Positions 1-64,000 of a stretch of DNA of 64,000 bases are shown piece after piece. How positions within the stretch are numbered: the stretch's first letter is position 1; every line of letters starts with the position of its first letter. Origin of the DNA: Phytopseudomonas straminea. GTDB lineage: Bacteria; Pseudomonadota; Gammaproteobacteria; Pseudomonadales; Pseudomonadaceae. The notes under the pieces were generated by a model. The model was not told the origin of the DNA. It was given only the letters and a program-made list of their open reading frames with translations, and did no database searches. A program made the translations under genes and the position numbers. The stretch lies in NCBI RefSeq assembly GCF_900112645.1, contig NZ_FOMO01000009.1, positions 1 through 64,000 on the forward strand. Direction: 5' to 3'.

Positions 1-2
1 CC

Positions 3-95
3 CGCTACGACAAGCTCGCCAGAAGTTTTGGCGCGATGGTCACGCTGGCTTGCGCGCTGCGATGCTTAAGGCAGTACTTTTCGTACAGAACCTAG
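3..95 (+). pseudogene. 3' end of an IS5-type transposase, cut by the window edge
   Basis: The reading frame from base 3 encodes a C-terminal tail that begins RYDKLARSF, continues AMVTLACAL and ends RQYFSYRT before TAG at 93-95. The RYDKLA...AMV.LAC pattern is the usual C-terminus of IS5-family DDE transposases. Only 30 codons are in the window, so it cannot be judged whether the element is intact to the left. No clear terminal inverted repeat was found just after the stop. The element abuts a toxin-like fragment, so it may have disrupted that gene. Confidence 0.7.
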
Positions 96-99
96 CGCA

Positions 100-333
100 A
101 TGCAGAGACTAAATAGCGAGGGCGTCCAGGTGAGCAAGATTCGCGGGGCTTGGGAGGCTGGCGCTGGTAGTACTAACACTGCCCAGTATATGCAAAATAT
201 AAGTGAGGGTATGTCAAGGGAGGCTGCTGCTTTGAATACTTGGACGGGCCGGATTGCGCAAAAGTATGGATATGATAAAGTCGAGAAGATAGAAGTTGTT
301 GGGCATATTACTTATGTCACTTTTGGAAAATAA
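100..333 (+). pseudogene. Probable C-terminal remnant of a polymorphic (contact-dependent or Rhs-type) toxin
   Basis: This 77-residue frame starts 5 bases after the transposase stop and lacks a ribosome binding site. Its open frame reaches back only to about base 70, inside the insertion sequence, so it looks like the severed end of a longer gene. The sequence (SREAAALNTWTGRIAQKYGYDKV, split here as SREAAALNTWTG and RIAQKYGYDKV; then ITYVTFGK at the end) has the style of toxin tips at the ends of CdiA/Rhs proteins: a short mixed helix and strand domain finishing in beta strands and a lysine. A probable immunity gene overlaps its end. The toxin family is not identified. A chance ORF is the alternative, but codon use and context favour a remnant. 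Confidence 0.45.
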
Positions 334-583
334 GCATCTGCTAAAAAAGATCTTGGATGGGGTTCCTCCTAGTGCTGTTCTGAATATGATACTGGAGGCG
401 TCTCATGATTCAAATAAATATGATTTAGCTGATTTGTTTTTGGAGGAATTTGAGCGCTTGGACAGTAGGGTGCTTCCTGTGATATGGAAATGGAAAAGTA
501 TTAGGTCAAGTAGAGGGATGACTGATGAAGCGCTTGATGAAACACTATTGCTATTGATGAGGTCCGCTGGTTATGTGGTCTAG
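314..583 (+). CDS. Probable cognate immunity protein of the toxin remnant
   Basis: The product is a small, acidic, mostly helical 89-residue protein with no signal peptide, as expected for a cytoplasmic immunity protein. ATG at 314 overlaps the toxin-like frame (stop 331-333) by 20 bases, the tight coupling typical of toxin/immunity pairs. An in-frame TTG at 296 would add six residues; neither start has a good ribosome binding site, so translation is probably coupled to the upstream frame. Base composition is A+T-rich with many ATA/TTA/AGG codons, unlike the genes after 1860. Function is inferred from position and character only; no family was recognised. Confidence 0.45.
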   Translation: MSLLENKHLLKKILDGVPPSAVLNMILEASHDSNKYDLADLFLEEFERLDSRVLPVIWKWKSIRSSRGMTDEALDETLLLLMRSAGYVV

Positions 584-586
584 ACA

Positions 587-660
587 GGAAAAAAGGAGGT
601 GGATTTATTTTTAATCTATAGGGGAAAGTGGCAATAGGGAAAAGGGGGTAGATTTATTTT
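587..660 (+). repeat. Two direct repeats upstream of the REP-associated transposase fragment
   Basis: Bases 587-612 and 637-660 carry two copies of a purine-rich motif: a run of A and G, then GGTGGATTTATTTT in the first and GGTAGATTTATTTT in the second, spaced about 50 bases apart. Motifs ending in GATTTATTTT are, from general experience, often found next to IS200-like/RAYT transposase genes in gammaproteobacteria, and here such a gene starts at 705. They are probably recognition or boundary sequences of that element. Confidence 0.55.
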
Positions 661-704
661 CTCCTGATTGGCTAAGTTGAAGATCTCAATGGAAGGAGAT
701 TGTC

Positions 705-923
705 ATGCCAAGGGTTGAGCGCATTGTATTGCCGAACTACCCACGTCATGTGGTGCAGCGAGGGCATAACCGGCAGGTAGTGTTTGCCGCTGAGCAGGAC
801 TATCAGCGCTACATAGCAGATCTACACGAGTTGAAAGATGCGTTCGGGGTCAAGGGCTACGCTTATTGCCTGATGACGAATCATGTTCATCTGCTGCTAG
901 CGCCCGACGAGAGCATTGCTTAG
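705..923 (+). pseudogene. Truncated REP-associated tyrosine transposase (RAYT, IS200-like Y1 family)
   Basis: The frame encodes the N-terminal third of a Y1 transposase: MPRVERIVLPNYPRHVVQRG, then NRQVVFA, then the metal-binding HUH motif in TNHVHLLLAP at residues about 59-68. The family is normally about 220-240 residues with a catalytic tyrosine in the missing C-terminal part; here a TAG stops it after DESIA at 72 residues, where the family usually continues with a glutamine (SIAQLM), so CAG to TAG is a possible lesion. Sequence after the stop no longer resembles the family, so deletion is likely too. The start ATG at 705 has a good GGAGAT site. The protein must be inactive. Confidence 0.8.
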
Positions 924-1036
924 CTGATCCCGCTTTCAAGAGTCGAAGCAATCCCCCTGCTTCAAGGGCATAGAGTTCGTAGATAAAGAATCTCGTTTTT
1001 AAACGGCAGAGTAAGATTCTCATGCTGAGGTCATTC

Positions 1037-1387
1037 ATGGGGATGTATGTTTCTATTGGTGAGGGTACTGGCTGGTCAGCATCTGGTGGGGTTTTTGATT
1101 GTATTGTTGAGGCGACGAGAGGGCTGTTCAAAGAAGATGAGCAATGTTGTCTTGAATCGATATATGCGCCGCTTGATGAGCAGGGGCAAAGCTTCATTGT
1201 TTTGGATTATGTAGATGAAGTTTGTTTTAATCTGTTTTATGCATATTGCAAGATGGCAATGGATGAGTTTCCGTTTTCGCAGAGGGCTGCACTTATTGCA
1301 GAGGCTAGGGTTCCTGGTGTCTTGTTTGGGTGGTCTGAGCTTTTAAAAATTATGCAGGCTGATCCTCGATATAGGGAGTCTTCGTAA
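1037..1387 (+). CDS. Small hypothetical protein, possible orphan immunity protein
   Basis: The product is a 116-residue soluble protein with no signal peptide or membrane segment. ATG at 1037 is preferred because TGAGG lies six bases upstream; an ATG at 1022 in the same frame would add five residues. The A+T-rich composition matches the neighbouring toxin-linked genes and differs from the chromosome to the right. It lies between a broken transposase and another small immunity-like gene, the usual setting of orphan immunity genes left after toxin-tip exchange. No family was recognised, so the role is inferred from context only. Confidence 0.45.
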   Translation: MGMYVSIGEGTGWSASGGVFDCIVEATRGLFKEDEQCCLESIYAPLDEQGQSFIVLDYVDEVCFNLFYAYCKMAMDEFPFSQRAALIAEARVPGVLFGWSELLKIMQADPRYRESS

Positions 1388-1491
1388 TTGGTATGGCTTT
1401 AATGAGGTGGGAGAAGCCTATTTTATCTATCGCGAGCGAATCTAAGGGCTATAGATATTGTTGAGATGGCTGAGGCTAATTTAAGGTGCCT

Positions 1492-1800
1492 ATGGATTCA
1501 TATGAAATTCGTGACTGGATACTGGCAGTTTTAGGTAGTCGCAAGAATGTTATCAGGCAAGAAGCTTTTCTTGATATTAATCACTATGTAGAGCACACAG
1601 AGTATGCGATGGCTTATGAGTACCTGTTGCTGGAATTGATGGAGAGTGATTCGTGCCTCTGTGAGCACCGCTCGGAGGTTCTGTGTATCGGCCTAGCACT
1701 AGGTCTGGATCAGGACTATCACTACGATGAGAATTTTTGGCGCAAGCTGGAAAATTTTTGTGCTCAAACTGATCTAGAAGTAGACGAATCAAAGCATTGA
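1492..1800 (+). CDS. MafI-like small immunity protein (tentative)
   Basis: The product is a 102-residue acidic helical protein. The central stretch (INHYVEHTEYAMAYEYLLL followed by ELMESD) resembles the MafI-type immunity family, in which a helix with a pattern like YxEHxEYxxAxExL is typical. ATG at 1492 is chosen because AAGG lies five bases upstream; GTG at 1486 would add two residues. It is the last of three small A+T-rich genes in this accessory patch and has no adjacent toxin, so it would be an orphan. The family assignment is from memory. Confidence 0.45.
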   Translation: MDSYEIRDWILAVLGSRKNVIRQEAFLDINHYVEHTEYAMAYEYLLLELMESDSCLCEHRSEVLCIGLALGLDQDYHYDENFWRKLENFCAQTDLEVDESKH

Positions 1801-1862
1801 TCGGATACGACCATTAGATACTCTACGTTCGCTGGATTTTGGATAGGGCCAAGGAGGCCATC

Positions 1863-2198
1863 ATGCGTTTACTGCTGCTCACGCCACTGCTCTGCCTAGC
1901 TGGCTGCGCCATCACCAATTATCAAGAGGTGGCACCCGGTGAATATCGCCTTACTGCTCACGGCAACATTTTCCAGTCGAAAGAAACCTTGTTGAAATCC
2001 ATCGAAAAGAAAGCGAGCAAACTCTGTGGTGAGCGCGGTTATGCCCTGGCTGGTGAGGGTGCACTGAGTACCGAGCCGGTTGTGTCTTACTACAACGGTC
2101 AGCAAATCAATGCGTCAGCAGTGCTGTTGACCGAAACTGCTCGCTGTGGGAATGCCGCAAAGCAGGCGCCTGCTCCGGCAGCTGCCGACGCGCCTTGA
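1863..2198 (+). CDS. Small outer-membrane or periplasmic lipoprotein
   Basis: The 111-residue product starts MRLLLLTPLLCLAGC, a lipoprotein signal peptide with lipobox LAGC and the acylated cysteine at residue 15. The start at 1863 has a perfect AAGGAGG site at 1851-1857; an upstream in-frame ATG at 1839 would bury the signal peptide. The rest is a short domain with two further cysteines (SKLCGERG and ETARCGN) that could form a disulfide, and an Ala/Pro-rich tail. It marks the return to normal chromosomal composition. Specific function is unknown. Confidence 0.75.
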   Translation: MRLLLLTPLLCLAGCAITNYQEVAPGEYRLTAHGNIFQSKETLLKSIEKKASKLCGERGYALAGEGALSTEPVVSYYNGQQINASAVLLTETARCGNAAKQAPAPAAADAP

Positions 2199-2221
2199 GA
2201 TCACATAGTTCGCTCAAGCAG

Positions 2222-2695
2222 CTACAGCTCTGCCTGTAGTGCACTGCTCATGCTGTACAAGTATTGCAGCGCTGCGTGAGTTGCTGGTGAGTCGTCAGTT
2301 AGGCTGCTCAGCCAGGCTAGTTGGTGACTTCCGGCTGGAGCTGACCACCCTGCGCTCAGTCTCTGCAACCGCCCCAACTGCTCCCGCTCAGCCTCCAGTT
2401 CCAACTGCTTAACCCGCTCGCGCAGACCGCTCAGCGCCGAATCATGGGCGGCCGCTTCGCGCCACCTCTGACGTAGAGCTCGCAGCGGCTTCACCACCTC
2501 TTGCTGCCACGGCTCGGCGATGCGCCGCAGCTGCGCTTCGCGCTCCGCGTCATGGGCCACGCCTCGGCTGTCCAGCCACAGGCCGCAGAGCAGCAGGCAG
2601 ACGTCTGCGCCGGCGGCCTGCAGTTCCAGGCAGGCGGCCTCGACGCCTGGGCGGGCGTAGAGGGTGGTGGCGAAGGTCCACAGGTCAGGGCTCAT
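2222..2695 (-). CDS. TIGR02444/DUF2390 family conserved hypothetical protein
   Basis: The 157-residue protein starts MSPDLWTFATTLYARPGVE and continues with LQAAGADVCLLLCGLWLD, the signature of the TIGR02444 family found in Pseudomonas next to the ABC-F gene yheS. The C-terminal half is helical with heptad-like Leu/Glu/Arg pattern (RERVKQLELEAEREQLGRL). The first ATG of the open frame (2743) would overlap the divergent yheS start, so the internal ATG at 2695 is chosen; this leaves 49 bases for two divergent starts. It is convergent with the lipoprotein gene. Biochemical role is unknown. Confidence 0.75.
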   Translation of the reverse strand: MSPDLWTFATTLYARPGVEAACLELQAAGADVCLLLCGLWLDSRGVAHDAEREAQLRRIAEPWQQEVVKPLRALRQRWREAAAHDSALSGLRERVKQLELEAEREQLGRLQRLSAGWSAPAGSHQLAWLSSLTDDSPATHAALQYLYSMSSALQAEL

Positions 2696-2744
2696 GCGTG
2701 CTCCGAGTATGCGGCGGGGGACTCTGGTAGAATCCGCCGCCATT

Positions 2745-4654
<1,910 letters not shown>

Positions 4655-4658
<4 letters not shown>

Positions 4659-5242
4659 ACCTGGAGCTGATCGATTGGGCCTGGCTGGTGTCCTGGAGCC
4701 AGCCGCTGATGCGCGCCGGTCAGGTGCTGCTGATCCTCATCCTGGCATGGATTGCCCAGCGCATCCTCACCCGCGGCATCACCCGCCTGGGCCAGCGTTA
4801 CCCGCAGTTGCCGCCGGAGCTGCTGATGCCGCTGCGCGGCCTGACCCGCTGGCTGATTCTGGGCAGCGCCATCATGCTGGTGCTCGAGCGCCTTGGCGTG
4901 TCCGCCCAGGTGCTGTGGGGCGCGCTGACCGGTTTCGTGGCGGTGGCGGCGATCGCCTTCTTCGCGATCTGGAGCGTGCTCTCCAACATGTTCTGCACGC
5001 TGCTGATCTTCGCCCTCGGGCCGTTTCGTATCGGCGACTGCGTGGAGGTGCTGGAAAGCGCCGACAAGCCCGGCGTGCGCGGACGGGTGCTGGCCATCAA
5101 CCTGTTCTACACCACCCTGGAAGACCTGACCGGCGATGCGCCGGGCACCTGGCTGCAGATTCCCAACAGCCTGTTCTTCCAGAAGGCGGTACGCCGCTGG
5201 CGCAACGGCGAGCTGCCGACGGCGCGCAAGATCGAGCCTTGA
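4655..5242 (+). CDS. Small MscS-like mechanosensitive channel protein
   Basis: The product is a 195-residue membrane protein with hydrophobic segments at about 18-36, 62-84 and 86-118, followed by a short beta-rich domain (GPFRIGDCVEVL, then IPNSLFFQKAVRRW). The order pore helix, GxFxIGDxV, PNS is the MscS signature. It is shorter than MscS (286 residues) because the C-terminal cytoplasmic vestibule is largely absent. The TTG start at 4655 overlaps the yheS stop by four bases (TTGA), indicating translational coupling. A role in osmotic relief is inferred from the family. Confidence 0.8.
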
Positions 5243-5371
5243 TCAGAGGCGGTGCGGCGCTCATTTGGGGCCGTGTGCGCCGCCTGTGAAATAGCGTCTG
5301 CAGCCCCTGCCGCTGTTGCAGCAATTCAGGTAATTTCGACGTCTCGCTAATCCCTCACCGAGGTCGCCATC

Positions 5372-6001
5372 ATGGCTCTGGAAACCTGGCTCGCTTTCTT
5401 CGTCGCCTGTTGGCTGATCAGTCTGTCGCCGGGTGCCGGTGCCATCGCCTCGATGTCGGCGGGGCTGCAATACGGCTTCTGGCGCGGCTACTGGAATGCC
5501 CTGGGCCTGCAACTGGGCCTGGCGCTGCAGATCGCCATCGTCGCGGCGGGCGTCGGCGCGGTGCTGGCCACCTCGGCCCTGGCCTTCAGCCTGATCAAAT
5601 GGTTCGGTGTGGCCTATCTGGTCTATCTGGGCTGGCGTCAATGGAGCGCCGAGCCGGCGGACATGAACGTCGCGGGCGAGCGCCCCATCGGTCGGCCGCT
5701 GAGCCTGGTGCTGCGTGGCTTTCTGGTCAACTTCGGTAACCCCAAGGCCATCGTGTTCATGCTCGCGGTGCTGCCGCAGTTCATCAACCCCCATGCGCCG
5801 CTGACCGAGCAGTACCTGATCATCGGCGTGACCATGGTCACCGTCGACCTGATCGTCATGGCTGGCTACACCGGCCTGGCCGTGCGGGTGCTGCGTCTGC
5901 TGCGTACGCCGCGCCAGCAGCGCATCATGAACCGCAGTTTTGGTGCCCTGTTTGTGGGTGCGGCAGCGCTGCTCGCCACCGTTCGCCGCGCACCGCTCTA
6001 A
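5372..6001 (+). CDS. LysE/RhtB family amino-acid exporter
   Basis: The 209-residue inner-membrane protein has about six hydrophobic segments and the N-terminal family motif LSPGAGAIASMSAGLQYG, plus NPKAIVFMLAVLPQF in the middle, both diagnostic for LysE/RhtB exporters. Such proteins export amino acids such as homoserine, threonine or lysine; the substrate cannot be read from the sequence. The start at 5372 follows the usual MALETWLAFF opening. It is separated by two bases from yaiI downstream, so the two are probably cotranscribed. Confidence 0.85.
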   Translation: MALETWLAFFVACWLISLSPGAGAIASMSAGLQYGFWRGYWNALGLQLGLALQIAIVAAGVGAVLATSALAFSLIKWFGVAYLVYLGWRQWSAEPADMNVAGERPIGRPLSLVLRGFLVNFGNPKAIVFMLAVLPQFINPHAPLTEQYLIIGVTMVTVDLIVMAGYTGLAVRVLRLLRTPRQQRIMNRSFGALFVGAAALLATVRRAPL

Positions 6002-6003
6002 GC

Positions 6004-6456
6004 ATGCGTGTCTGGATCGACGCCGACGCCTGCCCGCGGCTGGCCCGCGATCAGGTGGTCAAGTTCGCCCTCAAGCGTAATTTCGAGGTGGTGCTGGTGG
6101 CTGGCCAGGCCGTGGCGCGGCCAAACTTCGCCTGTGTAAAGCTGATCGTGGTGCCCAGCGGCCCCGATGCGGCGGACGATTATCTGGTGGAGCACGCCGT
6201 GCCAGGCGAACTGGTGATCTGCAGCGACGTGCCGCTGGCCGACCGCCTGGTCAAGAAGGGCGTGTTAGCGCTGGATCCCCGCGGCCGCGAGTTCGACGAG
6301 CGCAATATGGGCGAGCGTCTGGCGGTGCGTAACCTGTTCACTGACCTGCGTGAGCAGGGGCAGGTCGGTGGTGGCCAGGCGGCTTATGGCGACAAGGATC
6401 GTCAGGCGTTCGCCAACTCGCTGGATCGGTTGTTGACGCGTTTGGCGCGGGGTTGA
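6004..6456 (+). CDS. yaiI: YaiI/YqxD family protein (UPF0178, DUF188)
   Basis: The 150-residue cytoplasmic protein starts MRVWIDADACPRLARD, with the family hallmark WIDADACP, followed by LIVVPSGPDAADDYLV, SDVPLADRLVKKG and LDPRGREFDERNMGERL. These conserved acidic motifs resemble a PIN-like nuclease fold, but the family has no firmly established activity that can be stated here. It follows the LysE gene with a two-base gap. Length is typical of the family. Confidence 0.88.
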   Translation: MRVWIDADACPRLARDQVVKFALKRNFEVVLVAGQAVARPNFACVKLIVVPSGPDAADDYLVEHAVPGELVICSDVPLADRLVKKGVLALDPRGREFDERNMGERLAVRNLFTDLREQGQVGGGQAAYGDKDRQAFANSLDRLLTRLARG

Positions 6457-6465
6457 GTCTGAAGT

Positions 6466-6548
6466 CGTAGCCTGGGTGGAGCGAAGCGATACCCGGGCGA
6501 AGCAGGCTATTGAGCGATGTGCTCGTTGATGGGCTGCGCCCATCCTAC
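6466..6548. repeat. REP-like element with outward complementary ends
   Basis: The segment begins GTAGCCTGGGTGGAGCGAAG, contains CGATACCCGGGC, and ends GGGCTGCGCCCATCCTACGG. Two internal palindromes (CCTGGGT...ACCCGGG and TGGGCTGCGCCCA) and the GGGTGGAGCG/CATCCTACG style are those of common Pseudomonas intergenic REP elements. It sits in the 239-base gap between yaiI and elbB, which otherwise holds no gene. Confidence 0.6.
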
Positions 6549-6565
6549 GGATCTGATCGACCGAT

Positions 6566-6631
6566 GTAGGAACGGGCGGGACGTCCCAGTCCATGCCCGT
6601 AAAGTCGCGCGCATGGCGCGCTCCCACATCG
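6566..6631. repeat. REP-like element, copy 1 of a family seen again at 56033
   Basis: This segment contains GGGCGGGACGTCCCAGTCCA, then GCCCGT, then the palindromic block CGCGCGCATGGCGCGCTCCC. The 22 bases at 6606-6627 are identical to 56068-56089, and the 30 bases before them are similar in both places. That makes it a dispersed repeat within this window. It lies at the convergent ends of yaiI and elbB. Confidence 0.7.
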
Positions 6632-6695
6632 ACTTGAGATCGCGCGCCTTATGCGATTAGCCGAAGCGAATCAGTCCCCAGGATGGAGCGGTCTG

Positions 6696-7355
6696 TCACT
6701 CGTGAGTCAGCTCCAGCACCCGGTCGACCAGCTTATTGATGCCCGAGGCCGCTTCGGCGATGGAGTTGGCGAGCATGTAGGCCGGGGTGGTGACCAGCTT
6801 GCGTTCGGGGTCTTCGACGATGTCCTCGACGTGACAGTCGACGTGCTCGGCGCCCATCTTGCCGAGGGCGGCGGCGGTATCGGCGTCGTTGCCGATGGTG
6901 CAGGTCACGCCGGTGCCAAAGATGCGCGCGGCCATGGCCGGGGCGATGCACATCAGGCCGATGGGTTTGGCGGCGCTGACGAAGGATTGCGCCGCTGCCA
7001 GTACATCAAGCTGCACGGTGCAGTCGGCGCCCTTGCTTGCGAAGTCGCTGAGGTTCTTGGCGGCGCCGAAGCCGCCCGGGATGATCAGCGCATCGAAATT
7101 GTCGGCACGCAGTTCGCGTACGTCCTTGACGTTGCCGCGGGCGATGCGCGCCGATTCCACCAGTACGTTGCGGGCCGGCTGCATTTCCTCGCCCTTGAGG
7201 TGGTTGATCACGTGAGCCTGATCGATATCGGGCGCGAAGCACTGCACCTGGGCACCACGCTGATCGAGGCGCAGCAGGGTGATGACGCTTTCGTGGATCT
7301 CCGCGCCGTCGTAGACGCCGCAACCGGAAAGGATCACTGCAACTTTCTTGTTCAT
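6696..7355 (-). CDS. elbB: ElbB, isoprenoid-associated DJ-1/PfpI-like glyoxalase
   Basis: The 219-residue protein starts MNKKVAVILSGCGVYDGAEI. The first cysteine of SGCGVYDG, the stretch LIIPGGFGAAKNLSDFA and the nucleophile-elbow cysteine in IGLMCIAPAM are the ElbB motifs of the DJ-1/PfpI superfamily. ElbB homologues are cytoplasmic and have been described as glyoxalases; a link to isoprenoid synthesis is historical. The start has AGGAG nine bases upstream. The dedA-like gene lies upstream on the same strand with a 142-base gap, so it may have its own promoter. Confidence 0.9.
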   Translation of the reverse strand: MNKKVAVILSGCGVYDGAEIHESVITLLRLDQRGAQVQCFAPDIDQAHVINHLKGEEMQPARNVLVESARIARGNVKDVRELRADNFDALIIPGGFGAAKNLSDFASKGADCTVQLDVLAAAQSFVSAAKPIGLMCIAPAMAARIFGTGVTCTIGNDADTAAALGKMGAEHVDCHVEDIVEDPERKLVTTPAYMLANSIAEAASGINKLVDRVLELTHE

Positions 7356-7497
7356 CGACCAACTCCTGATGAAGGGCCAGCGCTGCGTCGAATGCGGCGC
7401 TCGCTTGAGAAAAACCTGCCTGAAAGTATGACTGGCCAGTCGTGGGATTGTTACAGCCTTTTGAACGCCTGCGCCGCGTTCGTCAAGCCAACGCTGA

Positions 7498-8049
7498 TTA
7501 GTTCTCGCGCTGTCTGCGCCGGTACAGCCAGACGCCCAGGCCGAACACCAGCAGGGCGCCGAACAGGTAGGCTTGGATCTCGTGCAGTTCGCCGAGCAGG
7601 CCTTCCAGGGCGCGGCCGAGCTTGTAGGCCAGGGTGCCGAGCGCGATGGCCCAGATGGCGGCGCCGATGGCGTCGAGAATCACGTAGCGGCGTCGCGGAT
7701 AGCCGGAAATGCCAATGGCCAGTGGCATCACCGTGCGCATGCCATAGAAGAAGCGAAAGCCCAGCACCCACAGGTCAGGGTGGCGGCGCAGGTACACCAG
7801 GGCCTTGTCGCTCAGCGCCTGCCACTTGGGCTTGCGTTCGAGAATGCGGCGGCCGTGACGGCGGCCCAGGTGGAACCACAGCTGGTCGCTGGCGTAGGTA
7901 CCGATGAAGGCGAACAGCATCACCAGCTCGATCTGCAGGATGCCGCGCAGCGCCAGGTAGGCCGCCAGCAACAGCGACATTTCGCCTTCGAGAAAGGTGC
8001 CCAACGCGAGGGCCGGGTAACCGAAGTGCTGCAGCAGATTTTCCAGCAT
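7498..8049 (-). CDS. DedA family inner-membrane protein
   Basis: The 183-residue protein has hydrophobic segments near residues 10-30, 35-55, 110-140 and 155-175. DedA hallmarks are FLEGEMSLLLAAYLALRG near the N-terminus and FRFFYGMRTVMPLAIGISG near the middle, including the conserved arginines needed in this family. DedA proteins are lipid flippase-like carriers, notably for undecaprenyl phosphate or phospholipid recycling; the lipid handled by this one is not known. The gene is divergent from hemB across about 250 bases. Confidence 0.85.
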   Translation of the reverse strand: MLENLLQHFGYPALALGTFLEGEMSLLLAAYLALRGILQIELVMLFAFIGTYASDQLWFHLGRRHGRRILERKPKWQALSDKALVYLRRHPDLWVLGFRFFYGMRTVMPLAIGISGYPRRRYVILDAIGAAIWAIALGTLAYKLGRALEGLLGELHEIQAYLFGALLVFGLGVWLYRRRQREN

Positions 8050-8247
8050 GTAGAGATGACCGTCGCAAATGGGTTGGCAAGGCTACGCCGTTCGACACTC
8101 TAAAACAGCATTTGTCGAAAACCCGTGAAATATCCCGAGCGCCGGAGCCCGCGGCGGATTTTGCGAGCTTTTGCGCGCCGGGATGTGCCTTACTGGCTGC
8201 GACGCACCGTCGCAGTATTCGTTGTGCTCGTCATCATTTAGTCATAA

Positions 8248-9315
<1,068 letters not shown>

Positions 9316-9333
9316 GCCCTCCAGGGTAATTCA

Positions 9334-11547
9334 ATGAGCAACGAAGGACTCAGTGAGAACGAACAGCTCGACGTAGCGGCAGTCAGCCTGCCGGTGGTCG
9401 ACGAAGCACCGGTGGAAACAGTCGTGGAAACACCTGTAGTCGAAGCCGCGGCAACGCCCGTGGTGGTGCCGAGCCTGGATGACAGTAGCCTGTACATCCA
9501 CCGCGAGCTGTCGCAGCTGCAGTTCAACATCCGCGTGCTGGAACAGGCGCTGGACGAGTCCTACCCGTTGCTGGAACGCCTGAAGTTTCTGCTGATCTTC
9601 TCCAGCAACCTGGACGAGTTCTTCGAGATTCGTGTTGCCGGTTTGAAGAAGCAGATCAACTTCGCCCGTGAGCAGGCCGGTGCCGACGGCTTGCAGCCGC
9701 ACCAGGCGCTCTCGCGCATTGCCGAACTGGTGCACGAGCAGGTCGGCCGCCAGTACGCCATCCTCAACGATGTGCTGTTCCCCGAACTGGCCAAGCACGG
9801 CATCAACTTCATCCGCCGGCGTTACTGGACCACCAAGCACAAGGCCTGGGTGCGCCGCTATTTCCGTGACGAGATCGCGCCGATCATCACCCCGATCGGC
9901 CTTGACCCGACGCACCCGTTCCCGCTGCTGGTCAACAAGAGCCTGAACTTCATCGTCGAGCTGGAAGGCGTCGACGCCTTCGGCCGCGACTCCGGTCTCG
10001 CTGTTATACCGGCTCCACGTCTGCTGCCGCGCATCATCAAGGTGCCGGAAGAGGTGGGTGGCCCAGGTGCGAACTACGTGTTCCTGTCGTCGATGATCCA
10101 CGCCCACGCCGACGACTTGTTCCCAGGCATGAAGGTCAAGGGCTGCTACCAGTTCCGCCTGACCCGTAACGCCGACCTGTCGGTGGATACCGAGGACGTC
10201 GAAGACCTGGCCCGCGCTCTGCGTGGCGAGCTGTTCAGCCGCCGTTACGGCGATGCCGTGCGCCTGGAAGTGGTCGATACCTGCCCGAAACACCTCACCG
10301 ACCAGCTGCTCAAGCAGTTCGGCCTGTCGGAGCATGAGCTGTATCAGGTCAATGGTCCGGTCAACCTGACTCGCCTGTTCAGCATCACCGGCCTGGACAG
10401 CCACCCAGAGCTGCAGCACGCGCCGTTTACCCCGGTGATCCCCAAGCTGCTGCAGAACAGCGAGAACATCTTCAACGTGGTCAGCAAGCAGGACATTCTG
10501 CTGCTGCACCCCTTCGAGTCTTTCACGCCGGTCGTCGACCTGCTGCGTCAGGCCGCGAAAGACCCGCACGTGTTGGCGATCAAGCAGACCCTTTACCGCT
10601 CGGGCGCCAACTCGGAGATCGTCGACGCGCTGGTGGAAGCCGCGCGCAACGGCAAGGAAGTCACCGCGGTGATCGAACTGCGCGCGCGCTTCGACGAGGA
10701 GTCCAACCTGGCCCTGGCCAGCCGCCTGCAGGCAGCTGGTGCGGTGGTGATCTACGGCGTGGTCGGCTTCAAGACCCACTCGAAGATGATGCTGATCCTG
10801 CGCCGCGAGAACGGCGAGATCCGTCGTTACGCGCACCTGGGTACCGGTAACTACCACGCTGGTAACGCGCGGCTGTACACCGACTACAGCCTGCTGACCG
10901 CCGACGTGGCGCTGGGTGAGGACGTCTCCAAGCTGTTCAGCCAGTTGATCGGCATGGGCAAGACCCTGCGCATGAAGAAGCTGCTGCACGCGCCTTTCAC
11001 CCTGAAGAAGACGCTGCTCGACCTGATCGCCAAGGAGACGGCGGCCGCAGCCGAGGGTAAGCCGGCGCACATCATCGCCAAGTTCAACTCGCTGACCGAC
11101 GCCAAGATCATCCGCGCGCTGTACAAGGCCAGCCAGACCGGCGTGAAGATCGATCTGGTGGTGCGCGGCATGTGCTGCCTGCGTCCGGGCATTCCCGGCG
11201 TGTCGCACAACATTCAGGTGCGTTCGATCATCGGCCGTTTCCTGGAGCACACCCGCGTCTACTACTTCCTCAATGGCGGTGACGAGCTGATCTACCTCTC
11301 CAGCGCCGACTGGATGGAGCGCAACCTCGACAAGCGGGTGGAGACCTGTTTCCCGGTGGAGGGCAAGAAGCTCATCACGCGGGTCAAGAAGGAACTGGAG
11401 GCGTACCTCACCGACAACACCCACGCCTGGGTGCTGCAGCCCGATGGCCGCTACGTGCGGCTGTCGCCAACCGGCAACCAGAACTCGCGCAGCGCGCAAG
11501 CCAGCCTGCTGGAGAAGCTCAGCGCACCGGTGATCACCGCGCGCTGA
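9334..11547 (+). CDS. ppk: Polyphosphate kinase 1
   Basis: PPK1 makes inorganic polyphosphate reversibly from ATP. The product has 737 residues. After a low-complexity Val/Glu/Ala-rich leader (about residues 1-48) the family N-terminus appears ([20 protein letters not shown]). The autophosphorylated histidine is H482 in [10 protein letters not shown], followed by [11 protein letters not shown] and [11 protein letters not shown] strong terminator follows directly at 11562. In P. aeruginosa ppx lies next to ppk in convergent orientation; here an acyl-CoA dehydrogenase takes that place. Confidence 0.96.
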
Positions 11548-11561
11548 TCAGCTGGATAAGA

Positions 11562-11590
11562 AAACGGGCCCTCTGGGCCCGTTTTTTTTT
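11562..11590 (+). terminator. Rho-independent terminator after ppk
   Basis: A perfect 8-bp stem ACGGGCCC (11564-11571) and GGGCCCGT (11575-11582) with a TCT loop is followed by a run of eight T. The A run on the left makes it able to work for the convergent acyl-CoA dehydrogenase gene as well. Confidence 0.92.
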
Positions 11591-11602
11591 ATTTTGGCTA
11601 AT

Positions 11603-13402
<1,800 letters not shown>

Positions 13403-13562
13403 GGTGGTTCTCCGCTGGAATGAGGCCAGTCTAGGGGCCTTACCACGCCTCGCCAGCATCATCGAAACCGGTGATATCCGGGGAGAAGTCGAGCGGCGTC
13501 GGGCGGGCGCTGCGTCAGGCGCCCAGGCCGGCTACAATTCGTCCCCTGCTCAGGAGCCGACG

Positions 13563-14408
13563 ATGAATTACCGCCACGCCTTCCATGCCGGCAACCACGC
13601 CGATGTGCTCAAACACCTGGTGCTCTGCCGTCTGTTCGCGCTGCTGGCGCGCAAGGACGCGCCCTATGCCTACCTGGACAGCCACGCCGGCGTCGGCCTG
13701 TACGACCTGCAGGGCGATCAGGCCAGCCGCACCGGTGAATGGCGCGAAGGCATCGGCCGGCTCTGGGAGGCTACGGACGCGCCCGAGCCGTTGCTCGATT
13801 ACCTGGAAGTGATTCGCGCGATGAACCCCGATGGCGTGCTGCGCCATTACCCAGGCTCGCCCGAGCTGGCCCGCCTGCAGACCCGCGAGCAGGACCGCCT
13901 GCACCTCAACGAAAAACACCCGGACGACGGCCAGGCGCTCAAGGAAAACATGGCCGGTGACCGTCGCGTTGCCGTGCATCTGGGCGAAGGCTGGCATCTG
14001 CCGCGGGCCTTGCTGCCGACTCGCGAGAAGCGCGCGGTGATGCTGATCGACCCGCCGTTCGAAAAGGCCGATGAGCTGGAGCGCTGCGTCACCGCCCTCA
14101 ACGAGGCGATCGGGCGCATGCGCCAGACCATCGTGGCGATCTGGTACCCGATCAAGGACGAGCGCCAGCTCAAGCGTTTCTACCGGGACATGGAAAAGAG
14201 CGCCGCGCCGAAACTGCTGCGCGCCGAGCTGTTCGTCCATCCGGCCGACGAGGCCGGGCGCCTCAACGGCTCGGGCCTGCTGATCAGCAATCCGCCGTGG
14301 GGTTTGGAGGAGGAACTGCGTGCGCTGCTGCCATGGCTGGCCGAGCGCCTGGCGCAAAGCCAGGGCAGCTGGCGGCTGGACTGGCTGATCGCCGAGCAGC
14401 AGCCCTAG
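13563..14408 (+). CDS. rlmJ: 23S rRNA (adenine-2030-N6) methyltransferase RlmJ
   Basis: The 281-residue protein begins MNYRHAFHAGNHADVLKHLV, the RlmJ N-terminus. The SAM site includes YLDSHAGVGLYDL and the catalytic N6-adenine methylase motif is DPPFE in VMLIDPPFEK near residue 163, with an NPPWGLEEE motif near the C-terminus. RlmJ methylates A2030 of 23S rRNA. The start at 13563 follows CAGGAG; longer in-frame starts are not family-like. It is divergent from the acyl-CoA dehydrogenase gene, with 160 bases between. Confidence 0.95.
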   Translation: MNYRHAFHAGNHADVLKHLVLCRLFALLARKDAPYAYLDSHAGVGLYDLQGDQASRTGEWREGIGRLWEATDAPEPLLDYLEVIRAMNPDGVLRHYPGSPELARLQTREQDRLHLNEKHPDDGQALKENMAGDRRVAVHLGEGWHLPRALLPTREKRAVMLIDPPFEKADELERCVTALNEAIGRMRQTIVAIWYPIKDERQLKRFYRDMEKSAAPKLLRAELFVHPADEAGRLNGSGLLISNPPWGLEEELRALLPWLAERLAQSQGSWRLDWLIAEQQP

Positions 14409-14478
14409 GAGCCTGTTCGCGATCTTTCAGCCTTTTGGCAGCTGAGTGGCAGAAGCGGATGGTGAATGCGTGCTTTTT

Positions 14479-14543
14479 GTAGGAGGGCTTTAGCCCCGAG
14501 CTCTTTACGCCCTCATAAAGCTCGGGGCTAAAGCCCCTCCTAC
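14479..14543. repeat. Large REP-type hairpin between convergent genes
   Basis: A long imperfect inverted repeat has left arm GTAGGAGGGCTTTAGCCCCG running on through AGCTCTTTA, and right arm TAAAGCTCGGGGCTAAAGCC running on through CCTCCTAC, with a short CGCCCTCA loop. The arms pair almost throughout. GTAGGAGGGGCTTTAGCCCC is a familiar Pseudomonas REP consensus. It lies between the convergent rlmJ and HD-GYP genes and could also act as a transcription or mRNA-end barrier for both. Confidence 0.8.
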
Positions 14544-14561
14544 GTTCTCACCCGCCGCTGT

Positions 14562-15815
14562 CTAGCGGCGTCGCGGATCGACGTAGTAGGTCAGCTGCTG
14601 GCGCGGGTTGAGGTATTCCAGCGCTTCAGACGGTAGTTGCGAAGGGCGGATGCTGGCGGCGATGGCCAGTTTCGGCTCGGCCTCCAGGTTGACGATCAGC
14701 GCTTCCTCCTTGGGCACTGCCGGATCGTAGATGATCAGGGTCGGCTTCATCGGCAGGGTCGGATGCATGCCCAGCACCAGCGCGTAGCGTTCGTCTTCAA
14801 GCTGAACCAGGCTGCCCGGCGGGTAGACGCCCATACAGCGAATGAAAGCTTTCAGGGCGACATCGTCGAAACGCACCCGATACTGTGGCAGGAACATCCG
14901 CGCCAGCGCCTCGTGGGGGCTCAGCGCCGTGCGCGGGTCGACCGGGTTGCACAGGTTGTCGAAGTGGTTGGCGATGCACACGATTCGGCTCAGCCGGCCG
15001 ATGGAGGCCTCGCGCAACTGCTGTGGATAACCGCTGCCGTCACAGTGTTCGTGGTGCTCATGGATGATGCGCAGCACATCGTCGTCGAGCATCAACTTCT
15101 CGCCCATGCGCTTGCCGTACAGCGTGTGCATTTCCAGCAGCTGTTGCTCGGCGCGGGTCAGCGGTGGCGGTTTGAGCAGCACCTTGCTGGGCAGCTCCAG
15201 CTTGCCGATGTCATGTAGCAGGGCGCCCATGCCGAGCATGTGGCTGGCCTCAGCATCCAGGCCCAACTGACGACCGAGCATCATCGATAGCACGGTGACG
15301 TTCAGGGAATGCAGGTAAGCGTCTTCAGCAGCCTTGCCGTTGATGCTATGTAGGGCAACGCCGTCTTCGCCGAGCATGGTGGTAACCAGCTCGTTGACCA
15401 GCGCACCAGCCTGCTTGACCGATTCCTCCGGCTGGTTGCGCAGGCTCTGGTTGAGGGCCTTGACCCGCTGGCTGGCCTGGACGAAAGCGCGGTCGACCTC
15501 CGACAGGCGTTTGCGCAGCACGCTGAGCTGCTTGACCCGCGCCTGGCGTGCCTGCTCTTGGGGATCTGGCGGTGGAGGCGGTGCAGCAGGCTGTTCGACT
15601 GGCGCTTCGGCCAGCGGTAGCGGGTCGCAATCACTACGCGCCGGATCGTAGCGCAGGCGCTTGAGGCCCAGGGCGCGCAGCTGCTTGAGCTGGCTTTCGT
15701 CCTTGATCTTGAAATTGCTGAACGCGAACGAATGTTCCCACCAGCTCAGGTCGAGCTGGATGTACAGCCCGACGCAGAGCTGCTCGGGCGAAATGTAGGG
15801 CAGGTTGGCGGGCAT
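14562..15815 (-). CDS. DUF3391 plus HD-GYP domain protein, candidate c-di-GMP phosphodiesterase
   Basis: The 417-residue protein has an N-terminal DUF3391-like region (about 1-60), a Pro-rich linker with a coiled coil (about 70-135), and an HD-GYP domain (about 145-330). Visible catalytic motifs are LLHDIGK near residue 200, EMHTLYGKRMGE, and HHEHCDGSGYP. The usual metal ligand Asp in the later motif (RIxxVADxFDAL) is replaced: here it reads IVCIANHFDNL, Asn for Asp. The domain may still hydrolyse c-di-GMP or may be altered in metal binding. It is the last of four minus-strand genes after dipA, msrA and the YjfB-like gene, so it may share regulation with another c-di-GMP enzyme. Confidence 0.82.
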   Translation of the reverse strand: MPANLPYISPEQLCVGLYIQLDLSWWEHSFAFSNFKIKDESQLKQLRALGLKRLRYDPARSDCDPLPLAEAPVEQPAAPPPPPDPQEQARQARVKQLSVLRKRLSEVDRAFVQASQRVKALNQSLRNQPEESVKQAGALVNELVTTMLGEDGVALHSINGKAAEDAYLHSLNVTVLSMMLGRQLGLDAEASHMLGMGALLHDIGKLELPSKVLLKPPPLTRAEQQLLEMHTLYGKRMGEKLMLDDDVLRIIHEHHEHCDGSGYPQQLREASIGRLSRIVCIANHFDNLCNPVDPRTALSPHEALARMFLPQYRVRFDDVALKAFIRCMGVYPPGSLVQLEDERYALVLGMHPTLPMKPTLIIYDPAVPKEEALIVNLEAEPKLAIAASIRPSQLPSEALEYLNPRQQLTYYVDPRRR

Positions 15816-15886
15816 CCGGTGCTCGTCGATTACTGGCTAATTGCCCACAAGTTTAGTCGGGCTGACGATGGGATGGCAGTAGTTCG

Positions 15887-16084
15887 TCAGGCCATCACGT
15901 CGATGCTGTTGCCCAGGTTTGGCGGATTGACGGGGCTACTGGCAGGCGAAGCGGCCTGCACCAGGCCGCCGACGCTGGCGGCCTGCAGCTCAAGCGTCTT
16001 GCGCAGCAGCAGGAGCGACATCTGCGCGGAGAACTGCGCCGATGCCTGACTCGATACCTGACTGGCAATGCTGCTCAACTCCAC
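15887..16084 (-). CDS. YjfB-like putative motility protein
   Basis: The 65-residue protein starts with a GTG codon (16084-16082) preceded by CAGGAGCAG. It is Ser/Ala/Gln-rich (MELSSIASQVSSQASAQFSA), then LLLRKTLELQA, and ends NPPNLGNSIDVMA. The tail pattern LGxxIDVxA and length fit the YjfB family, often annotated as putative motility proteins; the molecular role is not known. It is wedged 15 bases after msrA and 71 bases before the HD-GYP gene on the same strand. Confidence 0.7.
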   Translation of the reverse strand: MELSSIASQVSSQASAQFSAQMSLLLLRKTLELQAASVGGLVQAASPASSPVNPPNLGNSIDVMA

Positions 16085-16099
16085 GTCCGTCTGCTCCTG

Positions 16100-16750
16100 T
16101 TACTGAGGTGGCAGGCACACACCCGTGCCGCCCAGGCCGCAGTAACCTTCCGGGTTCTTGGCCAGGTACTGCTGGTGATAAGCCTCAGCGTAGTAGAAGG
16201 TCGGCGCGGAGGCGATCTCGGTGGTGATGTCGCCCAGGCCGGCCTTGCGCAGCTCTGCCTGGAACTGCTCCTGGCTGTGCTTGGCGGCAGCGAGTTGCTG
16301 CTCATCGACGCAGTAGATGGCCGAGCGATACTGGCTGCCGATGTCGTTGCCCTGGCGCATGCCCTGGGTCGGGTTGTGCACTTCCCAGAATACCTTGAGC
16401 AGATTTTCGTAGCTGGTCAGCTTGGGATCGAACACCACCAGCACAACCTCGGCATGGCCGGTCAGGCCCGAGCAGGTTTCCTCGTAGGTTGGGTTTGGCG
16501 TGTAGCCGCCGGCGTAACCAACCGCGGTGGTCCATACGCCAGATTGCTGCCAGAAACGGCGCTCGGCGCCCCAGAAGCAGCCCAGCCCGAAAATGGCGGT
16601 CTGTAGGCCTGCAGGGAATGGGCCCTTGAGCGGGTTGCCGTTGACGAAGTGCGCCTCGGGAACCGAGATCGGCGTTTCACGGCCCGGCAAGGCCTGCTCG
16701 GCGCTGGGCAGTTCGAGCTTTTTGGTGAGGATTTCCGAGCGTAGAGCCAT
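16100..16750 (-). CDS. msrA: Peptide methionine sulfoxide reductase MsrA
   Basis: MsrA reduces S-epimers of methionine sulfoxide in proteins. The 216-residue protein has the catalytic cysteine C58 in [10 protein letters not shown] and the two recycling cysteines C204 and C212 in [10 protein letters not shown], as in E. coli MsrA. Other family motifs are [22 protein letters not shown] and [10 protein letters not shown]. The start ATG at 16750 fits the usual N-terminal extension of gammaproteobacterial MsrA. It lies 57 bases downstream of dipA on the same strand. Confidence 0.96.
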
Positions 16751-16807
16751 GGTGGAGGTTCTCCAAATCGATGTTCTGGGTAGACCGCGGCGGCTGACGG
16801 AGGTTGA

Positions 16808-19480
16808 TTACCGTCTGGCGGTCGGGCGTCGCGAGTAGCGCTTGAGACTTTCTACCAGATCACGGCCCGCAATGGGGCGATCGAATAGATAGCCCTGGCC
16901 GATATCGCAGTTCTGACGACGCAGGAAGGTCAGCTGTGCCGGCGTCTCGACGCCCTCGGCGACGACCTTGAGCTTGAGATTGTGGGCCATGGCGATCACG
17001 GCAGAGGTGATTTCCATGTCGTCCTCGTTTTCAGGAATGTCCTTGATGAAGCTGCGATCGATCTTGATCACGTCGATGGGGAATTTTTTCAGGTAGCTGA
17101 GCGACGAATAGCCGGTGCCGAAGTCGTCCATGGCCAGGGTTAGGCCCAACTGCTTGAGTTCGTTGAGCTGGCTGCGTGTGCTGTCGGTGGCTTCCAGCAG
17201 CAAGCCTTCGGTGAGCTCCAGTTCGAGCAGTTCTGGCGCCAACTGCTCCTCTTGAAGAATGGTGGCGATGGAGCCAACCAGGTCCGGGTCGCTGAACTGC
17301 TTGGGCGACAGGTTGATGGCCACCTGCAGGTTACCTAGCCCGACCGCGGTAAGTTGCTTGCTCATGCGGCAGGCCTGGCGCACCACCCACTTGCCGATCG
17401 GCACGATGAGGCCGGTTTCCTCGGCCACGCTGATGAACTGATCCGGGCGGATCATGCCCTTTTCCGGATGCTGCCAGCGCAGCAGCGCCTCCATACCCAG
17501 CAGCTGGCCAGTCTTGAGGCACAGCTTGGGCTGGTAGAACACTTCCAGTTCGTTTTGAGTCAGGGCGCGTCGCAGGTTGTTCTCGACGAACAGCTTGTAG
17601 TTGGCCTCGGCATTCAGGGCATCGGTGAACACTTGCATCTGGTGTTTGCCGTTGGCCTTGGCCTTGTGCAGCGCCAGGCCGGCATGTTTCATCAGCGTCT
17701 GCGGGTCGGCGCCATGCTCGGGCGAGCTGGCCAGGCCCACGGAGCCGCTGATGATGATCAGTTGATTGTCGACGAACAGCGGCTTGTCGAGGGTTTCCAG
17801 CACCTGCTGGGCAATTTCCTGTCCGCGCTGGCTCTCGCAATTATCGAGCAGGATGGCGAATTCGTTGCTGGCAAAGCGCGCCAGGGTGCCTTCGCCGCTG
17901 AAACTGTTGCGCAGGCGTTTGGCAAGGCTGACCAGCAGTTTGTCGCCGGTCTGGTGGCCTAATGTGTCGTTAATGCGCTTGAAGTTATCGATATCCACCA
18001 GCAGCAGGCTGACCGGCGCGGTGTCACTGCTGAAGCGCTGCTCCAGCGCACGGATGAAGGCGTAGCGGTTGCCGAGGCCGGTGAGGTTATCGCTATAGGC
18101 CAGGCGCTCGATGCGCTGCTGAGACTGCTTGGTCTCGGTGATGTCTTCATAGATGCCGATGTAATGGGTCAGGCTGCCGTCGTCGGCATGTACCTTGGAG
18201 ATCGAGAACTGGCTCCAGTATGGCTCCAGGTTCTTGCGCCGGCTCTTGAACTCGCCCTGCCAGCTGTTCTGTTCGGCAAGGCCCGAGTCGGTGTTGAACA
18301 GCAGGTCACTGAGGTTTTCCAGGGCCGGCAGCTCGGCGAGCTGGCGGCCTTGCACTTCATCGGCGCTGTACTGGGTGATGGCCGTGAAGCTGGGGTTCAC
18401 GTACTCCACCATGCCGTCGCGGTTGAGCAGGATAAAGGCGCTGGCGCTCTGCTCGACGGCGCGCTGGAACAGGTACAGGGCACTGGTGGCGTTGCGTCGT
18501 TCCTGATTGCTGAGCACGTTGGCGTACTGGTCGGCCAGCTCGCCGGCGAAGGCCACTTCGTCCGCCTGCCAGGTACGTGGGCCACCGGTGTGTTCCAGGC
18601 AGAGCACGGCCACCAGTTCGCCGCCGACGCGGATGCTGGCGTCGAGGATCGCGGTCACCGATTTGGGCCGCAGGTAGTCGTCGAACAGCTCGCGAGTGCG
18701 CGGGTCGTTCTCTGCGTCGTGGGCGTCGAGCGCCCGGCCTTCCTTGAGCGCGCGCAGGTAACTGGGATAACGGCGACCGTCTATCGGCGGCGGCATCTCG
18801 TGATGCCCCTGTTCCTGCACATAGAGTGCTACCGGCTCGAGGGTGTCGCCGTTGATGTGCCAGATGCCGGCCCGTGCCACATCGTATATCTCGCAAGCGC
18901 TGCGGGTGATCAGTTCAGCGGCTTCCCGGCATGGGTCGGTGCCCTGGTAGCGTTGGCTGGCCAGGCGCACGATGAGCTGCTGCTGGGCTAGGGCACGTGA
19001 CTGGTGTTGCAGCAATTCGGCTTGGCTGCGCTGCAGGTCCTCCAGCGCTGCTGACGGCTGCATGGTGGGGGTCAAGTCGCCCGGCTCTTCGCTGATTACC
19101 AGCAGGTAGCCGCGTAGAAGGGCGCGTCCGCGCTGCTTGAAGGGCTCGCCCAGCTCCATCAACTTCAGAGGACCTTGGGGCGTGTGCAGGGTGTAGCGCA
19201 CCAGATAATGCGAATTATCGACGAGCTGTTGCTGAATGGAGTCGTGCAGACGGTAGCGTTCCTCAGGCTCCATCAGACTGGCATAAGGCGTTTCCACCAG
19301 GTTGCATAGATCACTGGGAGGAATGCCGAACTGCTTTTCGCAGCTCGCATCGATGAACAGCAGGAGCCAGTTCGGCTCATTCATCCGCTCGAAACGCATC
19401 ATGCCGAGCCGAGAGGGCACGGGCAATTGCGTGACGACCTCGGCCATGGCACGGCCTGTGGCATCGGGATGACTTTTCAT
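16808..19480 (-). CDS. dipA: DipA-type PAS-GAF-PAS-GGDEF-EAL c-di-GMP phosphodiesterase
   Basis: The 890-residue protein shows an N-terminal PAS-like region (about 20-130), a GAF domain (about 190-320), a second PAS with PAC (about 335-455), a GGDEF domain (about 460-620) and an EAL domain (about 630-885). The GGDEF motif is degenerate, ASNEF near residue 537, so cyclase activity is not expected. The EAL motif is intact (EALLRW near 663, and DDFGTGYSSL, KIDRSFI, AEGVET follow), so hydrolysis of c-di-GMP is expected. Length, domain order and position next to msrA and aceF match P. aeruginosa DipA (PA5017), which acts in biofilm dispersal. No membrane segments are seen. Confidence 0.9.
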   Translation of the reverse strand: MKSHPDATGRAMAEVVTQLPVPSRLGMMRFERMNEPNWLLLFIDASCEKQFGIPPSDLCNLVETPYASLMEPEERYRLHDSIQQQLVDNSHYLVRYTLHTPQGPLKLMELGEPFKQRGRALLRGYLLVISEEPGDLTPTMQPSAALEDLQRSQAELLQHQSRALAQQQLIVRLASQRYQGTDPCREAAELITRSACEIYDVARAGIWHINGDTLEPVALYVQEQGHHEMPPPIDGRRYPSYLRALKEGRALDAHDAENDPRTRELFDDYLRPKSVTAILDASIRVGGELVAVLCLEHTGGPRTWQADEVAFAGELADQYANVLSNQERRNATSALYLFQRAVEQSASAFILLNRDGMVEYVNPSFTAITQYSADEVQGRQLAELPALENLSDLLFNTDSGLAEQNSWQGEFKSRRKNLEPYWSQFSISKVHADDGSLTHYIGIYEDITETKQSQQRIERLAYSDNLTGLGNRYAFIRALEQRFSSDTAPVSLLLVDIDNFKRINDTLGHQTGDKLLVSLAKRLRNSFSGEGTLARFASNEFAILLDNCESQRGQEIAQQVLETLDKPLFVDNQLIIISGSVGLASSPEHGADPQTLMKHAGLALHKAKANGKHQMQVFTDALNAEANYKLFVENNLRRALTQNELEVFYQPKLCLKTGQLLGMEALLRWQHPEKGMIRPDQFISVAEETGLIVPIGKWVVRQACRMSKQLTAVGLGNLQVAINLSPKQFSDPDLVGSIATILQEEQLAPELLELELTEGLLLEATDSTRSQLNELKQLGLTLAMDDFGTGYSSLSYLKKFPIDVIKIDRSFIKDIPENEDDMEITSAVIAMAHNLKLKVVAEGVETPAQLTFLRRQNCDIGQGYLFDRPIAGRDLVESLKRYSRRPTARR

Positions 19481-19725
19481 CGAATGGCGTTATCCATCGG
19501 CTGGCACAGGCTATTGCCCGGCCCTACCACTATAGCGCTAACAGGGTTGAATACAGTATTGGTTGCAGCTCCGCACAGGCGATAGCCGGCCTAGGTTGCA
19601 CCATGGCAGTAGCGGCTGACAAGGAATCTAATGGCATTGTGACGTCTTTATTTTAACTTGCTGATTTGAAAGAGATATTGCAGAAAGAAAAACCTGTAAT
19701 CCGAGGTGATTAAGCCGATGATCGG
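19481..19725. other. Intergenic region upstream of dipA, no gene seen
   Basis: About 245 bases lie between the dipA start and the aceF terminator. No ORF with coding character was found. The part nearest dipA contains CTATAGTGG on the minus strand (about 19530), a possible -10 box, but no convincing -35 partner. The part at 19640-19700 is A+T-rich. Nothing else could be supported. Confidence 0.5.
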
Positions 19726-19757
19726 TCAAAAAAAACCCCGCCTGATTGGGCGGGGTT
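19726..19757 (-). terminator. Rho-independent terminator after aceF
   Basis: On the minus strand a 9-bp stem AACCCCGCC and GGCGGGGTT (19734-19742 with 19749-19757) is followed by eight T. It lies 34 bases beyond the aceF stop and ends the aceE-aceF transcript. Confidence 0.92.
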
Positions 19758-19790
19758 GAGGATACGAGCGTGGCGCTCGAAAGGTGTCGT

Positions 19791-21767
19791 TTACAGCAGC
19801 ATGGTGCGGATGTCGTTCAGCACATCACCCAGGCGCTTGGTGAAGCGGGCAGCTGCTGCGCCGTTGATCACGCGGTGATCGTAGGACAGCGACAGCGGTA
19901 GCATCAGCTTGGGCTGGAAGGCTTTGCCATCCCATACCGGCTGGATGGTCGCCTTGCTGACACCGAGGATCGCCACTTCCGGCGCGTTGACGATCGGCGT
20001 GAAGCCGGTGCCGCCAATGTGGCCGAGGCTGGAGATGGTGAAGCAGGCACCCTGCATGTCGTCAGCCGACAGCTTCTTGTTGCGCGCTTTCTCGGCCAAG
20101 GCAGCGGCTTCGGCAGCCAGTTGCAGCAGACTTTTCTGGTCGACGTTCTTGATTACCGGCACCAGCAGGCCATCCGGGGTATCGACGGCGAAGCCGATGT
20201 GCACGTACTTCTTGCGGATCACGGCCTTGCCGCTTGGCGCCAGCGAACTGTTGAAGTCCGGCAGTTCCTTGAGCAGGTAGGCGCAGGCCTTGAGCAGCAG
20301 TGGCAGCACGGTCAGCTTGACGCCCGCTTTCTCGGCGACAGCTTTCTGGGCAACGCGGAAGGCTTCCAGCTCAGTGATGTCGGCCGAATCGAACTGGGTC
20401 ACGTGCGGCACGTTCAGCCAGCTGCGGTGCAGGTTGGCCGCGCCGACCTGCATCAGGCGGGTCATCGGCACTTCTTCGACTTCACCGAACTTGCTGAAAT
20501 CGACAGTCGGGATCGGCGGAATGCCGGCGCCACCGGTTGCACCGGCAGCTGCGGCAGGAGCCGACTTGGCTTTCTGCAGCTCGGATTTGACGTAGGCCTG
20601 CACGTCTTCCTTGAGGATGCGACCTTTCGGGCCACTGCCAGGTACCGAACTCAGCTCGACGCCAAACTCGCGGGCCAGCTGACGCACCGCCGGGCCGGCG
20701 TGCACCTTGCTGCCGTCGCGGCTTGGCGCGGCCGCAGGGGCGGCCTGCGGCGTAGCCTTGGCCGGTGCGCTGCCCTGCACGTTGGCCGGCTTGGCCTGCT
20801 CGGGTGCAGCGGCTGGCGCCTGGGCTGCAGCCGGCTTGGCGGCAGCCTTGCCCTGGACCTTGAGGGTCAGGATCAGGTCGCCGGTCTTGGCCTGGTCACC
20901 GACCTTGATGGCGATACTTTCGATCACGCCAGCTTTGGGAGCCGGGATCTCCATGCTCGCCTTGGCCGACTCCAGGGTGATCAGCGATTGCTCGGCTTCC
21001 ACGCTGTCGCCTACCTTGACCAGCATCTCGATGACGCCGGCAGCGTCGGCGCCGATGTCCGGGATACGCACTTCTTCAGTGCTCTCACCGGCCGGCTCTT
21101 CGGCAGCGGCAGTCGCTGGTGCTTCGGCCTGGGCCGGAGCGGCCGTAGGCGCTGGCGCGATGGCGGCCTGCTTCTGAGCGCCGCCGGCGCCCTTGAGCAC
21201 CAGAATCAGGTCGCCGGTGCCGACTTCGTCACCGACCTTGACCGATACGCTTTCCACTACGCCGGCAGCCGGCGAGGGGATTTCCATGCTGGCCTTGTCG
21301 GACTCGAGGGTGATCAGCGATTGATCGACCTCGATGGTGTCGCCCGGCTTGACCGCCACTTCGATGATGCTCGCCTTGGCGCTGGAACCGATGTCCGGCA
21401 CCTTGACTTCCTGAGGCTCGGCGTTGCCTGCCGACTGAGCTTGCGGCTCGGCAGCCGGCTCCTCGGCAGCAGCCGGTGCTGCCTGTTCTGAAGCCTGCTC
21501 CTGCTTCTGCTCTGCCGGAGCGGCTTCGGCATCGCCTTCCACGTCCAGCTCGAGCAGCTCGTCACCTTCTTTCAGGGTGTCGCCTAGCTTGACCTTTAGG
21601 CTCTTCACGACGCCGGCCTTGGGGGCCGGGATTTCCATGCTGGCCTTGTCCGACTCGAGGGTCAGCAGGCTCTGGTCGGCTTCGATGCGGTCGCCGACCT
21701 TAACGAACAGCTCGATGATTTCACCTTCACCGCCGCCAATATCGGGTACGCGAATCAATTCACTCAC
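19791..21767 (-). CDS. aceF: Dihydrolipoamide acetyltransferase (E2) of pyruvate dehydrogenase
   Basis: AceF is the core of the pyruvate dehydrogenase complex and transfers acetyl groups to CoA. The 658-residue protein has three lipoyl domains joined by Ala/Pro linkers, with lipoyl lysines K41, K158 and K269. The first two sit in ESDKASMEIP; the third reads ESAKASMEIP. The E1/E3-binding domain is at about 355-395 (HAGPAVRQLAREFGVEL). The acetyltransferase domain ends with DHRVINGAAAARF; the catalytic His is H631 and Asn635 replaces the more common Asp, as in Azotobacter vinelandii E2. P. aeruginosa AceF has fewer lipoyl domains (about 547 residues). It starts 11 bases after aceE. Confidence 0.97.
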   Translation of the reverse strand: MSELIRVPDIGGGEGEIIELFVKVGDRIEADQSLLTLESDKASMEIPAPKAGVVKSLKVKLGDTLKEGDELLELDVEGDAEAAPAEQKQEQASEQAAPAAAEEPAAEPQAQSAGNAEPQEVKVPDIGSSAKASIIEVAVKPGDTIEVDQSLITLESDKASMEIPSPAAGVVESVSVKVGDEVGTGDLILVLKGAGGAQKQAAIAPAPTAAPAQAEAPATAAAEEPAGESTEEVRIPDIGADAAGVIEMLVKVGDSVEAEQSLITLESAKASMEIPAPKAGVIESIAIKVGDQAKTGDLILTLKVQGKAAAKPAAAQAPAAAPEQAKPANVQGSAPAKATPQAAPAAAPSRDGSKVHAGPAVRQLAREFGVELSSVPGSGPKGRILKEDVQAYVKSELQKAKSAPAAAAGATGGAGIPPIPTVDFSKFGEVEEVPMTRLMQVGAANLHRSWLNVPHVTQFDSADITELEAFRVAQKAVAEKAGVKLTVLPLLLKACAYLLKELPDFNSSLAPSGKAVIRKKYVHIGFAVDTPDGLLVPVIKNVDQKSLLQLAAEAAALAEKARNKKLSADDMQGACFTISSLGHIGGTGFTPIVNAPEVAILGVSKATIQPVWDGKAFQPKLMLPLSLSYDHRVINGAAAARFTKRLGDVLNDIRTMLL

Positions 21768-21778
21768 AATGCGTCTCC

Positions 21779-24427
<2,649 letters not shown>

Positions 24428-24537
24428 GGCTTGCTCCAGAGCGGAAAGGCTTCCAGAATCGGAAACCAGATGCGTGGCCGGCTTTTTGAGCGGGCACATA
24501 AATTCTTGGATGTACCGGTTGGGTAGATCCGGCTTCG

Positions 24538-24604
24538 TGTAGTTTTACTACATTTCGTTGACGATTTCAGCTCTATCGATCAATCCAGTCGTGGCAAAAC
24601 TACA
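24538..24604. promoter_or_regulatory. Candidate operator in the aceE/glnE divergent region
   Basis: TGTAGT-TTT-ACTACA at 24538-24552 is a perfect 6-3-6 inverted repeat. A second half-site, AAAACTACA, follows at 24596-24604. Both lie between the divergent aceE and glnE starts, 111-177 bases upstream of aceE. The shape suits a dimeric repressor. The E. coli PdhR site (GGTxxxACC core) is different, so the binding protein is unknown. Confidence 0.5.
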
Positions 24605-24695
24605 ATCAAATCAGGCGAGAGCCAGAAACGGCGAGCCTTCGCAGGGGCTGCGCCGGTTTTCCAACAGGCCCCCAGCCCGCCGAAAAGGATAGACC

Positions 24696-27641
24696 ATGAG
24701 CTTGCCCGCGCTCGTCCCTTTGCCTGCCGCCCTGCAATCCATCGCCCTGCGTGCCGAGCAGACGCTCACTCAGGCCTTCGCCGTCTTATCCAGTGAAGCT
24801 GCCGCCGATTTTGCTGCCTGGCCGACGCAGCGCAAGGAGCACCTGCAACGGGTCACGGCCGCCAGTGACTTCGTCACCCAGCAGAGCCTGCGCGACCCGC
24901 AGATGCTGCTTGACCTGGCCGCCAGTGGCGAGCTGGAGCGGCGCCTGGCGGGCGGTGAGTTACGTAATCAGTTGGCCGAGCAACTGGCTGAATGTGTCGA
25001 TGAAAATGCCCTGGCACGCAGCCTGCGAAAATTTCGCAACCGCCAGCAGCTGCGCATCATCTGGCGCGATATCAGCCGTCAGGCGGATCTGGTAGAGACC
25101 TGCCGCGATCTCTCCGATCTGGCCGATGCCTGCATCGATCTGGCCTATCACTGGCTCTACCCGCGGCATTGCGAGCAATTCGGCACGCCGGTCGGGCGCC
25201 GCACTGGTGAGCCGCAGCATATGGTCATCCTCGGCATGGGCAAGCTCGGCGCCTTCGAGTTGAACCTGTCGTCGGACATAGACCTGATCTTTGGTTATCC
25301 AGAAGGCGGCGAGACCCAGGGCGTGAAGCGTCCGCTGGATAACCAGGAGTTCTTCATTCGCCTGGGCCAGAAGCTGATCAAGGCACTGGACGCCATCACC
25401 GTCGACGGCTTCGTGTTCCGTACCGACATGCGCCTGCGCCCTTACGGCTCGAGCGGCGCGCTGGTGTTCAGCTTCAATGCGCTGGAGCAGTACTACCAGG
25501 ACCAGGGGCGCGACTGGGAGCGCTACGCGATGATCAAGGCGCGGGTGGTCGGCGGTGATCAGCAGGCCGGTGCGCACCTGCTGGAGATGCTGCGCCCGTT
25601 CGTCTACCGCCGTTACCTGGACTTTTCCGCCATCGATGCGCTGCGCACCATGAAGCAGCTGATCCAGCAGGAAGTGCGTCGCAAGGGCATGGCCGAGAAC
25701 ATCAAGCTTGGCGCCGGCGGCATTCGCGAGGTGGAGTTCATCGCCCAGGCGTTTCAACTGATCCATGGCGGGCGTGACCTCAGCCTGCAGCAGCGGTCCT
25801 TGCTCAAGGTGCTGCAAACCCTCAAGGACCAGGGCTACCTGCCTGGTCAGGCGGTCGATGAGCTTCTCGCCGGCTACGCCTTCCTGCGCTACACCGAACA
25901 TGCGCTGCAGGCCATCGACGACCGGCAGACGCAGATGCTGCCGGACAGCGATCAGGACCGCGCGCGCGTGGCCTTCATGCTCGGCTTCGACAGCTGGGAG
26001 GCCTTCCATGGGCAGCTGATGCACTGGCGTGGCCGGGTCGACTGGCATTTTCGCCAGGTCATCGCCGACCCCGACGAGGATCAGGAGGGTGGCGAGGAAC
26101 CTATGGTCGGCGCTGACTGGCTACCTCTGTGGAACGATGATCAGGATGAAGAGGCGGCCTGCCGGCAACTCACTGAGGCCGGTTTCGTCGAGGCTCAGGC
26201 TGCCTGGCAGCGGCTGGTGGGGCTGCGTAACGGCAATCAGGTGCGTGCCATGCAGCGTATCGGTCGCGAGCGCCTGGATGCCTTCATCCCGCGTCTGTTG
26301 GCTGCCACGGTGGAGCACGACAAGCCGGATCTGGTGCTGGAGCGAGTGCTGCCGCTGATCGAGGCAGTGGCGCGTCGTTCGGCCTATCTGGTGCTGCTCA
26401 CGGAAAACCCCGGCGCCTTGCAGCGCCTGCTCACGTTGTGCGCCGCCAGCCCGTGGATCGCCGAGCAGATCAGCCGCTTCCCGCTGCTGCTCGACGAGCT
26501 GCTCAACGAAGGCCGGCTATTTAGTCCGCCCCATGCGCCGGAGCTGGCCGCCGAGCTGCGCGAGCGGCTGACGCGTATTCCCGAGGACGATCTGGAGCAG
26601 CAGATGGAAGCGCTGCGTCACTTCAAGCTGGCCCACGGCCTGCGCGTGGCGGCTTCGGAAATCGCCGGCAGCCTGCCGCTGATGAAGGTCAGCGATTACC
26701 TGACCTGGCTGGCCGAGGCCATTCTCGATCAGGTGCTGGCCCTGGCCTGGCGGCAGATGGTCAGCCGCCACGGCACGCCGCTGCGCGCCGATGGCAGCCC
26801 GTGCTCGCCGGATTTCATCATCGTCGGCTACGGCAAGGTTGGCGGCATCGAACTGGGCCACGGCTCGGACCTGGACCTGGTGTTCATCCACGACGGCGAC
26901 CCCCAGGCCGAGACCGATGGCGCCAAGCCCATCGACGGCGCACAGTTCTTCACCCGTCTGGGCCAGCGCATCATTCACCTGCTGACCGCACAGACTAACT
27001 CCGGCCAGCTCTATGACGTCGACATGCGCCTGCGTCCCTCCGGCGCGGCGGGGTTGCTGGTCAGTTCACTGGGCGCCTTCCGCCGCTACCAGGAGGGCGA
27101 GGCCTGGACCTGGGAGCATCAGGCGCTGGTCCGCGCCCGGGTGCTGGTTGGCTGCGAGCGCGTGGGCGCCGCCTTCGATGAAGTACGTAGCGCCGTGCTT
27201 GGCCGCGAGCGCGATCAGGCCAAGTTGCAGGCCGAGGTCAGCGAGATGCGCGCCAAGATGCGCGACAACCTCGGCAGCCGTTCCACCGCCGCCGGCACGG
27301 CGGAGAATGCCTTCGACGCGGCCTCGCCCTTCGACCTCAAGCAGGACGCCGGAGGTATCGTCGATATCGAATTTATGGTGCAATACGCGGCCCTGGCGTG
27401 GTCGAAGCAGCATCCGGCGCTGCTCGAATTCACCGATAACATCCGCATTCTGGAAGGCCTGGACCGGCTCGGTCTGCTCCGCGATGGCGAGGCGACCCTG
27501 CTGCAGGACGCCTACAAGGCCTACCGCTCGGCAGCCCATCGGCAGGCCCTGCAGAAGCAGCCCGGGGTAGTGGGTGGCGACCAGTTTCACGAGCACCGGC
27601 GCAACGTGATGCGCATCTGGCGTGAACTGGGCCTGAGTTAA
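24696..27641 (+). CDS. glnE: Bifunctional glutamine synthetase adenylyltransferase/deadenylylase
   Basis: GlnE adenylylates and deadenylylates glutamine synthetase in response to PII protein. The 981-residue protein has two nucleotidyltransferase halves: GMGKLGAFELNLSSDIDLIF near residue 178 (deadenylylase) and GYGKVGGIELGHGSDLDLVF near 711 (adenylyltransferase), each with the GSDxD-type metal site. GGIREVEF and GGIVDIEF motifs occur in each half. Length equals the Pseudomonas norm. In P. aeruginosa ilvE follows glnE; here waaF follows after 41 bases. Confidence 0.97.
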   Translation: MSLPALVPLPAALQSIALRAEQTLTQAFAVLSSEAAADFAAWPTQRKEHLQRVTAASDFVTQQSLRDPQMLLDLAASGELERRLAGGELRNQLAEQLAECVDENALARSLRKFRNRQQLRIIWRDISRQADLVETCRDLSDLADACIDLAYHWLYPRHCEQFGTPVGRRTGEPQHMVILGMGKLGAFELNLSSDIDLIFGYPEGGETQGVKRPLDNQEFFIRLGQKLIKALDAITVDGFVFRTDMRLRPYGSSGALVFSFNALEQYYQDQGRDWERYAMIKARVVGGDQQAGAHLLEMLRPFVYRRYLDFSAIDALRTMKQLIQQEVRRKGMAENIKLGAGGIREVEFIAQAFQLIHGGRDLSLQQRSLLKVLQTLKDQGYLPGQAVDELLAGYAFLRYTEHALQAIDDRQTQMLPDSDQDRARVAFMLGFDSWEAFHGQLMHWRGRVDWHFRQVIADPDEDQEGGEEPMVGADWLPLWNDDQDEEAACRQLTEAGFVEAQAAWQRLVGLRNGNQVRAMQRIGRERLDAFIPRLLAATVEHDKPDLVLERVLPLIEAVARRSAYLVLLTENPGALQRLLTLCAASPWIAEQISRFPLLLDELLNEGRLFSPPHAPELAAELRERLTRIPEDDLEQQMEALRHFKLAHGLRVAASEIAGSLPLMKVSDYLTWLAEAILDQVLALAWRQMVSRHGTPLRADGSPCSPDFIIVGYGKVGGIELGHGSDLDLVFIHDGDPQAETDGAKPIDGAQFFTRLGQRIIHLLTAQTNSGQLYDVDMRLRPSGAAGLLVSSLGAFRRYQEGEAWTWEHQALVRARVLVGCERVGAAFDEVRSAVLGRERDQAKLQAEVSEMRAKMRDNLGSRSTAAGTAENAFDAASPFDLKQDAGGIVDIEFMVQYAALAWSKQHPALLEFTDNIRILEGLDRLGLLRDGEATLLQDAYKAYRSAAHRQALQKQPGVVGGDQFHEHRRNVMRIWRELGLS

Positions 27642-27682
27642 TGGCCGCCGCCGCCATCGGGCTTCTCTAGCGAACTGAGTGT

Positions 27683-28720
27683 ATGAATATTCTGATCATC
27701 GGCCCTTCGTGGGTAGGCGACATGGTGATGGCGCAGACATTGTTCCAGTGTCTGAGGCAGCGTCACCCTGATTGCGCCATCGACGTGCTGGCCCCGGACT
27801 GGAGCCGGCCGATCCTCGAGCGTATGCCCGAGGTACGTCAGGCCCTGAGCTTTCCACTTGGCCATGGCGTGCTGGAGTTGGCCACGCGGCGACGCATCGG
27901 CAAGTCCCTGGCCGGCCGTTACGATCAGGCGATCCTTCTGCCCAATTCCATGAAGTCGGCGCTGGTGCCGTTCTTCGCCGGCATCCCGCTGCGCACCGGC
28001 TGGAAGGGCGAAATGCGTTATGGCCTGCTCAATGACGTACGCAAGCTGGACAAGGCTCGCTACCCGCTGATGATCGAGCGCTTCATGGCCCTGGCCTATC
28101 CGGCCGGCGCCGAGTTGCCGCAGCCCTATCCGCGCCCGTCTCTGCAGATCGATCCCGCTACCCGCGATGCGGCTCTGGCGCATTTCGGCCTTTCCCTGGA
28201 CCGCCCGGTACTGGCCCTGTGCCCCGGCGCCGAGTTCGGCGAGGCCAAGCGCTGGCCCAGCGAGCATTACGCCAAGGTCGCCGAGGCGAAGATCCGTGAG
28301 GGCTGGCAGGTCTGGCTATTCGGCTCGAAAAAGGATCACCCGGTGGGCGAGGACATCCGTTCACGGTTGATTCCCGGTCTGCGTGAGGAGGCCGTCAACC
28401 TGTCCGGCGAGACCAGCCTGGCCCAGGTCATCGACCTGTTGTCCTGTGCCGCTTCGGTGGTGTCCAACGACTCCGGGCTGATGCACGTGGCCGCGGCGCT
28501 CAATCGCCCGCTGGTGGCGGTGTACGGCTCGACTTCGCCGCAATTCACGCCGCCGCTGGCCGAACAGGTGGAAATCATCCGTCTGGGCATCGAGTGCAGC
28601 CCCTGTTTCGAGCGCACCTGCCGCTTCGGTCATTACAACTGCCTGGTGCAGCTCGAGCCACGGGTTGCGGTCGACGCGCTGCAGCGCCTGGCCGGCGAGC
28701 CCGTCGAGGTCATGCCCTGA
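27683..28720 (+). CDS. waaF: ADP-heptose:LPS heptosyltransferase II
   Basis: WaaF (GT9) adds the second L-glycero-D-manno-heptose to the inner core. The 345-residue protein starts MNILIIGPSWVGDMVMAQTL, with the conserved GD of the catalytic loop. LALCPGAEFGEAKRWP and the nucleotide-binding SNDSGLMHVAAALNRP are diagnostic, and the C-terminal ERTCRFGHYNC is typical of WaaF. The waaC ATG follows the TGA with no gap, the start of a tightly packed LPS-core operon. Confidence 0.95.
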   Translation: MNILIIGPSWVGDMVMAQTLFQCLRQRHPDCAIDVLAPDWSRPILERMPEVRQALSFPLGHGVLELATRRRIGKSLAGRYDQAILLPNSMKSALVPFFAGIPLRTGWKGEMRYGLLNDVRKLDKARYPLMIERFMALAYPAGAELPQPYPRPSLQIDPATRDAALAHFGLSLDRPVLALCPGAEFGEAKRWPSEHYAKVAEAKIREGWQVWLFGSKKDHPVGEDIRSRLIPGLREEAVNLSGETSLAQVIDLLSCAASVVSNDSGLMHVAAALNRPLVAVYGSTSPQFTPPLAEQVEIIRLGIECSPCFERTCRFGHYNCLVQLEPRVAVDALQRLAGEPVEVMP

Positions 28721-29722
28721 ATGCGTGTGCTGGTGATCAAGACCTCATCGCTGGGCGACGTGATTCATACCCTGCCGGCCCTGACCGACGCGGCCCGGGC
28801 GATCCCTGGCATCCGGTTCGACTGGGTGGTGGAAGAAGGCTTCGCCGAGATTCCAGCCTGGCATCCGGCCGTCTCCCAGGTGATTCCGGTGGCCATCCGC
28901 CGCTGGCGCAAGCACCCGCTGAAAACCCTGCGCAGTGGCGAGTGGGCGCGGTTCAAGCAGCGCCTGCGCGAGAGTCATTACGACCTGGTGATCGATGCTC
29001 AGGGGTTGTTCAAGAGCGCCTGGCTGACCCGTTACGTCAAGGCGCCGGTGGCTGGCCTCGACGGCAAATCCGCGCGCGAGCCTGTCGCTGCGCGTTTTTA
29101 TGACCGTCGCTACAGCGTGCCGCAGGCCCAGCATGCGCTGGAGCGTACCCGCCAGTTGTTCGGTCTGGCACTGGGCTACAGCGTGCCCGCTGGTCTGGGC
29201 GACTACGGGTTGAACCGCGGCCAGCTTGCAGATCCGGCCGCAAGCCCTTATCTAGTGTTCCTGCATGGCACCACCTGGGCCAGCAAGCACTGGCCCGAAG
29301 CCTACTGGCGCGAGCTGGCCGAGCAGGTCGCCGAGCAGGGCTGGGCGATCCGCCTGCCGTGGGGCAACGAAGCCGAGAAGGCGCGCGCGGAGCGAATCGC
29401 CGAGGGCATCGAAAACGCCGCCGTGCTGCCGAAGCTCAATCTGGCCGGTGTGGCCAAGGTACTCGCCGGTGCTCAGGCCTGTGTGGCCGTCGATACCGGC
29501 CTGGGCCACCTGGCGGCAGCGCTGGATGTGCCCACCGTGTCGCTGTACGGCCCGACCCTGCCGGGCCGGGTCGGTGCCTACGGGCGCTCCCAGGTGCACC
29601 TGTGCGCCAGCGGCCCGGATGCCGGCAAGGGTGACCGCGAAAAGCCCTGTTTCGATGATTTGAAACCACAGCGGGTGTTCACCGAATTACATGCCCTGCT
29701 GCTGGATCTGGGGCTGGACTGA
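28721..29722 (+). CDS. waaC: ADP-heptose:LPS heptosyltransferase I
   Basis: WaaC (GT9) transfers the first heptose to Kdo2-lipid A. The 333-residue protein begins MRVLVIKTSSLGDVIHTLPA, with the catalytic Asp in SLGD, and contains FDWVVEEGFAEIP, FLHGTTWASKHWPE and VAVDTGLGHLAAALDVPTVS, all WaaC motifs. The start is directly adjacent to the waaF stop. The stop overlaps a possible longer waaG start. Confidence 0.95.
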   Translation: MRVLVIKTSSLGDVIHTLPALTDAARAIPGIRFDWVVEEGFAEIPAWHPAVSQVIPVAIRRWRKHPLKTLRSGEWARFKQRLRESHYDLVIDAQGLFKSAWLTRYVKAPVAGLDGKSAREPVAARFYDRRYSVPQAQHALERTRQLFGLALGYSVPAGLGDYGLNRGQLADPAASPYLVFLHGTTWASKHWPEAYWRELAEQVAEQGWAIRLPWGNEAEKARAERIAEGIENAAVLPKLNLAGVAKVLAGAQACVAVDTGLGHLAAALDVPTVSLYGPTLPGRVGAYGRSQVHLCASGPDAGKGDREKPCFDDLKPQRVFTELHALLLDLGLD

Positions 29723-29742
29723 TGCAAGCGAGCGGAGGGCCG

Positions 29743-30864
29743 ATGCGCCTGGCTTTTATCCTCTACAAGTACTTCCCCTACGGCGGATTGCAGCGCGACT
29801 TCATGCGTATCGCCCTGGAGTGCCAGCAGCGCGGCCACAGCATCCGCGTCTACACGCCGATCTGGGAAGGCGAGGTACCGGAGGGTTTCGAGGTTGTGGT
29901 GGTGCCGGTCAAGGCGCTGTTCAACCATCACCGCAACGAGAAGCTCACCGCCTGGGTGCAGGCCGATCTGCGCGAGCGCCCGGTCGACCGGGTGGTCGGC
30001 TTCAACAAGATGCCGGGGCTGGACGTCTACTACGCTGCCGACGGCTGCTTCGAGGACAAGGCGCAGACCCTGCGCAACCCGCTGTATCGCCGCTGGGGCC
30101 GCTACAAGCATTTCGCCGAGTACGAGCGAGCGGTTTTCGCGCCCGAGTCGAACACCGAGATCCTGATGATCTCCGAGGTGCAGCAGCCGCTGTTCGTCAA
30201 ACATTACGGCACGCCTGCCGAGCGCTTTCACCTGCTGCCGCCGGGCATCGCCCTAGATCGCCGCGCGCCGGCCAATGCCGCCGAGATTCGTGCCGAGTTT
30301 CGCCGCGAATTCTCGTTGGGCGATAACGATCTCTTGCTGGTGCAGATCGGCTCGGGGTTCAAGACCAAGGGGCTGGATCGCAGCCTCAAGGCCCTGGCCG
30401 CCTTGCCGGAAGCATTGAAGAGGCGTACCCGGTTGATGGTCATCGGCCAGGACGACCCTAAGCCGTTCCTGCTGCAGGTAAAAGCCCTCGGCCTGAGCGA
30501 TCAGGTGCAGATTCTCAAAGGGCGCAGCGATATTCCGCGCTTCCTGCTCGGCGCCGACCTATTGATCCACCCGGCCTACAACGAAAACACCGGCACCGTG
30601 CTGCTTGAGGCGCTGGTCGCCGGGCTGCCGGTGCTGGTCACCGATGTCTGCGGCTATGCCCATTACATCGAGGATGCCGACGCCGGCCGCGTAGTGCCTA
30701 GTCCGTTCGAACAGTCCACGCTGAACCGCCTGCTGGCCGAGATGCTGGCCGACGACGCTGCGAGTGCGCAGTGGAAAGAAAATGGCCTGGCTTATGCCGA
30801 TACAGCTGATCTTTACAGCATGCCGCAGCGGGCTGCGGATTTGATTCTGAGGAGCCGCCGGTGA
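29743..30864 (+). CDS. waaG: LPS core glycosyltransferase WaaG (GT4)
   Basis: WaaG adds the first outer-core sugar to HepII (galactosamine in P. aeruginosa, glucose in E. coli). The 373-residue protein starts MRLAFILYKYFPYGGLQRDF; this ATG has GGAGG four bases upstream, so it is preferred over the ATG at 29722. GT4 motifs include KYFPYGGLQRDFMRIA, VGFNKMPGLDVYYAAD, GSGFKTKGLDR, and the donor-binding HPAYNENTGTVLLEALVAG. It overlaps waaP by four bases. Confidence 0.95.
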   Translation: MRLAFILYKYFPYGGLQRDFMRIALECQQRGHSIRVYTPIWEGEVPEGFEVVVVPVKALFNHHRNEKLTAWVQADLRERPVDRVVGFNKMPGLDVYYAADGCFEDKAQTLRNPLYRRWGRYKHFAEYERAVFAPESNTEILMISEVQQPLFVKHYGTPAERFHLLPPGIALDRRAPANAAEIRAEFRREFSLGDNDLLLVQIGSGFKTKGLDRSLKALAALPEALKRRTRLMVIGQDDPKPFLLQVKALGLSDQVQILKGRSDIPRFLLGADLLIHPAYNENTGTVLLEALVAGLPVLVTDVCGYAHYIEDADAGRVVPSPFEQSTLNRLLAEMLADDAASAQWKENGLAYADTADLYSMPQRAADLILRSRR

Positions 30865-31667
30865 AACTCATGTTGGCCGAGCCCTTTAAGCGCCTGTGGG
30901 CTGGTGCCAACCCGTTCGAGGCCGTCGAGGCCTTGCAGGGGCAGGTCTACCGTGAGCTGGAAGGGCGCCGTACCCTGCGCACCGAGGTGGATGGCCGCGG
31001 CTATTTCGTCAAGATTCACCGCGGAATCGGTTGGGGCGAGATTGCCAAAAACCTACTTACTGCCAAGCTTCCGGTGCTGGGAGCCGCTCAGGAGTGGCAA
31101 GCGATTCAGCGGCTGACCGACGCGGGTGTGCCGACCATGACCGCCGTCGCCTTCGGCGAGCGGGGCGTCAACCCGGCGAAGCAGCACTCCTTCATCGTTA
31201 CCGAGGAGCTCGCGCCCACGGTCGACCTGGAGCAGCTAAGCCTCGACTGGCCCCAGCAGCCGCCGGCTCCAGTGCTCAAATGGGCACTGATCCGCGAAGT
31301 CGCCGCAATGACAGGCACGATGCACCGTGCGGGTGTCAATCACCGCGACTGCTACATCTGCCATTTCCTGCTGCATACCGACCGGCCGATCGAGGCAAGC
31401 AACTTGCGCCTGTCGATCATCGACCTGCACCGCGCGCAGGTGCGCCGCGCAACGCCCCTGCGCTGGCGCAACAAGGATCTGGCTGCCCTGTATTTTTCAG
31501 CTTTGGATGTTGGTCTGACGCAGCGCGACAAACTGCGTTTTCTACGTGACTATTTCCAGCTTCCCTTGCGACAACTACTGCGCGAGGAGACCGTCGTGCT
31601 TGCCTGGTTAGAGCGTAAAGCGGCGAAACTGTATGAAAGAAAACAGCGATATGGAGAGCTGCTGTAA
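30861..31667 (+). CDS. waaP: LPS heptose (I) kinase WaaP
   Basis: WaaP phosphorylates HepI of the inner core, which is essential for outer-membrane stability in P. aeruginosa. The 268-residue kinase-fold protein has VKIHRGIGWGEIAKNL near the N-terminus (Lys of the nucleotide site) and the catalytic motif HRDCYICHFLL near residue 160, then LSIIDLHRAQ with the metal Asp. The GTG start overlaps the waaG stop (GTGA). The final 50 bases drift to higher A+T, where the composition of the locus begins to change. Confidence 0.95.
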   Translation: MKLMLAEPFKRLWAGANPFEAVEALQGQVYRELEGRRTLRTEVDGRGYFVKIHRGIGWGEIAKNLLTAKLPVLGAAQEWQAIQRLTDAGVPTMTAVAFGERGVNPAKQHSFIVTEELAPTVDLEQLSLDWPQQPPAPVLKWALIREVAAMTGTMHRAGVNHRDCYICHFLLHTDRPIEASNLRLSIIDLHRAQVRRATPLRWRNKDLAALYFSALDVGLTQRDKLRFLRDYFQLPLRQLLREETVVLAWLERKAAKLYERKQRYGELL

Positions 31668-32627
31668 ATGTTGGAGAACGATTCTTTGATACGGCCAGGG
31701 ATGAAAGTAGCACTTGTGCCATGCCCGGCCTTGGGCGATACCACGCTGTTTTTGTGGCTGGCTTGGCGCTTACAGGCTGCTGGAGCAGAAGTGTCACTGT
31801 GCTCTAAAGGATTGTTGTCTTTAAGTCATTATTTACCTGGCTTGACGATCCTTGATGGTCATTATGATCTACCGAGTCTGGCGCGTTCCAATGACTTGGT
31901 GATATGCGCGCTGAAACGTTTTGATGAGTTGAGCGATTCTGAACCCAGCAATGTCGCTTATTTGGCAAGCAAAAAATTTTCTTCAGACCATCCGCTGGCG
32001 CGGCGTGAAGTGTTGATACGAGGCAATATCCTGCCAGGCGGCAACAATGTGATTTGTCGAGACTCTCGGGCTGGTAAAACCATGACCCAGTGGATCGATT
32101 TGTATGCTAGCGAGATTCTTGGCTTGGACGTAGCTGCTGCTCCGGCTGGCTTCCAGTTGCTGCCAGCGGTCAGTGAGGATGCGAAACGGCGCATCGCCAT
32201 TTTCCCTACCAGCCCAGATATCAACAAGAATTATTCAGCGCTTGGGTTCAAGCGTCTTGCCGATAAGTTGGCCGCCAAGGGGTGGGTGGTCGAGTTTGTG
32301 GGCACCGTCCCGGAACAGGTGGCACTACAGTCGCTTTACCCGAATTATATCGTTCACGCATTTAGTGATCTGAAGGGGCTAGTTGATTATCTGCGTAGCT
32401 GTTCGGTAGTGATCAGTAACGACTCAGGAGGCGGTCACATCGCATCTCTTCTGGGGCTTCATACGTTCACGATAACGCGCAGGCGTGAAGACTTTACCTG
32501 GCGGCCCGGATTCAACTCCCTTAACCGAGTCATCAATCCCAGCATTACTTTCAAATGGTTGGGACGGCCAATCTGGCGCCCGTTCATTTCTCACCGTCGT
32601 CTCATCCGGGAGCTCCCTAAGTGGTAG
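31668..32627 (+). CDS. Third GT9 heptosyltransferase-like protein in the core locus
   Basis: The 319-residue product has the GT9 N-terminal loop VALVPCPALGDTTLFLWLAW with its conserved GD, and the C-terminal nucleotide site VISNDSGGGHIASLLGLHTF. Those place it with WaaC/WaaF/WaaQ, but it is clearly distinct from both neighbours. ATG follows the waaP TAA directly. Base composition is A+T-richer than waaF-waaG, and TTA, ATA and AGA-type codons appear, suggesting separate origin. I recall no equivalent at this position in P. aeruginosa. It may add a third heptose (WaaQ-like) or another ADP-activated sugar. Confidence 0.8.
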   Translation: MLENDSLIRPGMKVALVPCPALGDTTLFLWLAWRLQAAGAEVSLCSKGLLSLSHYLPGLTILDGHYDLPSLARSNDLVICALKRFDELSDSEPSNVAYLASKKFSSDHPLARREVLIRGNILPGGNNVICRDSRAGKTMTQWIDLYASEILGLDVAAAPAGFQLLPAVSEDAKRRIAIFPTSPDINKNYSALGFKRLADKLAAKGWVVEFVGTVPEQVALQSLYPNYIVHAFSDLKGLVDYLRSCSVVISNDSGGGHIASLLGLHTFTITRRREDFTWRPGFNSLNRVINPSITFKWLGRPIWRPFISHRRLIRELPKW

Positions 32628-32637
32628 CGCAATAAGC

Positions 32638-33369
32638 ATGTCTGTCTGGAAGCATGATGCAACTGACCCCTCGTCAGGCCATTTCAATAGCCTGGAAGCT
32701 GTTTTTCGGCTAGAGGGTGAGCGTCTGACATCCGACCCTCTATCCGAGGTCATTCGGGTTGAGATCGAAGGTGCGCGTTACTACGTCAAGCGCTACTGGG
32801 GAGCTGGCAAGGGCATGCGTCGGTTTCTGGGGCGACCGCGCGTTAAGGCGGAATGGCAGAACCTGCAGCTATTTGCCAAGTGGGGCATTCCAACCGCGCC
32901 CATCGTCGCCCACGGCCTGGAGCGCAAGGCAGGGACTTTTCTGCGCGGGGCGCTGATTACCCGAGAGTTGAAGGGGACTCTGGATCTGGCCTGCATGGCT
33001 CGTCAGAATGACCCCCGTTTGCATGACGCTGCATGGGTCGACTGCGTGAGTCTTCAGCTGGCTCGTGCAACCCGGCTCATGCACGACCATCGTTTCACCC
33101 ACAATGATCTGAAGTGGCGCAACCTGTTGGTCAACGAAAAGACCGAGCTGTTTTTCATCGACTGTCCTACTGGCAGTTTCTGGCGGGGCTCGTTATTGCG
33201 TTATCGCATCGTCAAGGATCTGGCCTGTCTCGACAAGGTCGCCAAGCGAGTGTTGTCGCGTACGCAGCGCTTGCGTTTTTATCTGCAATATCAGGGTTGC
33301 AGCCATCTCAATGACGAGGATAAGAAACGCGTGCGGCAAGTGCTGAAATTCTTCGAGGGACGTGAATGA
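32638..33369 (+). CDS. wapP: WapP-like LPS core kinase (InaA/WaaP fold)
   Basis: The 243-residue kinase-fold protein has YYVKRYWGAGKGMRRFLGRP (nucleotide-site Lys), HDHRFTHNDLKWRNLLV with intact catalytic HxD (HND), and LFFIDCPTGSFW with the DFG-like Asp. This pattern fits the LPS sugar kinases beside WaaP (WapP in P. aeruginosa). The open frame extends back to 32485 inside the GT9 gene, but ATG at 32638 gives the family-length protein and lies ten bases after that gene's stop. It overlaps the next gene by four bases. Confidence 0.8.
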   Translation: MSVWKHDATDPSSGHFNSLEAVFRLEGERLTSDPLSEVIRVEIEGARYYVKRYWGAGKGMRRFLGRPRVKAEWQNLQLFAKWGIPTAPIVAHGLERKAGTFLRGALITRELKGTLDLACMARQNDPRLHDAAWVDCVSLQLARATRLMHDHRFTHNDLKWRNLLVNEKTELFFIDCPTGSFWRGSLLRYRIVKDLACLDKVAKRVLSRTQRLRFYLQYQGCSHLNDEDKKRVRQVLKFFEGRE

Positions 33370-34109
33370 GTGACTTCATCGCCGCGCAAGATCGTGCCCT
33401 GCTCGAGCGCCACGGCCTGTCGAGCTTTGACGCCCTCTGGTCACTGAAATTGGAGGCCGTGGACGAGCCCAACACCGAGCGTGGCGGCTGGAGTTCGGTG
33501 TATCGCCTGGATCTTGGTGAGCGCGCCTTCTATCTCAAGCGGCAGAGCAATCACCTGACGCGTAGCCTGTTGCATCCATTCGGCGAGCCAACGTTTGCCC
33601 GCGAGTTTCGCAATATCCGCCGCTACGCAGGGCGAGGTATTCCTGCGCTGCAGGCAACTTTCTTCGGCCAACGTAATTTGCCGGGCGAGCGCCGAGCTGT
33701 GCTGCTGACCCGCGCGCTGGATGGTTGGAATGATCTTGCGCATTGGCTCGAACATTGGCCGAGCCTTGAGTGGGCAAAGCGAAGCGCGATTCTGCGTGCC
33801 TGCGGTGAGTTAGCGCGCTGTCTGCATCAGGCTGGGCAAATGCATGGCTGCTTCTATCCCAAGCATATTTTTTTGCAGGAACGTGGCGCCTCATTCGAGG
33901 CGCAACTGATCGATCTGGAGAAAACTCGACCATTGCTGCTGGGGCGACGTGACCGGATCAAGGATCTTGAGCCACTGTTACGCCGAGCCCCCATCTGGAA
34001 CGAAGCCGAAGTTCGCGAGCTGCTGAATGCATATCTGGGCGATGTGGTAGATGTTGAGCATTGGTGGCGTTTGGTCGCTGCACGACAGCGCAAGAAGGAG
34101 GCGCGGTGA
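33366..34109 (+). CDS. wapQ: WapQ-like kinase-fold protein of the InaA family
   Basis: The 247-residue protein has an N-terminal nucleotide region (GGWSSVYRLDLGERAFYLKR) and an InaA-type motif HGCFYPKHIFLQE, then LIDLEKTRP. At the position of the catalytic Asp in HxD there is Cys (HGC), while the later metal Asp is kept. That substitution recurs in InaA-type proteins but means phosphotransfer cannot be assumed. Position after the WapP-like gene matches wapQ in P. aeruginosa. ATG overlaps the preceding stop (ATGA). Confidence 0.75.
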   Translation: MSDFIAAQDRALLERHGLSSFDALWSLKLEAVDEPNTERGGWSSVYRLDLGERAFYLKRQSNHLTRSLLHPFGEPTFAREFRNIRRYAGRGIPALQATFFGQRNLPGERRAVLLTRALDGWNDLAHWLEHWPSLEWAKRSAILRACGELARCLHQAGQMHGCFYPKHIFLQERGASFEAQLIDLEKTRPLLLGRRDRIKDLEPLLRRAPIWNEAEVRELLNAYLGDVVDVEHWWRLVAARQRKKEAR

Positions 34110-35554
34110 TGCTTCTGAGCGAGCTGAACCACGCTGGTCGCGCACCTGAGCTGCCGCTGTCGCTGGATATCGCTGGCGAGACACTGGTGTTCGAGCGCCT
34201 GCTGCGCGTGTTGCCGGGGCAGCGTTACGTCGCTGTGGCCTGCTGGCAGGGGCGCCAGGTGTTGGCCAAGTTGTTGGTCGGCAGCAAGGCGCAGCGCCAC
34301 TTTCAGCGCGAGCTGGAGGGTGCTGAGCTGTTGGCTGGACAAGGACTGGTCACCCCCGAGCTGTTGGTACAGGGCTTCGTCGAGGGGCAGGGCGGTTGGC
34401 TGCTGTTCGATTACCTGGAAGGCGCGCGGAGCCTCTGGGAGGCTTGGCGTCAGGCAGCACGCGAGCCGCTGCTGAGCGATGCCCAACAGGCGGTGCTGGC
34501 CGAGGCGCTGGGGACGATTGGGCTGATGCATGCTCAAGGCCTGTGGCAGGCCGACCTGCATCTGGACAACCTGCTGCGGCATGAAGGCCGCCTGTATCTG
34601 ATCGACGGCGGCGGCGTGCGCTGCGAAACGCCAGGGCAGCCGCTGTCGCGTGCGCGCGTGCTGGAAAACCTCGGCGTGTTCTTCGCCCAGCTACCGGCCG
34701 AGTTGGATGCTGTTCTCGAAGAGCTGCTGATCCACTATTTGCTGGCCAACGGCGAGCACGCGCTGCCGCTGGAAATGCTCCAGGCCGAGATCGCCAAGGT
34801 GCGGCGTTGGCGTCTGCGCGATTACCTGAAGAAAACCGCACGGGATTGCAGCCTGTTCGCCGCGCGCATTGGCGCTTTTGGCCTGCGTGTGGTGCGCCGT
34901 GAGGCAGAGCCGGCGCTGCAGCCGCTGCTGGCCGATCTGGACGCACGCATCGAGGCCGGGCACATCTACAAGACTGGCGGCGCCGCCACCGTGGCACGTG
35001 TCGAGGTTGGCGCTCGGCCTCTGGTCGTCAAACGTTACAACGTCAAGAACTGGCTGCACTGGCTCAAACGCTTCTGGCGGCCCAGTCGCGCCTGGCATAG
35101 CTGGGTTGAAGGCAACCGCCTGCAGCTGCTGGGCATCGCCACGCCGACGCCTTTGGCGGTGATCGAGCGACGCTGGTGCTGGCTGCGCGGTAGGGCGTAC
35201 CTGATTACCGACTATTGCGGCGGGCAGGATATAATCGCGCATTTCGAGGCACATCAGAAGGCGACGCCCCCGGAAAACGAACTGCTGGCGCTGGATCGTC
35301 TATTCGCTGCGTTGCTGCGTGAACGCATCAGCCACGGTGATTTCAAGGGGCACAATCTGTTCTGGGATGATGCGCAGGGCGCCTGGTCGTTGATCGACCT
35401 GGACGCCATGCGGCAGCATCGCAGTATGCGCAGTTTCGCTCGGGCCTATGCCCGTGACCGCGCCCGTTTTCTGCGCAATTGGCCGGCGGGTTCCGCCCTG
35501 CACCAGTTGCTCGACCAACGTTTACCGCAGGTGCCCGGCACCTGCCCGAATTAG
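34109..35554 (+). CDS. Protein with two tandem kinase-fold domains (LPS core, PA5006-like)
   Basis: The 481-residue protein holds two kinase-like domains. The first has GLWQADLHLDNLLRHEGRLY and then LIDGGGVRCE near residues 145-180. The second starts near 285 with KTGGAATVARV and VVKRYN (nucleotide-site Lys) and has ERISHGDFKGHNLFWDD and SLIDLDAMRQH near 410-440. Both keep the catalytic Asp. ATG at 34109 shares a base with the previous stop (TGATG); the longer frame from 34061 lies within the upstream gene. Substrates are presumably core sugars; whether both domains are active is unknown. Confidence 0.75.
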   Translation: MLLSELNHAGRAPELPLSLDIAGETLVFERLLRVLPGQRYVAVACWQGRQVLAKLLVGSKAQRHFQRELEGAELLAGQGLVTPELLVQGFVEGQGGWLLFDYLEGARSLWEAWRQAAREPLLSDAQQAVLAEALGTIGLMHAQGLWQADLHLDNLLRHEGRLYLIDGGGVRCETPGQPLSRARVLENLGVFFAQLPAELDAVLEELLIHYLLANGEHALPLEMLQAEIAKVRRWRLRDYLKKTARDCSLFAARIGAFGLRVVRREAEPALQPLLADLDARIEAGHIYKTGGAATVARVEVGARPLVVKRYNVKNWLHWLKRFWRPSRAWHSWVEGNRLQLLGIATPTPLAVIERRWCWLRGRAYLITDYCGGQDIIAHFEAHQKATPPENELLALDRLFAALLRERISHGDFKGHNLFWDDAQGAWSLIDLDAMRQHRSMRSFARAYARDRARFLRNWPAGSALHQLLDQRLPQVPGTCPN

Positions 35555-35566
35555 AGGCTCAAACCT

Positions 35567-37321
35567 GTGGCATTGACCATTCTCGGCCTGTCCGGCGCCC
35601 TCAGTCACGATCCGTCCGCCGCACTGTACATCGACGGCAAGCTGATCGCGGCAGTGGAAGAGGAGCGCTTCGTGCGCGACAAGCACGCGAAGAACCGCAT
35701 GCCCTACGAATCGGCCAAGTTCTGCCTGGAGCAAGCCGGGATCAAACCGGCTGACGTCGATGTGGTGGCGATTCCCTTCGCGCCCATCAGTATCTTCGAG
35801 AAAGCCCGTTGGCAGTACGCCAAGCGTTACGCCTACGCGCCCGATCGTGCCCTCGATGCGATTCTTTTCGGCAACCGCCGCTACAAGCGCTATCGCAAGA
35901 AGATCGTTTGGTGCCTCGAGCAACTGGGCTTCGACACCAAGAAGATCAAGATCGAGCCTGTCGAGCATCACTTGGCGCACGCCTCCAGTGCTTATCACTG
36001 CTCGGGCTTCAAGGAAAAGACTGCCATCCTCGGTATCGACGGCAAGGGCGAGTACGCCACCACCTTCTTCGGCTACGGCGAGAACGGCAAAATCCACAAG
36101 ATCAAGGAATTCTTCGATCCGGATTCGCTCGGCGGCCTGTATGGTGCGATCACCGAATACTTGGGCTTCGAGATGCTTGATGGCGAGTTCAAGGTCATGG
36201 GCATGGCGCCCTATGGCGATGCCGCCAAGTACGATTTCTCGCGTTTGGCCAAGTTCGAGAATGGCGAGCTGATCATCAACACCCATTACGCCAACGTCAT
36301 CGGTTTCCGTCGCTACAAGGAAAACGGCAAGGGCTACTACTTCTCGCCCAAGCTGATCGAGTGGCTGGGGCCGAAGCGTGAGGGCGATATCGCCGACGAC
36401 CCGTACATCCACTACGCGGCCAGCATGCAGGCGCTGTTCGAGAAGCTGGCGCTGCAGATGATGGAGTACTACCTCGGCGACATCCTCAAGGAAACCGGCA
36501 AGATCGCCTTCGCTGGCGGTTGCGCGCTGAACGTCAAACTGAACCAGAAGATCATCGCCCGCGATGACGTCAAGGAGCTTTTCGTGCAACCGGCCTCTGG
36601 CGACGCGGGCACGGCTGTCGGCGCCGCCGCCTACGTCTCGCACCAGCGTGGCGTGCCGGTGGAGAAGATGGAGCACGTCTACCTCGGCCCTTCGTACAGC
36701 AACGAAGACGTCATCGCTGCCTGCGCCAAGCACCCGAACCAGCCGGTTTTCAAACGCATCGACAACACGGCTGAGCGCATCGCAAAAATCATGGTCGACG
36801 GCAACCCGGTAGCCTGGTTCCAGGGCCGCATGGAGTTCGGGCCGCGCGCCTTGGGTGGCCGCTCGATCATCGGTTGCCCGAGTATTCCGGGCGTGGCCGA
36901 CCGCATCAACGAGCAGATCAAGTTCCGCGAGCGCTGGAGACCCTTCTGCCCGTCCATGCTCGACACCGTGGCAGCGAAGATGCTCAAGGTCGATCACCCG
37001 AGCCCCTTCATGACCTTCACCTTCGAGGTAAACGAGGAGTGGAAGGAGCGCGTCAGTGAAGTGGTGCATGAAGACGGCACCTCGCGCGCTCAGGTGCTGG
37101 AGCGCCGCTTCAATCCGCGCTGGTATGACCTGATGCTGGAGTTGGAGAAGCTGACCGGCAATGGCGTGTCGCTGAACACCTCGCTCAACCGTCGTGGCGA
37201 GCCGATGATCTGCTCGCCGACCGACGCGCTGAACATGTTCTACGGCTCGGATCTGCAGTACCTCATCATGGAAGATGTGCTCGTGGTCAAGGATGGCAAG
37301 GATTGGTATGACGGCGTCTGA
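35567..37321 (+). CDS. wapO: LPS core carbamoyltransferase (NodU/CmcH family)
   Basis: The 584-residue cytoplasmic enzyme uses carbamoyl phosphate and ATP to carbamoylate a sugar hydroxyl; in P. aeruginosa the homologue carbamoylates HepII of the core. Motifs are GLSGALSHDPSAALYIDGKL at the N-terminus, HHLAHASSAYHCSGF (metal histidines), GIDGKGEYATTFFG, GGCALNVKLNQKI, and the C-terminal GRMEFGPRALGGRSIIG and SLNRRGEPMICSP. GTG at 35567 follows AGAGG. The symbol follows my recollection of P. aeruginosa PA5005. Confidence 0.88.
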   Translation: MALTILGLSGALSHDPSAALYIDGKLIAAVEEERFVRDKHAKNRMPYESAKFCLEQAGIKPADVDVVAIPFAPISIFEKARWQYAKRYAYAPDRALDAILFGNRRYKRYRKKIVWCLEQLGFDTKKIKIEPVEHHLAHASSAYHCSGFKEKTAILGIDGKGEYATTFFGYGENGKIHKIKEFFDPDSLGGLYGAITEYLGFEMLDGEFKVMGMAPYGDAAKYDFSRLAKFENGELIINTHYANVIGFRRYKENGKGYYFSPKLIEWLGPKREGDIADDPYIHYAASMQALFEKLALQMMEYYLGDILKETGKIAFAGGCALNVKLNQKIIARDDVKELFVQPASGDAGTAVGAAAYVSHQRGVPVEKMEHVYLGPSYSNEDVIAACAKHPNQPVFKRIDNTAERIAKIMVDGNPVAWFQGRMEFGPRALGGRSIIGCPSIPGVADRINEQIKFRERWRPFCPSMLDTVAAKMLKVDHPSPFMTFTFEVNEEWKERVSEVVHEDGTSRAQVLERRFNPRWYDLMLELEKLTGNGVSLNTSLNRRGEPMICSPTDALNMFYGSDLQYLIMEDVLVVKDGKDWYDGV

Positions 37322-38432
37322 ACAGGCAGACGGCCAAACGCAGCGCTGGGTTCTGCAGTTCTGCCATGGCTATGACGGCCCCTTTCTGGACTGCGCGCGG
37401 CAATACGCGGTGCTGTTCAAAGACACGCCCTACAAGGTTTGCACTGTCTATCTGACCGGCAAGCCATCGGCGGAGGTCGAGCGCGGCTCGGTTTCCGACG
37501 AGGTGATCTTCCTCGACTATTCCAGCGCCCAGGTGCGCGCGCTGAAATTGGGGGCTGTCCGGGATTTTCGTCGGATTGCTGCCTCACGCGATTTCGCCCT
37601 GTGCATCGCGCACCGCTTCAAACCGATCTATGTGGCTCTGCTGGGCAGCAACCTGCCGGTGATTGGCGTACATCACGCTTTTGGCGACTATAAGCGCCGC
37701 TCGAGGCAACTGTTCGCCAATTTCTTCAGCAAGCGCCTGATGTTGATCGGCGTTTCCAACGCCGTACGTGACGACATGCGCGCCTGCCTTCCTGATTGGC
37801 CAACCGGGCGCATCGAAACTCTCTATAACCGTATCGATATCGATGCCGTGCGGGCAGAGCAGTTACCTCGTGAGGCTGCGCGTGAGCATCTGGGATTACC
37901 TCAGGATGCTTGGGTGGTCGGTAATGTAGGCCGTCTGCACCCCGACAAGGACCAGGCCACGCTGATTCGTGGTTTTGCCGAAGCTCTACCCCAGTTGCCG
38001 GTGTCTAGCCTATTGGCCATTATGGGCTGTGGCCGTCTGGAGTCCTCACTCAAGGCCCTCGCTATGGAGTTAGGGGTGAGTGAGTCAGTGCGTTTTCTTG
38101 GGCAGATACCGAATGGGCGTCGCTACTTCAAGGCCTTCGATGTATTCGCACTGACCTCTGATCATGAGCCCTTCGGCATGGTGTTGCTGGAGGCGATGGC
38201 TGGAGGTGTTCCGGTGGTCTGCAGCGATTGTGGCGGAGCGCCAGAGGTTGTGGGCGGCGTTGGACAGGTTTTCACGCTGGGCGATGTGCAAGGGTTAGCC
38301 AGCGAGTTGCTCCGAGTGCCTACTGTGCAGGCCTCAAGTGAAGCGATGCTGGTCCGCCTGCAACGATTATTTTCGGATCAGGCTGCTGCTGAGCGTTTTC
38401 GGACGCTGTTGATACCGTCAAGCTGGGCATAA
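37308..38432 (+). CDS. wapH: GT4 glycosyltransferase of the core (WapH-like)
   Basis: The 374-residue protein has the GT-B architecture with a C-terminal GT4 donor site: VGNVGRLHPDKDQATLIRGF, RFLGQIPNGRRYFKAFDVFA, and SDHEPFGMVLLEAMAGGVPV with the paired glutamates of the EX7E motif. ATG at 37308 overlaps the carbamoyltransferase end by 14 bases. Position directly after the carbamoyltransferase matches wapH (PA5004). From about 37,850 onward the gene is noticeably A+T-richer. Acceptor and donor are not readable from sequence. Confidence 0.82.
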   Translation: MTASEQADGQTQRWVLQFCHGYDGPFLDCARQYAVLFKDTPYKVCTVYLTGKPSAEVERGSVSDEVIFLDYSSAQVRALKLGAVRDFRRIAASRDFALCIAHRFKPIYVALLGSNLPVIGVHHAFGDYKRRSRQLFANFFSKRLMLIGVSNAVRDDMRACLPDWPTGRIETLYNRIDIDAVRAEQLPREAAREHLGLPQDAWVVGNVGRLHPDKDQATLIRGFAEALPQLPVSSLLAIMGCGRLESSLKALAMELGVSESVRFLGQIPNGRRYFKAFDVFALTSDHEPFGMVLLEAMAGGVPVVCSDCGGAPEVVGGVGQVFTLGDVQGLASELLRVPTVQASSEAMLVRLQRLFSDQAAAERFRTLLIPSSWA

Positions 38433-38437
38433 CGCAT

Positions 38438-39697
38438 ATGAGCAATCCCTGGCTGGACAAGTGCCGAATGCTGGACCGATATCGCTGGCTGCTCTTGCGT
38501 GAGCGTCATGGTCTATTGGGTAGCGTCTTGCGCTTTGTGCGCGATGCGAGCCGGGACTGGATTTTAGGTGTTCGTGCCATGACGCGTTTGGTGGCGAATC
38601 CGCAAACGCAGAGCTGCGATTTCCTGTTGCTGCAGTCGATGACGAAAGTCATTCCCCTGCAACGTAAACGCTTGTTAAAGGATGCGCTGGTAGCCCGCGG
38701 CTATAGCTTGGTGGAAACTGCGTTGCCTGAGCCTGGTGAGATGCTCCGTCAACGTATGCTCTGCAAGCCGCCATTCCCGATTCCCGTTCGCTATTTCGGT
38801 TACGCAGCCCATGCACAGTGGCTAGTCGAGCGTTACCATCCGCGCGTCTTGCTCAATGATCGTAATGGCAGCTTATATGCGCCATTTCTGCGGCTTGCCC
38901 TGAACGCCCGGCAAAACCTATTGGTGCATCTGGCTCACGCCACTACAGTCGAAAGTTCACGTCGGCTGGGAATGAACGATTACGACTATTACTTTCTGTT
39001 CGGACGTAGTTCATTGGAGGCGCTGCAGAAGCGAACGTTGCGCTTTGGCAATTCAACGGCCGTCCTTGCCGGCTCCCATATGATTGACAACACCTATGAC
39101 TTGGCGCCGGCAGATCCGGAGTTGCGCACAATTCTTATCTTGGGCGTTGGTCCGGATAAGGAGAAGGAGGCGGGGTATAAGGCTGCGTATGAGTTGCTGC
39201 GAGACTGGGCGCGGGAGCACTCCGAGTACAAAGTTCTGTTCAGGGCTCATCCGCGTAGTCAAGCGGCATTCTGGCGGCAGGTTGCTAGCGAGATACCACA
39301 GCTTACGGTTCTGTCACGCGATTGCCATCTGGCAGACGCGTTGCAACGCGCTTCGATGGTAATCAACATAATGTCCAATGCTGTTATTGAGGCCGCTCTG
39401 GCTCGGCGCCCGGTAATAAGCATAAGTGTCAGTGGCGAGCGGGACATCTTCGCTCTCCAGCGTTTCTTCGGGCCCGGTGTTGCATCGGTGGACGCTTTGC
39501 AGGCGCAGGTATCTGCTGCAGAGCGCGGCTATAGAGCAGCCGTCGAGCAAAGCTCAGATTTCGCTGAATACCACTTGGCGAATGGTTGCGCAGGTTTGTC
39601 CAGCACCCTCGACGCGCTGGCTACGTTGCTTGAGCGTCGAACCCCTCCTGGCGATCTGCAGGTGATCCACTCGACAGTCGAGTTAGCTCAATGTTGA
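38438..39697 (+). CDS. Putative GT-B-type surface polysaccharide glycosyltransferase, family not recognised
   Basis: The 419-residue protein is soluble, with a basic N-terminus, a central LVHLAHATTVESSRRL and YYFLFGRSSLEALQK, and a C-terminal half with ILILGVGPDKEKEAGYKAAY, VLFRAHPRS and MVINIMSNAVIEAALARRPV. The AHPRS and NAVIEAALARRPVI segments look like the donor half of GT-B enzymes such as CDP-glycerol transferase-like or capsule proteins. It starts five bases after the wapH-like stop. Codon use is A+T-richer than the inner-core genes. The role in core or O-antigen assembly is inferred from position. Confidence 0.55.
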   Translation: MSNPWLDKCRMLDRYRWLLLRERHGLLGSVLRFVRDASRDWILGVRAMTRLVANPQTQSCDFLLLQSMTKVIPLQRKRLLKDALVARGYSLVETALPEPGEMLRQRMLCKPPFPIPVRYFGYAAHAQWLVERYHPRVLLNDRNGSLYAPFLRLALNARQNLLVHLAHATTVESSRRLGMNDYDYYFLFGRSSLEALQKRTLRFGNSTAVLAGSHMIDNTYDLAPADPELRTILILGVGPDKEKEAGYKAAYELLRDWAREHSEYKVLFRAHPRSQAAFWRQVASEIPQLTVLSRDCHLADALQRASMVINIMSNAVIEAALARRPVISISVSGERDIFALQRFFGPGVASVDALQAQVSAAERGYRAAVEQSSDFAEYHLANGCAGLSSTLDALATLLERRTPPGDLQVIHSTVELAQC

Positions 39698-39721
39698 TAG
39701 CAATGTTGTCTGTCAGACCCC

Positions 39722-39739
39722 ATCAATACATGTATTGAT
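39722..39739. promoter_or_regulatory. Perfect 18-bp palindrome in the only large gap of the LPS locus
   Basis: ATCAATACATGTATTGAT at 39722-39739 is its own reverse complement over all 18 bases. It lies 25 bases after the stop of the upstream glycosyltransferase gene and about 110 bases before the capsule-type gene at 39849. No U-tract follows, so it is not a terminator; a dimeric regulator site is the simplest reading. Confidence 0.5.
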
Positions 39740-39768
39740 TCTTGTATGAAGAGGTTGGTGTACTCCTC

Positions 39769-39852
39769 ATGAATCGGATCGCTATTTTAAGCGAGTTTCC
39801 CGTCAAACAATCTTGCGTTAGGTTTGACGCTCTTCACCGGATTAACGAATGA
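39769..39852 (+). CDS. 27-codon leader-type ORF coupled to the capsule-type gene
   Basis: ATG at 39769 opens a 27-residue frame (MNRIAILSEFPV...LHRINE) whose TGA (39850-39852) overlaps the ATG of the next gene (39849-39851) as ATGA. That next gene has no ribosome binding site of its own, so translation of this short frame could carry ribosomes into it. MNRIAILSEFP also resembles the first strand of a GT-B glycosyltransferase, so a degraded gene start is an alternative. There is no strong Shine-Dalgarno site before 39769; GAGG lies 13-16 bases upstream. Confidence 0.35.
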   Translation: MNRIAILSEFPVKQSCVRFDALHRINE

Positions 39853-40958
39853 CTCAGTTTCTATTTCTGGCGCTGGCCAAACATCAGCTTATTTACTTCA
39901 AACGGCTGCTTGATGAAACGGAATTGCAGGGCAAGGTTTTTCAGCCCAGCCAGTTACCCTTACCGCGGCCATGGCGGTTGTCAGCCATCGCAGGTCGGCT
40001 CGACTGGGCAGGGCTCATCGAGGAGAAGTGCCAAGAGAGGCGAGTAAAGCGTAAATATGAAGGGTTTTTCTACCGTTTGCTGCTAAGGCTGGAATTGGCC
40101 TGGATGGCGCTGCGAGTAGAAGCGCTATTGCATCGCGAGAAGCCAGAAAATGTTGCTATGTGGAATGGTTCGCATCGTTACTGCCAGCTGCTGCTAGCTC
40201 TACGTCCTGAAGGCTGCGGCACTTTCTTCTTTGAGAATGGATTGCTTCCGGACACGACGACACTTGATTCAAAAGGTGTAAATTATCGCAATTCGGTTCC
40301 TCGCAACGCCGAGTTCTATCGACGCTACATTGCGCCAGAAGGCGCGGTTGAGGCCCGTCTACAGCTAATCCCACGTCCGTCACGCAATAAAGGTCTTGAG
40401 CCCATCCGCTTGCCACATCGCTATGTATTTATGCCTTTCCAAGATGACCGTGATACTCAGGTGCGACTGTTTTCACCTTGGGTGGGCGATATGCGTCAGC
40501 TGTTTGCTCTTGGTAAGCGTTTGGCTGACGAGTGTGGCCTTACCGTAGTTTTCAAGGAGCATCCCTCTAGCAGGGAGACCTATCCCGACCTTCATGCACA
40601 GGTGCATGAAAGGCTACTTTTCGCTAATGGCAATCCAACTCAAGAGTTGATCCAGAACTGTGAGTTTGTCGTGACGCTCAATTCCACAGTCGGACTTGAA
40701 AGTTTGCTGCTGGGGAAACCAGTGATGACCCTCGGGCAGGCTTTTTTCAATATCCCCGGGATTGTTGCGCATGCTGACTCGGCCAGCGAGCTGCTTGAGT
40801 TGGCTGCGAACTTTCCGCGGTGGGGGCTGGATGATCAGCTGCGGCAGAGCTTTTTGCGTTACTTGGCTGCGGAATACTGTATCCAAGGTGGGTGGCGGGA
40901 AGCCGATGGGGCCCAGTTACAGCGTGTGGCGAATCGAATGCTGGATAACAGAGTCTGA
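39849..40958 (+). CDS. Capsule-synthesis family protein (KpsS/KpsC-like, possible beta-Kdo transferase)
   Basis: The 369-residue protein carries the capsule synthesis signature FFENGLLPDTTTLDSKGVNY followed by RNSVPRNAEFYR at about residues 127-158. Further on are YVFMPFQDDRDTQV, VFKEHPSSRETYPDL and EFVVTLNSTVGLESLLLGKP, all seen in the Capsule_synth family that includes KpsS and KpsC. Those enzymes are retaining beta-Kdo transferases acting on lipid acceptors. Its place between core glycosyltransferases and waaL suggests a role in core or O-chain priming rather than capsule; no kps export genes are nearby. The start is coupled to a short upstream frame. Confidence 0.7.
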   Translation: MTQFLFLALAKHQLIYFKRLLDETELQGKVFQPSQLPLPRPWRLSAIAGRLDWAGLIEEKCQERRVKRKYEGFFYRLLLRLELAWMALRVEALLHREKPENVAMWNGSHRYCQLLLALRPEGCGTFFFENGLLPDTTTLDSKGVNYRNSVPRNAEFYRRYIAPEGAVEARLQLIPRPSRNKGLEPIRLPHRYVFMPFQDDRDTQVRLFSPWVGDMRQLFALGKRLADECGLTVVFKEHPSSRETYPDLHAQVHERLLFANGNPTQELIQNCEFVVTLNSTVGLESLLLGKPVMTLGQAFFNIPGIVAHADSASELLELAANFPRWGLDDQLRQSFLRYLAAEYCIQGGWREADGAQLQRVANRMLDNRV

Positions 40959-40959
40959 T

Positions 40960-42159
40960 ATGAGAGCGATTTATCCACGACTTGATCTTCTGGCAACTTG
41001 GGCGCTATTAGGTTTTCTTACGCTGCTTTGTGCTCCTTGGGTGATGCCTAGTAACAAGCTTTATCACCAGTTCTTGATTGTTCTCCTCTGGTTGCCAGGG
41101 TTGTTCGCGCTAAAACATGTCGAGTTTCGTAAGCATTTGCTGAAGCCTGAGTTTGTGCTCTTTGTTTTGCTGGGGGTGTGGACGCTAATCGTAACGCTCA
41201 TCCATAGCGGAGCGGACGTGCTCAGTAGTCTCAAGTTACCGTTCTATGTGCTGCTATCTTTGCTTGGCGTGGTGCTTGCGGCACAGCAAAGGAAATATTC
41301 CATCGAGAGCCAGCTGTGCGCCGCTGCGCTTGTAGCCGGGCCTTTTGCACTATTGTCTGTTGTTAAGGTTTATTACTTAGCAGGTAACGACCTTGGACAT
41401 CGAGTTATAGCCCTTGGGCTGTGGGACACAGTCATCATGGCCGCTCATGCGGTAGGTGCGCTTCTGGTTCTAGGTGTTTTGCTGAGCGTTAGATATCGAT
41501 CTGGTTGGTCGAAGTTCCTAATCCTTTTAGCTATTGGCGCGATGGGCCTCTTCGTTCTACTGAGTCAAACGCGCGGTGTTTGGATCGCTCTGGTCGCCGC
41601 ATTTATAGTAATTGTGTTAGCAAGACCTACGCGGCTGGGCGTGTTTACTCTATGTTTAGGAGGGTTAGGAATTGCCATAGTGGCTCTGTTCTTTCCCGAG
41701 TTCCTGGCTCAGCGCGGCCTGTCGTATCGCCCCGAACTGTTCCAAAAGGGGCTGGCGATTTTTACAGAGAGCTGGATGCTGGGAGTCGGTTTTGGTGAGT
41801 ACGGAATCACAGTGGATGCGCTAGGACGAACCTTTAAACATCCCCACAATCTTTATCTGGATACGGGGATTCGCTGGGGGGCGGTTGGGCTTGCTCTATT
41901 TTTCATGTTGTGGGCGAGTGTAGGGTGGCGGGCGTGGCATAACCGTCGAGTCGACTTAGGGCTTGCCTTGCTTGGGCTATGGACGTTTTCGAGCGTGTCA
42001 TTGCTCACCGATGGTATCGGCTTATGGTTTAAGCCGAATGCAGACTGGATGGTTACTTGGTTACCTGTAGCGATAGGTTTGGTGCTTGCGGTAAAAGAGG
42101 ATGCGTCCGAGGCTATTGCCACAGAGAGCGTGAAGGCAGGATTAGATCATGTTCGCTGA
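40960..42159 (+). CDS. waaL: O-antigen ligase WaaL
   Basis: WaaL transfers undecaprenyl-linked O-antigen to the core on the periplasmic side of the inner membrane. The 399-residue protein has about ten hydrophobic segments and a large periplasmic loop containing SQTRGVWIALVAAF (conserved Arg) and FKHPHNLYLDTGIRWGAVGL (conserved His of the H-N-x-Y/F-L motif). ATG at 40960 lies one base after the preceding TGA; the longer frame from 40762 is within the neighbouring gene. It is A+T-rich. The sequence is only loosely conserved outside these motifs, as usual for WaaL. Confidence 0.85.
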   Translation: MRAIYPRLDLLATWALLGFLTLLCAPWVMPSNKLYHQFLIVLLWLPGLFALKHVEFRKHLLKPEFVLFVLLGVWTLIVTLIHSGADVLSSLKLPFYVLLSLLGVVLAAQQRKYSIESQLCAAALVAGPFALLSVVKVYYLAGNDLGHRVIALGLWDTVIMAAHAVGALLVLGVLLSVRYRSGWSKFLILLAIGAMGLFVLLSQTRGVWIALVAAFIVIVLARPTRLGVFTLCLGGLGIAIVALFFPEFLAQRGLSYRPELFQKGLAIFTESWMLGVGFGEYGITVDALGRTFKHPHNLYLDTGIRWGAVGLALFFMLWASVGWRAWHNRRVDLGLALLGLWTFSSVSLLTDGIGLWFKPNADWMVTWLPVAIGLVLAVKEDASEAIATESVKAGLDHVR

Positions 42160-42198
42160 TTTGATGATTTTTGCTTTTCAGTTGATGCTGAGCTGCCT

Positions 42199-43143
42199 AT
42201 GACGGTTTACTTTCTCGGCTGGAAGGCCCAATACGAAAAGCTTTTTATTGATCACCTTGCAGAGAGCTATGATGTCGTTTATCTCGAGCAGTCCAAGTTT
42301 TGGAACCGTCTCAACAGGTTGGTTGGCCGTTTTCTGGGGGGGCGATGGCAGTCACGACTCGCGTTGTTTTATGTATGGCGGTCGGGATTTTCTGCGAATG
42401 ATCTGTTGATATGCAACGAGGGAGAGATACATCGAAAGTTCAACGCGCCTATAGTCGGAGCGTTTCCCGGTGTGAAGCTATTACTGATAAGGGATTTGGT
42501 TGACTCTGATTTTATTATAAGGTGGGCCGGTCTTTTTGATGCGGTGTACAGCTTTGATCGTAAGCAGTGTGAAGTCCTTGGCATAAAGTACCTTCATCAA
42601 TTCTTTCCTATGGGGTTTGCCCATGCCAAAGCTGTTGCGTCCTCATATGAATGGACCACTACAAAAGCATTGTTCATAGGGAGGGATAAGGGAAGAGGCC
42701 AAGCGTTAATACGTTTGGCTGAGACGTTGGTGGAGTGCGGCTGTGAGGTGGATTTTAGAATTCTGGTTGATAAGCAGTTTTCTGGTAAGACAAAGTACCA
42801 TGTTACGGAGTTGGTCGATTACCGGGATTACGTTTTGGCTAGCGCTGGTGCCGACGTCATTGTTGAGGTTAATCAGTCAGGGCAGGCAGGCGTTACCCTG
42901 CGTGCGCTGGAGGCAGCCTACTTTGGAAAGAAACTGATAACGACTAATAGCTCGGTGCGTGAGCTGTCTTTTTATAATCCATGTAATTTTTATATCCTTG
43001 ATGACTGTCATTTACCTGATGTGGAAGAGCTCAAGCGCTTTCTCGCGTCGACGGTTGAGCCTGTTGCATCATCGTTGATCTATGAGTATTCACCTGAGCA
43101 CATGCTAGAGACACTGATGCGCAATCATGGGTACAGTGGTTGA
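42199..43143 (+). CDS. Putative core glycosyltransferase of unrecognised family
   Basis: The 314-residue protein is soluble and has a GT-B-like layout. The N-terminal half has FLGWKAQYEKLFIDHLAESY, KLLLIRDLVDSDF and DAVYSFDRKQCEVLGIKYL (a pattern seen in CgeB-like and some LPS glycosyltransferases). The C-terminal half has FIGRDKGRGQALIRLAE, VIVEVNQSGQAGVTLRALEA and KLITTNSSVRELSFY. The gene is strongly A+T-rich relative to the chromosome. It sits between waaL and waaZ. The catalytic site and sugar are unknown. Confidence 0.5.
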   Translation: MTVYFLGWKAQYEKLFIDHLAESYDVVYLEQSKFWNRLNRLVGRFLGGRWQSRLALFYVWRSGFSANDLLICNEGEIHRKFNAPIVGAFPGVKLLLIRDLVDSDFIIRWAGLFDAVYSFDRKQCEVLGIKYLHQFFPMGFAHAKAVASSYEWTTTKALFIGRDKGRGQALIRLAETLVECGCEVDFRILVDKQFSGKTKYHVTELVDYRDYVLASAGADVIVEVNQSGQAGVTLRALEAAYFGKKLITTNSSVRELSFYNPCNFYILDDCHLPDVEELKRFLASTVEPVASSLIYEYSPEHMLETLMRNHGYSG

Positions 43144-43188
43144 TTGCTTTTGTCTTGGCGGGTTGACGGTTCTTGATAAGGAGGTTGT

Positions 43189-43986
43189 TTGAATTCTTTA
43201 GATATCGCGAATGTGCAAAATTCCCAAAGAGGGGATGTTTTTATTATTGCAAGCGGGCCCTCTGCTCGCGAGTTTCCGTTGATGCAGTATTCGCATATTC
43301 CTATGCTGGCTTTGAATGGATCTGTCCGTTTGTTTGATGAGGCGGGTATCTCGCCTTTCTTTTATATGTGTGATGATGGCAGCTTCGTACGTAATCGATT
43401 GCCGTTGCTGTTACGGGCTGTCGAGATTTCTCAGAACTTAGCACTGAGCCCTGGGGTCATCGATAACCTGTTGAGGCTGCAAGAGCGTGCGCTTGATGAC
43501 GTGGGCATCTACCGATTTGAGCGTGTGAATCGCCCCGGGGAAAATAAGCCCGCTTTGAGTGATAGATGCTTTGCTTGGCGCGCGCGTCAAGATTCGGACA
43601 TGGAATGTCATTTCTCCCTGCTACGGCAGAAACCCAATCGCATTGGTTTCTGCCGTAATCTTGCCAAGGGATACTTCAGTGGTCGAACAATTCCTTATGC
43701 AGGCATCCAGCTGGCGTACCACTTGGGGTTCAGTCGGGTGTTCTTGGTAGGCGTCGATCTTGATTCGAGTCTTGGTCGTTTTTATGAGCAGGGTGCCGAC
43801 GCGGTGCCCAGCCGTTTGGATGGTGACTATTTTGACTACATCCTGCCGTGTTTCCAGCTGATGGCAAGACGTGTAGTGGGAGAGCACTTCGCTGTCTACA
43901 ATCTGTCGCCCAATAGCCGACTGCCTGCCGATTTGATTCCTAAAATAGGTATCGATCAGTTGGACGGCTTATTGGTTAATTCGTAA
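43189..43986 (+). CDS. waaZ: WaaZ homologue, LPS core Kdo-adding protein
   Basis: The 265-residue protein resembles E. coli WaaZ, as recalled. FIIASGPSAREFPL and MLALNGSVRLFDE correspond to the N-terminal half of WaaZ. IGFCRNLAKGYFSGRTIPYA with GIQLAYHLGFSRVFLVGVDL, then SLGRFYEQGADAVPSRL and YNLSPNSRLPADLIP, follow the C-terminal half of WaaZ in order and spacing. WaaZ is needed to add a third Kdo to the inner core of some E. coli and Salmonella cores. The TTG start at 43189 is chosen because AAGGAGG ends four bases upstream. Its 3' end overlaps the convergent kinase gene by 31 bases. A+T-rich. Confidence 0.75.
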   Translation: MNSLDIANVQNSQRGDVFIIASGPSAREFPLMQYSHIPMLALNGSVRLFDEAGISPFFYMCDDGSFVRNRLPLLLRAVEISQNLALSPGVIDNLLRLQERALDDVGIYRFERVNRPGENKPALSDRCFAWRARQDSDMECHFSLLRQKPNRIGFCRNLAKGYFSGRTIPYAGIQLAYHLGFSRVFLVGVDLDSSLGRFYEQGADAVPSRLDGDYFDYILPCFQLMARRVVGEHFAVYNLSPNSRLPADLIPKIGIDQLDGLLVNS

Positions 43987-44567
43987 TCGCGTATGAGTTC
44001 TTCCCAGGGAAAACCCTCTACGTTTCGCCTTTTCAAATAGCCTTGCAGGTGAGCAAAATTACGTCGTACCAGGCTCTGACTTAGTGGACTTCGCTTAATG
44101 CGCAGGTCTAGAAAGTCGATGAGCCCAAAGCCTCCTGCAGGCAGCAGTAATACATTGCCCAAATGCAGTGACCGAAAATATATGCCGTTCTGATGCAGGT
44201 GGTATATGTAGGCAGAGAAATCCGCTAGAAGCGCGTCGAAGAGTGGTCGTTGTTGCTTGAACAAGCTCTCCAGTGGAGTGCCGTTCAGAGGATAATACAA
44301 GCAGGCGCTAACCCCTTTGTCTGGTTCAAGCCAAACGCTTTCAATCTTTTCGGGAGTGGCGATGCCCAAGCTTCCCAGCGCTTGGGCGTTGTGGGCAAAT
44401 CGCTTTGCTTCGGGGCGCCAGCGTGCTAGCCACGGTCTTTTGCTACGAAAGATCTTAAGAAACCGCCCATCTTGAAGGCAAACGACTTTCGGGCCGCGGG
44501 AGTCCTTCTCCACGATCTGCCCTGTGTTAAGCCAGTGCTGTAGCTCGTTCGCTGTTACAATCCGCAT
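43956..44567 (-). CDS. Kinase-fold protein of the WaaP/InaA family with altered catalytic motif (PA4998-like)
   Basis: The 203-residue protein starts MRIVTANELQHWLNTGQIVE; the longer ATG at 44594 adds nine residues. It has DGRFLKIFRSKRPWLARWRP (nucleotide-site Lys) and YFRSLHLGNVLLLPAGGFGL with IDFLDLR. At the HxD position the catalytic Asp is replaced by Ser (FRSLHLGN), while the later metal Asp is kept. It is the only minus-strand gene in the LPS locus and overlaps the waaZ 3' end by 31 bases; msbA starts 32 bases away, divergently. A role in core modification or a regulatory pseudokinase role is possible. Confidence 0.7.
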   Translation of the reverse strand: MRIVTANELQHWLNTGQIVEKDSRGPKVVCLQDGRFLKIFRSKRPWLARWRPEAKRFAHNAQALGSLGIATPEKIESVWLEPDKGVSACLYYPLNGTPLESLFKQQRPLFDALLADFSAYIYHLHQNGIYFRSLHLGNVLLLPAGGFGLIDFLDLRIKRSPLSQSLVRRNFAHLQGYLKRRNVEGFPWEELIRDYELTNKPSN

Positions 44568-44599
44568 CGTTTTCTCTAGCCAGTTGTGGGACATGCCGA

Positions 44600-46429
44600 A
44601 TGGCCAATTCTACCCAGCAATCCAGCCTGAAGGTGTATCTGCGTCTGCTGCGTTACGTGGTCCCCTACTGGGGGCTTTTTGCCATCAGCCTCTTTGGCTT
44701 CCTTATCTTTGCCTCCACCCAGCCAATGCTAGGCTACATCCTCAAGTATTTTGTCGATGGCCTGTCGAACCCTGACGCCAGTTTATTCGCAGGTGTTCCC
44801 TGGCTTTTGGAGCATGCGCCGTGGCTGGCCCACCTCAAGCTGCTGCAGGCCGTACCGCTGCTGATCATACTGATCGCCTTGTGGCAGGGGCTTGGCTCCT
44901 TCCTTGGCAATTACTACATAGCTAAGGTTTCCATGGGGTTGGTGCAGGATCTGCGTATTGCACTTTTCAACAACCTGTTGATGTTGCCCAACCGCTATTT
45001 CGACAACCACAACTCTGGCCACCTGATTTCGCGCATCACGTACAACGTAACGATGGTTACCGGCGCTGCCACCGACTCGATCAAGGTGGTGGTACGTGAA
45101 GGCATGACGGTAATTTTTCTGTTTATCACCCTGCTGTGGATGAACTGGAAGTTGACCTTGGTGATGTTGGCCATTCTGCCAATCATCGGCCTTATGGTGA
45201 GTAGCACCAGCAAGAAATTCCGCAAGCAAAGCCGGAAGATTCAGACCAGTATGGGGGACGTCACCCATGTCACGTCCGAGAGCATCCATGGTTATCGTGT
45301 GGTGCGTAGCTTCGGCGGCGAGGATTACGAGAAGGAGCGTTTTTTCAAGGCCAGCGAGGAGAACAAGAACAAGCAGCTGAAAATGGTGCGCACCGGTGCT
45401 GTGTATACACCTTCGTTGCAACTGGTGATTTACAGTGCCATGGCCGTGTTGATGTTTCTTGTCCTCTGGTTACGCGGTGATTCGTCGGCTGGGGATCTGG
45501 TGGCCTATATCACCCTAGCTGGTTTGCTGCCCAAACCGATTCGCCAGTTGTCCGAGGTCAGTTCGACCATCCAGAAAGGGTTGGCCGGCGCCGAGACCAT
45601 ATTCGAGCAACTTGATGAAGAGCCTGAAGTAGATAACGGTACTCAGGAGCGCGAACGCGTCAGCGGTCGTCTTGAAGTGCGAGATCTGAGCTTTACTTAT
45701 CCCGGTTCTGAAAAGCCGGTACTGAACCATATTTCCTTTGTCGCCGAGCCTGGGCAGATGGTCGCTCTGGTCGGCCGCTCGGGAAGCGGGAAGTCAACTC
45801 TTGCCAATCTTATTCCGCGCTTCTACCACCATGAGACAGGACAGATCCTGCTCGATGGCCTGGATGTAGAGGACTACACACTGCGCAACCTGCGCCGTCA
45901 TATCGCGCTGGTAACCCAGCACGTCACTCTGTTCAACGATACGGTGCGCAACAACATTGCCTATGGCGATCTTGCCGGGGCGCCACTGGAGGCCGTGCAA
46001 CAAGCGGCAAGCGATGCGTATGCCGCGGAGTTCATCGAGAAGATGCCTCAGGGCTACGATACCCTGGTCGGTGAGAACGGCGTGTTGCTCTCCGGTGGTC
46101 AGCGCCAGCGCCTGGCGATTGCCCGCGCGCTGCTCAAGGATGCGCCGGTGCTGATTCTCGATGAGGCCACGTCAGCGCTGGATACCGAATCCGAGCGGCA
46201 TATTCAGGCTGCGCTGGATCAGGTCATGCAAGGGCGTACGACACTGGTGATCGCCCATCGTCTGAGCACCATCGAGAAGGCCGATCTGATCCTGGTGATG
46301 GATCAGGGGCAGATCGTGGAGCGTGGCTCCCACGCTGAGCTGCTCGCGCAAAACGGCTATTACTCTCGACTGCATGCCAAGCAGTTCGAGGACGATGACG
46401 ACTCCGCTGCTTCCAAGCAGGACGCCTGA
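44600..46429 (+). CDS. msbA: Lipid A/LPS flippase MsbA (ABC exporter)
   Basis: MsbA flips core-lipid A across the inner membrane. The 609-residue half-transporter has six transmembrane segments in residues about 20-325, then an ABC domain with Walker [15 protein letters not shown], signature [15 protein letters not shown], Walker [17 protein letters not shown] and switch His in [12 protein letters not shown]. Length is typical. The following gene starts within its stop codon (TGATG), so msbA, mig-14 and dnpA form one unit. Confidence 0.95.
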
Positions 46430-47325
46430 TGCTCAGTCGTGTGCGTTTCTGGCGTGAACGGGGTTGGGGGCCTATCTCGGCGGATGACTACGCAGCTGCC
46501 TGGAATACCTTTGGGGGCAGTGTCGCCACTCATCCCGAGGTGGTGGCACGGCTGGCCGTGTTGGCGGGTATTCCTGTGCGTTACCTTGGGCATTTCGTCG
46601 AGGGTGAGGTGCGGGCAGCAATGCCGACGTGGGGCCGGCATCTTGCCTTGAGTAAGGATGTATTGAAGCAGCAGGGCAAGCGCGGCTTGTTCGACCTTGG
46701 CAATGCCGAGGTGATTCTGCCGATTGCCCCGGCGGTTCGTGTCCAGGTGCGGCACCAGCTGCGCTACGTATCCGAATGTAATGCCGGGCAGCTCGTCGGT
46801 TTGCGTGAGCAGCCCGAGGGCCTGGCGCTGGCCAGGGAGCCGGAGCAGTACAGTAAGAAGTTTCGCTACAACCAGCGTCGTGAGCTGCGCCTTCTCGAAG
46901 AAGCCGGTGGCGTGATTCGCCCCATGCTGGAGCTCACAGCGGCAGAGCAGGCGCGTATATACGCGGATCTGTTCCAGCGACGCTGGGGCTTCGAGGCTAC
47001 TGGCAAGGAGCATCTGGCTGAAGTATTCGAGTTGATGCGCGAGTTCATGACCGGTTCGCTGATCTATCTGGATGACCAGCCGGTGGCCATCCAGATTCTC
47101 TATCGAGTCCAGGCGCCGCAATGGGTCAGCCTCGAGTACATCAATGGTGGTGTCGATCCACAACAGCGCGACTTCAGCCCAGGTAGCGTGTTGAGCTTCG
47201 TCAACACGCAAAGTGAGTGGGAGCAGGCCCGCGCCCATGGCAAGCCGCTGCGCTATTCGTTCGGCCGCGCTGATCGCGAGTACAAAGATCGCTGGTGCAA
47301 CCGCGTGCCGGTCTATCAGGTTTGA
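46429..47325 (+). CDS. mig-14: Mig-14 family protein, antimicrobial-peptide resistance
   Basis: The 298-residue protein shows the GNAT-like Mig-14 pattern: RERGWGPISADDYAAAWNTF at the N-terminus, KFRYNQRRELRLLEEAGGVI in the middle, and ADLFQRRWGFEATGKEHLAE and SFGRADREYKDRWCNRVPVY near the C-terminus. Mig-14 in Salmonella and Pseudomonas helps resistance to cationic antimicrobial peptides and is associated with the inner membrane. It is coupled to msbA by a one-base overlap, and dnpA follows five bases later. In P. aeruginosa the mig-14/dnpA pair lies elsewhere in the core cluster, as I recall. Confidence 0.85.
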   Translation: MLSRVRFWRERGWGPISADDYAAAWNTFGGSVATHPEVVARLAVLAGIPVRYLGHFVEGEVRAAMPTWGRHLALSKDVLKQQGKRGLFDLGNAEVILPIAPAVRVQVRHQLRYVSECNAGQLVGLREQPEGLALAREPEQYSKKFRYNQRRELRLLEEAGGVIRPMLELTAAEQARIYADLFQRRWGFEATGKEHLAEVFELMREFMTGSLIYLDDQPVAIQILYRVQAPQWVSLEYINGGVDPQQRDFSPGSVLSFVNTQSEWEQARAHGKPLRYSFGRADREYKDRWCNRVPVYQV

Positions 47326-47329
47326 ATCA

Positions 47330-48712
47330 ATGACAGGACGCAAGCAGCAATTGCTCAAGCGCCATCGGCGCAACAAGCGGGTAGCACTTGCCGTTGCGCT
47401 AGTGGTGCTGCTGGTCGCTGGCGTGTTGCTGGCATGGTGGGTGCCACTGACCCTGCTGGTCGGGGGATGGATTGCCCATGAAGCCTGGTTCGCGGACCAT
47501 CTTTTCTATTCACCCCGCGATGACTATCAGCATGAGTTTCCAGCGGATTGTCTGAGTTTCCGGGCCAGGCTCGAGCAGGGCGTGCTGCGCGTCGATGAGA
47601 GTCTCGACAGCTACGATACGCTGATCCTCGAGCTGCAGCTAAAGGCGACCTGGCTGGGGCGCTGGCTCGATCCTTATGTGCTGCTGGGCAGTGATCGCCA
47701 GGACTTCGAGCGTGGAGTATCCGGGCGACGCTACCTCAACCTGTCTGGGCAGCAAGCCAATGGGCTGAGCATCGCCAGTCGCTGGTGCCGCGTGGTCGGT
47801 GAGCTGCGCCTGCACGCCATGCGCAGTCCAGACTTCGCCAGGCAGCGCCTGATGATCGTCGCCCCCCATGCCGACGATGCCGAACTGGCGGCCTTTGACC
47901 TCTACAGCCGGGCCGCTGATGTTGCCATCGTCACCCTGACTCAAGGCGAAATCGAAGCCGAAGCCTATGAGCGACTCGGGTTGGACAAAGCGGCGGCTGC
48001 ACGTCTGAAAGGACGGTTGCGTACCTGGGACAGCATTGCGGCGCCGTTATGGGGTGGCGTGCGACAGGAACAATGCGTGCAGCTGGGTTATTACTGCCTG
48101 CAGTTGCCAGCTATGGCTGAGCAGCCAGAAACGCCCTTTGGCTCTCGTGAATCCGGAGAGGCCGATATTCGTGCGGCCCGCCAATACAACTCGTTGCACC
48201 TGCCCGCTGATGAGGATGGTCTGCCGACTTGGCGCAATCTGGTCGCGGATCTGGCTGCGCTCGTTGATCACTATCGGCCGGAGGTGGTGCTGACGCCCCA
48301 TCCGGAGCTGGATCCGCACCATGACCATGTGGCAAGCACCAGGGCGTTGCTTGAGGCTTTTGCCCTAAGCACCTGGCAACCGCAAACCTTGCTGCTGTAT
48401 GCCAACCACCTACATGACAACGACCGTTGGCCAATGGGGCCGGCTGGCAACGGCATTGCCTTGCCGCCGGCCATTACGGCGCTACCGGCTGACCGGCTGT
48501 GGAGCCCAACGCTGGATGCCCAGCAGCAGCTGGACAAGGCCATGGCGCTTGCTCTGCAGCACGACCTGCAGGGGCGTCTGCCGCTCAAGAGGCGGTTGCG
48601 CCGGCTCATGCAGCGTGTGCTGGCTGGGCGCCGCTGGCCGACCAGCGGCGAGGACGAGTTCTTCCGCAAAGCGGTGCGTCGGCACGAGTTGTTCTGGGTT
48701 CGAGAGCGCTGA
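47330..48712 (+). CDS. dnpA: PIG-L family de-N-acetylase DnpA
   Basis: The 460-residue protein has one membrane anchor near the N-terminus (ALAVALVVLLVAGVLLAWWV, residues about 18-37, followed by a second hydrophobic stretch). The PIG-L zinc site is seen as IVAPHADDAELAA near residue 177 and HPELDPHHDHVAST near 324. The family removes acetyl from N-acetyl sugars; DnpA of P. aeruginosa affects fluoroquinolone tolerance and probably modifies LPS. ATG at 47330 is preferred to the longer frame, which runs through mig-14. Confidence 0.85.
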   Translation: MTGRKQQLLKRHRRNKRVALAVALVVLLVAGVLLAWWVPLTLLVGGWIAHEAWFADHLFYSPRDDYQHEFPADCLSFRARLEQGVLRVDESLDSYDTLILELQLKATWLGRWLDPYVLLGSDRQDFERGVSGRRYLNLSGQQANGLSIASRWCRVVGELRLHAMRSPDFARQRLMIVAPHADDAELAAFDLYSRAADVAIVTLTQGEIEAEAYERLGLDKAAAARLKGRLRTWDSIAAPLWGGVRQEQCVQLGYYCLQLPAMAEQPETPFGSRESGEADIRAARQYNSLHLPADEDGLPTWRNLVADLAALVDHYRPEVVLTPHPELDPHHDHVASTRALLEAFALSTWQPQTLLLYANHLHDNDRWPMGPAGNGIALPPAITALPADRLWSPTLDAQQQLDKAMALALQHDLQGRLPLKRRLRRLMQRVLAGRRWPTSGEDEFFRKAVRRHELFWVRER

Positions 48713-48719
48713 GCGCTGT

Positions 48720-48747
48720 CTGACCGTCAAATTTGCCATGCTATGAT
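48720..48747 (+). promoter_or_regulatory. hldE: Candidate sigma-70 promoter of hldE
   Basis: CTGACC at 48720-48725 and TATGAT at 48742-48747 are spaced by 16 bases, a fair -35 and a good -10. They lie just after the dnpA stop and 33 bases before the hldE ATG, so hldE may have its own promoter besides read-through from msbA. Confidence 0.45.
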
Positions 48748-48780
48748 TTTCTCTGTTTTTCTCTCCCCTCTGGAGCTGCC

Positions 48781-50202
48781 ATGAAACTAACCATGCCCCA
48801 CTATGACAAAGCCGCCGTTCTGGTGGTGGGCGACGTGATGCTCGATCGCTACTGGCATGGTGGTACATCGCGAATTTCGCCGGAAGCGCCGGTCCCAGTG
48901 GTGCGTGTCGACCAGATCGAGGACCGCCCGGGTGGCGCCGCGAACGTCGCACTGAATATCGCTGCCTTGGGAGCCAAGGCGGTTCTGGTCGGCGTAACGG
49001 GCGAGGATGAGGCTGCCGAGAGCCTGGCCGACAGCTTGCGTGGTGCCGGCGTTGCGACCCACTTCCAGCGCATCGAAAATCAGCCGACCATCGTCAAGCT
49101 GCGGGTCATGAGCCGTCATCAGCAGCTGTTGCGCATGGATTTCGAAGAGCCGTTCCAGACCGATGCCGAGGCGTTGACGCGGCAGGTCGAGCAGTTGCTC
49201 GATCAGGTCAAGGTGCTGGTGCTGTCCGATTACGGCAAGGGTGCGCTGCAGAATCATCAGGCCTTGATCAAGGCGGCGCGCGAGCGTGGCATTCCGGTGC
49301 TGGCCGATCCGAAAGGCAAGGATTTCTCCATCTATCGCGGCGCCAGTCTGATCACCCCGAACCTCAGTGAGTTCGAGTTGATCGTCGGGCGTTGTGAAGA
49401 TGAAGCCGAGTTGGTCAGCCGTGGCGCGCGCCTGATGCGTGAACTCGACCTAGGCGCCTTGCTGGTTACCCGTGGTGAACATGGCATGACGCTGCTGCGC
49501 CCCGATCATGCGCCGCTGCACCTGCCGGCGCGGGCGCGCGAGGTGTTCGATGTGACCGGTGCAGGCGATACGGTGATCTCCACCCTGGCCGCGTCCATCG
49601 CAGCGGGCGAGGAACTACCCCAGGCCGTGGCCCTGGCCAACCTGGCCGCCGGTATCGTGGTGGGTAAGCTGGGCACCGCGGCTATCAGCACCCCTGAGCT
49701 GCGTCGTGCCGTGCAGCGTGAAGAGGGCTCCGAGCGTGGCGTGCTGAGCCTCGAGCAGCTGCTGCTGGCCACCGAGGATGCGCGTGCCCACGGCGAGAAG
49801 ATCGTCTTTACCAACGGCTGCTTCGATATCCTGCATGCCGGTCACGTGACCTACCTCGAGCAGGCGCGGGCGCAGGGCGACCGTCTGATCGTGGCGATCA
49901 ATGACGATGCTTCGGTGAGCCGTCTCAAAGGCCCGGGCCGACCGATCAATGCCGTGGATCGCCGCATGGCGGTACTGGCTGGGCTTGGCGCCGTGGACTG
50001 GGTGGTGAGCTTCAGCGAAGACACGCCCGAGCGCCTGCTCAAGCAGGTGCAGCCCGATGTGCTGGTCAAGGGCGGCGACTACGGCATCGATCAGGTGGTC
50101 GGTTCCGATATCGTGCTGGCCTACGGCGGCGAAGTGCGGGTGCTGGGGCTGGTCGAGAACAGCTCGACCACGGCCATCGTCGAGAAGATCCGCAGTCGCT
50201 GA
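48781..50202 (+). CDS. hldE: Bifunctional D-glycero-beta-D-manno-heptose-7-phosphate kinase/1-phosphate adenylyltransferase
   Basis: HldE makes ADP-heptose, the donor used by WaaC and WaaF. The 473-residue protein has an N-terminal ribokinase-like domain (about 1-318: VLVVGDVMLDRYWHGGTSRI, the catalytic DVTGAGDTVISTL) and a C-terminal cytidylyltransferase-like domain (about 340-473: FTNGCFDILHAGHVTYLEQA with the HxGH motif, VKGGDYGIDQVVG). ATG at 48781 is preferred over the longer frame from 48733. A strong terminator follows. Confidence 0.97.
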   Translation: MKLTMPHYDKAAVLVVGDVMLDRYWHGGTSRISPEAPVPVVRVDQIEDRPGGAANVALNIAALGAKAVLVGVTGEDEAAESLADSLRGAGVATHFQRIENQPTIVKLRVMSRHQQLLRMDFEEPFQTDAEALTRQVEQLLDQVKVLVLSDYGKGALQNHQALIKAARERGIPVLADPKGKDFSIYRGASLITPNLSEFELIVGRCEDEAELVSRGARLMRELDLGALLVTRGEHGMTLLRPDHAPLHLPARAREVFDVTGAGDTVISTLAASIAAGEELPQAVALANLAAGIVVGKLGTAAISTPELRRAVQREEGSERGVLSLEQLLLATEDARAHGEKIVFTNGCFDILHAGHVTYLEQARAQGDRLIVAINDDASVSRLKGPGRPINAVDRRMAVLAGLGAVDWVVSFSEDTPERLLKQVQPDVLVKGGDYGIDQVVGSDIVLAYGGEVRVLGLVENSSTTAIVEKIRSR

Positions 50203-50212
50203 TTGCGCAAAC

Positions 50213-50243
50213 AAAACCCCGCCAACTGGCGGGGTTTTGTTTT
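50213..50243 (+). terminator. Rho-independent terminator after hldE
   Basis: A 12-bp stem, AAAACCCCGCCA (50213-50224) with TGGCGGGGTTTT (50227-50238), has a two-base loop and is followed by GTTTTG. It closes the LPS locus. The A-rich left arm means it can also serve the convergent gene at 50258. Confidence 0.92.
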
Positions 50244-50257
50244 GTAGCGCTTGGCGA

Positions 50258-51217
50258 TCAGACCGCCGCGGCGGTATCCAGACGAACGCTTGGAGAAGCG
50301 TCGGTGTGGGAGTTGAACAATTCTGGCTTACTGGGTTTGGGCGTCAGGTTGTGCAGCGCCAACCAATCCTTCCAGCGAATCCGCTCGTCGCGCACCAGCC
50401 AGCCGTCCTGGGCAGCGAAGCTTTCCGCCAGCCACAGGCCGCGGGTATTGGCCGGGATTAGCTGGCCCTGGCGCAAGGTCAGCAGTTCGGCTGTAGGGCG
50501 GCCGCCTTCCAGCGGAATCAGATACAGATCCGGGCGGGCGTGATCCAGTCGGGCAATCAGTTTGCCATTCTCCAGGTGCTCATCGACGTGCAGCAGACTG
50601 GGTTGCCTGGCCTCTTTGGGCAGGTCCAGGCGCAGGTCGTAAACCAGCTGCAGCGAGGCGGTGGGTACATGCACGTAGGCACGGGGGCGTTCCAGCAAGG
50701 TCAGGTTGCCGCATTGCACCGGGCGAGTGGCGCCGGACAGTGGGCTGAGCCGAAAATGGACGTTCTCCCGGTACTTGAGTGCGCCCTCGTAGGGCGCCGG
50801 CAGCCAGGTGTCGCCGAAGCGGCCGTAGAGCCAGCCTTCGCTGGTTTCCAGCAGGCACTCTTCGGCCACTTCCTGCAGGGCAGTCAACAGCGGCAGGTTG
50901 AGTTCGTGGGCGGGCACGTAACCGGAGATCAGCTTGAGCACCACATCGCCGCGGTCATGGCGGCGCTGGCGCACCAGCAGCCAGTAGTCGCGGCCTTGCC
51001 AGTGCAGGGTCAGGCGTACCGAGACGCCCAGGTTGGCCAGCTCCACCGCGAAGCGCTGGCTGTCGGGCAGTTCGACCGGTTTGCGGCGTTCGAGCATTTC
51101 GCTGAAGTTCAGCGGGCGGCCGAGGCTCTGGTAGGCGATGCCGTCGGGCGTGGCCTCGACGTACAACGGCAGGGTCTTGAAGGTGGCGGGGTCCTTGCGG
51201 GAAATGATGCGCGGCAT
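50258..51217 (-). CDS. Conserved Pseudomonas hypothetical protein (PA4993-like)
   Basis: The 320-residue soluble protein starts MPRIISRKDPATFKTLPLYV at 51217, preceded by AAGGAG; the longer frame from 51328 would overlap the aldo/keto reductase gene. It is rich in short beta-strand-like segments (YWLLVRQRRHDRGDVVLKLI, YVHVPTASLQLVYDL). Homologues are sometimes labelled metal ABC transporter ATPase, but no Walker A or ABC signature is visible, so that name is unsupported. It is the last gene of a three-gene minus-strand cluster. Confidence 0.65.
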   Translation of the reverse strand: MPRIISRKDPATFKTLPLYVEATPDGIAYQSLGRPLNFSEMLERRKPVELPDSQRFAVELANLGVSVRLTLHWQGRDYWLLVRQRRHDRGDVVLKLISGYVPAHELNLPLLTALQEVAEECLLETSEGWLYGRFGDTWLPAPYEGALKYRENVHFRLSPLSGATRPVQCGNLTLLERPRAYVHVPTASLQLVYDLRLDLPKEARQPSLLHVDEHLENGKLIARLDHARPDLYLIPLEGGRPTAELLTLRQGQLIPANTRGLWLAESFAAQDGWLVRDERIRWKDWLALHNLTPKPSKPELFNSHTDASPSVRLDTAAAV

Positions 51218-51287
51218 GTCGGCTCCTTCTTGCGTCGGGGTCGGCCGCCTGGGCGGCGTCAAAAGGCGTAATCGGAACGCCTGTCCA

Positions 51288-52121
51288 TCACTCTGCTGAT
51301 CCTCTGTTACCACTTTTAGTGCCGACAATAACCTCGGCTGCCACGGCCACGTTGTGGGCCAGGTGCAGCGGGTTGATGGTGCCGACGATGGCGCTAGCGA
51401 CCCCGGGGTGTCCGAAGATCAGCTCGAAGCTGGCGCGTACCGGGTCGACGCCGCTGTCCAGGCAGACATGGCCGCTGGCCAGGGCTTTCTTGATCAGCAC
51501 GCCTTTGGCGTGACTGGCAGCATAGTCCAATACCGGGCGCTCCTGCTGCTCGCCGAGGTTGTAGGTGACCATGGCGCAGTCGCCGCGCTCCAGGGCCAGC
51601 AGGCCGCCCTCGACCGTCTTGCCGGAGAAACCGAAGCCGCGAATCAGCCCGGCCTGCTTGAGTTCGGCCAGGGTGTCGTAGACCGCTTCGCGCTGCAGGA
51701 TCGCCAGGTCGTCACCGTTGGAGTGCACCAGCACCAGGTCGACATAGTCCGTTTCCAGACGTTTCAGGCTGCGTTCCACCGAGCGCCGAGTGTGGGCGGC
51801 GGAAAAATCGAAATGCGACAGACCGTTGTCGAACTCCTCGCCGACCTTGCTGACGATCACCCAGTCATGGCGCTGGCCACGCAGCAGTGGGCCGAGGCGC
51901 TGTTCGCTGGTGCCATAGGCTGGCGCGGTATCGAGCAGGTTGATGCCCAGCTCGCGGGCCAGGCCGAGCAGCTGAAGGGCCTGCTGGTCATCGGGAATGG
52001 TGAAGCCGTTGGGGTATTTGACGCCTTGGTCGCGGCCCAGCTTGACGGTGCCCAGGCCAAGGGGGGAAACGTTCAGGCCGGTGGAGCCCAGCGGGCGGTG
52101 GAGGCTGTGCAGGTCGCGCAT
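51288..52121 (-). CDS. Aldo/keto reductase family oxidoreductase
   Basis: The 277-residue protein begins MRDLHSLHRPLGSTGLNVSP; this ATG shares one base with the upstream stop, so it is preferred over the ATG at 52139. AKR motifs are GLGTVKLGRD, NLLDTAPAYGTSEQRLG (Asp and Tyr of the tetrad), WVIVSKVG (Lys), DLVLVHSNG (His) and the C-terminal GTINPLHLAHNV. It would be an NAD(P)H-dependent (beta/alpha)8 reductase of unknown substrate, cotranscribed with the FAD oxidoreductase upstream. Confidence 0.88.
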   Translation of the reverse strand: MRDLHSLHRPLGSTGLNVSPLGLGTVKLGRDQGVKYPNGFTIPDDQQALQLLGLARELGINLLDTAPAYGTSEQRLGPLLRGQRHDWVIVSKVGEEFDNGLSHFDFSAAHTRRSVERSLKRLETDYVDLVLVHSNGDDLAILQREAVYDTLAELKQAGLIRGFGFSGKTVEGGLLALERGDCAMVTYNLGEQQERPVLDYAASHAKGVLIKKALASGHVCLDSGVDPVRASFELIFGHPGVASAIVGTINPLHLAHNVAVAAEVIVGTKSGNRGSAE

Positions 52122-53293
52122 CAGAACGCCGCCTCCCACGCGGTGCGACCGATCACCGGGCGCGGCAGTTCGGGCAGGGCAGGGTGAGCAGCCGGGCGAA
52201 TGCCGTCGCGTTCGAGATGGCTCAGCACGCGATCGGCGAAGTCCGGTGCCAGGGCCAGCTTGGTCGGCCAGCCGACCAGCAGCGCGCCCTGATCACTCAA
52301 GAAGGCATTGTCGGGGCGCACCAGGCCGCTTTGCGCCGGCTCGGCGCGCTCGACGCGCAGGGTCGCCCACTGCGCTGTGGACAAGTCGATCCAGGGCAGC
52401 AACTGACTGAGCTCCTTGCGCGCCGCTTCGATCTGCGCGGCTTCGTCGCGGGCCACGCCGTCGGCTTCGGCGAGGTCGCCACCCAGATACCAGACCCACT
52501 CGCCATCGGCGCTCGGGTGGCTGGTTACGGTGACACGCGGCTTCGGCCCGCCGCCCAGGCAGTGGGCGTACAGCGGTTTGAGGCTCGAGCCCTTGACCAT
52601 CACCATGTGCAGCGGGCGTAGCTGCTGGGCTGGCTGAGGAACGTCGAGGCTGGCCAGCAGATCGGCATTGCCACGGCCGGCGCTGAGCACGATGCGCTGG
52701 GCACGGATCTCGCGACCGTCAACACGCAGGCCGACCAATCGGCCATTCTCGTGTAGCGGCTCGATGGCATCGGCGGCCAGCAGGCTATCGCCGGCCAGTT
52801 CGGCCAGACGGGCGATCAGGCTCGGTACGTCGACCACCAGCTCGGCCAGGCGATAGACCTTGCCCTTGAATTTCGGATGCTGCAGCGCCGGCGGCAGCTG
52901 CTCGCCCTTGACCTGGTCGACGCGGCCGCGCACCGCCTTGCTGGCGAAGAAACTGGTCAGGTTGCCGGCCAGGGTACCCGGCGACCACAGGTAATGGGCA
53001 TCGGAGAGCAGGCGCACGCCGGAAAGGTCCAGTTCGCCGGCGCCGTCCAGCGCCTCGCGCCAGCGCCGCGGCATATCCGCGATGGCCTCGGAGGCACCCG
53101 TCAAAGCACCGTGCAGGGCGTACTTGGCGCCGCCATGGATGATGCCCTGGGACTTGACGCTCTGACCGCCGCCCAGGCTTTCGCGCTCCACCAGCAAGGT
53201 GGCGTAGCCCTTGGCGCGCAGCCGCGCGTTCAGCCACAGGCCGGCGACGCCGCCGCCGACGATCAGGACGTCTGTGCTCAGAGTTTGGGACAT
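52121..53293 (-). CDS. FAD-dependent oxidoreductase of the DAO family
   Basis: The 390-residue protein starts with a dinucleotide-binding fold TDVLIVGGGVAGLWLNARLR (GxGxxG) and has VERESLGGGQSVKSQGIIHGG, a DAO-family active-site region, and RIVLSAGRGNADLL before a C-terminal cap. The family oxidises amines or hydroxy acids; substrate unknown. The ATG at 53293 is 39 bases from the emrE stop on the same strand. It overlaps the aldo/keto reductase gene by one base. Confidence 0.85.
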   Translation of the reverse strand: MSQTLSTDVLIVGGGVAGLWLNARLRAKGYATLLVERESLGGGQSVKSQGIIHGGAKYALHGALTGASEAIADMPRRWREALDGAGELDLSGVRLLSDAHYLWSPGTLAGNLTSFFASKAVRGRVDQVKGEQLPPALQHPKFKGKVYRLAELVVDVPSLIARLAELAGDSLLAADAIEPLHENGRLVGLRVDGREIRAQRIVLSAGRGNADLLASLDVPQPAQQLRPLHMVMVKGSSLKPLYAHCLGGGPKPRVTVTSHPSADGEWVWYLGGDLAEADGVARDEAAQIEAARKELSQLLPWIDLSTAQWATLRVERAEPAQSGLVRPDNAFLSDQGALLVGWPTKLALAPDFADRVLSHLERDGIRPAAHPALPELPRPVIGRTAWEAAF

Positions 53294-53332
53294 GCGTGCG
53301 CCTCTCAGAAAAACCGGCGCCCAGTATAACGC

Positions 53333-53665
53333 TCAGTGGCCGGTGACGCGGGAGAACAGCTGGATCACCACCACGCCGCTGACGATCAGGCCCATGCCCA
53401 GCACGGCCGGAAGATCCGGTTTCTGGTCGTAGACGAACATCGCCGCGATGCTGACCAGCACGATCCCCAGGCCGGCCCAGATGGCGTAGGCGATGCCCAC
53501 CGGAATGGTGCGGACCACCAAGATCAGCATCCAGAAGGCGATGCTGTAACCGGCGATCACAAGCAGCAGCGGCAGGGGCTTGTTGAGACCATCCACGGCC
53601 TTCATGGAGGTGGTGGCGACGACTTCGGCGGCAATCGCCAGAGCGAGATAGAGATAACCATTCAT
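53333..53665 (-). CDS. emrE: Small multidrug resistance transporter EmrE
   Basis: The 110-residue protein has four transmembrane helices and the SMR signature: MNGYLYLALAIAAEVVATTS with the essential Glu at residue 14, KPLPLLLVIAGYSIAFWML, and IPVGIAYAIWAGLGIVLVSI. SMR proteins exchange protons for lipophilic cations. The ATG at 53665 is preferred to the one at 53674, which adds three residues. A LysR gene is divergent, with two dyads in between. Confidence 0.93.
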   Translation of the reverse strand: MNGYLYLALAIAAEVVATTSMKAVDGLNKPLPLLLVIAGYSIAFWMLILVVRTIPVGIAYAIWAGLGIVLVSIAAMFVYDQKPDLPAVLGMGLIVSGVVVIQLFSRVTGH

Positions 53666-53713
53666 CGGCAGCACTCCTCTTAACAGGCTGTCGATTTTAC
53701 CGCTGCATGCTGT

Positions 53714-53750
53714 TAGGTAAACTCATTACCTATCTATATAGGAGATAGGT
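53714..53750. promoter_or_regulatory. Two overlapping inverted repeats in the emrE/LysR intergenic region
   Basis: TAGGTAA-ACTCA-TTACCTA (53714-53732) is a perfect 7-5-7 dyad of the LysR-box type (T-N11-A). ACCTATCT (53728-53735) and AGATAGGT (53743-53750) form a second perfect 8-bp dyad with a seven-base loop, which covers the AGGAGAT ribosome binding site of the LysR gene. The first could bind the regulator, giving autoregulation and control of emrE; the second could also be an RNA hairpin hiding the ribosome binding site. Confidence 0.6.
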
Positions 53751-53751
53751 T

Positions 53752-54639
53752 GTGCGCTGGAGTCTTGAGCAGCTGGAAGTTTTCGTTGCCGTTGCCGAAG
53801 GGCATTCGTTTTCGGCGGTGGCGCGCCGGATGGGCCGTGTGCAGTCTGCGGTTAGCACAGCGGTGGCGACGCTGGAAGACGATCTCGGTGTGCGCCTGTT
53901 CGAGCGCAGCAGCGGCCGTCAGCCCCGCCTAACGGACGCGGGGCAGGCGCTGCTCGAGGAAGCCCGCGAGTTGCTGCGCCAGTGCGAGCGGCTGGAGGGG
54001 CGGGCGCTCGGCCTGGCCCAGGGCGAAGAGGCCTGCCTGCGACTCGCCCAGGATGAAGCCCTGCCGCTGCCGCCCGTACTCGATAGCCTGGAGGGCCTGG
54101 CGCGGGCTTTTCCCGGTGTAGAAGTGCAGATGACCAGTGGCGGGCAGGGCGTGGTGGCGCGCCGGCTAATCGAGCGGCGTGCCGATCTTGGCCTGCTGTT
54201 CCACCACGAAGGCATGCCGGCAGAGCTGGAGCGCCGGCGCTTGGGCATGGTGGAAATGGTCATGGTCTGCGGCGCCGGTCATTCGCTGGCGCAGGCCGGT
54301 GCGGTCGGGCGGCGGGAGCTGGCGCGCCACCGCCAGCTGTTGATCACCCTGCAAGACACCCAATACCCTGGCAACGAACGGATCAGCCCATCAGCCTGGC
54401 ATGCGGACAGCTTCTATTCGATGGCCGAGCTGCTGATGCGCAACCTGGGCTGGGCCTGTCTGCCGCGACATGTGGCCCAGTACCCGACCTATCGGGACCA
54501 CTTGGTAGAGCTGAGCAGCGACTGGATTGCGCCGCCGCTGCCGCTGGAAATGGTCTTTCGTCGTGACGAGGCGCTAGGGCCGGCTGCCCAGTGGCTGGCC
54601 ACGGCGCTGACCGAGCGTTTGCGGGTCCTCAAGGCATGA
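53752..54639 (+). CDS. LysR-type transcriptional regulator
   Basis: The 295-residue protein has the N-terminal helix-turn-helix of LysR regulators (RWSLEQLEVFVAVAEGHSFS, then QSAVSTAVATLEDDLGVRLF) at residues about 2-60, and a C-terminal effector domain. The GTG start at 53752 follows AGGAGAT. The divergent neighbour emrE is the obvious candidate target; the inducer is unknown. The dyad at 53714-53732 is a likely operator. Confidence 0.92.
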   Translation: MRWSLEQLEVFVAVAEGHSFSAVARRMGRVQSAVSTAVATLEDDLGVRLFERSSGRQPRLTDAGQALLEEARELLRQCERLEGRALGLAQGEEACLRLAQDEALPLPPVLDSLEGLARAFPGVEVQMTSGGQGVVARRLIERRADLGLLFHHEGMPAELERRRLGMVEMVMVCGAGHSLAQAGAVGRRELARHRQLLITLQDTQYPGNERISPSAWHADSFYSMAELLMRNLGWACLPRHVAQYPTYRDHLVELSSDWIAPPLPLEMVFRRDEALGPAAQWLATALTERLRVLKA

Positions 54640-54690
54640 GCCCGTGGCGCGACTTGTGCTGCCCCGCCCGCATCCCTAAGCTTCGCCGCC

Positions 54691-55971
54691 ATGAACCGAC
54701 ATCTCTATAGCCTGCTGTTTCACTTCTGTCTGCCGCTGATCGGCCTGCGGCTGGCCTGGCGGGCCTGGCGGGCGCCGGCCTATGCCAGGCGTATCGGCGA
54801 ACGCTTCGCCCTGCTGCCGCCACTGCGGCCCGGTGGCATCTGGGTGCATGCCGTGTCGGTGGGCGAGAGCATCGCCGCGGCGCCGCTGGTGCGCGAGCTG
54901 CTGGCGCGCTACCCGGATCTGCCGATCACCCTGACCTGCATGACGCCCACCGGCTCCGAGCGCATCCGTGCGCTGTTTCCCGAGGCGCAGTTCGCCGGCC
55001 GCGTGCAGCACTGCTACCTGCCCTACGACCTGCCCTGGGCTGCGGCGCGCTTTCTCAAGCAGGCGCGACCGAAGCTCGCAGTGATCATGGAGACCGAACT
55101 GTGGCCCAACTACATCCACCAGTGCGCGTGCCGTGGCATTCCGGTGGCGCTGGCCAATGGTCGCTTGTCCGCGCGCTCGGCCAGGGGCTACGGGCGTTTC
55201 GCCAAACTCACTGCGCCGATGCTCGCCGAGCTGAACCTGCTCGCAGTGCAGACCCAGGTCGAAGCCGAGCGCTTTATCGCCCTTGGTGCGCGACCCGAAG
55301 CCGTCGAGGTGACCGGGTCCATCAAGTTCGACCAACAGGTGGACGCCGAGGTGAGCGCCCGTGCCAGCGCGCTGCGCGAGCAATGGCAGGCGCGTCAGCG
55401 GCCGGTGTGGATCGCTGCGAGCACCCGCGAGGGCGAGGATGCGCTGGTGATTCAGGCGCACCGGCGATTGCTCGCCAGCCAGCCGGATGCCTTGCTGATT
55501 CTGGTGCCGCGCCATCTGGAGCGTTTCGATACGGCCGCGACGCAACTGCGTGAAGCGGGGCTGACCTTTGTGCGTCGCTCTTCGGGCGAAGCGGTCGGTC
55601 CCGAGGTGCAGGTGCTGCTTGGCGACAGCATGGGCGAGCTGATGTTTCTCTACGCCCTGGCCGATATCGCCTTTGTCGGCGGCAGCCTGGTCGAGACCGG
55701 CGGCCACAACCCGCTGGAGCCGGCAGCGCTGGGCTTGCCGGTGATCATGGGGCCACATCGCTTCAACTTCCTGGAAATCACCGCCCAGCTGCTGGAGCAC
55801 GGCGCGCTCTGCGAAGTGGCGGATGCCGACGCGCTTGGCGATCAGGTCGCAGTGCTGCTGGCTAATTTCATGCGTGCAGCCGCCATGCGCGAGGCAGGGC
55901 TTGCGGTACTCAAGGCCAATCAGGGGGCGCTAAAGCGTCTGCTGGATGGGTTGGGGAGGCTGCTCGTTTAA
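54691..55971 (+). CDS. waaA: 3-deoxy-D-manno-octulosonic acid (Kdo) transferase
   Basis: WaaA (GT30) transfers Kdo to lipid A precursor at the inner membrane. The 426-residue protein has an N-terminal membrane anchor (about 4-25), the catalytic-base motif GGIWVHAVSVGESIAAAPLV with Glu59, METELWPNYI, AASTREGEDALVI and the C-terminal GGSLVETGGHNPLEPAALGL. It stands apart from the core locus here, as in other pseudomonads, 51 bases after the LysR gene. Confidence 0.96.
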   Translation: MNRHLYSLLFHFCLPLIGLRLAWRAWRAPAYARRIGERFALLPPLRPGGIWVHAVSVGESIAAAPLVRELLARYPDLPITLTCMTPTGSERIRALFPEAQFAGRVQHCYLPYDLPWAAARFLKQARPKLAVIMETELWPNYIHQCACRGIPVALANGRLSARSARGYGRFAKLTAPMLAELNLLAVQTQVEAERFIALGARPEAVEVTGSIKFDQQVDAEVSARASALREQWQARQRPVWIAASTREGEDALVIQAHRRLLASQPDALLILVPRHLERFDTAATQLREAGLTFVRRSSGEAVGPEVQVLLGDSMGELMFLYALADIAFVGGSLVETGGHNPLEPAALGLPVIMGPHRFNFLEITAQLLEHGALCEVADADALGDQVAVLLANFMRAAAMREAGLAVLKANQGALKRLLDGLGRLLV

Positions 55972-56032
55972 GGCCTGCTCAATTGGCCTGGATGCGGCTG
56001 CAACGCTGCGCACAGCAGCGATTCATTGTGTG

Positions 56033-56089
56033 AGCGGGCGGGGGCGCCTAGTCCACGCCCGCGATTTCGCGCGCATGGCGCGCTCCCAC
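56033..56089. repeat. REP-like element, copy 2 of the family at 6566
   Basis: Contains GAGCGGGCGGGGGCGCCTAG, then TCCACGCCCG, then CGCGCGCATGGCGCGCTCCC. The last 22 bases (56068-56089) are identical to 6606-6627 and the preceding bases are similar, so this is a second copy of one dispersed element. It sits between the convergent waaA and TolC-family genes. Confidence 0.7.
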
Positions 56090-56142
56090 GATTGGCTGCT
56101 TAACAACTGCCTTTGTATTTCTCGTCCTGACTGCCCGCGTGC

Positions 56143-57573
56143 TTACTCGCCCTGCAGCTGCGCTTCCCCTGCCTTGGCCAGATCCGAGGGCAGGAAGTCG
56201 CGGTCCGGGTTGTAATCCGGTTTCAAGTAGGCGCCCAACGCTTGCAGGTCGGCGGGGCTGAGGGTGCCGGCGGCCTGCTTGAGGCGCAGGTTGTTGAGGA
56301 TGTAGTCGTAGCGCGCGTCGTTGTAATTGCGCACCGCACTGTACAGCTGGCGCTGGGCATCGAGCACATCGACGATGTTGCGGGTGCCGACCTGATAGCC
56401 GATTTCCGTGGCTTCCAACGCGCTCTGGTTGGAGATGATCGACTGGCGGCGCGCCTGCACGGTTTCCACGTCGGTGCTCACGGCGCGAAAAAGATTGCGG
56501 GTGTTCTGCACCACCTCGCGGCGCATGCCTTCGCGGCGCTGCTCGGACTGGCTCAGACGCTGGTAGGCCTCGCGCGCCTGGGAACTGGTCAGGCCGCCGC
56601 TGTACAGCGGGATGTTCAGCTCCAGGCCGATGGTGCGCTGCGATACGTCGCTGCCGTAGTTTTGCCCGGTGTAGTTGGGGTTGCTCAGGCCGAAACCATC
56701 GTTGTCTCCGCGCTTGTAGCTGGCCACCGCATCCAGGGTCGGCGCGTGGCCGGCCTTGCGCTGGCGCAGGCTCTGTTCGGCGGCATCCACCGCGAAGTTG
56801 CTGGCCTGCAGATTGAGGTTCTGCGCCGCCGCTGTATTGACCCAGGCGGTGGCGTCATTGGGCATCGGGGTGAGGATCGGCAGGCTGTGCTGAATGCCTT
56901 CGATGCTGCGATATTCGCGGTTGGTCAGGGTGACCAGCGCCTGGAGGGCGTCCTCGACCTGGCGCTGGGCGGCGATGCGGTTGGCCCGCGCGCTGTCGAA
57001 GCCGGCCTGGGCCTGAAGCACGTCGGTCTTGTCCGAGAGGCCGACATCGAAGCGCTCGTTGGCCTGGTCGAGCTGGCGGTTGAAGGCGGCTTCTTCGGCC
57101 TTGGTCGAGGCCAGGTTGTCCTGGGCGCGCAGCACCGAGAAATAGGCTTCGGCGCTCTGCAGAATCAGGTTCTGCTCATTGGCCGAAAGCTCCAGCGCCG
57201 CCTGTTCGCTGACTGCCTCAGCAGCCTGCAGCTGGAACCAGCGATCGGCACGGAACAGCGGCTGGCTGAGGTTGGCCTGGTACACCGTGGCGCTGCGCGA
57301 CTGGGTGGCGGCAGGTTGTTCCAGGGCCGTGCGGGTATCGCTGACCTGGGCGCCGGCGCTGAGGTTGGGCAGCAGACCGGCACGGGCCTGGGGCACGCCT
57401 TCGCGGCGCGCCAGGTAATCGGCGCGAGCGGCGGCCAGGTCGGTGTTGTTGGCGGCGGCTTCCTGATACACCGACATCAGGTCGGTACGCACCGAGGGCG
57501 GCGCGGGGTCTGCCCAGGCCGTGGCGGTTGATGTGGCGGTCACGGCAACGGCCAGGGAGAGTCTGCGCAGCAT
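56143..57573 (-). CDS. TolC-family outer-membrane efflux protein
   Basis: The 476-residue protein has a signal peptide (MLRRLSLAVAVTATSTATAWA, cleavage likely after AWA) and two repeated halves of the outer membrane efflux protein fold with long coiled-coil helices: SVYQEAAANNTDLAAARADY, GLSDKTDVLQAQAGFDSARA in the first half and YQVGTRNIVDVLDAQRQLYS in the second. This is the TolC pattern; the trimer forms the exit duct for type I secretion and RND efflux. It is divergent from the thiC riboswitch. The partner pump is not in the window. Confidence 0.9.
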   Translation of the reverse strand: MLRRLSLAVAVTATSTATAWADPAPPSVRTDLMSVYQEAAANNTDLAAARADYLARREGVPQARAGLLPNLSAGAQVSDTRTALEQPAATQSRSATVYQANLSQPLFRADRWFQLQAAEAVSEQAALELSANEQNLILQSAEAYFSVLRAQDNLASTKAEEAAFNRQLDQANERFDVGLSDKTDVLQAQAGFDSARANRIAAQRQVEDALQALVTLTNREYRSIEGIQHSLPILTPMPNDATAWVNTAAAQNLNLQASNFAVDAAEQSLRQRKAGHAPTLDAVASYKRGDNDGFGLSNPNYTGQNYGSDVSQRTIGLELNIPLYSGGLTSSQAREAYQRLSQSEQRREGMRREVVQNTRNLFRAVSTDVETVQARRQSIISNQSALEATEIGYQVGTRNIVDVLDAQRQLYSAVRNYNDARYDYILNNLRLKQAAGTLSPADLQALGAYLKPDYNPDRDFLPSDLAKAGEAQLQGE

Positions 57574-57716
57574 GTCGGTGGATCCTAGAGGGGCAGTAGC
57601 AGGCGAGACTAAGCCCGGCCACCGGGGTGGTCAAGGCGCGGCGCCAGTGGCCGCAATGCGACCGGCGGGTCTGCTGGCGATTGCCGCCACCCGCGGCTGT
57701 CAGTAGACTGGCCGGG

Positions 57717-57815
57717 TTCTTGTCGGGGTGCCTCGAATCGGAGGCTGAGATCGGAGAGTTCCGGATCCCGTTGAACCTGATCAGGTTAAGGCCTGCGTAG
57801 GGAACAAGAGGTATC
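57717..57815 (+). promoter_or_regulatory. TPP riboswitch (THI element) of thiC
   Basis: Conserved blocks are in order: TCGGGGTGCC, GGCTGAGATC, then GAACCTGATCAGGTTAAGGC and CTGCGTAGGGAACAAG. These are the hallmark segments of the thiamine pyrophosphate riboswitch. It lies about 180 bases upstream of the thiC ATG. A CACACC/GGTGTG hairpin at 57845-57864 follows but has no U-tract, so control is more likely at translation or by Rho than by an intrinsic terminator. Confidence 0.95.
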
Positions 57816-57884
57816 CGCTCCGGCACCCGCTGGATGGATTCCCCCACACCGCACTCGTGGTGTGCCCGCGCCCTGGCTGTTTGA

Positions 57885-59882
<1,998 letters not shown>

Positions 59883-59887
59883 AACTG

Positions 59888-59936
59888 CAGCCGCAAGCGC
59901 AATGAGCATCACGCTTGCAGCTGACTATCCCTCTTT
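59888..59936. terminator. Probable terminator between convergent thiC and lipoprotein genes
   Basis: CAGC-C-GCAAGCG (59888-59899) pairs with CGCTTGC-A-GCTG (59912-59923), an 11-pair stem with one mismatch and a 12-base loop, followed by a pyrimidine-rich stretch ending CTCTTT. The U-tract is weak, so efficiency is uncertain. Confidence 0.4.
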
Positions 59937-60690
59937 AACGTGCTGCGCCGGGCATATATGCCGGGCGCAGGATGCCCTGCAGCTGGCTGTAAGGAATCAG
60001 AATTTCCGGGTGGCCGTCGGCGTAAGGCGCCAGGCGTGCCACGTCGTACTTGAGCATCACCGCATCGGGGTTCAGAGCGATGTTGGCGGTGCGCTCGAAC
60101 GGCCAGGTCTTGCGGTACTCCGTATCGTTGCCGTGGCCCTGGGCGATCAGCCAGGCCTGGTGGGCGCGCGCGGCGATCTGCCAGAACGCCGCTTCCTCGC
60201 CCGGCACCAGCATGTCCTGCAGGCTCAGCACCTTGTTCTGCGTTCGGTCGTAGTTCAGGTAGGTGCGCCCGGGTACACCGTGGGCGCCGCCGATGAAGTG
60301 ATAGCTGGACAGCTCGATCACCACCAGTTGGTCATGCTGGCTGAGTACCTTGGCCTGCAGGTAGCTGACCCAGCCCGGTTTGCCATTGGCCAGAAACTCG
60401 CGCTCGTGTTCGGCCAGCGACGCCGGGCGGTTGCCGGTGGCTGCTTTGACCAGGTCGAGCAGGGTGGCTTCGATGCGCGCATTGAGCGCGGGCTGGCCGG
60501 TTATTGGCTGCAGTTCCACATTGACCAGCGGGCAATCCTGGCCGCTGCAGTCGGCCGGCTTGTGTTCCCATTTCTCGTGGGTGGTGGCGATGCCTTCAGG
60601 CTGTTCGGAGCGGGACAGGCTCTGGCAGGCGCCAAGCAGCAGGGCGAGGCCGAGGAGGGCGCCGAGACGGGCAATGCGGGACATGTTCAT
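59935..60690 (-). CDS. DUF3298/RsiV-like lipoprotein
   Basis: The 251-residue protein has a lipoprotein signal (LARLG-type; MNMSRIARLGALLGLALLLG then AC) with acylated Cys in LLGAC near residue 22. The mature part has the PdaC/DUF3298 fold: VSYLQAKVLSQHDQLVVIEL, SSYHFIGGAHGVPGRTYLNY and LSLQDMLVPGEEAAFWQIAA, then YSQLQGILRP at the end, similar to the periplasmic part of RsiV. The start may be 60690 or 60684; both keep the signal peptide, and neither has a strong ribosome binding site. Function in Pseudomonas is unknown; lysozyme sensing by RsiV suggests envelope interactions, but this is speculation. Confidence 0.8.
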   Translation of the reverse strand: MNMSRIARLGALLGLALLLGACQSLSRSEQPEGIATTHEKWEHKPADCSGQDCPLVNVELQPITGQPALNARIEATLLDLVKAATGNRPASLAEHEREFLANGKPGWVSYLQAKVLSQHDQLVVIELSSYHFIGGAHGVPGRTYLNYDRTQNKVLSLQDMLVPGEEAAFWQIAARAHQAWLIAQGHGNDTEYRKTWPFERTANIALNPDAVMLKYDVARLAPYADGHPEILIPYSQLQGILRPAYMPGAAR

Positions 60691-60863
60691 GCAGGAAAAA
60701 GCCATTGGCAGAGGACGGGCGTTCGACTGCCTGACGGCAGGGTAGTTCGCGATTATTCGTCAATGCAGGCGGATCGGCCAGGCTTTCGCCGCATCGCTTG
60801 CCGGGGAGCCTTAACAGCCCCTAGGATGGCCCCATTGTGTACAGCTCAACGAGAGACCAGCAG

Positions 60864-61481
60864 ATGACCGAAACCTTTACCCCCGGCCCGGACGCGGTGG
60901 AAATCATCGAGCGTGAGGAATGCTTTCGCGGGTTCTATCGCCTGGATCGTTTCCACCTGCGTCATCGGCAGTTCTCCGGCGAAATGGGTCCGGTGCTGCG
61001 TCGCGAACTGTTCATCCGCCACGACGCGGTGTGTGTGCTGCCCTACGACGCGGTAACCGACAGCGTGGTGCTGATCGAGCAGTTCCGGGTCGGCGCCATG
61101 CACAAGGCCACCAATCCCTGGCTGGTCGAACTGGTCGCCGGGCTGATCGACAAGAACGAAGAGCCGGACGAAGTCGCCCTGCGCGAAGCCGAGGAGGAGG
61201 CCGGCCTGACGCTGACCTCGCTGTGGCCGATGACACGCTACTTCCCGTCGCCCGGCGGCTCGGATGAATTCGTGCATCTGTTCCTCGGCCGCTGCGACAG
61301 CACTGGCGTAGGCGGCATCCACGGCCTGGAGGAAGAAGGCGAAGACATTCGCGTGCAGGTATGGCCCTTCGAGGATGCCCTGCAGGCGGTCAAGGACGGC
61401 AAGATCAACAACGCGGCGAGTATCATTGCCCTGCAGTGGCTGGCGCTCAACCGTGCCGAGGTCCGGGGTCTATGGGGTTGA
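60864..61481 (+). CDS. nudF: ADP-ribose pyrophosphatase (Nudix hydrolase)
   Basis: NudF cleaves ADP-ribose to AMP and ribose-5-phosphate. The 205-residue protein has a full Nudix box GLIDKNEEPDEVALREAEEE ending AGL at about residues 93-115, preceded by EQFRVGAMHKATNPWLVELV, the NudF signature. ATG at 60864 is preferred to the longer frame from 60837. It overlaps the next gene by ten bases and opens the nudF-DUF1249-cpdA-yqiA group, the same gene order as in E. coli and P. aeruginosa. Confidence 0.94.
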   Translation: MTETFTPGPDAVEIIEREECFRGFYRLDRFHLRHRQFSGEMGPVLRRELFIRHDAVCVLPYDAVTDSVVLIEQFRVGAMHKATNPWLVELVAGLIDKNEEPDEVALREAEEEAGLTLTSLWPMTRYFPSPGGSDEFVHLFLGRCDSTGVGGIHGLEEEGEDIRVQVWPFEDALQAVKDGKINNAASIIALQWLALNRAEVRGLWG

Positions 61482-61924
61482 ATCTGCTGCGCGAGCGCTA
61501 CCGGGTCGACTTGATCGAGCTGCAAGCGGCTTGCGAAGCCAACTATGCGCGGCTGATGCGCCTCTTGCCTGGCATGCGTGAGGCCCAGGGTGCGCGGCGC
61601 GTGGCTCTCAGTCAGGGCGAGCGGCAGCTGGGCGTGCTGGCTCTGGAGGTGGTCGAGAGCTGCCCCTATACCTCCACGGTGCAGGTGCGTCAGGAGCACA
61701 GCCTGCCGTGGCTGCCGGTGCCGCAGTTGGAAGTGCGCGTCTACCATGACGCGCGCATGGCCGAAGTCACCGGCGCCCAGAGCGCACGGCGCTTTCGCGG
61801 CATCTATCCCTATCCCAACGCCGCCATGCATCAGCCGGACGAGAAAACTCAGCTCAACGTGTTTCTCGGCGAATGGTTGAGCCACTGCCTGGCATGCGGG
61901 CACGAAACCGAGTCATTGATTTGA
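61472..61924 (+). CDS. yqiB: DUF1249 family protein (YqiB-like)
   Basis: The 150-residue protein begins MGLNLLRERYRVDLIELQAA and contains CEANYARLMRLLP, CPYTSTVQVRQEH, VRVYHDARMAEVTGAQSARR and QPDEKTQLNVFLGEWLSHCL, matching the YqiB/DUF1249 family. It is conserved between nudF and cpdA in many gammaproteobacteria; its role is not known. It overlaps nudF by ten bases, so translation is coupled. Confidence 0.9.
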   Translation: MGLNLLRERYRVDLIELQAACEANYARLMRLLPGMREAQGARRVALSQGERQLGVLALEVVESCPYTSTVQVRQEHSLPWLPVPQLEVRVYHDARMAEVTGAQSARRFRGIYPYPNAAMHQPDEKTQLNVFLGEWLSHCLACGHETESLI

Positions 61925-61984
61925 TTGATGGCCTATGGCCATGAAAATGCATCGGCTTTCTGTGAACCAGTGCTTGTTTGCGGG

Positions 61985-62013
61985 TTTACCACCTCGTTTG
62001 ACGCTTCCATAAT
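61985..62013 (+). promoter_or_regulatory. cpdA: Possible promoter in front of cpdA
   Basis: TTTACC (61985-61990) and CATAAT (62008-62013) are separated by 17 bases, a weak -35 with a good -10, 26 bases before the TTG start of cpdA and in the 114-base gap after the DUF1249 gene. The assignment is tentative. Confidence 0.35.
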
Positions 62014-62038
62014 TCGCACTCATTCAAGGAGACGTACC

Positions 62039-62857
62039 TTGGCGCGTGCGGCCGTTCCCCCCTCTGTCGATTCCTCGGTGCTGCTGGTGCAGCTCACCGA
62101 CAGCCATCTGTTCGCCGATGACAGCGGCCGGCTGCTGGGCATGGACACCGCGGAAAGTCTGCGCCGGGTGGTCGAGCAGGTGCTCAAGGAGCAACCGGCC
62201 ATCGACATGATCCTGGCCACCGGTGACCTGTCCCAGGACGGTACGGCGGCTTCCTACGCACGCTTCGTCGAGTTGAGCCACTCCATCGACGCCCCGGCCC
62301 GCTGGATTCCTGGCAACCATGACGACATTCACACCATGCAGGCCGCCTGCGTGGGCACCGATCTGCTCGAGCCGATCGTCGATCTGGGTAACTGGCGGGT
62401 CACGCTGCTCGACTCGTCGATCCCGGGCGCTGTGCCGGGTTACCTGCAGGAATCCCAGCTGGTGCTGCTGGAACGTGCGCTGAGCGAGGCGCCGGATCGT
62501 CATCACCTGATCTGCCTGCACCACCACCCGGTGGATATCGGCTGCCAGTGGATGGCGCCGATCGGCCTGCGTAATCCGGATGCGTTGTTCTCGCTGCTGC
62601 AACGCTTTCCCCAGGCGCGCGCCGTGCTCTGGGGCCACGTGCACCAGACCATCGACACCCGCCGTGGCGACCTGCGCCTGCTGGCGTCGCCGTCGACCTG
62701 CGTGCAGTTCACCCCGGGTAGTGAAGACTTCCAGGCCGACAGTGCGGCGCCAGGTTATCGCTGGCTGCGTCTGCACGACGACGGGCGCCTTGATACCGGC
62801 GTATCGCGGGTCGAAGGCTTCGTCTTCGAGCCCGACTACAACGTTGGCGGCTACTGA
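62039..62857 (+). CDS. cpdA: 3',5'-cyclic AMP phosphodiesterase CpdA
   Basis: CpdA hydrolyses cAMP and so tunes Vfr/Crp signalling. The 272-residue calcineurin-like metallophosphoesterase has the metal motifs in order: VQLTDSHLF, ATGDLSQDG, IPGNHDD, HHHPVDIG and LWGHVHQ. TTG at 62039 is chosen because AAGGAG lies seven bases upstream and the protein then begins MARAAVPPSVDSSVLLVQLT like other CpdA proteins; the longer ATG frame from 61925 would add 38 unsupported residues. Confidence 0.93.
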   Translation: MARAAVPPSVDSSVLLVQLTDSHLFADDSGRLLGMDTAESLRRVVEQVLKEQPAIDMILATGDLSQDGTAASYARFVELSHSIDAPARWIPGNHDDIHTMQAACVGTDLLEPIVDLGNWRVTLLDSSIPGAVPGYLQESQLVLLERALSEAPDRHHLICLHHHPVDIGCQWMAPIGLRNPDALFSLLQRFPQARAVLWGHVHQTIDTRRGDLRLLASPSTCVQFTPGSEDFQADSAAPGYRWLRLHDDGRLDTGVSRVEGFVFEPDYNVGGY

Positions 62858-62918
62858 GACGCGCGGGCGGCAACAGCAGCGCTTGCAGCCTGCTGGCTGG
62901 CACTAGTAGCCTCCCGTT

Positions 62919-63500
62919 ATGACCAATACCATTCTTTATATCCACGGCCTCAACAGTTCGCCGGTTTCCACCAAGGCCAGCCAGTTGATCGCCGCCATGA
63001 CCGACCGCGGCCTGCAGAACCAGTTGCGGGTTCCGGCCCTGCATCACCATCCTCGCCAGGCCATCGCCCAGCTCGAAGCCCTGATCGCCGAGCTGGGACG
63101 CCCCACGCTGGTCGGCAGCTCCCTGGGCGGCTACTATGCGACCCACCTGGCCGAGCGGCACGGGCTCAAGGCGCTGCTGATCAACCCGGCGGTGCGGCCC
63201 CACGAGTTGTTCGACGGCTACCTGGGCACGCAGACCAACCATTACAGCGGCGAAACCTGGGAACTGACCGAGGACCACGTGGCGGCCCTGGCTGAACTGG
63301 CCGTCGAGCCGCCTGCGGACCCGGCGCGTTATCAGGTGTGGCTGCAGACCGGCGACGAAACCCTCGACTACCGGCGCGCCCAGGCCTATTACCGGCACTG
63401 CGCCCTGCGCATCGAAGCGGGTGGCGACCACGGTTTCCAGGGTTTCGCCGAGCGCCTGCCGATGTTGTTCGCCTTTGCCGGCATTGCGCCCGCCAGCTGA
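62919..63500 (+). CDS. yqiA: YqiA-type alpha/beta hydrolase (esterase)
   Basis: The 193-residue protein begins MTNTILYIHGLNSSPVSTKA, with oxyanion HGL, then the nucleophile elbow LVGSSLGGYYATHLAE (Ser near residue 68) and a C-terminal GGDHGFQGFAE with catalytic His. This is the YqiA esterase family, in its conserved position between cpdA and parE. Physiological substrate is unknown. parE follows after 45 bases. Confidence 0.92.
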   Translation: MTNTILYIHGLNSSPVSTKASQLIAAMTDRGLQNQLRVPALHHHPRQAIAQLEALIAELGRPTLVGSSLGGYYATHLAERHGLKALLINPAVRPHELFDGYLGTQTNHYSGETWELTEDHVAALAELAVEPPADPARYQVWLQTGDETLDYRRAQAYYRHCALRIEAGGDHGFQGFAERLPMLFAFAGIAPAS

Positions 63501-63545
63501 GCGGGCGCTGCCAATCCCCGATCAATCAGAGCATTGCAGAGACCC

Positions 63546-64000
63546 ATGGCCCAGCAAAACGCCTACAACGCCGATGCCATCGAAGTGCTTTCCGGCCTCG
63601 ACCCGGTGCGCAAGCGCCCGGGGATGTACACCGACACCACTCGCCCCAACCACCTGGCCCAGGAAGTCATCGACAACAGTGTCGACGAAGCCCTGGCCGG
63701 CCACGCCAAGTCCATTCAGGTGATCCTCCACGAGGACAACTCCCTGGAAGTGATCGACGACGGCCGTGGCATGCCGGTGGACATCCACCCTGAAGAAGGC
63801 GTGCCCGGTGTCGAGCTGATCCTTACCAAGCTGCACGCCGGCGGCAAGTTCAGCAACAAGAACTACCAGTTCTCCGGCGGCCTGCACGGTGTCGGCATCT
63901 CGGTGGTCAACGCCTTGTCGACCCGCGTGGAGGTGCGCGTCAAGCGCGACGGCAGCGAGTACTCCATGGCCTTCGCCGACGGTTTCAAGGCCAGCGACTT
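63546..64000 (+). CDS. parE: DNA topoisomerase IV subunit B, 5' part
   Basis: Only the first 151 codons are in the window. They contain the GHKL ATPase motifs: EVIDNSVDEALAGH, EVIDDGRGMPVDIHPEEG and QFSGGLHGVGISVVNALS. The start MAQQNAYNADAIEVLSGLDP is the ParE N-terminus. ParE drives ATP-dependent decatenation with ParC. The reading frame is open to the window edge. Confidence 0.96.
   Translation, partial: MAQQNAYNADAIEVLSGLDPVRKRPGMYTDTTRPNHLAQEVIDNSVDEALAGHAKSIQVILHEDNSLEVIDDGRGMPVDIHPEEGVPGVELILTKLHAGGKFSNKNYQFSGGLHGVGISVVNALSTRVEVRVKRDGSEYSMAFADGFKASD

Follow-up and report, generated by a model that had tools for sequence, protein, structure and literature searches.

In Escherichia coli, WaaZ and WaaS account for a third Kdo and a rhamnose in the lipopolysaccharide (LPS) core, found in glycoforms IV/V (PMC6358824). 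A third Kdo is also present in the core of Pseudomonas syringae, including pv. phaseolicola, as alpha-Kdo-(2->6)-beta-Glc-II (Kdo-III), and a Kdo3 molecule is listed for strain DC3000 as a marginal form; the accessible part of PMC8005017 leaves the gene unassigned. In Acinetobacter baumannii, Kdo-III is added by other proteins, LpsB and 2903 (PMC10936431), and in Klebsiella the O polysaccharide is ligated to a terminal Kdo (PMC10629545). Retaining beta-Kdo transferases carry their nucleophile in a QXXXD motif (PMC10148158, PMC12887879), and the KXHP motif is found in sialyltransferases and retaining Kdo transferases (PMC12887879). Finally, fixF has been tied to rhamnose-rich LPS (PMC4972438, PMC3732241). 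All these descriptions follow the accessible parts of the cited papers.

We analysed the first 64,000 nucleotides of contig NZ_FOMO01000009.1 from Phytopseudomonas straminea (the window), where an initial annotation had placed two Kdo-transferase-like proteins on either side of waaL. Both open reading frames are present, at 39849..40958 and 43189..43986 on the forward strand, within a stretch of low GC content (39.8-44.0 kb; 0.47-0.53 vs 0.64). The second one does not touch waaL, as a WaaS-family gene overlooked in the initial annotation (42199..43143, forward strand) intervenes. Upstream lies a glycosyltransferase-like gene (38438..39697, forward strand), whose product scores weakly against PF05159 (13.1 bits; the cut-off is 20), contains two RXHP motifs, lacks QXXXD and matches no family above cut-off. 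Genes of this type are present in core loci with a KpsS-like gene and also in some without one. We rejected its identification as Ssg (PA5001) because the PA5001 equivalent is an RfaB-family glycosyltransferase according to Table 1 of PMC8005017, whereas the protein in question lacks a family match. A promoter scan returned one site, compared with 4.8 in shuffled sequences.

The gene at 39849 encodes a KpsS/FixF-like protein of 369 residues, a candidate retaining Kdo-transferase. It matches PF05159 (Capsule_synth) with 85.1 bits, above the gathering cut-off of 20, and scores 49 bits against the KpsS equivalog NF050054, far below the cut-off of 600. Its only QXXXD motif (Q198-D202; 40440..40454, forward strand), with D202 as the predicted nucleophile, lines up with that of KpsC (6mgd) in a profile match, and a KXHP motif, predicted to bind CMP, follows at K236-P239 (40554..40565, forward strand). 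Both motifs are invariant in all 17 aligned homologues, none of which is interrupted by a stop, bearing out the capsule-synthesis signature initially noticed. The closest PDB sequences found by profile matching are KpsC and WbbB. The structure model, built with 7 sequences (pLDDT 78.6), is of the GT-B type. By VIA-align it resembles WbbB (Z 14.0, rmsd 4.6, 269 aligned) and KpsC (Z 13.3, 4.1, 259), and the UDP-GlcNAc 2-epimerase 4neq equally well (Z 14.0, rmsd 6.9, 252 aligned); Foldseek ranked KpsC 6mgd best (E 1.7e-8) and gave E 5.9e-8 for the epimerase 1f6d. We therefore no longer took the fold to demonstrate that this protein acts on Kdo, since the epimerase ties with WbbB and the comparison does not discriminate.

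The absence of capsule export genes, as initially claimed for the locus, is supported genome-wide for the two families searched. The protein is the sole PF05159 match of its genome in a profile search at E 0.001, and the KpsE-type capsule adaptor family TIGR01010 has no match there; among 14 genomes, TIGR01010 gave a single match, in G003, itself below cut-off. By these two families, the P. straminea genome lacks the group 2 capsule context of KpsC plus export genes, and we rejected a capsule-locus remnant as the origin of the gene on the same grounds.

The waaL gene (40960..42159, forward strand; 399 residues) starts 1 nt past the stop of the KpsS-like gene, within the LPS core locus, and its product matches PF04932 (Wzy_C) with 51.6 bits against a cut-off of 31.7. 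We compared a sample of 249 genomes of the genus. Twelve have a strong KpsS-like match, leaving out two weaker ones (G003, 27%; G083, 30%), and the KpsS-like gene adjoins waaL in all twelve. The WaaL type of the window (49-60% identity) was found in 11 of the 249 genomes, all of them among these twelve, with the next best match at 36%; some WaaL match is present in 194 genomes. The cuts for a strong KpsS-like match and for the WaaL type (49% and more) were both placed afterwards, at gaps visible in the match lists. The exception among the twelve is G123, whose WaaL is of another type (28%). In 5 of the 12, the KpsS-like/waaL pair is intact with the PA4998-type kinase gene on the opposite flank.

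On an msbA tree, WaaL type and KpsS-like gene agree in 26 of 26 core loci, all chosen for carrying a WaaZ-like or KpsS-like gene. All five independent pairs are concordant (sign test, p 0.0625). Rows were dropped for L078, whose contig starts inside WaaZ, and for L034, L035 and L039, which come from the same genomes as L077, L079 and L086; L075, L191 (from G123, the exception) and L082 are outside the tree because the contigs of the first two lack msbA and that of the third carries only part of it. BLASTP limits were E 1e-6 for reading neighbourhoods and 1e-8 for comparing core loci, and weak WaaL matches such as that of L038 (24%) are lost at the latter. The idea of a Kdo primer linked to WaaL, raised in the initial annotation, gains support because the KpsS-like gene is linked to one WaaL type.

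The protein encoded at 43189 (265 residues, TTG start, likely ribosome-binding site AAGGAGG at 43178..43184, forward strand) matches the WaaZ family TIGR04437 over residues 10-254 with E 1.4e-33. We call it WaaZ-like rather than WaaZ because its 116.3 bits are under the curated cut-off of 200. It is a nearly full-length relative of E. coli K-12 WaaZ (27% identity over 282 columns, residues 1-260, E 3.8e-30). The structure model (pLDDT 93.2) matches the Maf glycosyltransferase 5mu5 best among PDB entries (Z 15.3, rmsd 3.2 over 199) and also the CMP-sialic-acid enzyme CstII (Z 10.5, rmsd 4.8 over 193). A search of PDB sequences with the WaaZ profile gave no useful match (5mu5 at E 1.9). Considering profiles, motifs and the PDB sequence match, both proteins group with Kdo-transferase families. 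They are, as judged from sequence, probably two different Kdo-sugar transferases.

WaaZ-like matches are patchy, occurring in 55 of the 249 genomes, and most genes examined in Pseudomonas have no adjoining WaaS. They lay outside the core locus in 32 of 40 neighbourhoods, read from the 54 further genomes that have a WaaZ match, and in 64 of 80 loci in a second set drawn from 125 confirmed loci. In a quick tree, whose root is unsure and in which very long branches lead to E. coli and Klebsiella, the 17 rows from core loci group together on one side (SH-aLRT 90). Nine proteins flanking lone WaaZ-like genes at eight loci belong to no LPS family; they include an L,D-transpeptidase, an acyl-CoA ligase type, Omp85, GGDEF/EAL proteins, a chemotaxis receptor and a permease, and two are without a family.

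The intervening gene at 42199 encodes a WaaS-like glycosyltransferase of 314 residues, scoring 145.8 bits against the WaaS/CpsH family NF053598 (cut-off 60) and sharing 32% identity with E. coli K-12 WaaS (E 2.7e-52). Close WaaS relatives, defined as E under 1e-60 by a cut set after seeing gaps in the match list, occur in six genomes, and a WaaZ-like gene is present in 6/6 of these vs 55/249 overall. The two genes adjoin in the window and at five other loci. Thus, the K-12 pair WaaZ/WaaS recurs in Pseudomonas as a loose two-gene set. All six genomes, including that of P. straminea, have an RmlC-family gene of the rhamnose pathway, which is only permissive for the predicted rhamnosyl transfer.

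The initial suggestion that the two Kdo-type genes act together did not survive the comparison. They co-occur in 5 of the 12 KpsS-like genomes (p 0.14, from a Fisher test that, like all Fisher values here, ignores relatedness among genomes), the other 7 having no WaaZ-like match, and we rejected a single system. Both genes also occur in P. indica NBRC 103045 (L074). The corresponding WaaZ comparison on the msbA tree carries no weight and was set aside, since the loci lacking a KpsS-like gene in that tree had been chosen for their WaaZ-like gene.

The KpsS-like gene and waaL might simply have moved together as neighbours, with the enzyme capping or decorating the core and the ligation site not set by it. 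Adjacent genes do travel together, the low GC content is as expected for transferred DNA, G123 has the KpsS-like gene beside a WaaL of a different type, and just five independent pairs underlie the sign test. However, the WaaZ-like gene, also near waaL, is not associated with the KpsS-like gene, and the KpsS-like/waaL pair stays intact when the PA4998-type gene switches side; we regard mere co-movement as somewhat unlikely. Another question is the sugar. PF05159 relatives use other sugars too, for example the KpsS relative KpsS1 of GT118, which moves Pse as described in the accessible part of PMC12887879, and a NeuB-family gene is present in 8 of the 12 KpsS-like genomes. The enzyme could accordingly be a retaining transferase of a Pse-type nonulosonate or a neutral sugar that may still build the acceptor of WaaL, with Kdo uninvolved. 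We consider this unlikely, because the genomes of P. straminea, G010, G120 and G123 gave no NeuB-family match and thus lack any known pathway for making CMP-Pse, CMP-Leg or CMP-Sia, the KXHP motif is assigned to sialyltransferases and retaining Kdo transferases in the same source, and KpsC and WbbB are the closest sequences in the PDB.

For the WaaZ-like protein, the score against PF01973 (MptE-like) is just below cut-off (31.4 vs 34.6 bits), that against TIGR04437 is also below its own, and the fold list contains proteins other than CMP-sugar transferases, namely archaeal HPPK (Z 12.8, rmsd 3.2 over 169), SteA and thiamin pyrophosphokinases. A Maf/MptE-type protein acting on a nucleotide or another sugar substrate is nevertheless quite improbable in view of the near full-length TIGR04437 match, the full-length likeness to K-12 WaaZ, a Maf glycosyltransferase as the top structural match with CstII among the next, and the grouping of the 17 core-locus rows, which are located in LPS core loci, on one side of the tree. 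Finally, the genes might be ordinary strain-variable outer-core genes without any unusual Kdo, their products silent or minor, as the patchy occurrence of WaaZ-like genes and the marginal Kdo3 form of DC3000 (PMC8005017, as far as accessible) would allow. The conserved motifs and the lack of stops in 17 KpsS-like and 25 WaaZ-like aligned sequences argue against such genes, and we find this explanation improbable.

Extra Kdo in the core is the best reading of the sequences. From the observed families, motifs, predicted folds, gene linkage and RmlC-family gene, together with the lack of a NeuB-family match in this genome, we infer the donor, anomeric form, acceptors and link to ligation. We give a probability of about one half to a reading in which the WaaZ-like enzyme adds a third, alpha-linked Kdo, the WaaS-like enzyme caps nearby, and a beta-Kdo from the KpsS-like enzyme serves the cognate WaaL as its acceptor or is required close to it. 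Within the Pseudomonas core-oligosaccharide locus, the low-GC stretch would then be an exchangeable cassette of outer-core genes, made of two functional pairs. In the first pair, the KpsS-like enzyme would transfer Kdo from CMP-Kdo to the growing core by a retaining mechanism in which D202 carries the covalent adduct, and the neighbouring WaaL type would join O antigen to this beta-Kdo or to a site needing it. In the second pair, the WaaZ-like enzyme, with its Maf/CstII-type fold, would give the core its third Kdo, a single alpha-linked residue carried either by Kdo-II, the E. coli arrangement, or by an outer-core Glc, the P. syringae one. The WaaS-like enzyme would attach another sugar, probably L-rhamnose, to this residue or close by. 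A stronger version for this Pseudomonas group, in which O antigen sits on the beta-Kdo of a capsule-type retaining transferase, WaaL and that transferase form an exchangeable pair in place of the usual wapR-waaL, a separate WaaZ/WaaS pair supplies alpha-Kdo and rhamnose, and core Kdo occurs in both anomers, seems doubtful to us.

In our proposal, a capsule-type Kdo transferase takes part in building the LPS core, together with a ligase that matches it. It has long been asked what WaaL recognizes on the core, and a naturally co-exchanged transferase-ligase pair makes this recognition directly testable. The cluster also lets one ask whether a surface polysaccharide hangs on an unusual acidic sugar.

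The window protein at 39849 has in common with KpsS/KpsC (GT107) and WbbB (GT99) the QXXXD and (K/R)XHP motifs, a GT-B type model and sequence matches to KpsC and WbbB. It differs in scoring far below the KpsS cut-off, and its gene shares an LPS core operon with waaL and has no capsule partner by the two families searched. FixF of Sinorhizobium fredii NGR234 shares 38% over 268 residues with it, both motifs being kept; the fixF region, on an alphaproteobacterial symbiotic plasmid, contains rhamnose and rhamnan genes, and waaL is not annotated in the stretch examined. In Klebsiella, the gene between waaC and waaL, directly 5' of waaL, encodes a WaaZ relative (25%, E 4.5e-21; TIGR04437 67.2 bits), which we take to have Kdo activity, and a KpsS-like gene is not annotated in the stretches examined, unlike in the window. 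From the locus-tag order in PMC13412088, this gene appears to be wabI. P. syringae shares with our proposal a third core Kdo, known there from chemistry and predicted here from genes; an extra core Kdo as such is therefore not new for Pseudomonas, contrary to the initial annotation, and our locus rather offers gene candidates for the Kdo-III left unassigned in the accessible part of PMC8005017. PSPTO_2767, annotated as 'Lipopolysaccharide core biosynthesis domain protein' and located outside the cluster, may be a lone WaaZ relative. The closest parallel to the second pair is E. coli K-12, where WaaZ and WaaS are relatives of both window proteins over nearly their full length (27% and 32%) and are likewise encoded in the LPS core locus. 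In K-12, four genes separate waaS from waaZ and waaU lies between waaZ and waaL, whereas in the window the WaaS-like and WaaZ-like genes are adjacent and follow just 3' of waaL.

The genome that holds the window (4.99 Mb) has Pseudomonas as its relatives, and the window contains a core-oligosaccharide locus running from waaF (27683) to hldE (ATG at about 48781). Part of it reads, in order, a carbamoyltransferase gene, a wapH-like GT4 gene, a gene at 38438, the KpsS-like gene (39849-40958), waaL (40960-42159), the WaaS-like gene (42199-43143), the WaaZ-like gene (43189-43986), a PA4998-type kinase gene on the minus strand, and msbA. The initial annotation took the products of 39849 and 43189 for Kdo-transferase-like proteins flanking waaL and proposed extra core Kdo or a Kdo primer or cap for WaaL. 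Both proteins are borne out as real candidates, and the predicted enzyme class is likely. A better description of the region is an exchangeable cassette with two pairs independent of each other, one of the KpsS-like gene and waaL, the other of the WaaS-like and WaaZ-like genes. The four genes of 39849-43986 have GC contents of 0.53, 0.51, 0.47, and 0.50, against 0.64 for waaF-waaP and hldE. From about 37.5 kb the GC profile steps down, to 0.47 at 42-43.5 kb, and from 46 kb it is at least 0.61 again, much as an exchanged outer-core cassette would show. The GC skew reaches 0.23 within 37500-46000.

Between waaP and wapP lies a gene for a GT9-type protein (31668-32627; PF01075, 36 bits) with low GC (0.51 at 31.5-32.5 kb) and a weak likeness to heptosyltransferases, possibly an extra core sugar enzyme. 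A relative (41%) occupies the same place in locus L184, and none was seen there in L185, L189, and L191; few fetched loci extend that far. The glycosyltransferase-like protein of 38438-39697 (419 aa) has RXHP matches without QXXXD, and its family matches are all sub-threshold. Its gene adjoins wapH in many core loci, both with and without a KpsS-like gene, and the product is possibly a third CMP-sugar enzyme.

The KpsS-like protein (369 aa) matches PF05159 with 85.1 bits (cut-off 20) and stays below the cut-off of the KpsS equivalog NF050054 (49 bits versus 600). Q198-D202 (QXXXD) and K236-P239 (KXHP) are invariant in an alignment of 17 KpsS-like sequences, with homologues at 60-80% to the window protein. 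In retaining Kdo transferases, QXXXD is described as the nucleophile motif and (K/R)XHP as a motif of the CMP site (PMC10148158, PMC12887879). A profile match aligned the QXXXD with that of KpsC (6mgd). Foldseek with the AlphaFold model (pLDDT 78.6) placed KpsC best (E 1.7e-8) and an epimerase next (E 5.9e-8). In VIA-align, WbbB and UDP-GlcNAc 2-epimerase were tied at Z 14.0, so the fold by itself is not decisive. The top match among plasmid records was FixF of Sinorhizobium NGR234 (38% over 268 aa, both motifs present), whose gene has rhamnose and rhamnan genes in its surroundings. Strong KpsS-like matches (at least 65% to the window protein) occur in 12 of the 249 genus genomes; two further genomes, apart from the 12, have weak ones (27% and 30%). 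The genome of the window, G010, G120, and G123 gave no NeuB-family match; inferred from this absence, CMP-Kdo would be the only CMP-octulosonate/nonulosonate donor that can be named in these four. The remaining eight of the 12 have such a match. We predict, with a probability of about 0.65, that the KpsS-like protein transfers Kdo with retention.

WaaL relatives at 49-60%, together with the window's own, were found in 11 genomes, all within the 12 (Fisher p 2.6e-18 over 249 genomes, relatedness ignored), and the next WaaL in the 249 genomes stands at 36%. The exception is G123, in which the KpsS-like gene adjoins a WaaL of only 28%. A waaL match in G165 carries one TAG, reflecting a pseudogene, a sequence error, or the gene end. 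The KpsS-like gene and waaL are side by side in all 12 genomes, and the adjacency is kept in G010, G108, G114, G159, and G209, with the kinase gene upstream, not downstream. Possibly, these two neighbours were simply transferred jointly. An msbA tree covered 26 core loci, of which 15 carry the KpsS-like gene and 11 lack it (G123 is absent); WaaL type was concordant with KpsS-like presence or absence in 26/26 loci. Presence requires at least six changes on the best tree, and five of five independent pairs agreed (p 0.0625, the minimum that five pairs allow). The closest msbA relatives, L084 and L086 (91-92%), are without the KpsS-like gene and have WaaL at 27-28%; L032 (90%) has the gene and WaaL at 60%. 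At 75%, four loci have the gene and WaaL at 48-53%, and L080 is without it (WaaL 32%). This tracking of WaaL type across msbA relatives speaks against plain vertical descent and hints that the KpsS-like enzyme would make or shape the acceptor of its ligase. That Kdo would be, or lie near, the O-antigen acceptor is a tentative prediction, held at somewhat below even odds. In P. aeruginosa, WapR makes the O-antigen attachment residue. Its gene (PA5000) is numbered next to waaL (PA4999) in Table 1 of PMC8005017, where a footnote places both outside the cluster.

KpsS-like relatives were found in nine of 320 other genomes of the class (cut-off E 1e-25). Among five neighbourhoods from these nine, the gene adjoins WaaQ-like GT9 genes in L214 and L215 and an msbA-like transporter gene in L217; msbA-like, waaC, and Wzy_C ligase genes are nearby in L216, and only a GT2 gene in L213. 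LPS-type genes are nearby in four of five of these KpsS/FixF-like proteins from other Gammaproteobacteria. Together with L200, they perhaps represent an LPS-core branch of PF05159 without a name in the libraries used.

The WaaZ-like protein (265 aa) matches K-12 WaaZ at 27% across nearly its full length and, at 25%, a Klebsiella protein whose gene lies between waaC and waaL. Its model (pLDDT 93.2) matched Maf glycosyltransferase 5mu5 (Z 15.3, rmsd 3.2, 199 aligned), archaeal HPPK (Z 12.8, rmsd 3.2, 169 aligned), SteA (Z 10.8, rmsd 3.8, 156 aligned), and sialyltransferase CstII (Z 10.5, rmsd 4.8, 193 aligned). The modelled fold would be compatible with a CMP-sugar transferase, though other activities are also among these matches. 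WaaZ-like matches occur in 55 of 249 genus genomes. The gene is inside the core locus in 8/40 genus-sample neighbourhoods and in 16/80 loci of the genome_contigs set (15 by script plus L075; 80 of 125 confirmed loci), and elsewhere lies outside it in varied contexts. Core-locus sequences form one side of a quick tree (17 rows including the window, SH-aLRT 90). Addition of a third alpha-Kdo is, in our judgement, a quite probable activity of this protein. Outside the Pseudomonas family, a WaaZ-like gene (31%) occurs in L218 (G421), an LPS core locus that also includes relatives of waaP, the carbamoyltransferase gene, and wapH. The gene of L140, recorded as Pantoea sp. Ap-967, falls in the P. putida branch and is probably from a misnamed Pseudomonas; that of L030 (G101) has one in-frame TGA, from pseudogenization or sequence error.

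The WaaS-like protein (314 aa; NF053598, 145.8 bits) matches K-12 WaaS at 32%. Close WaaS relatives (E under 1e-60) occur in six of 249 genomes, all with a WaaZ-like match, which is found in none of the ten genomes with weak WaaS matches (Fisher p 9e-5 for the six, 4e-4 without the window's own genome). The WaaS-like and WaaZ-like genes sit side by side in the window, L070, L089, L097, L130, and L141, in varying order and location, and are on separate contigs in G089, G232, and G240. The RmlC family was found in all six genomes with close WaaS. For E. coli, WaaZ is described as the third-Kdo transferase and WaaS as the enzyme that adds rhamnose, which sits on Kdo-II or Kdo-III (PMC6358824).

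A core Kdo-III is already described for P. syringae in PMC8005017, which treats pv. phaseolicola and lists Kdo3Hep2Hex2HexN4P5 for DC3000; the sections consulted name no Kdo-III gene and place PSPTO_2767 outside the cluster with no function given. Among the titles listed from open-licence papers on WaaZ or a third Kdo with Pseudomonas, and on KpsS with waaL and the Pseudomonas core oligosaccharide, none dealt with the present arrangement. The Klebsiella waa cluster is chromosomal; two Klebsiella "plasmid" records in PLSDB (L199, L198) carry it (hldD/rfaD, waaF, waaC, waaL). In Klebsiella, a terminal Kdo is the ligation site of the O polysaccharide (PMC10629545), and a WaaZ relative precedes waaL, in a locus-tag order consistent with wabI of PMC13412088, the loss of which alters the outer core.
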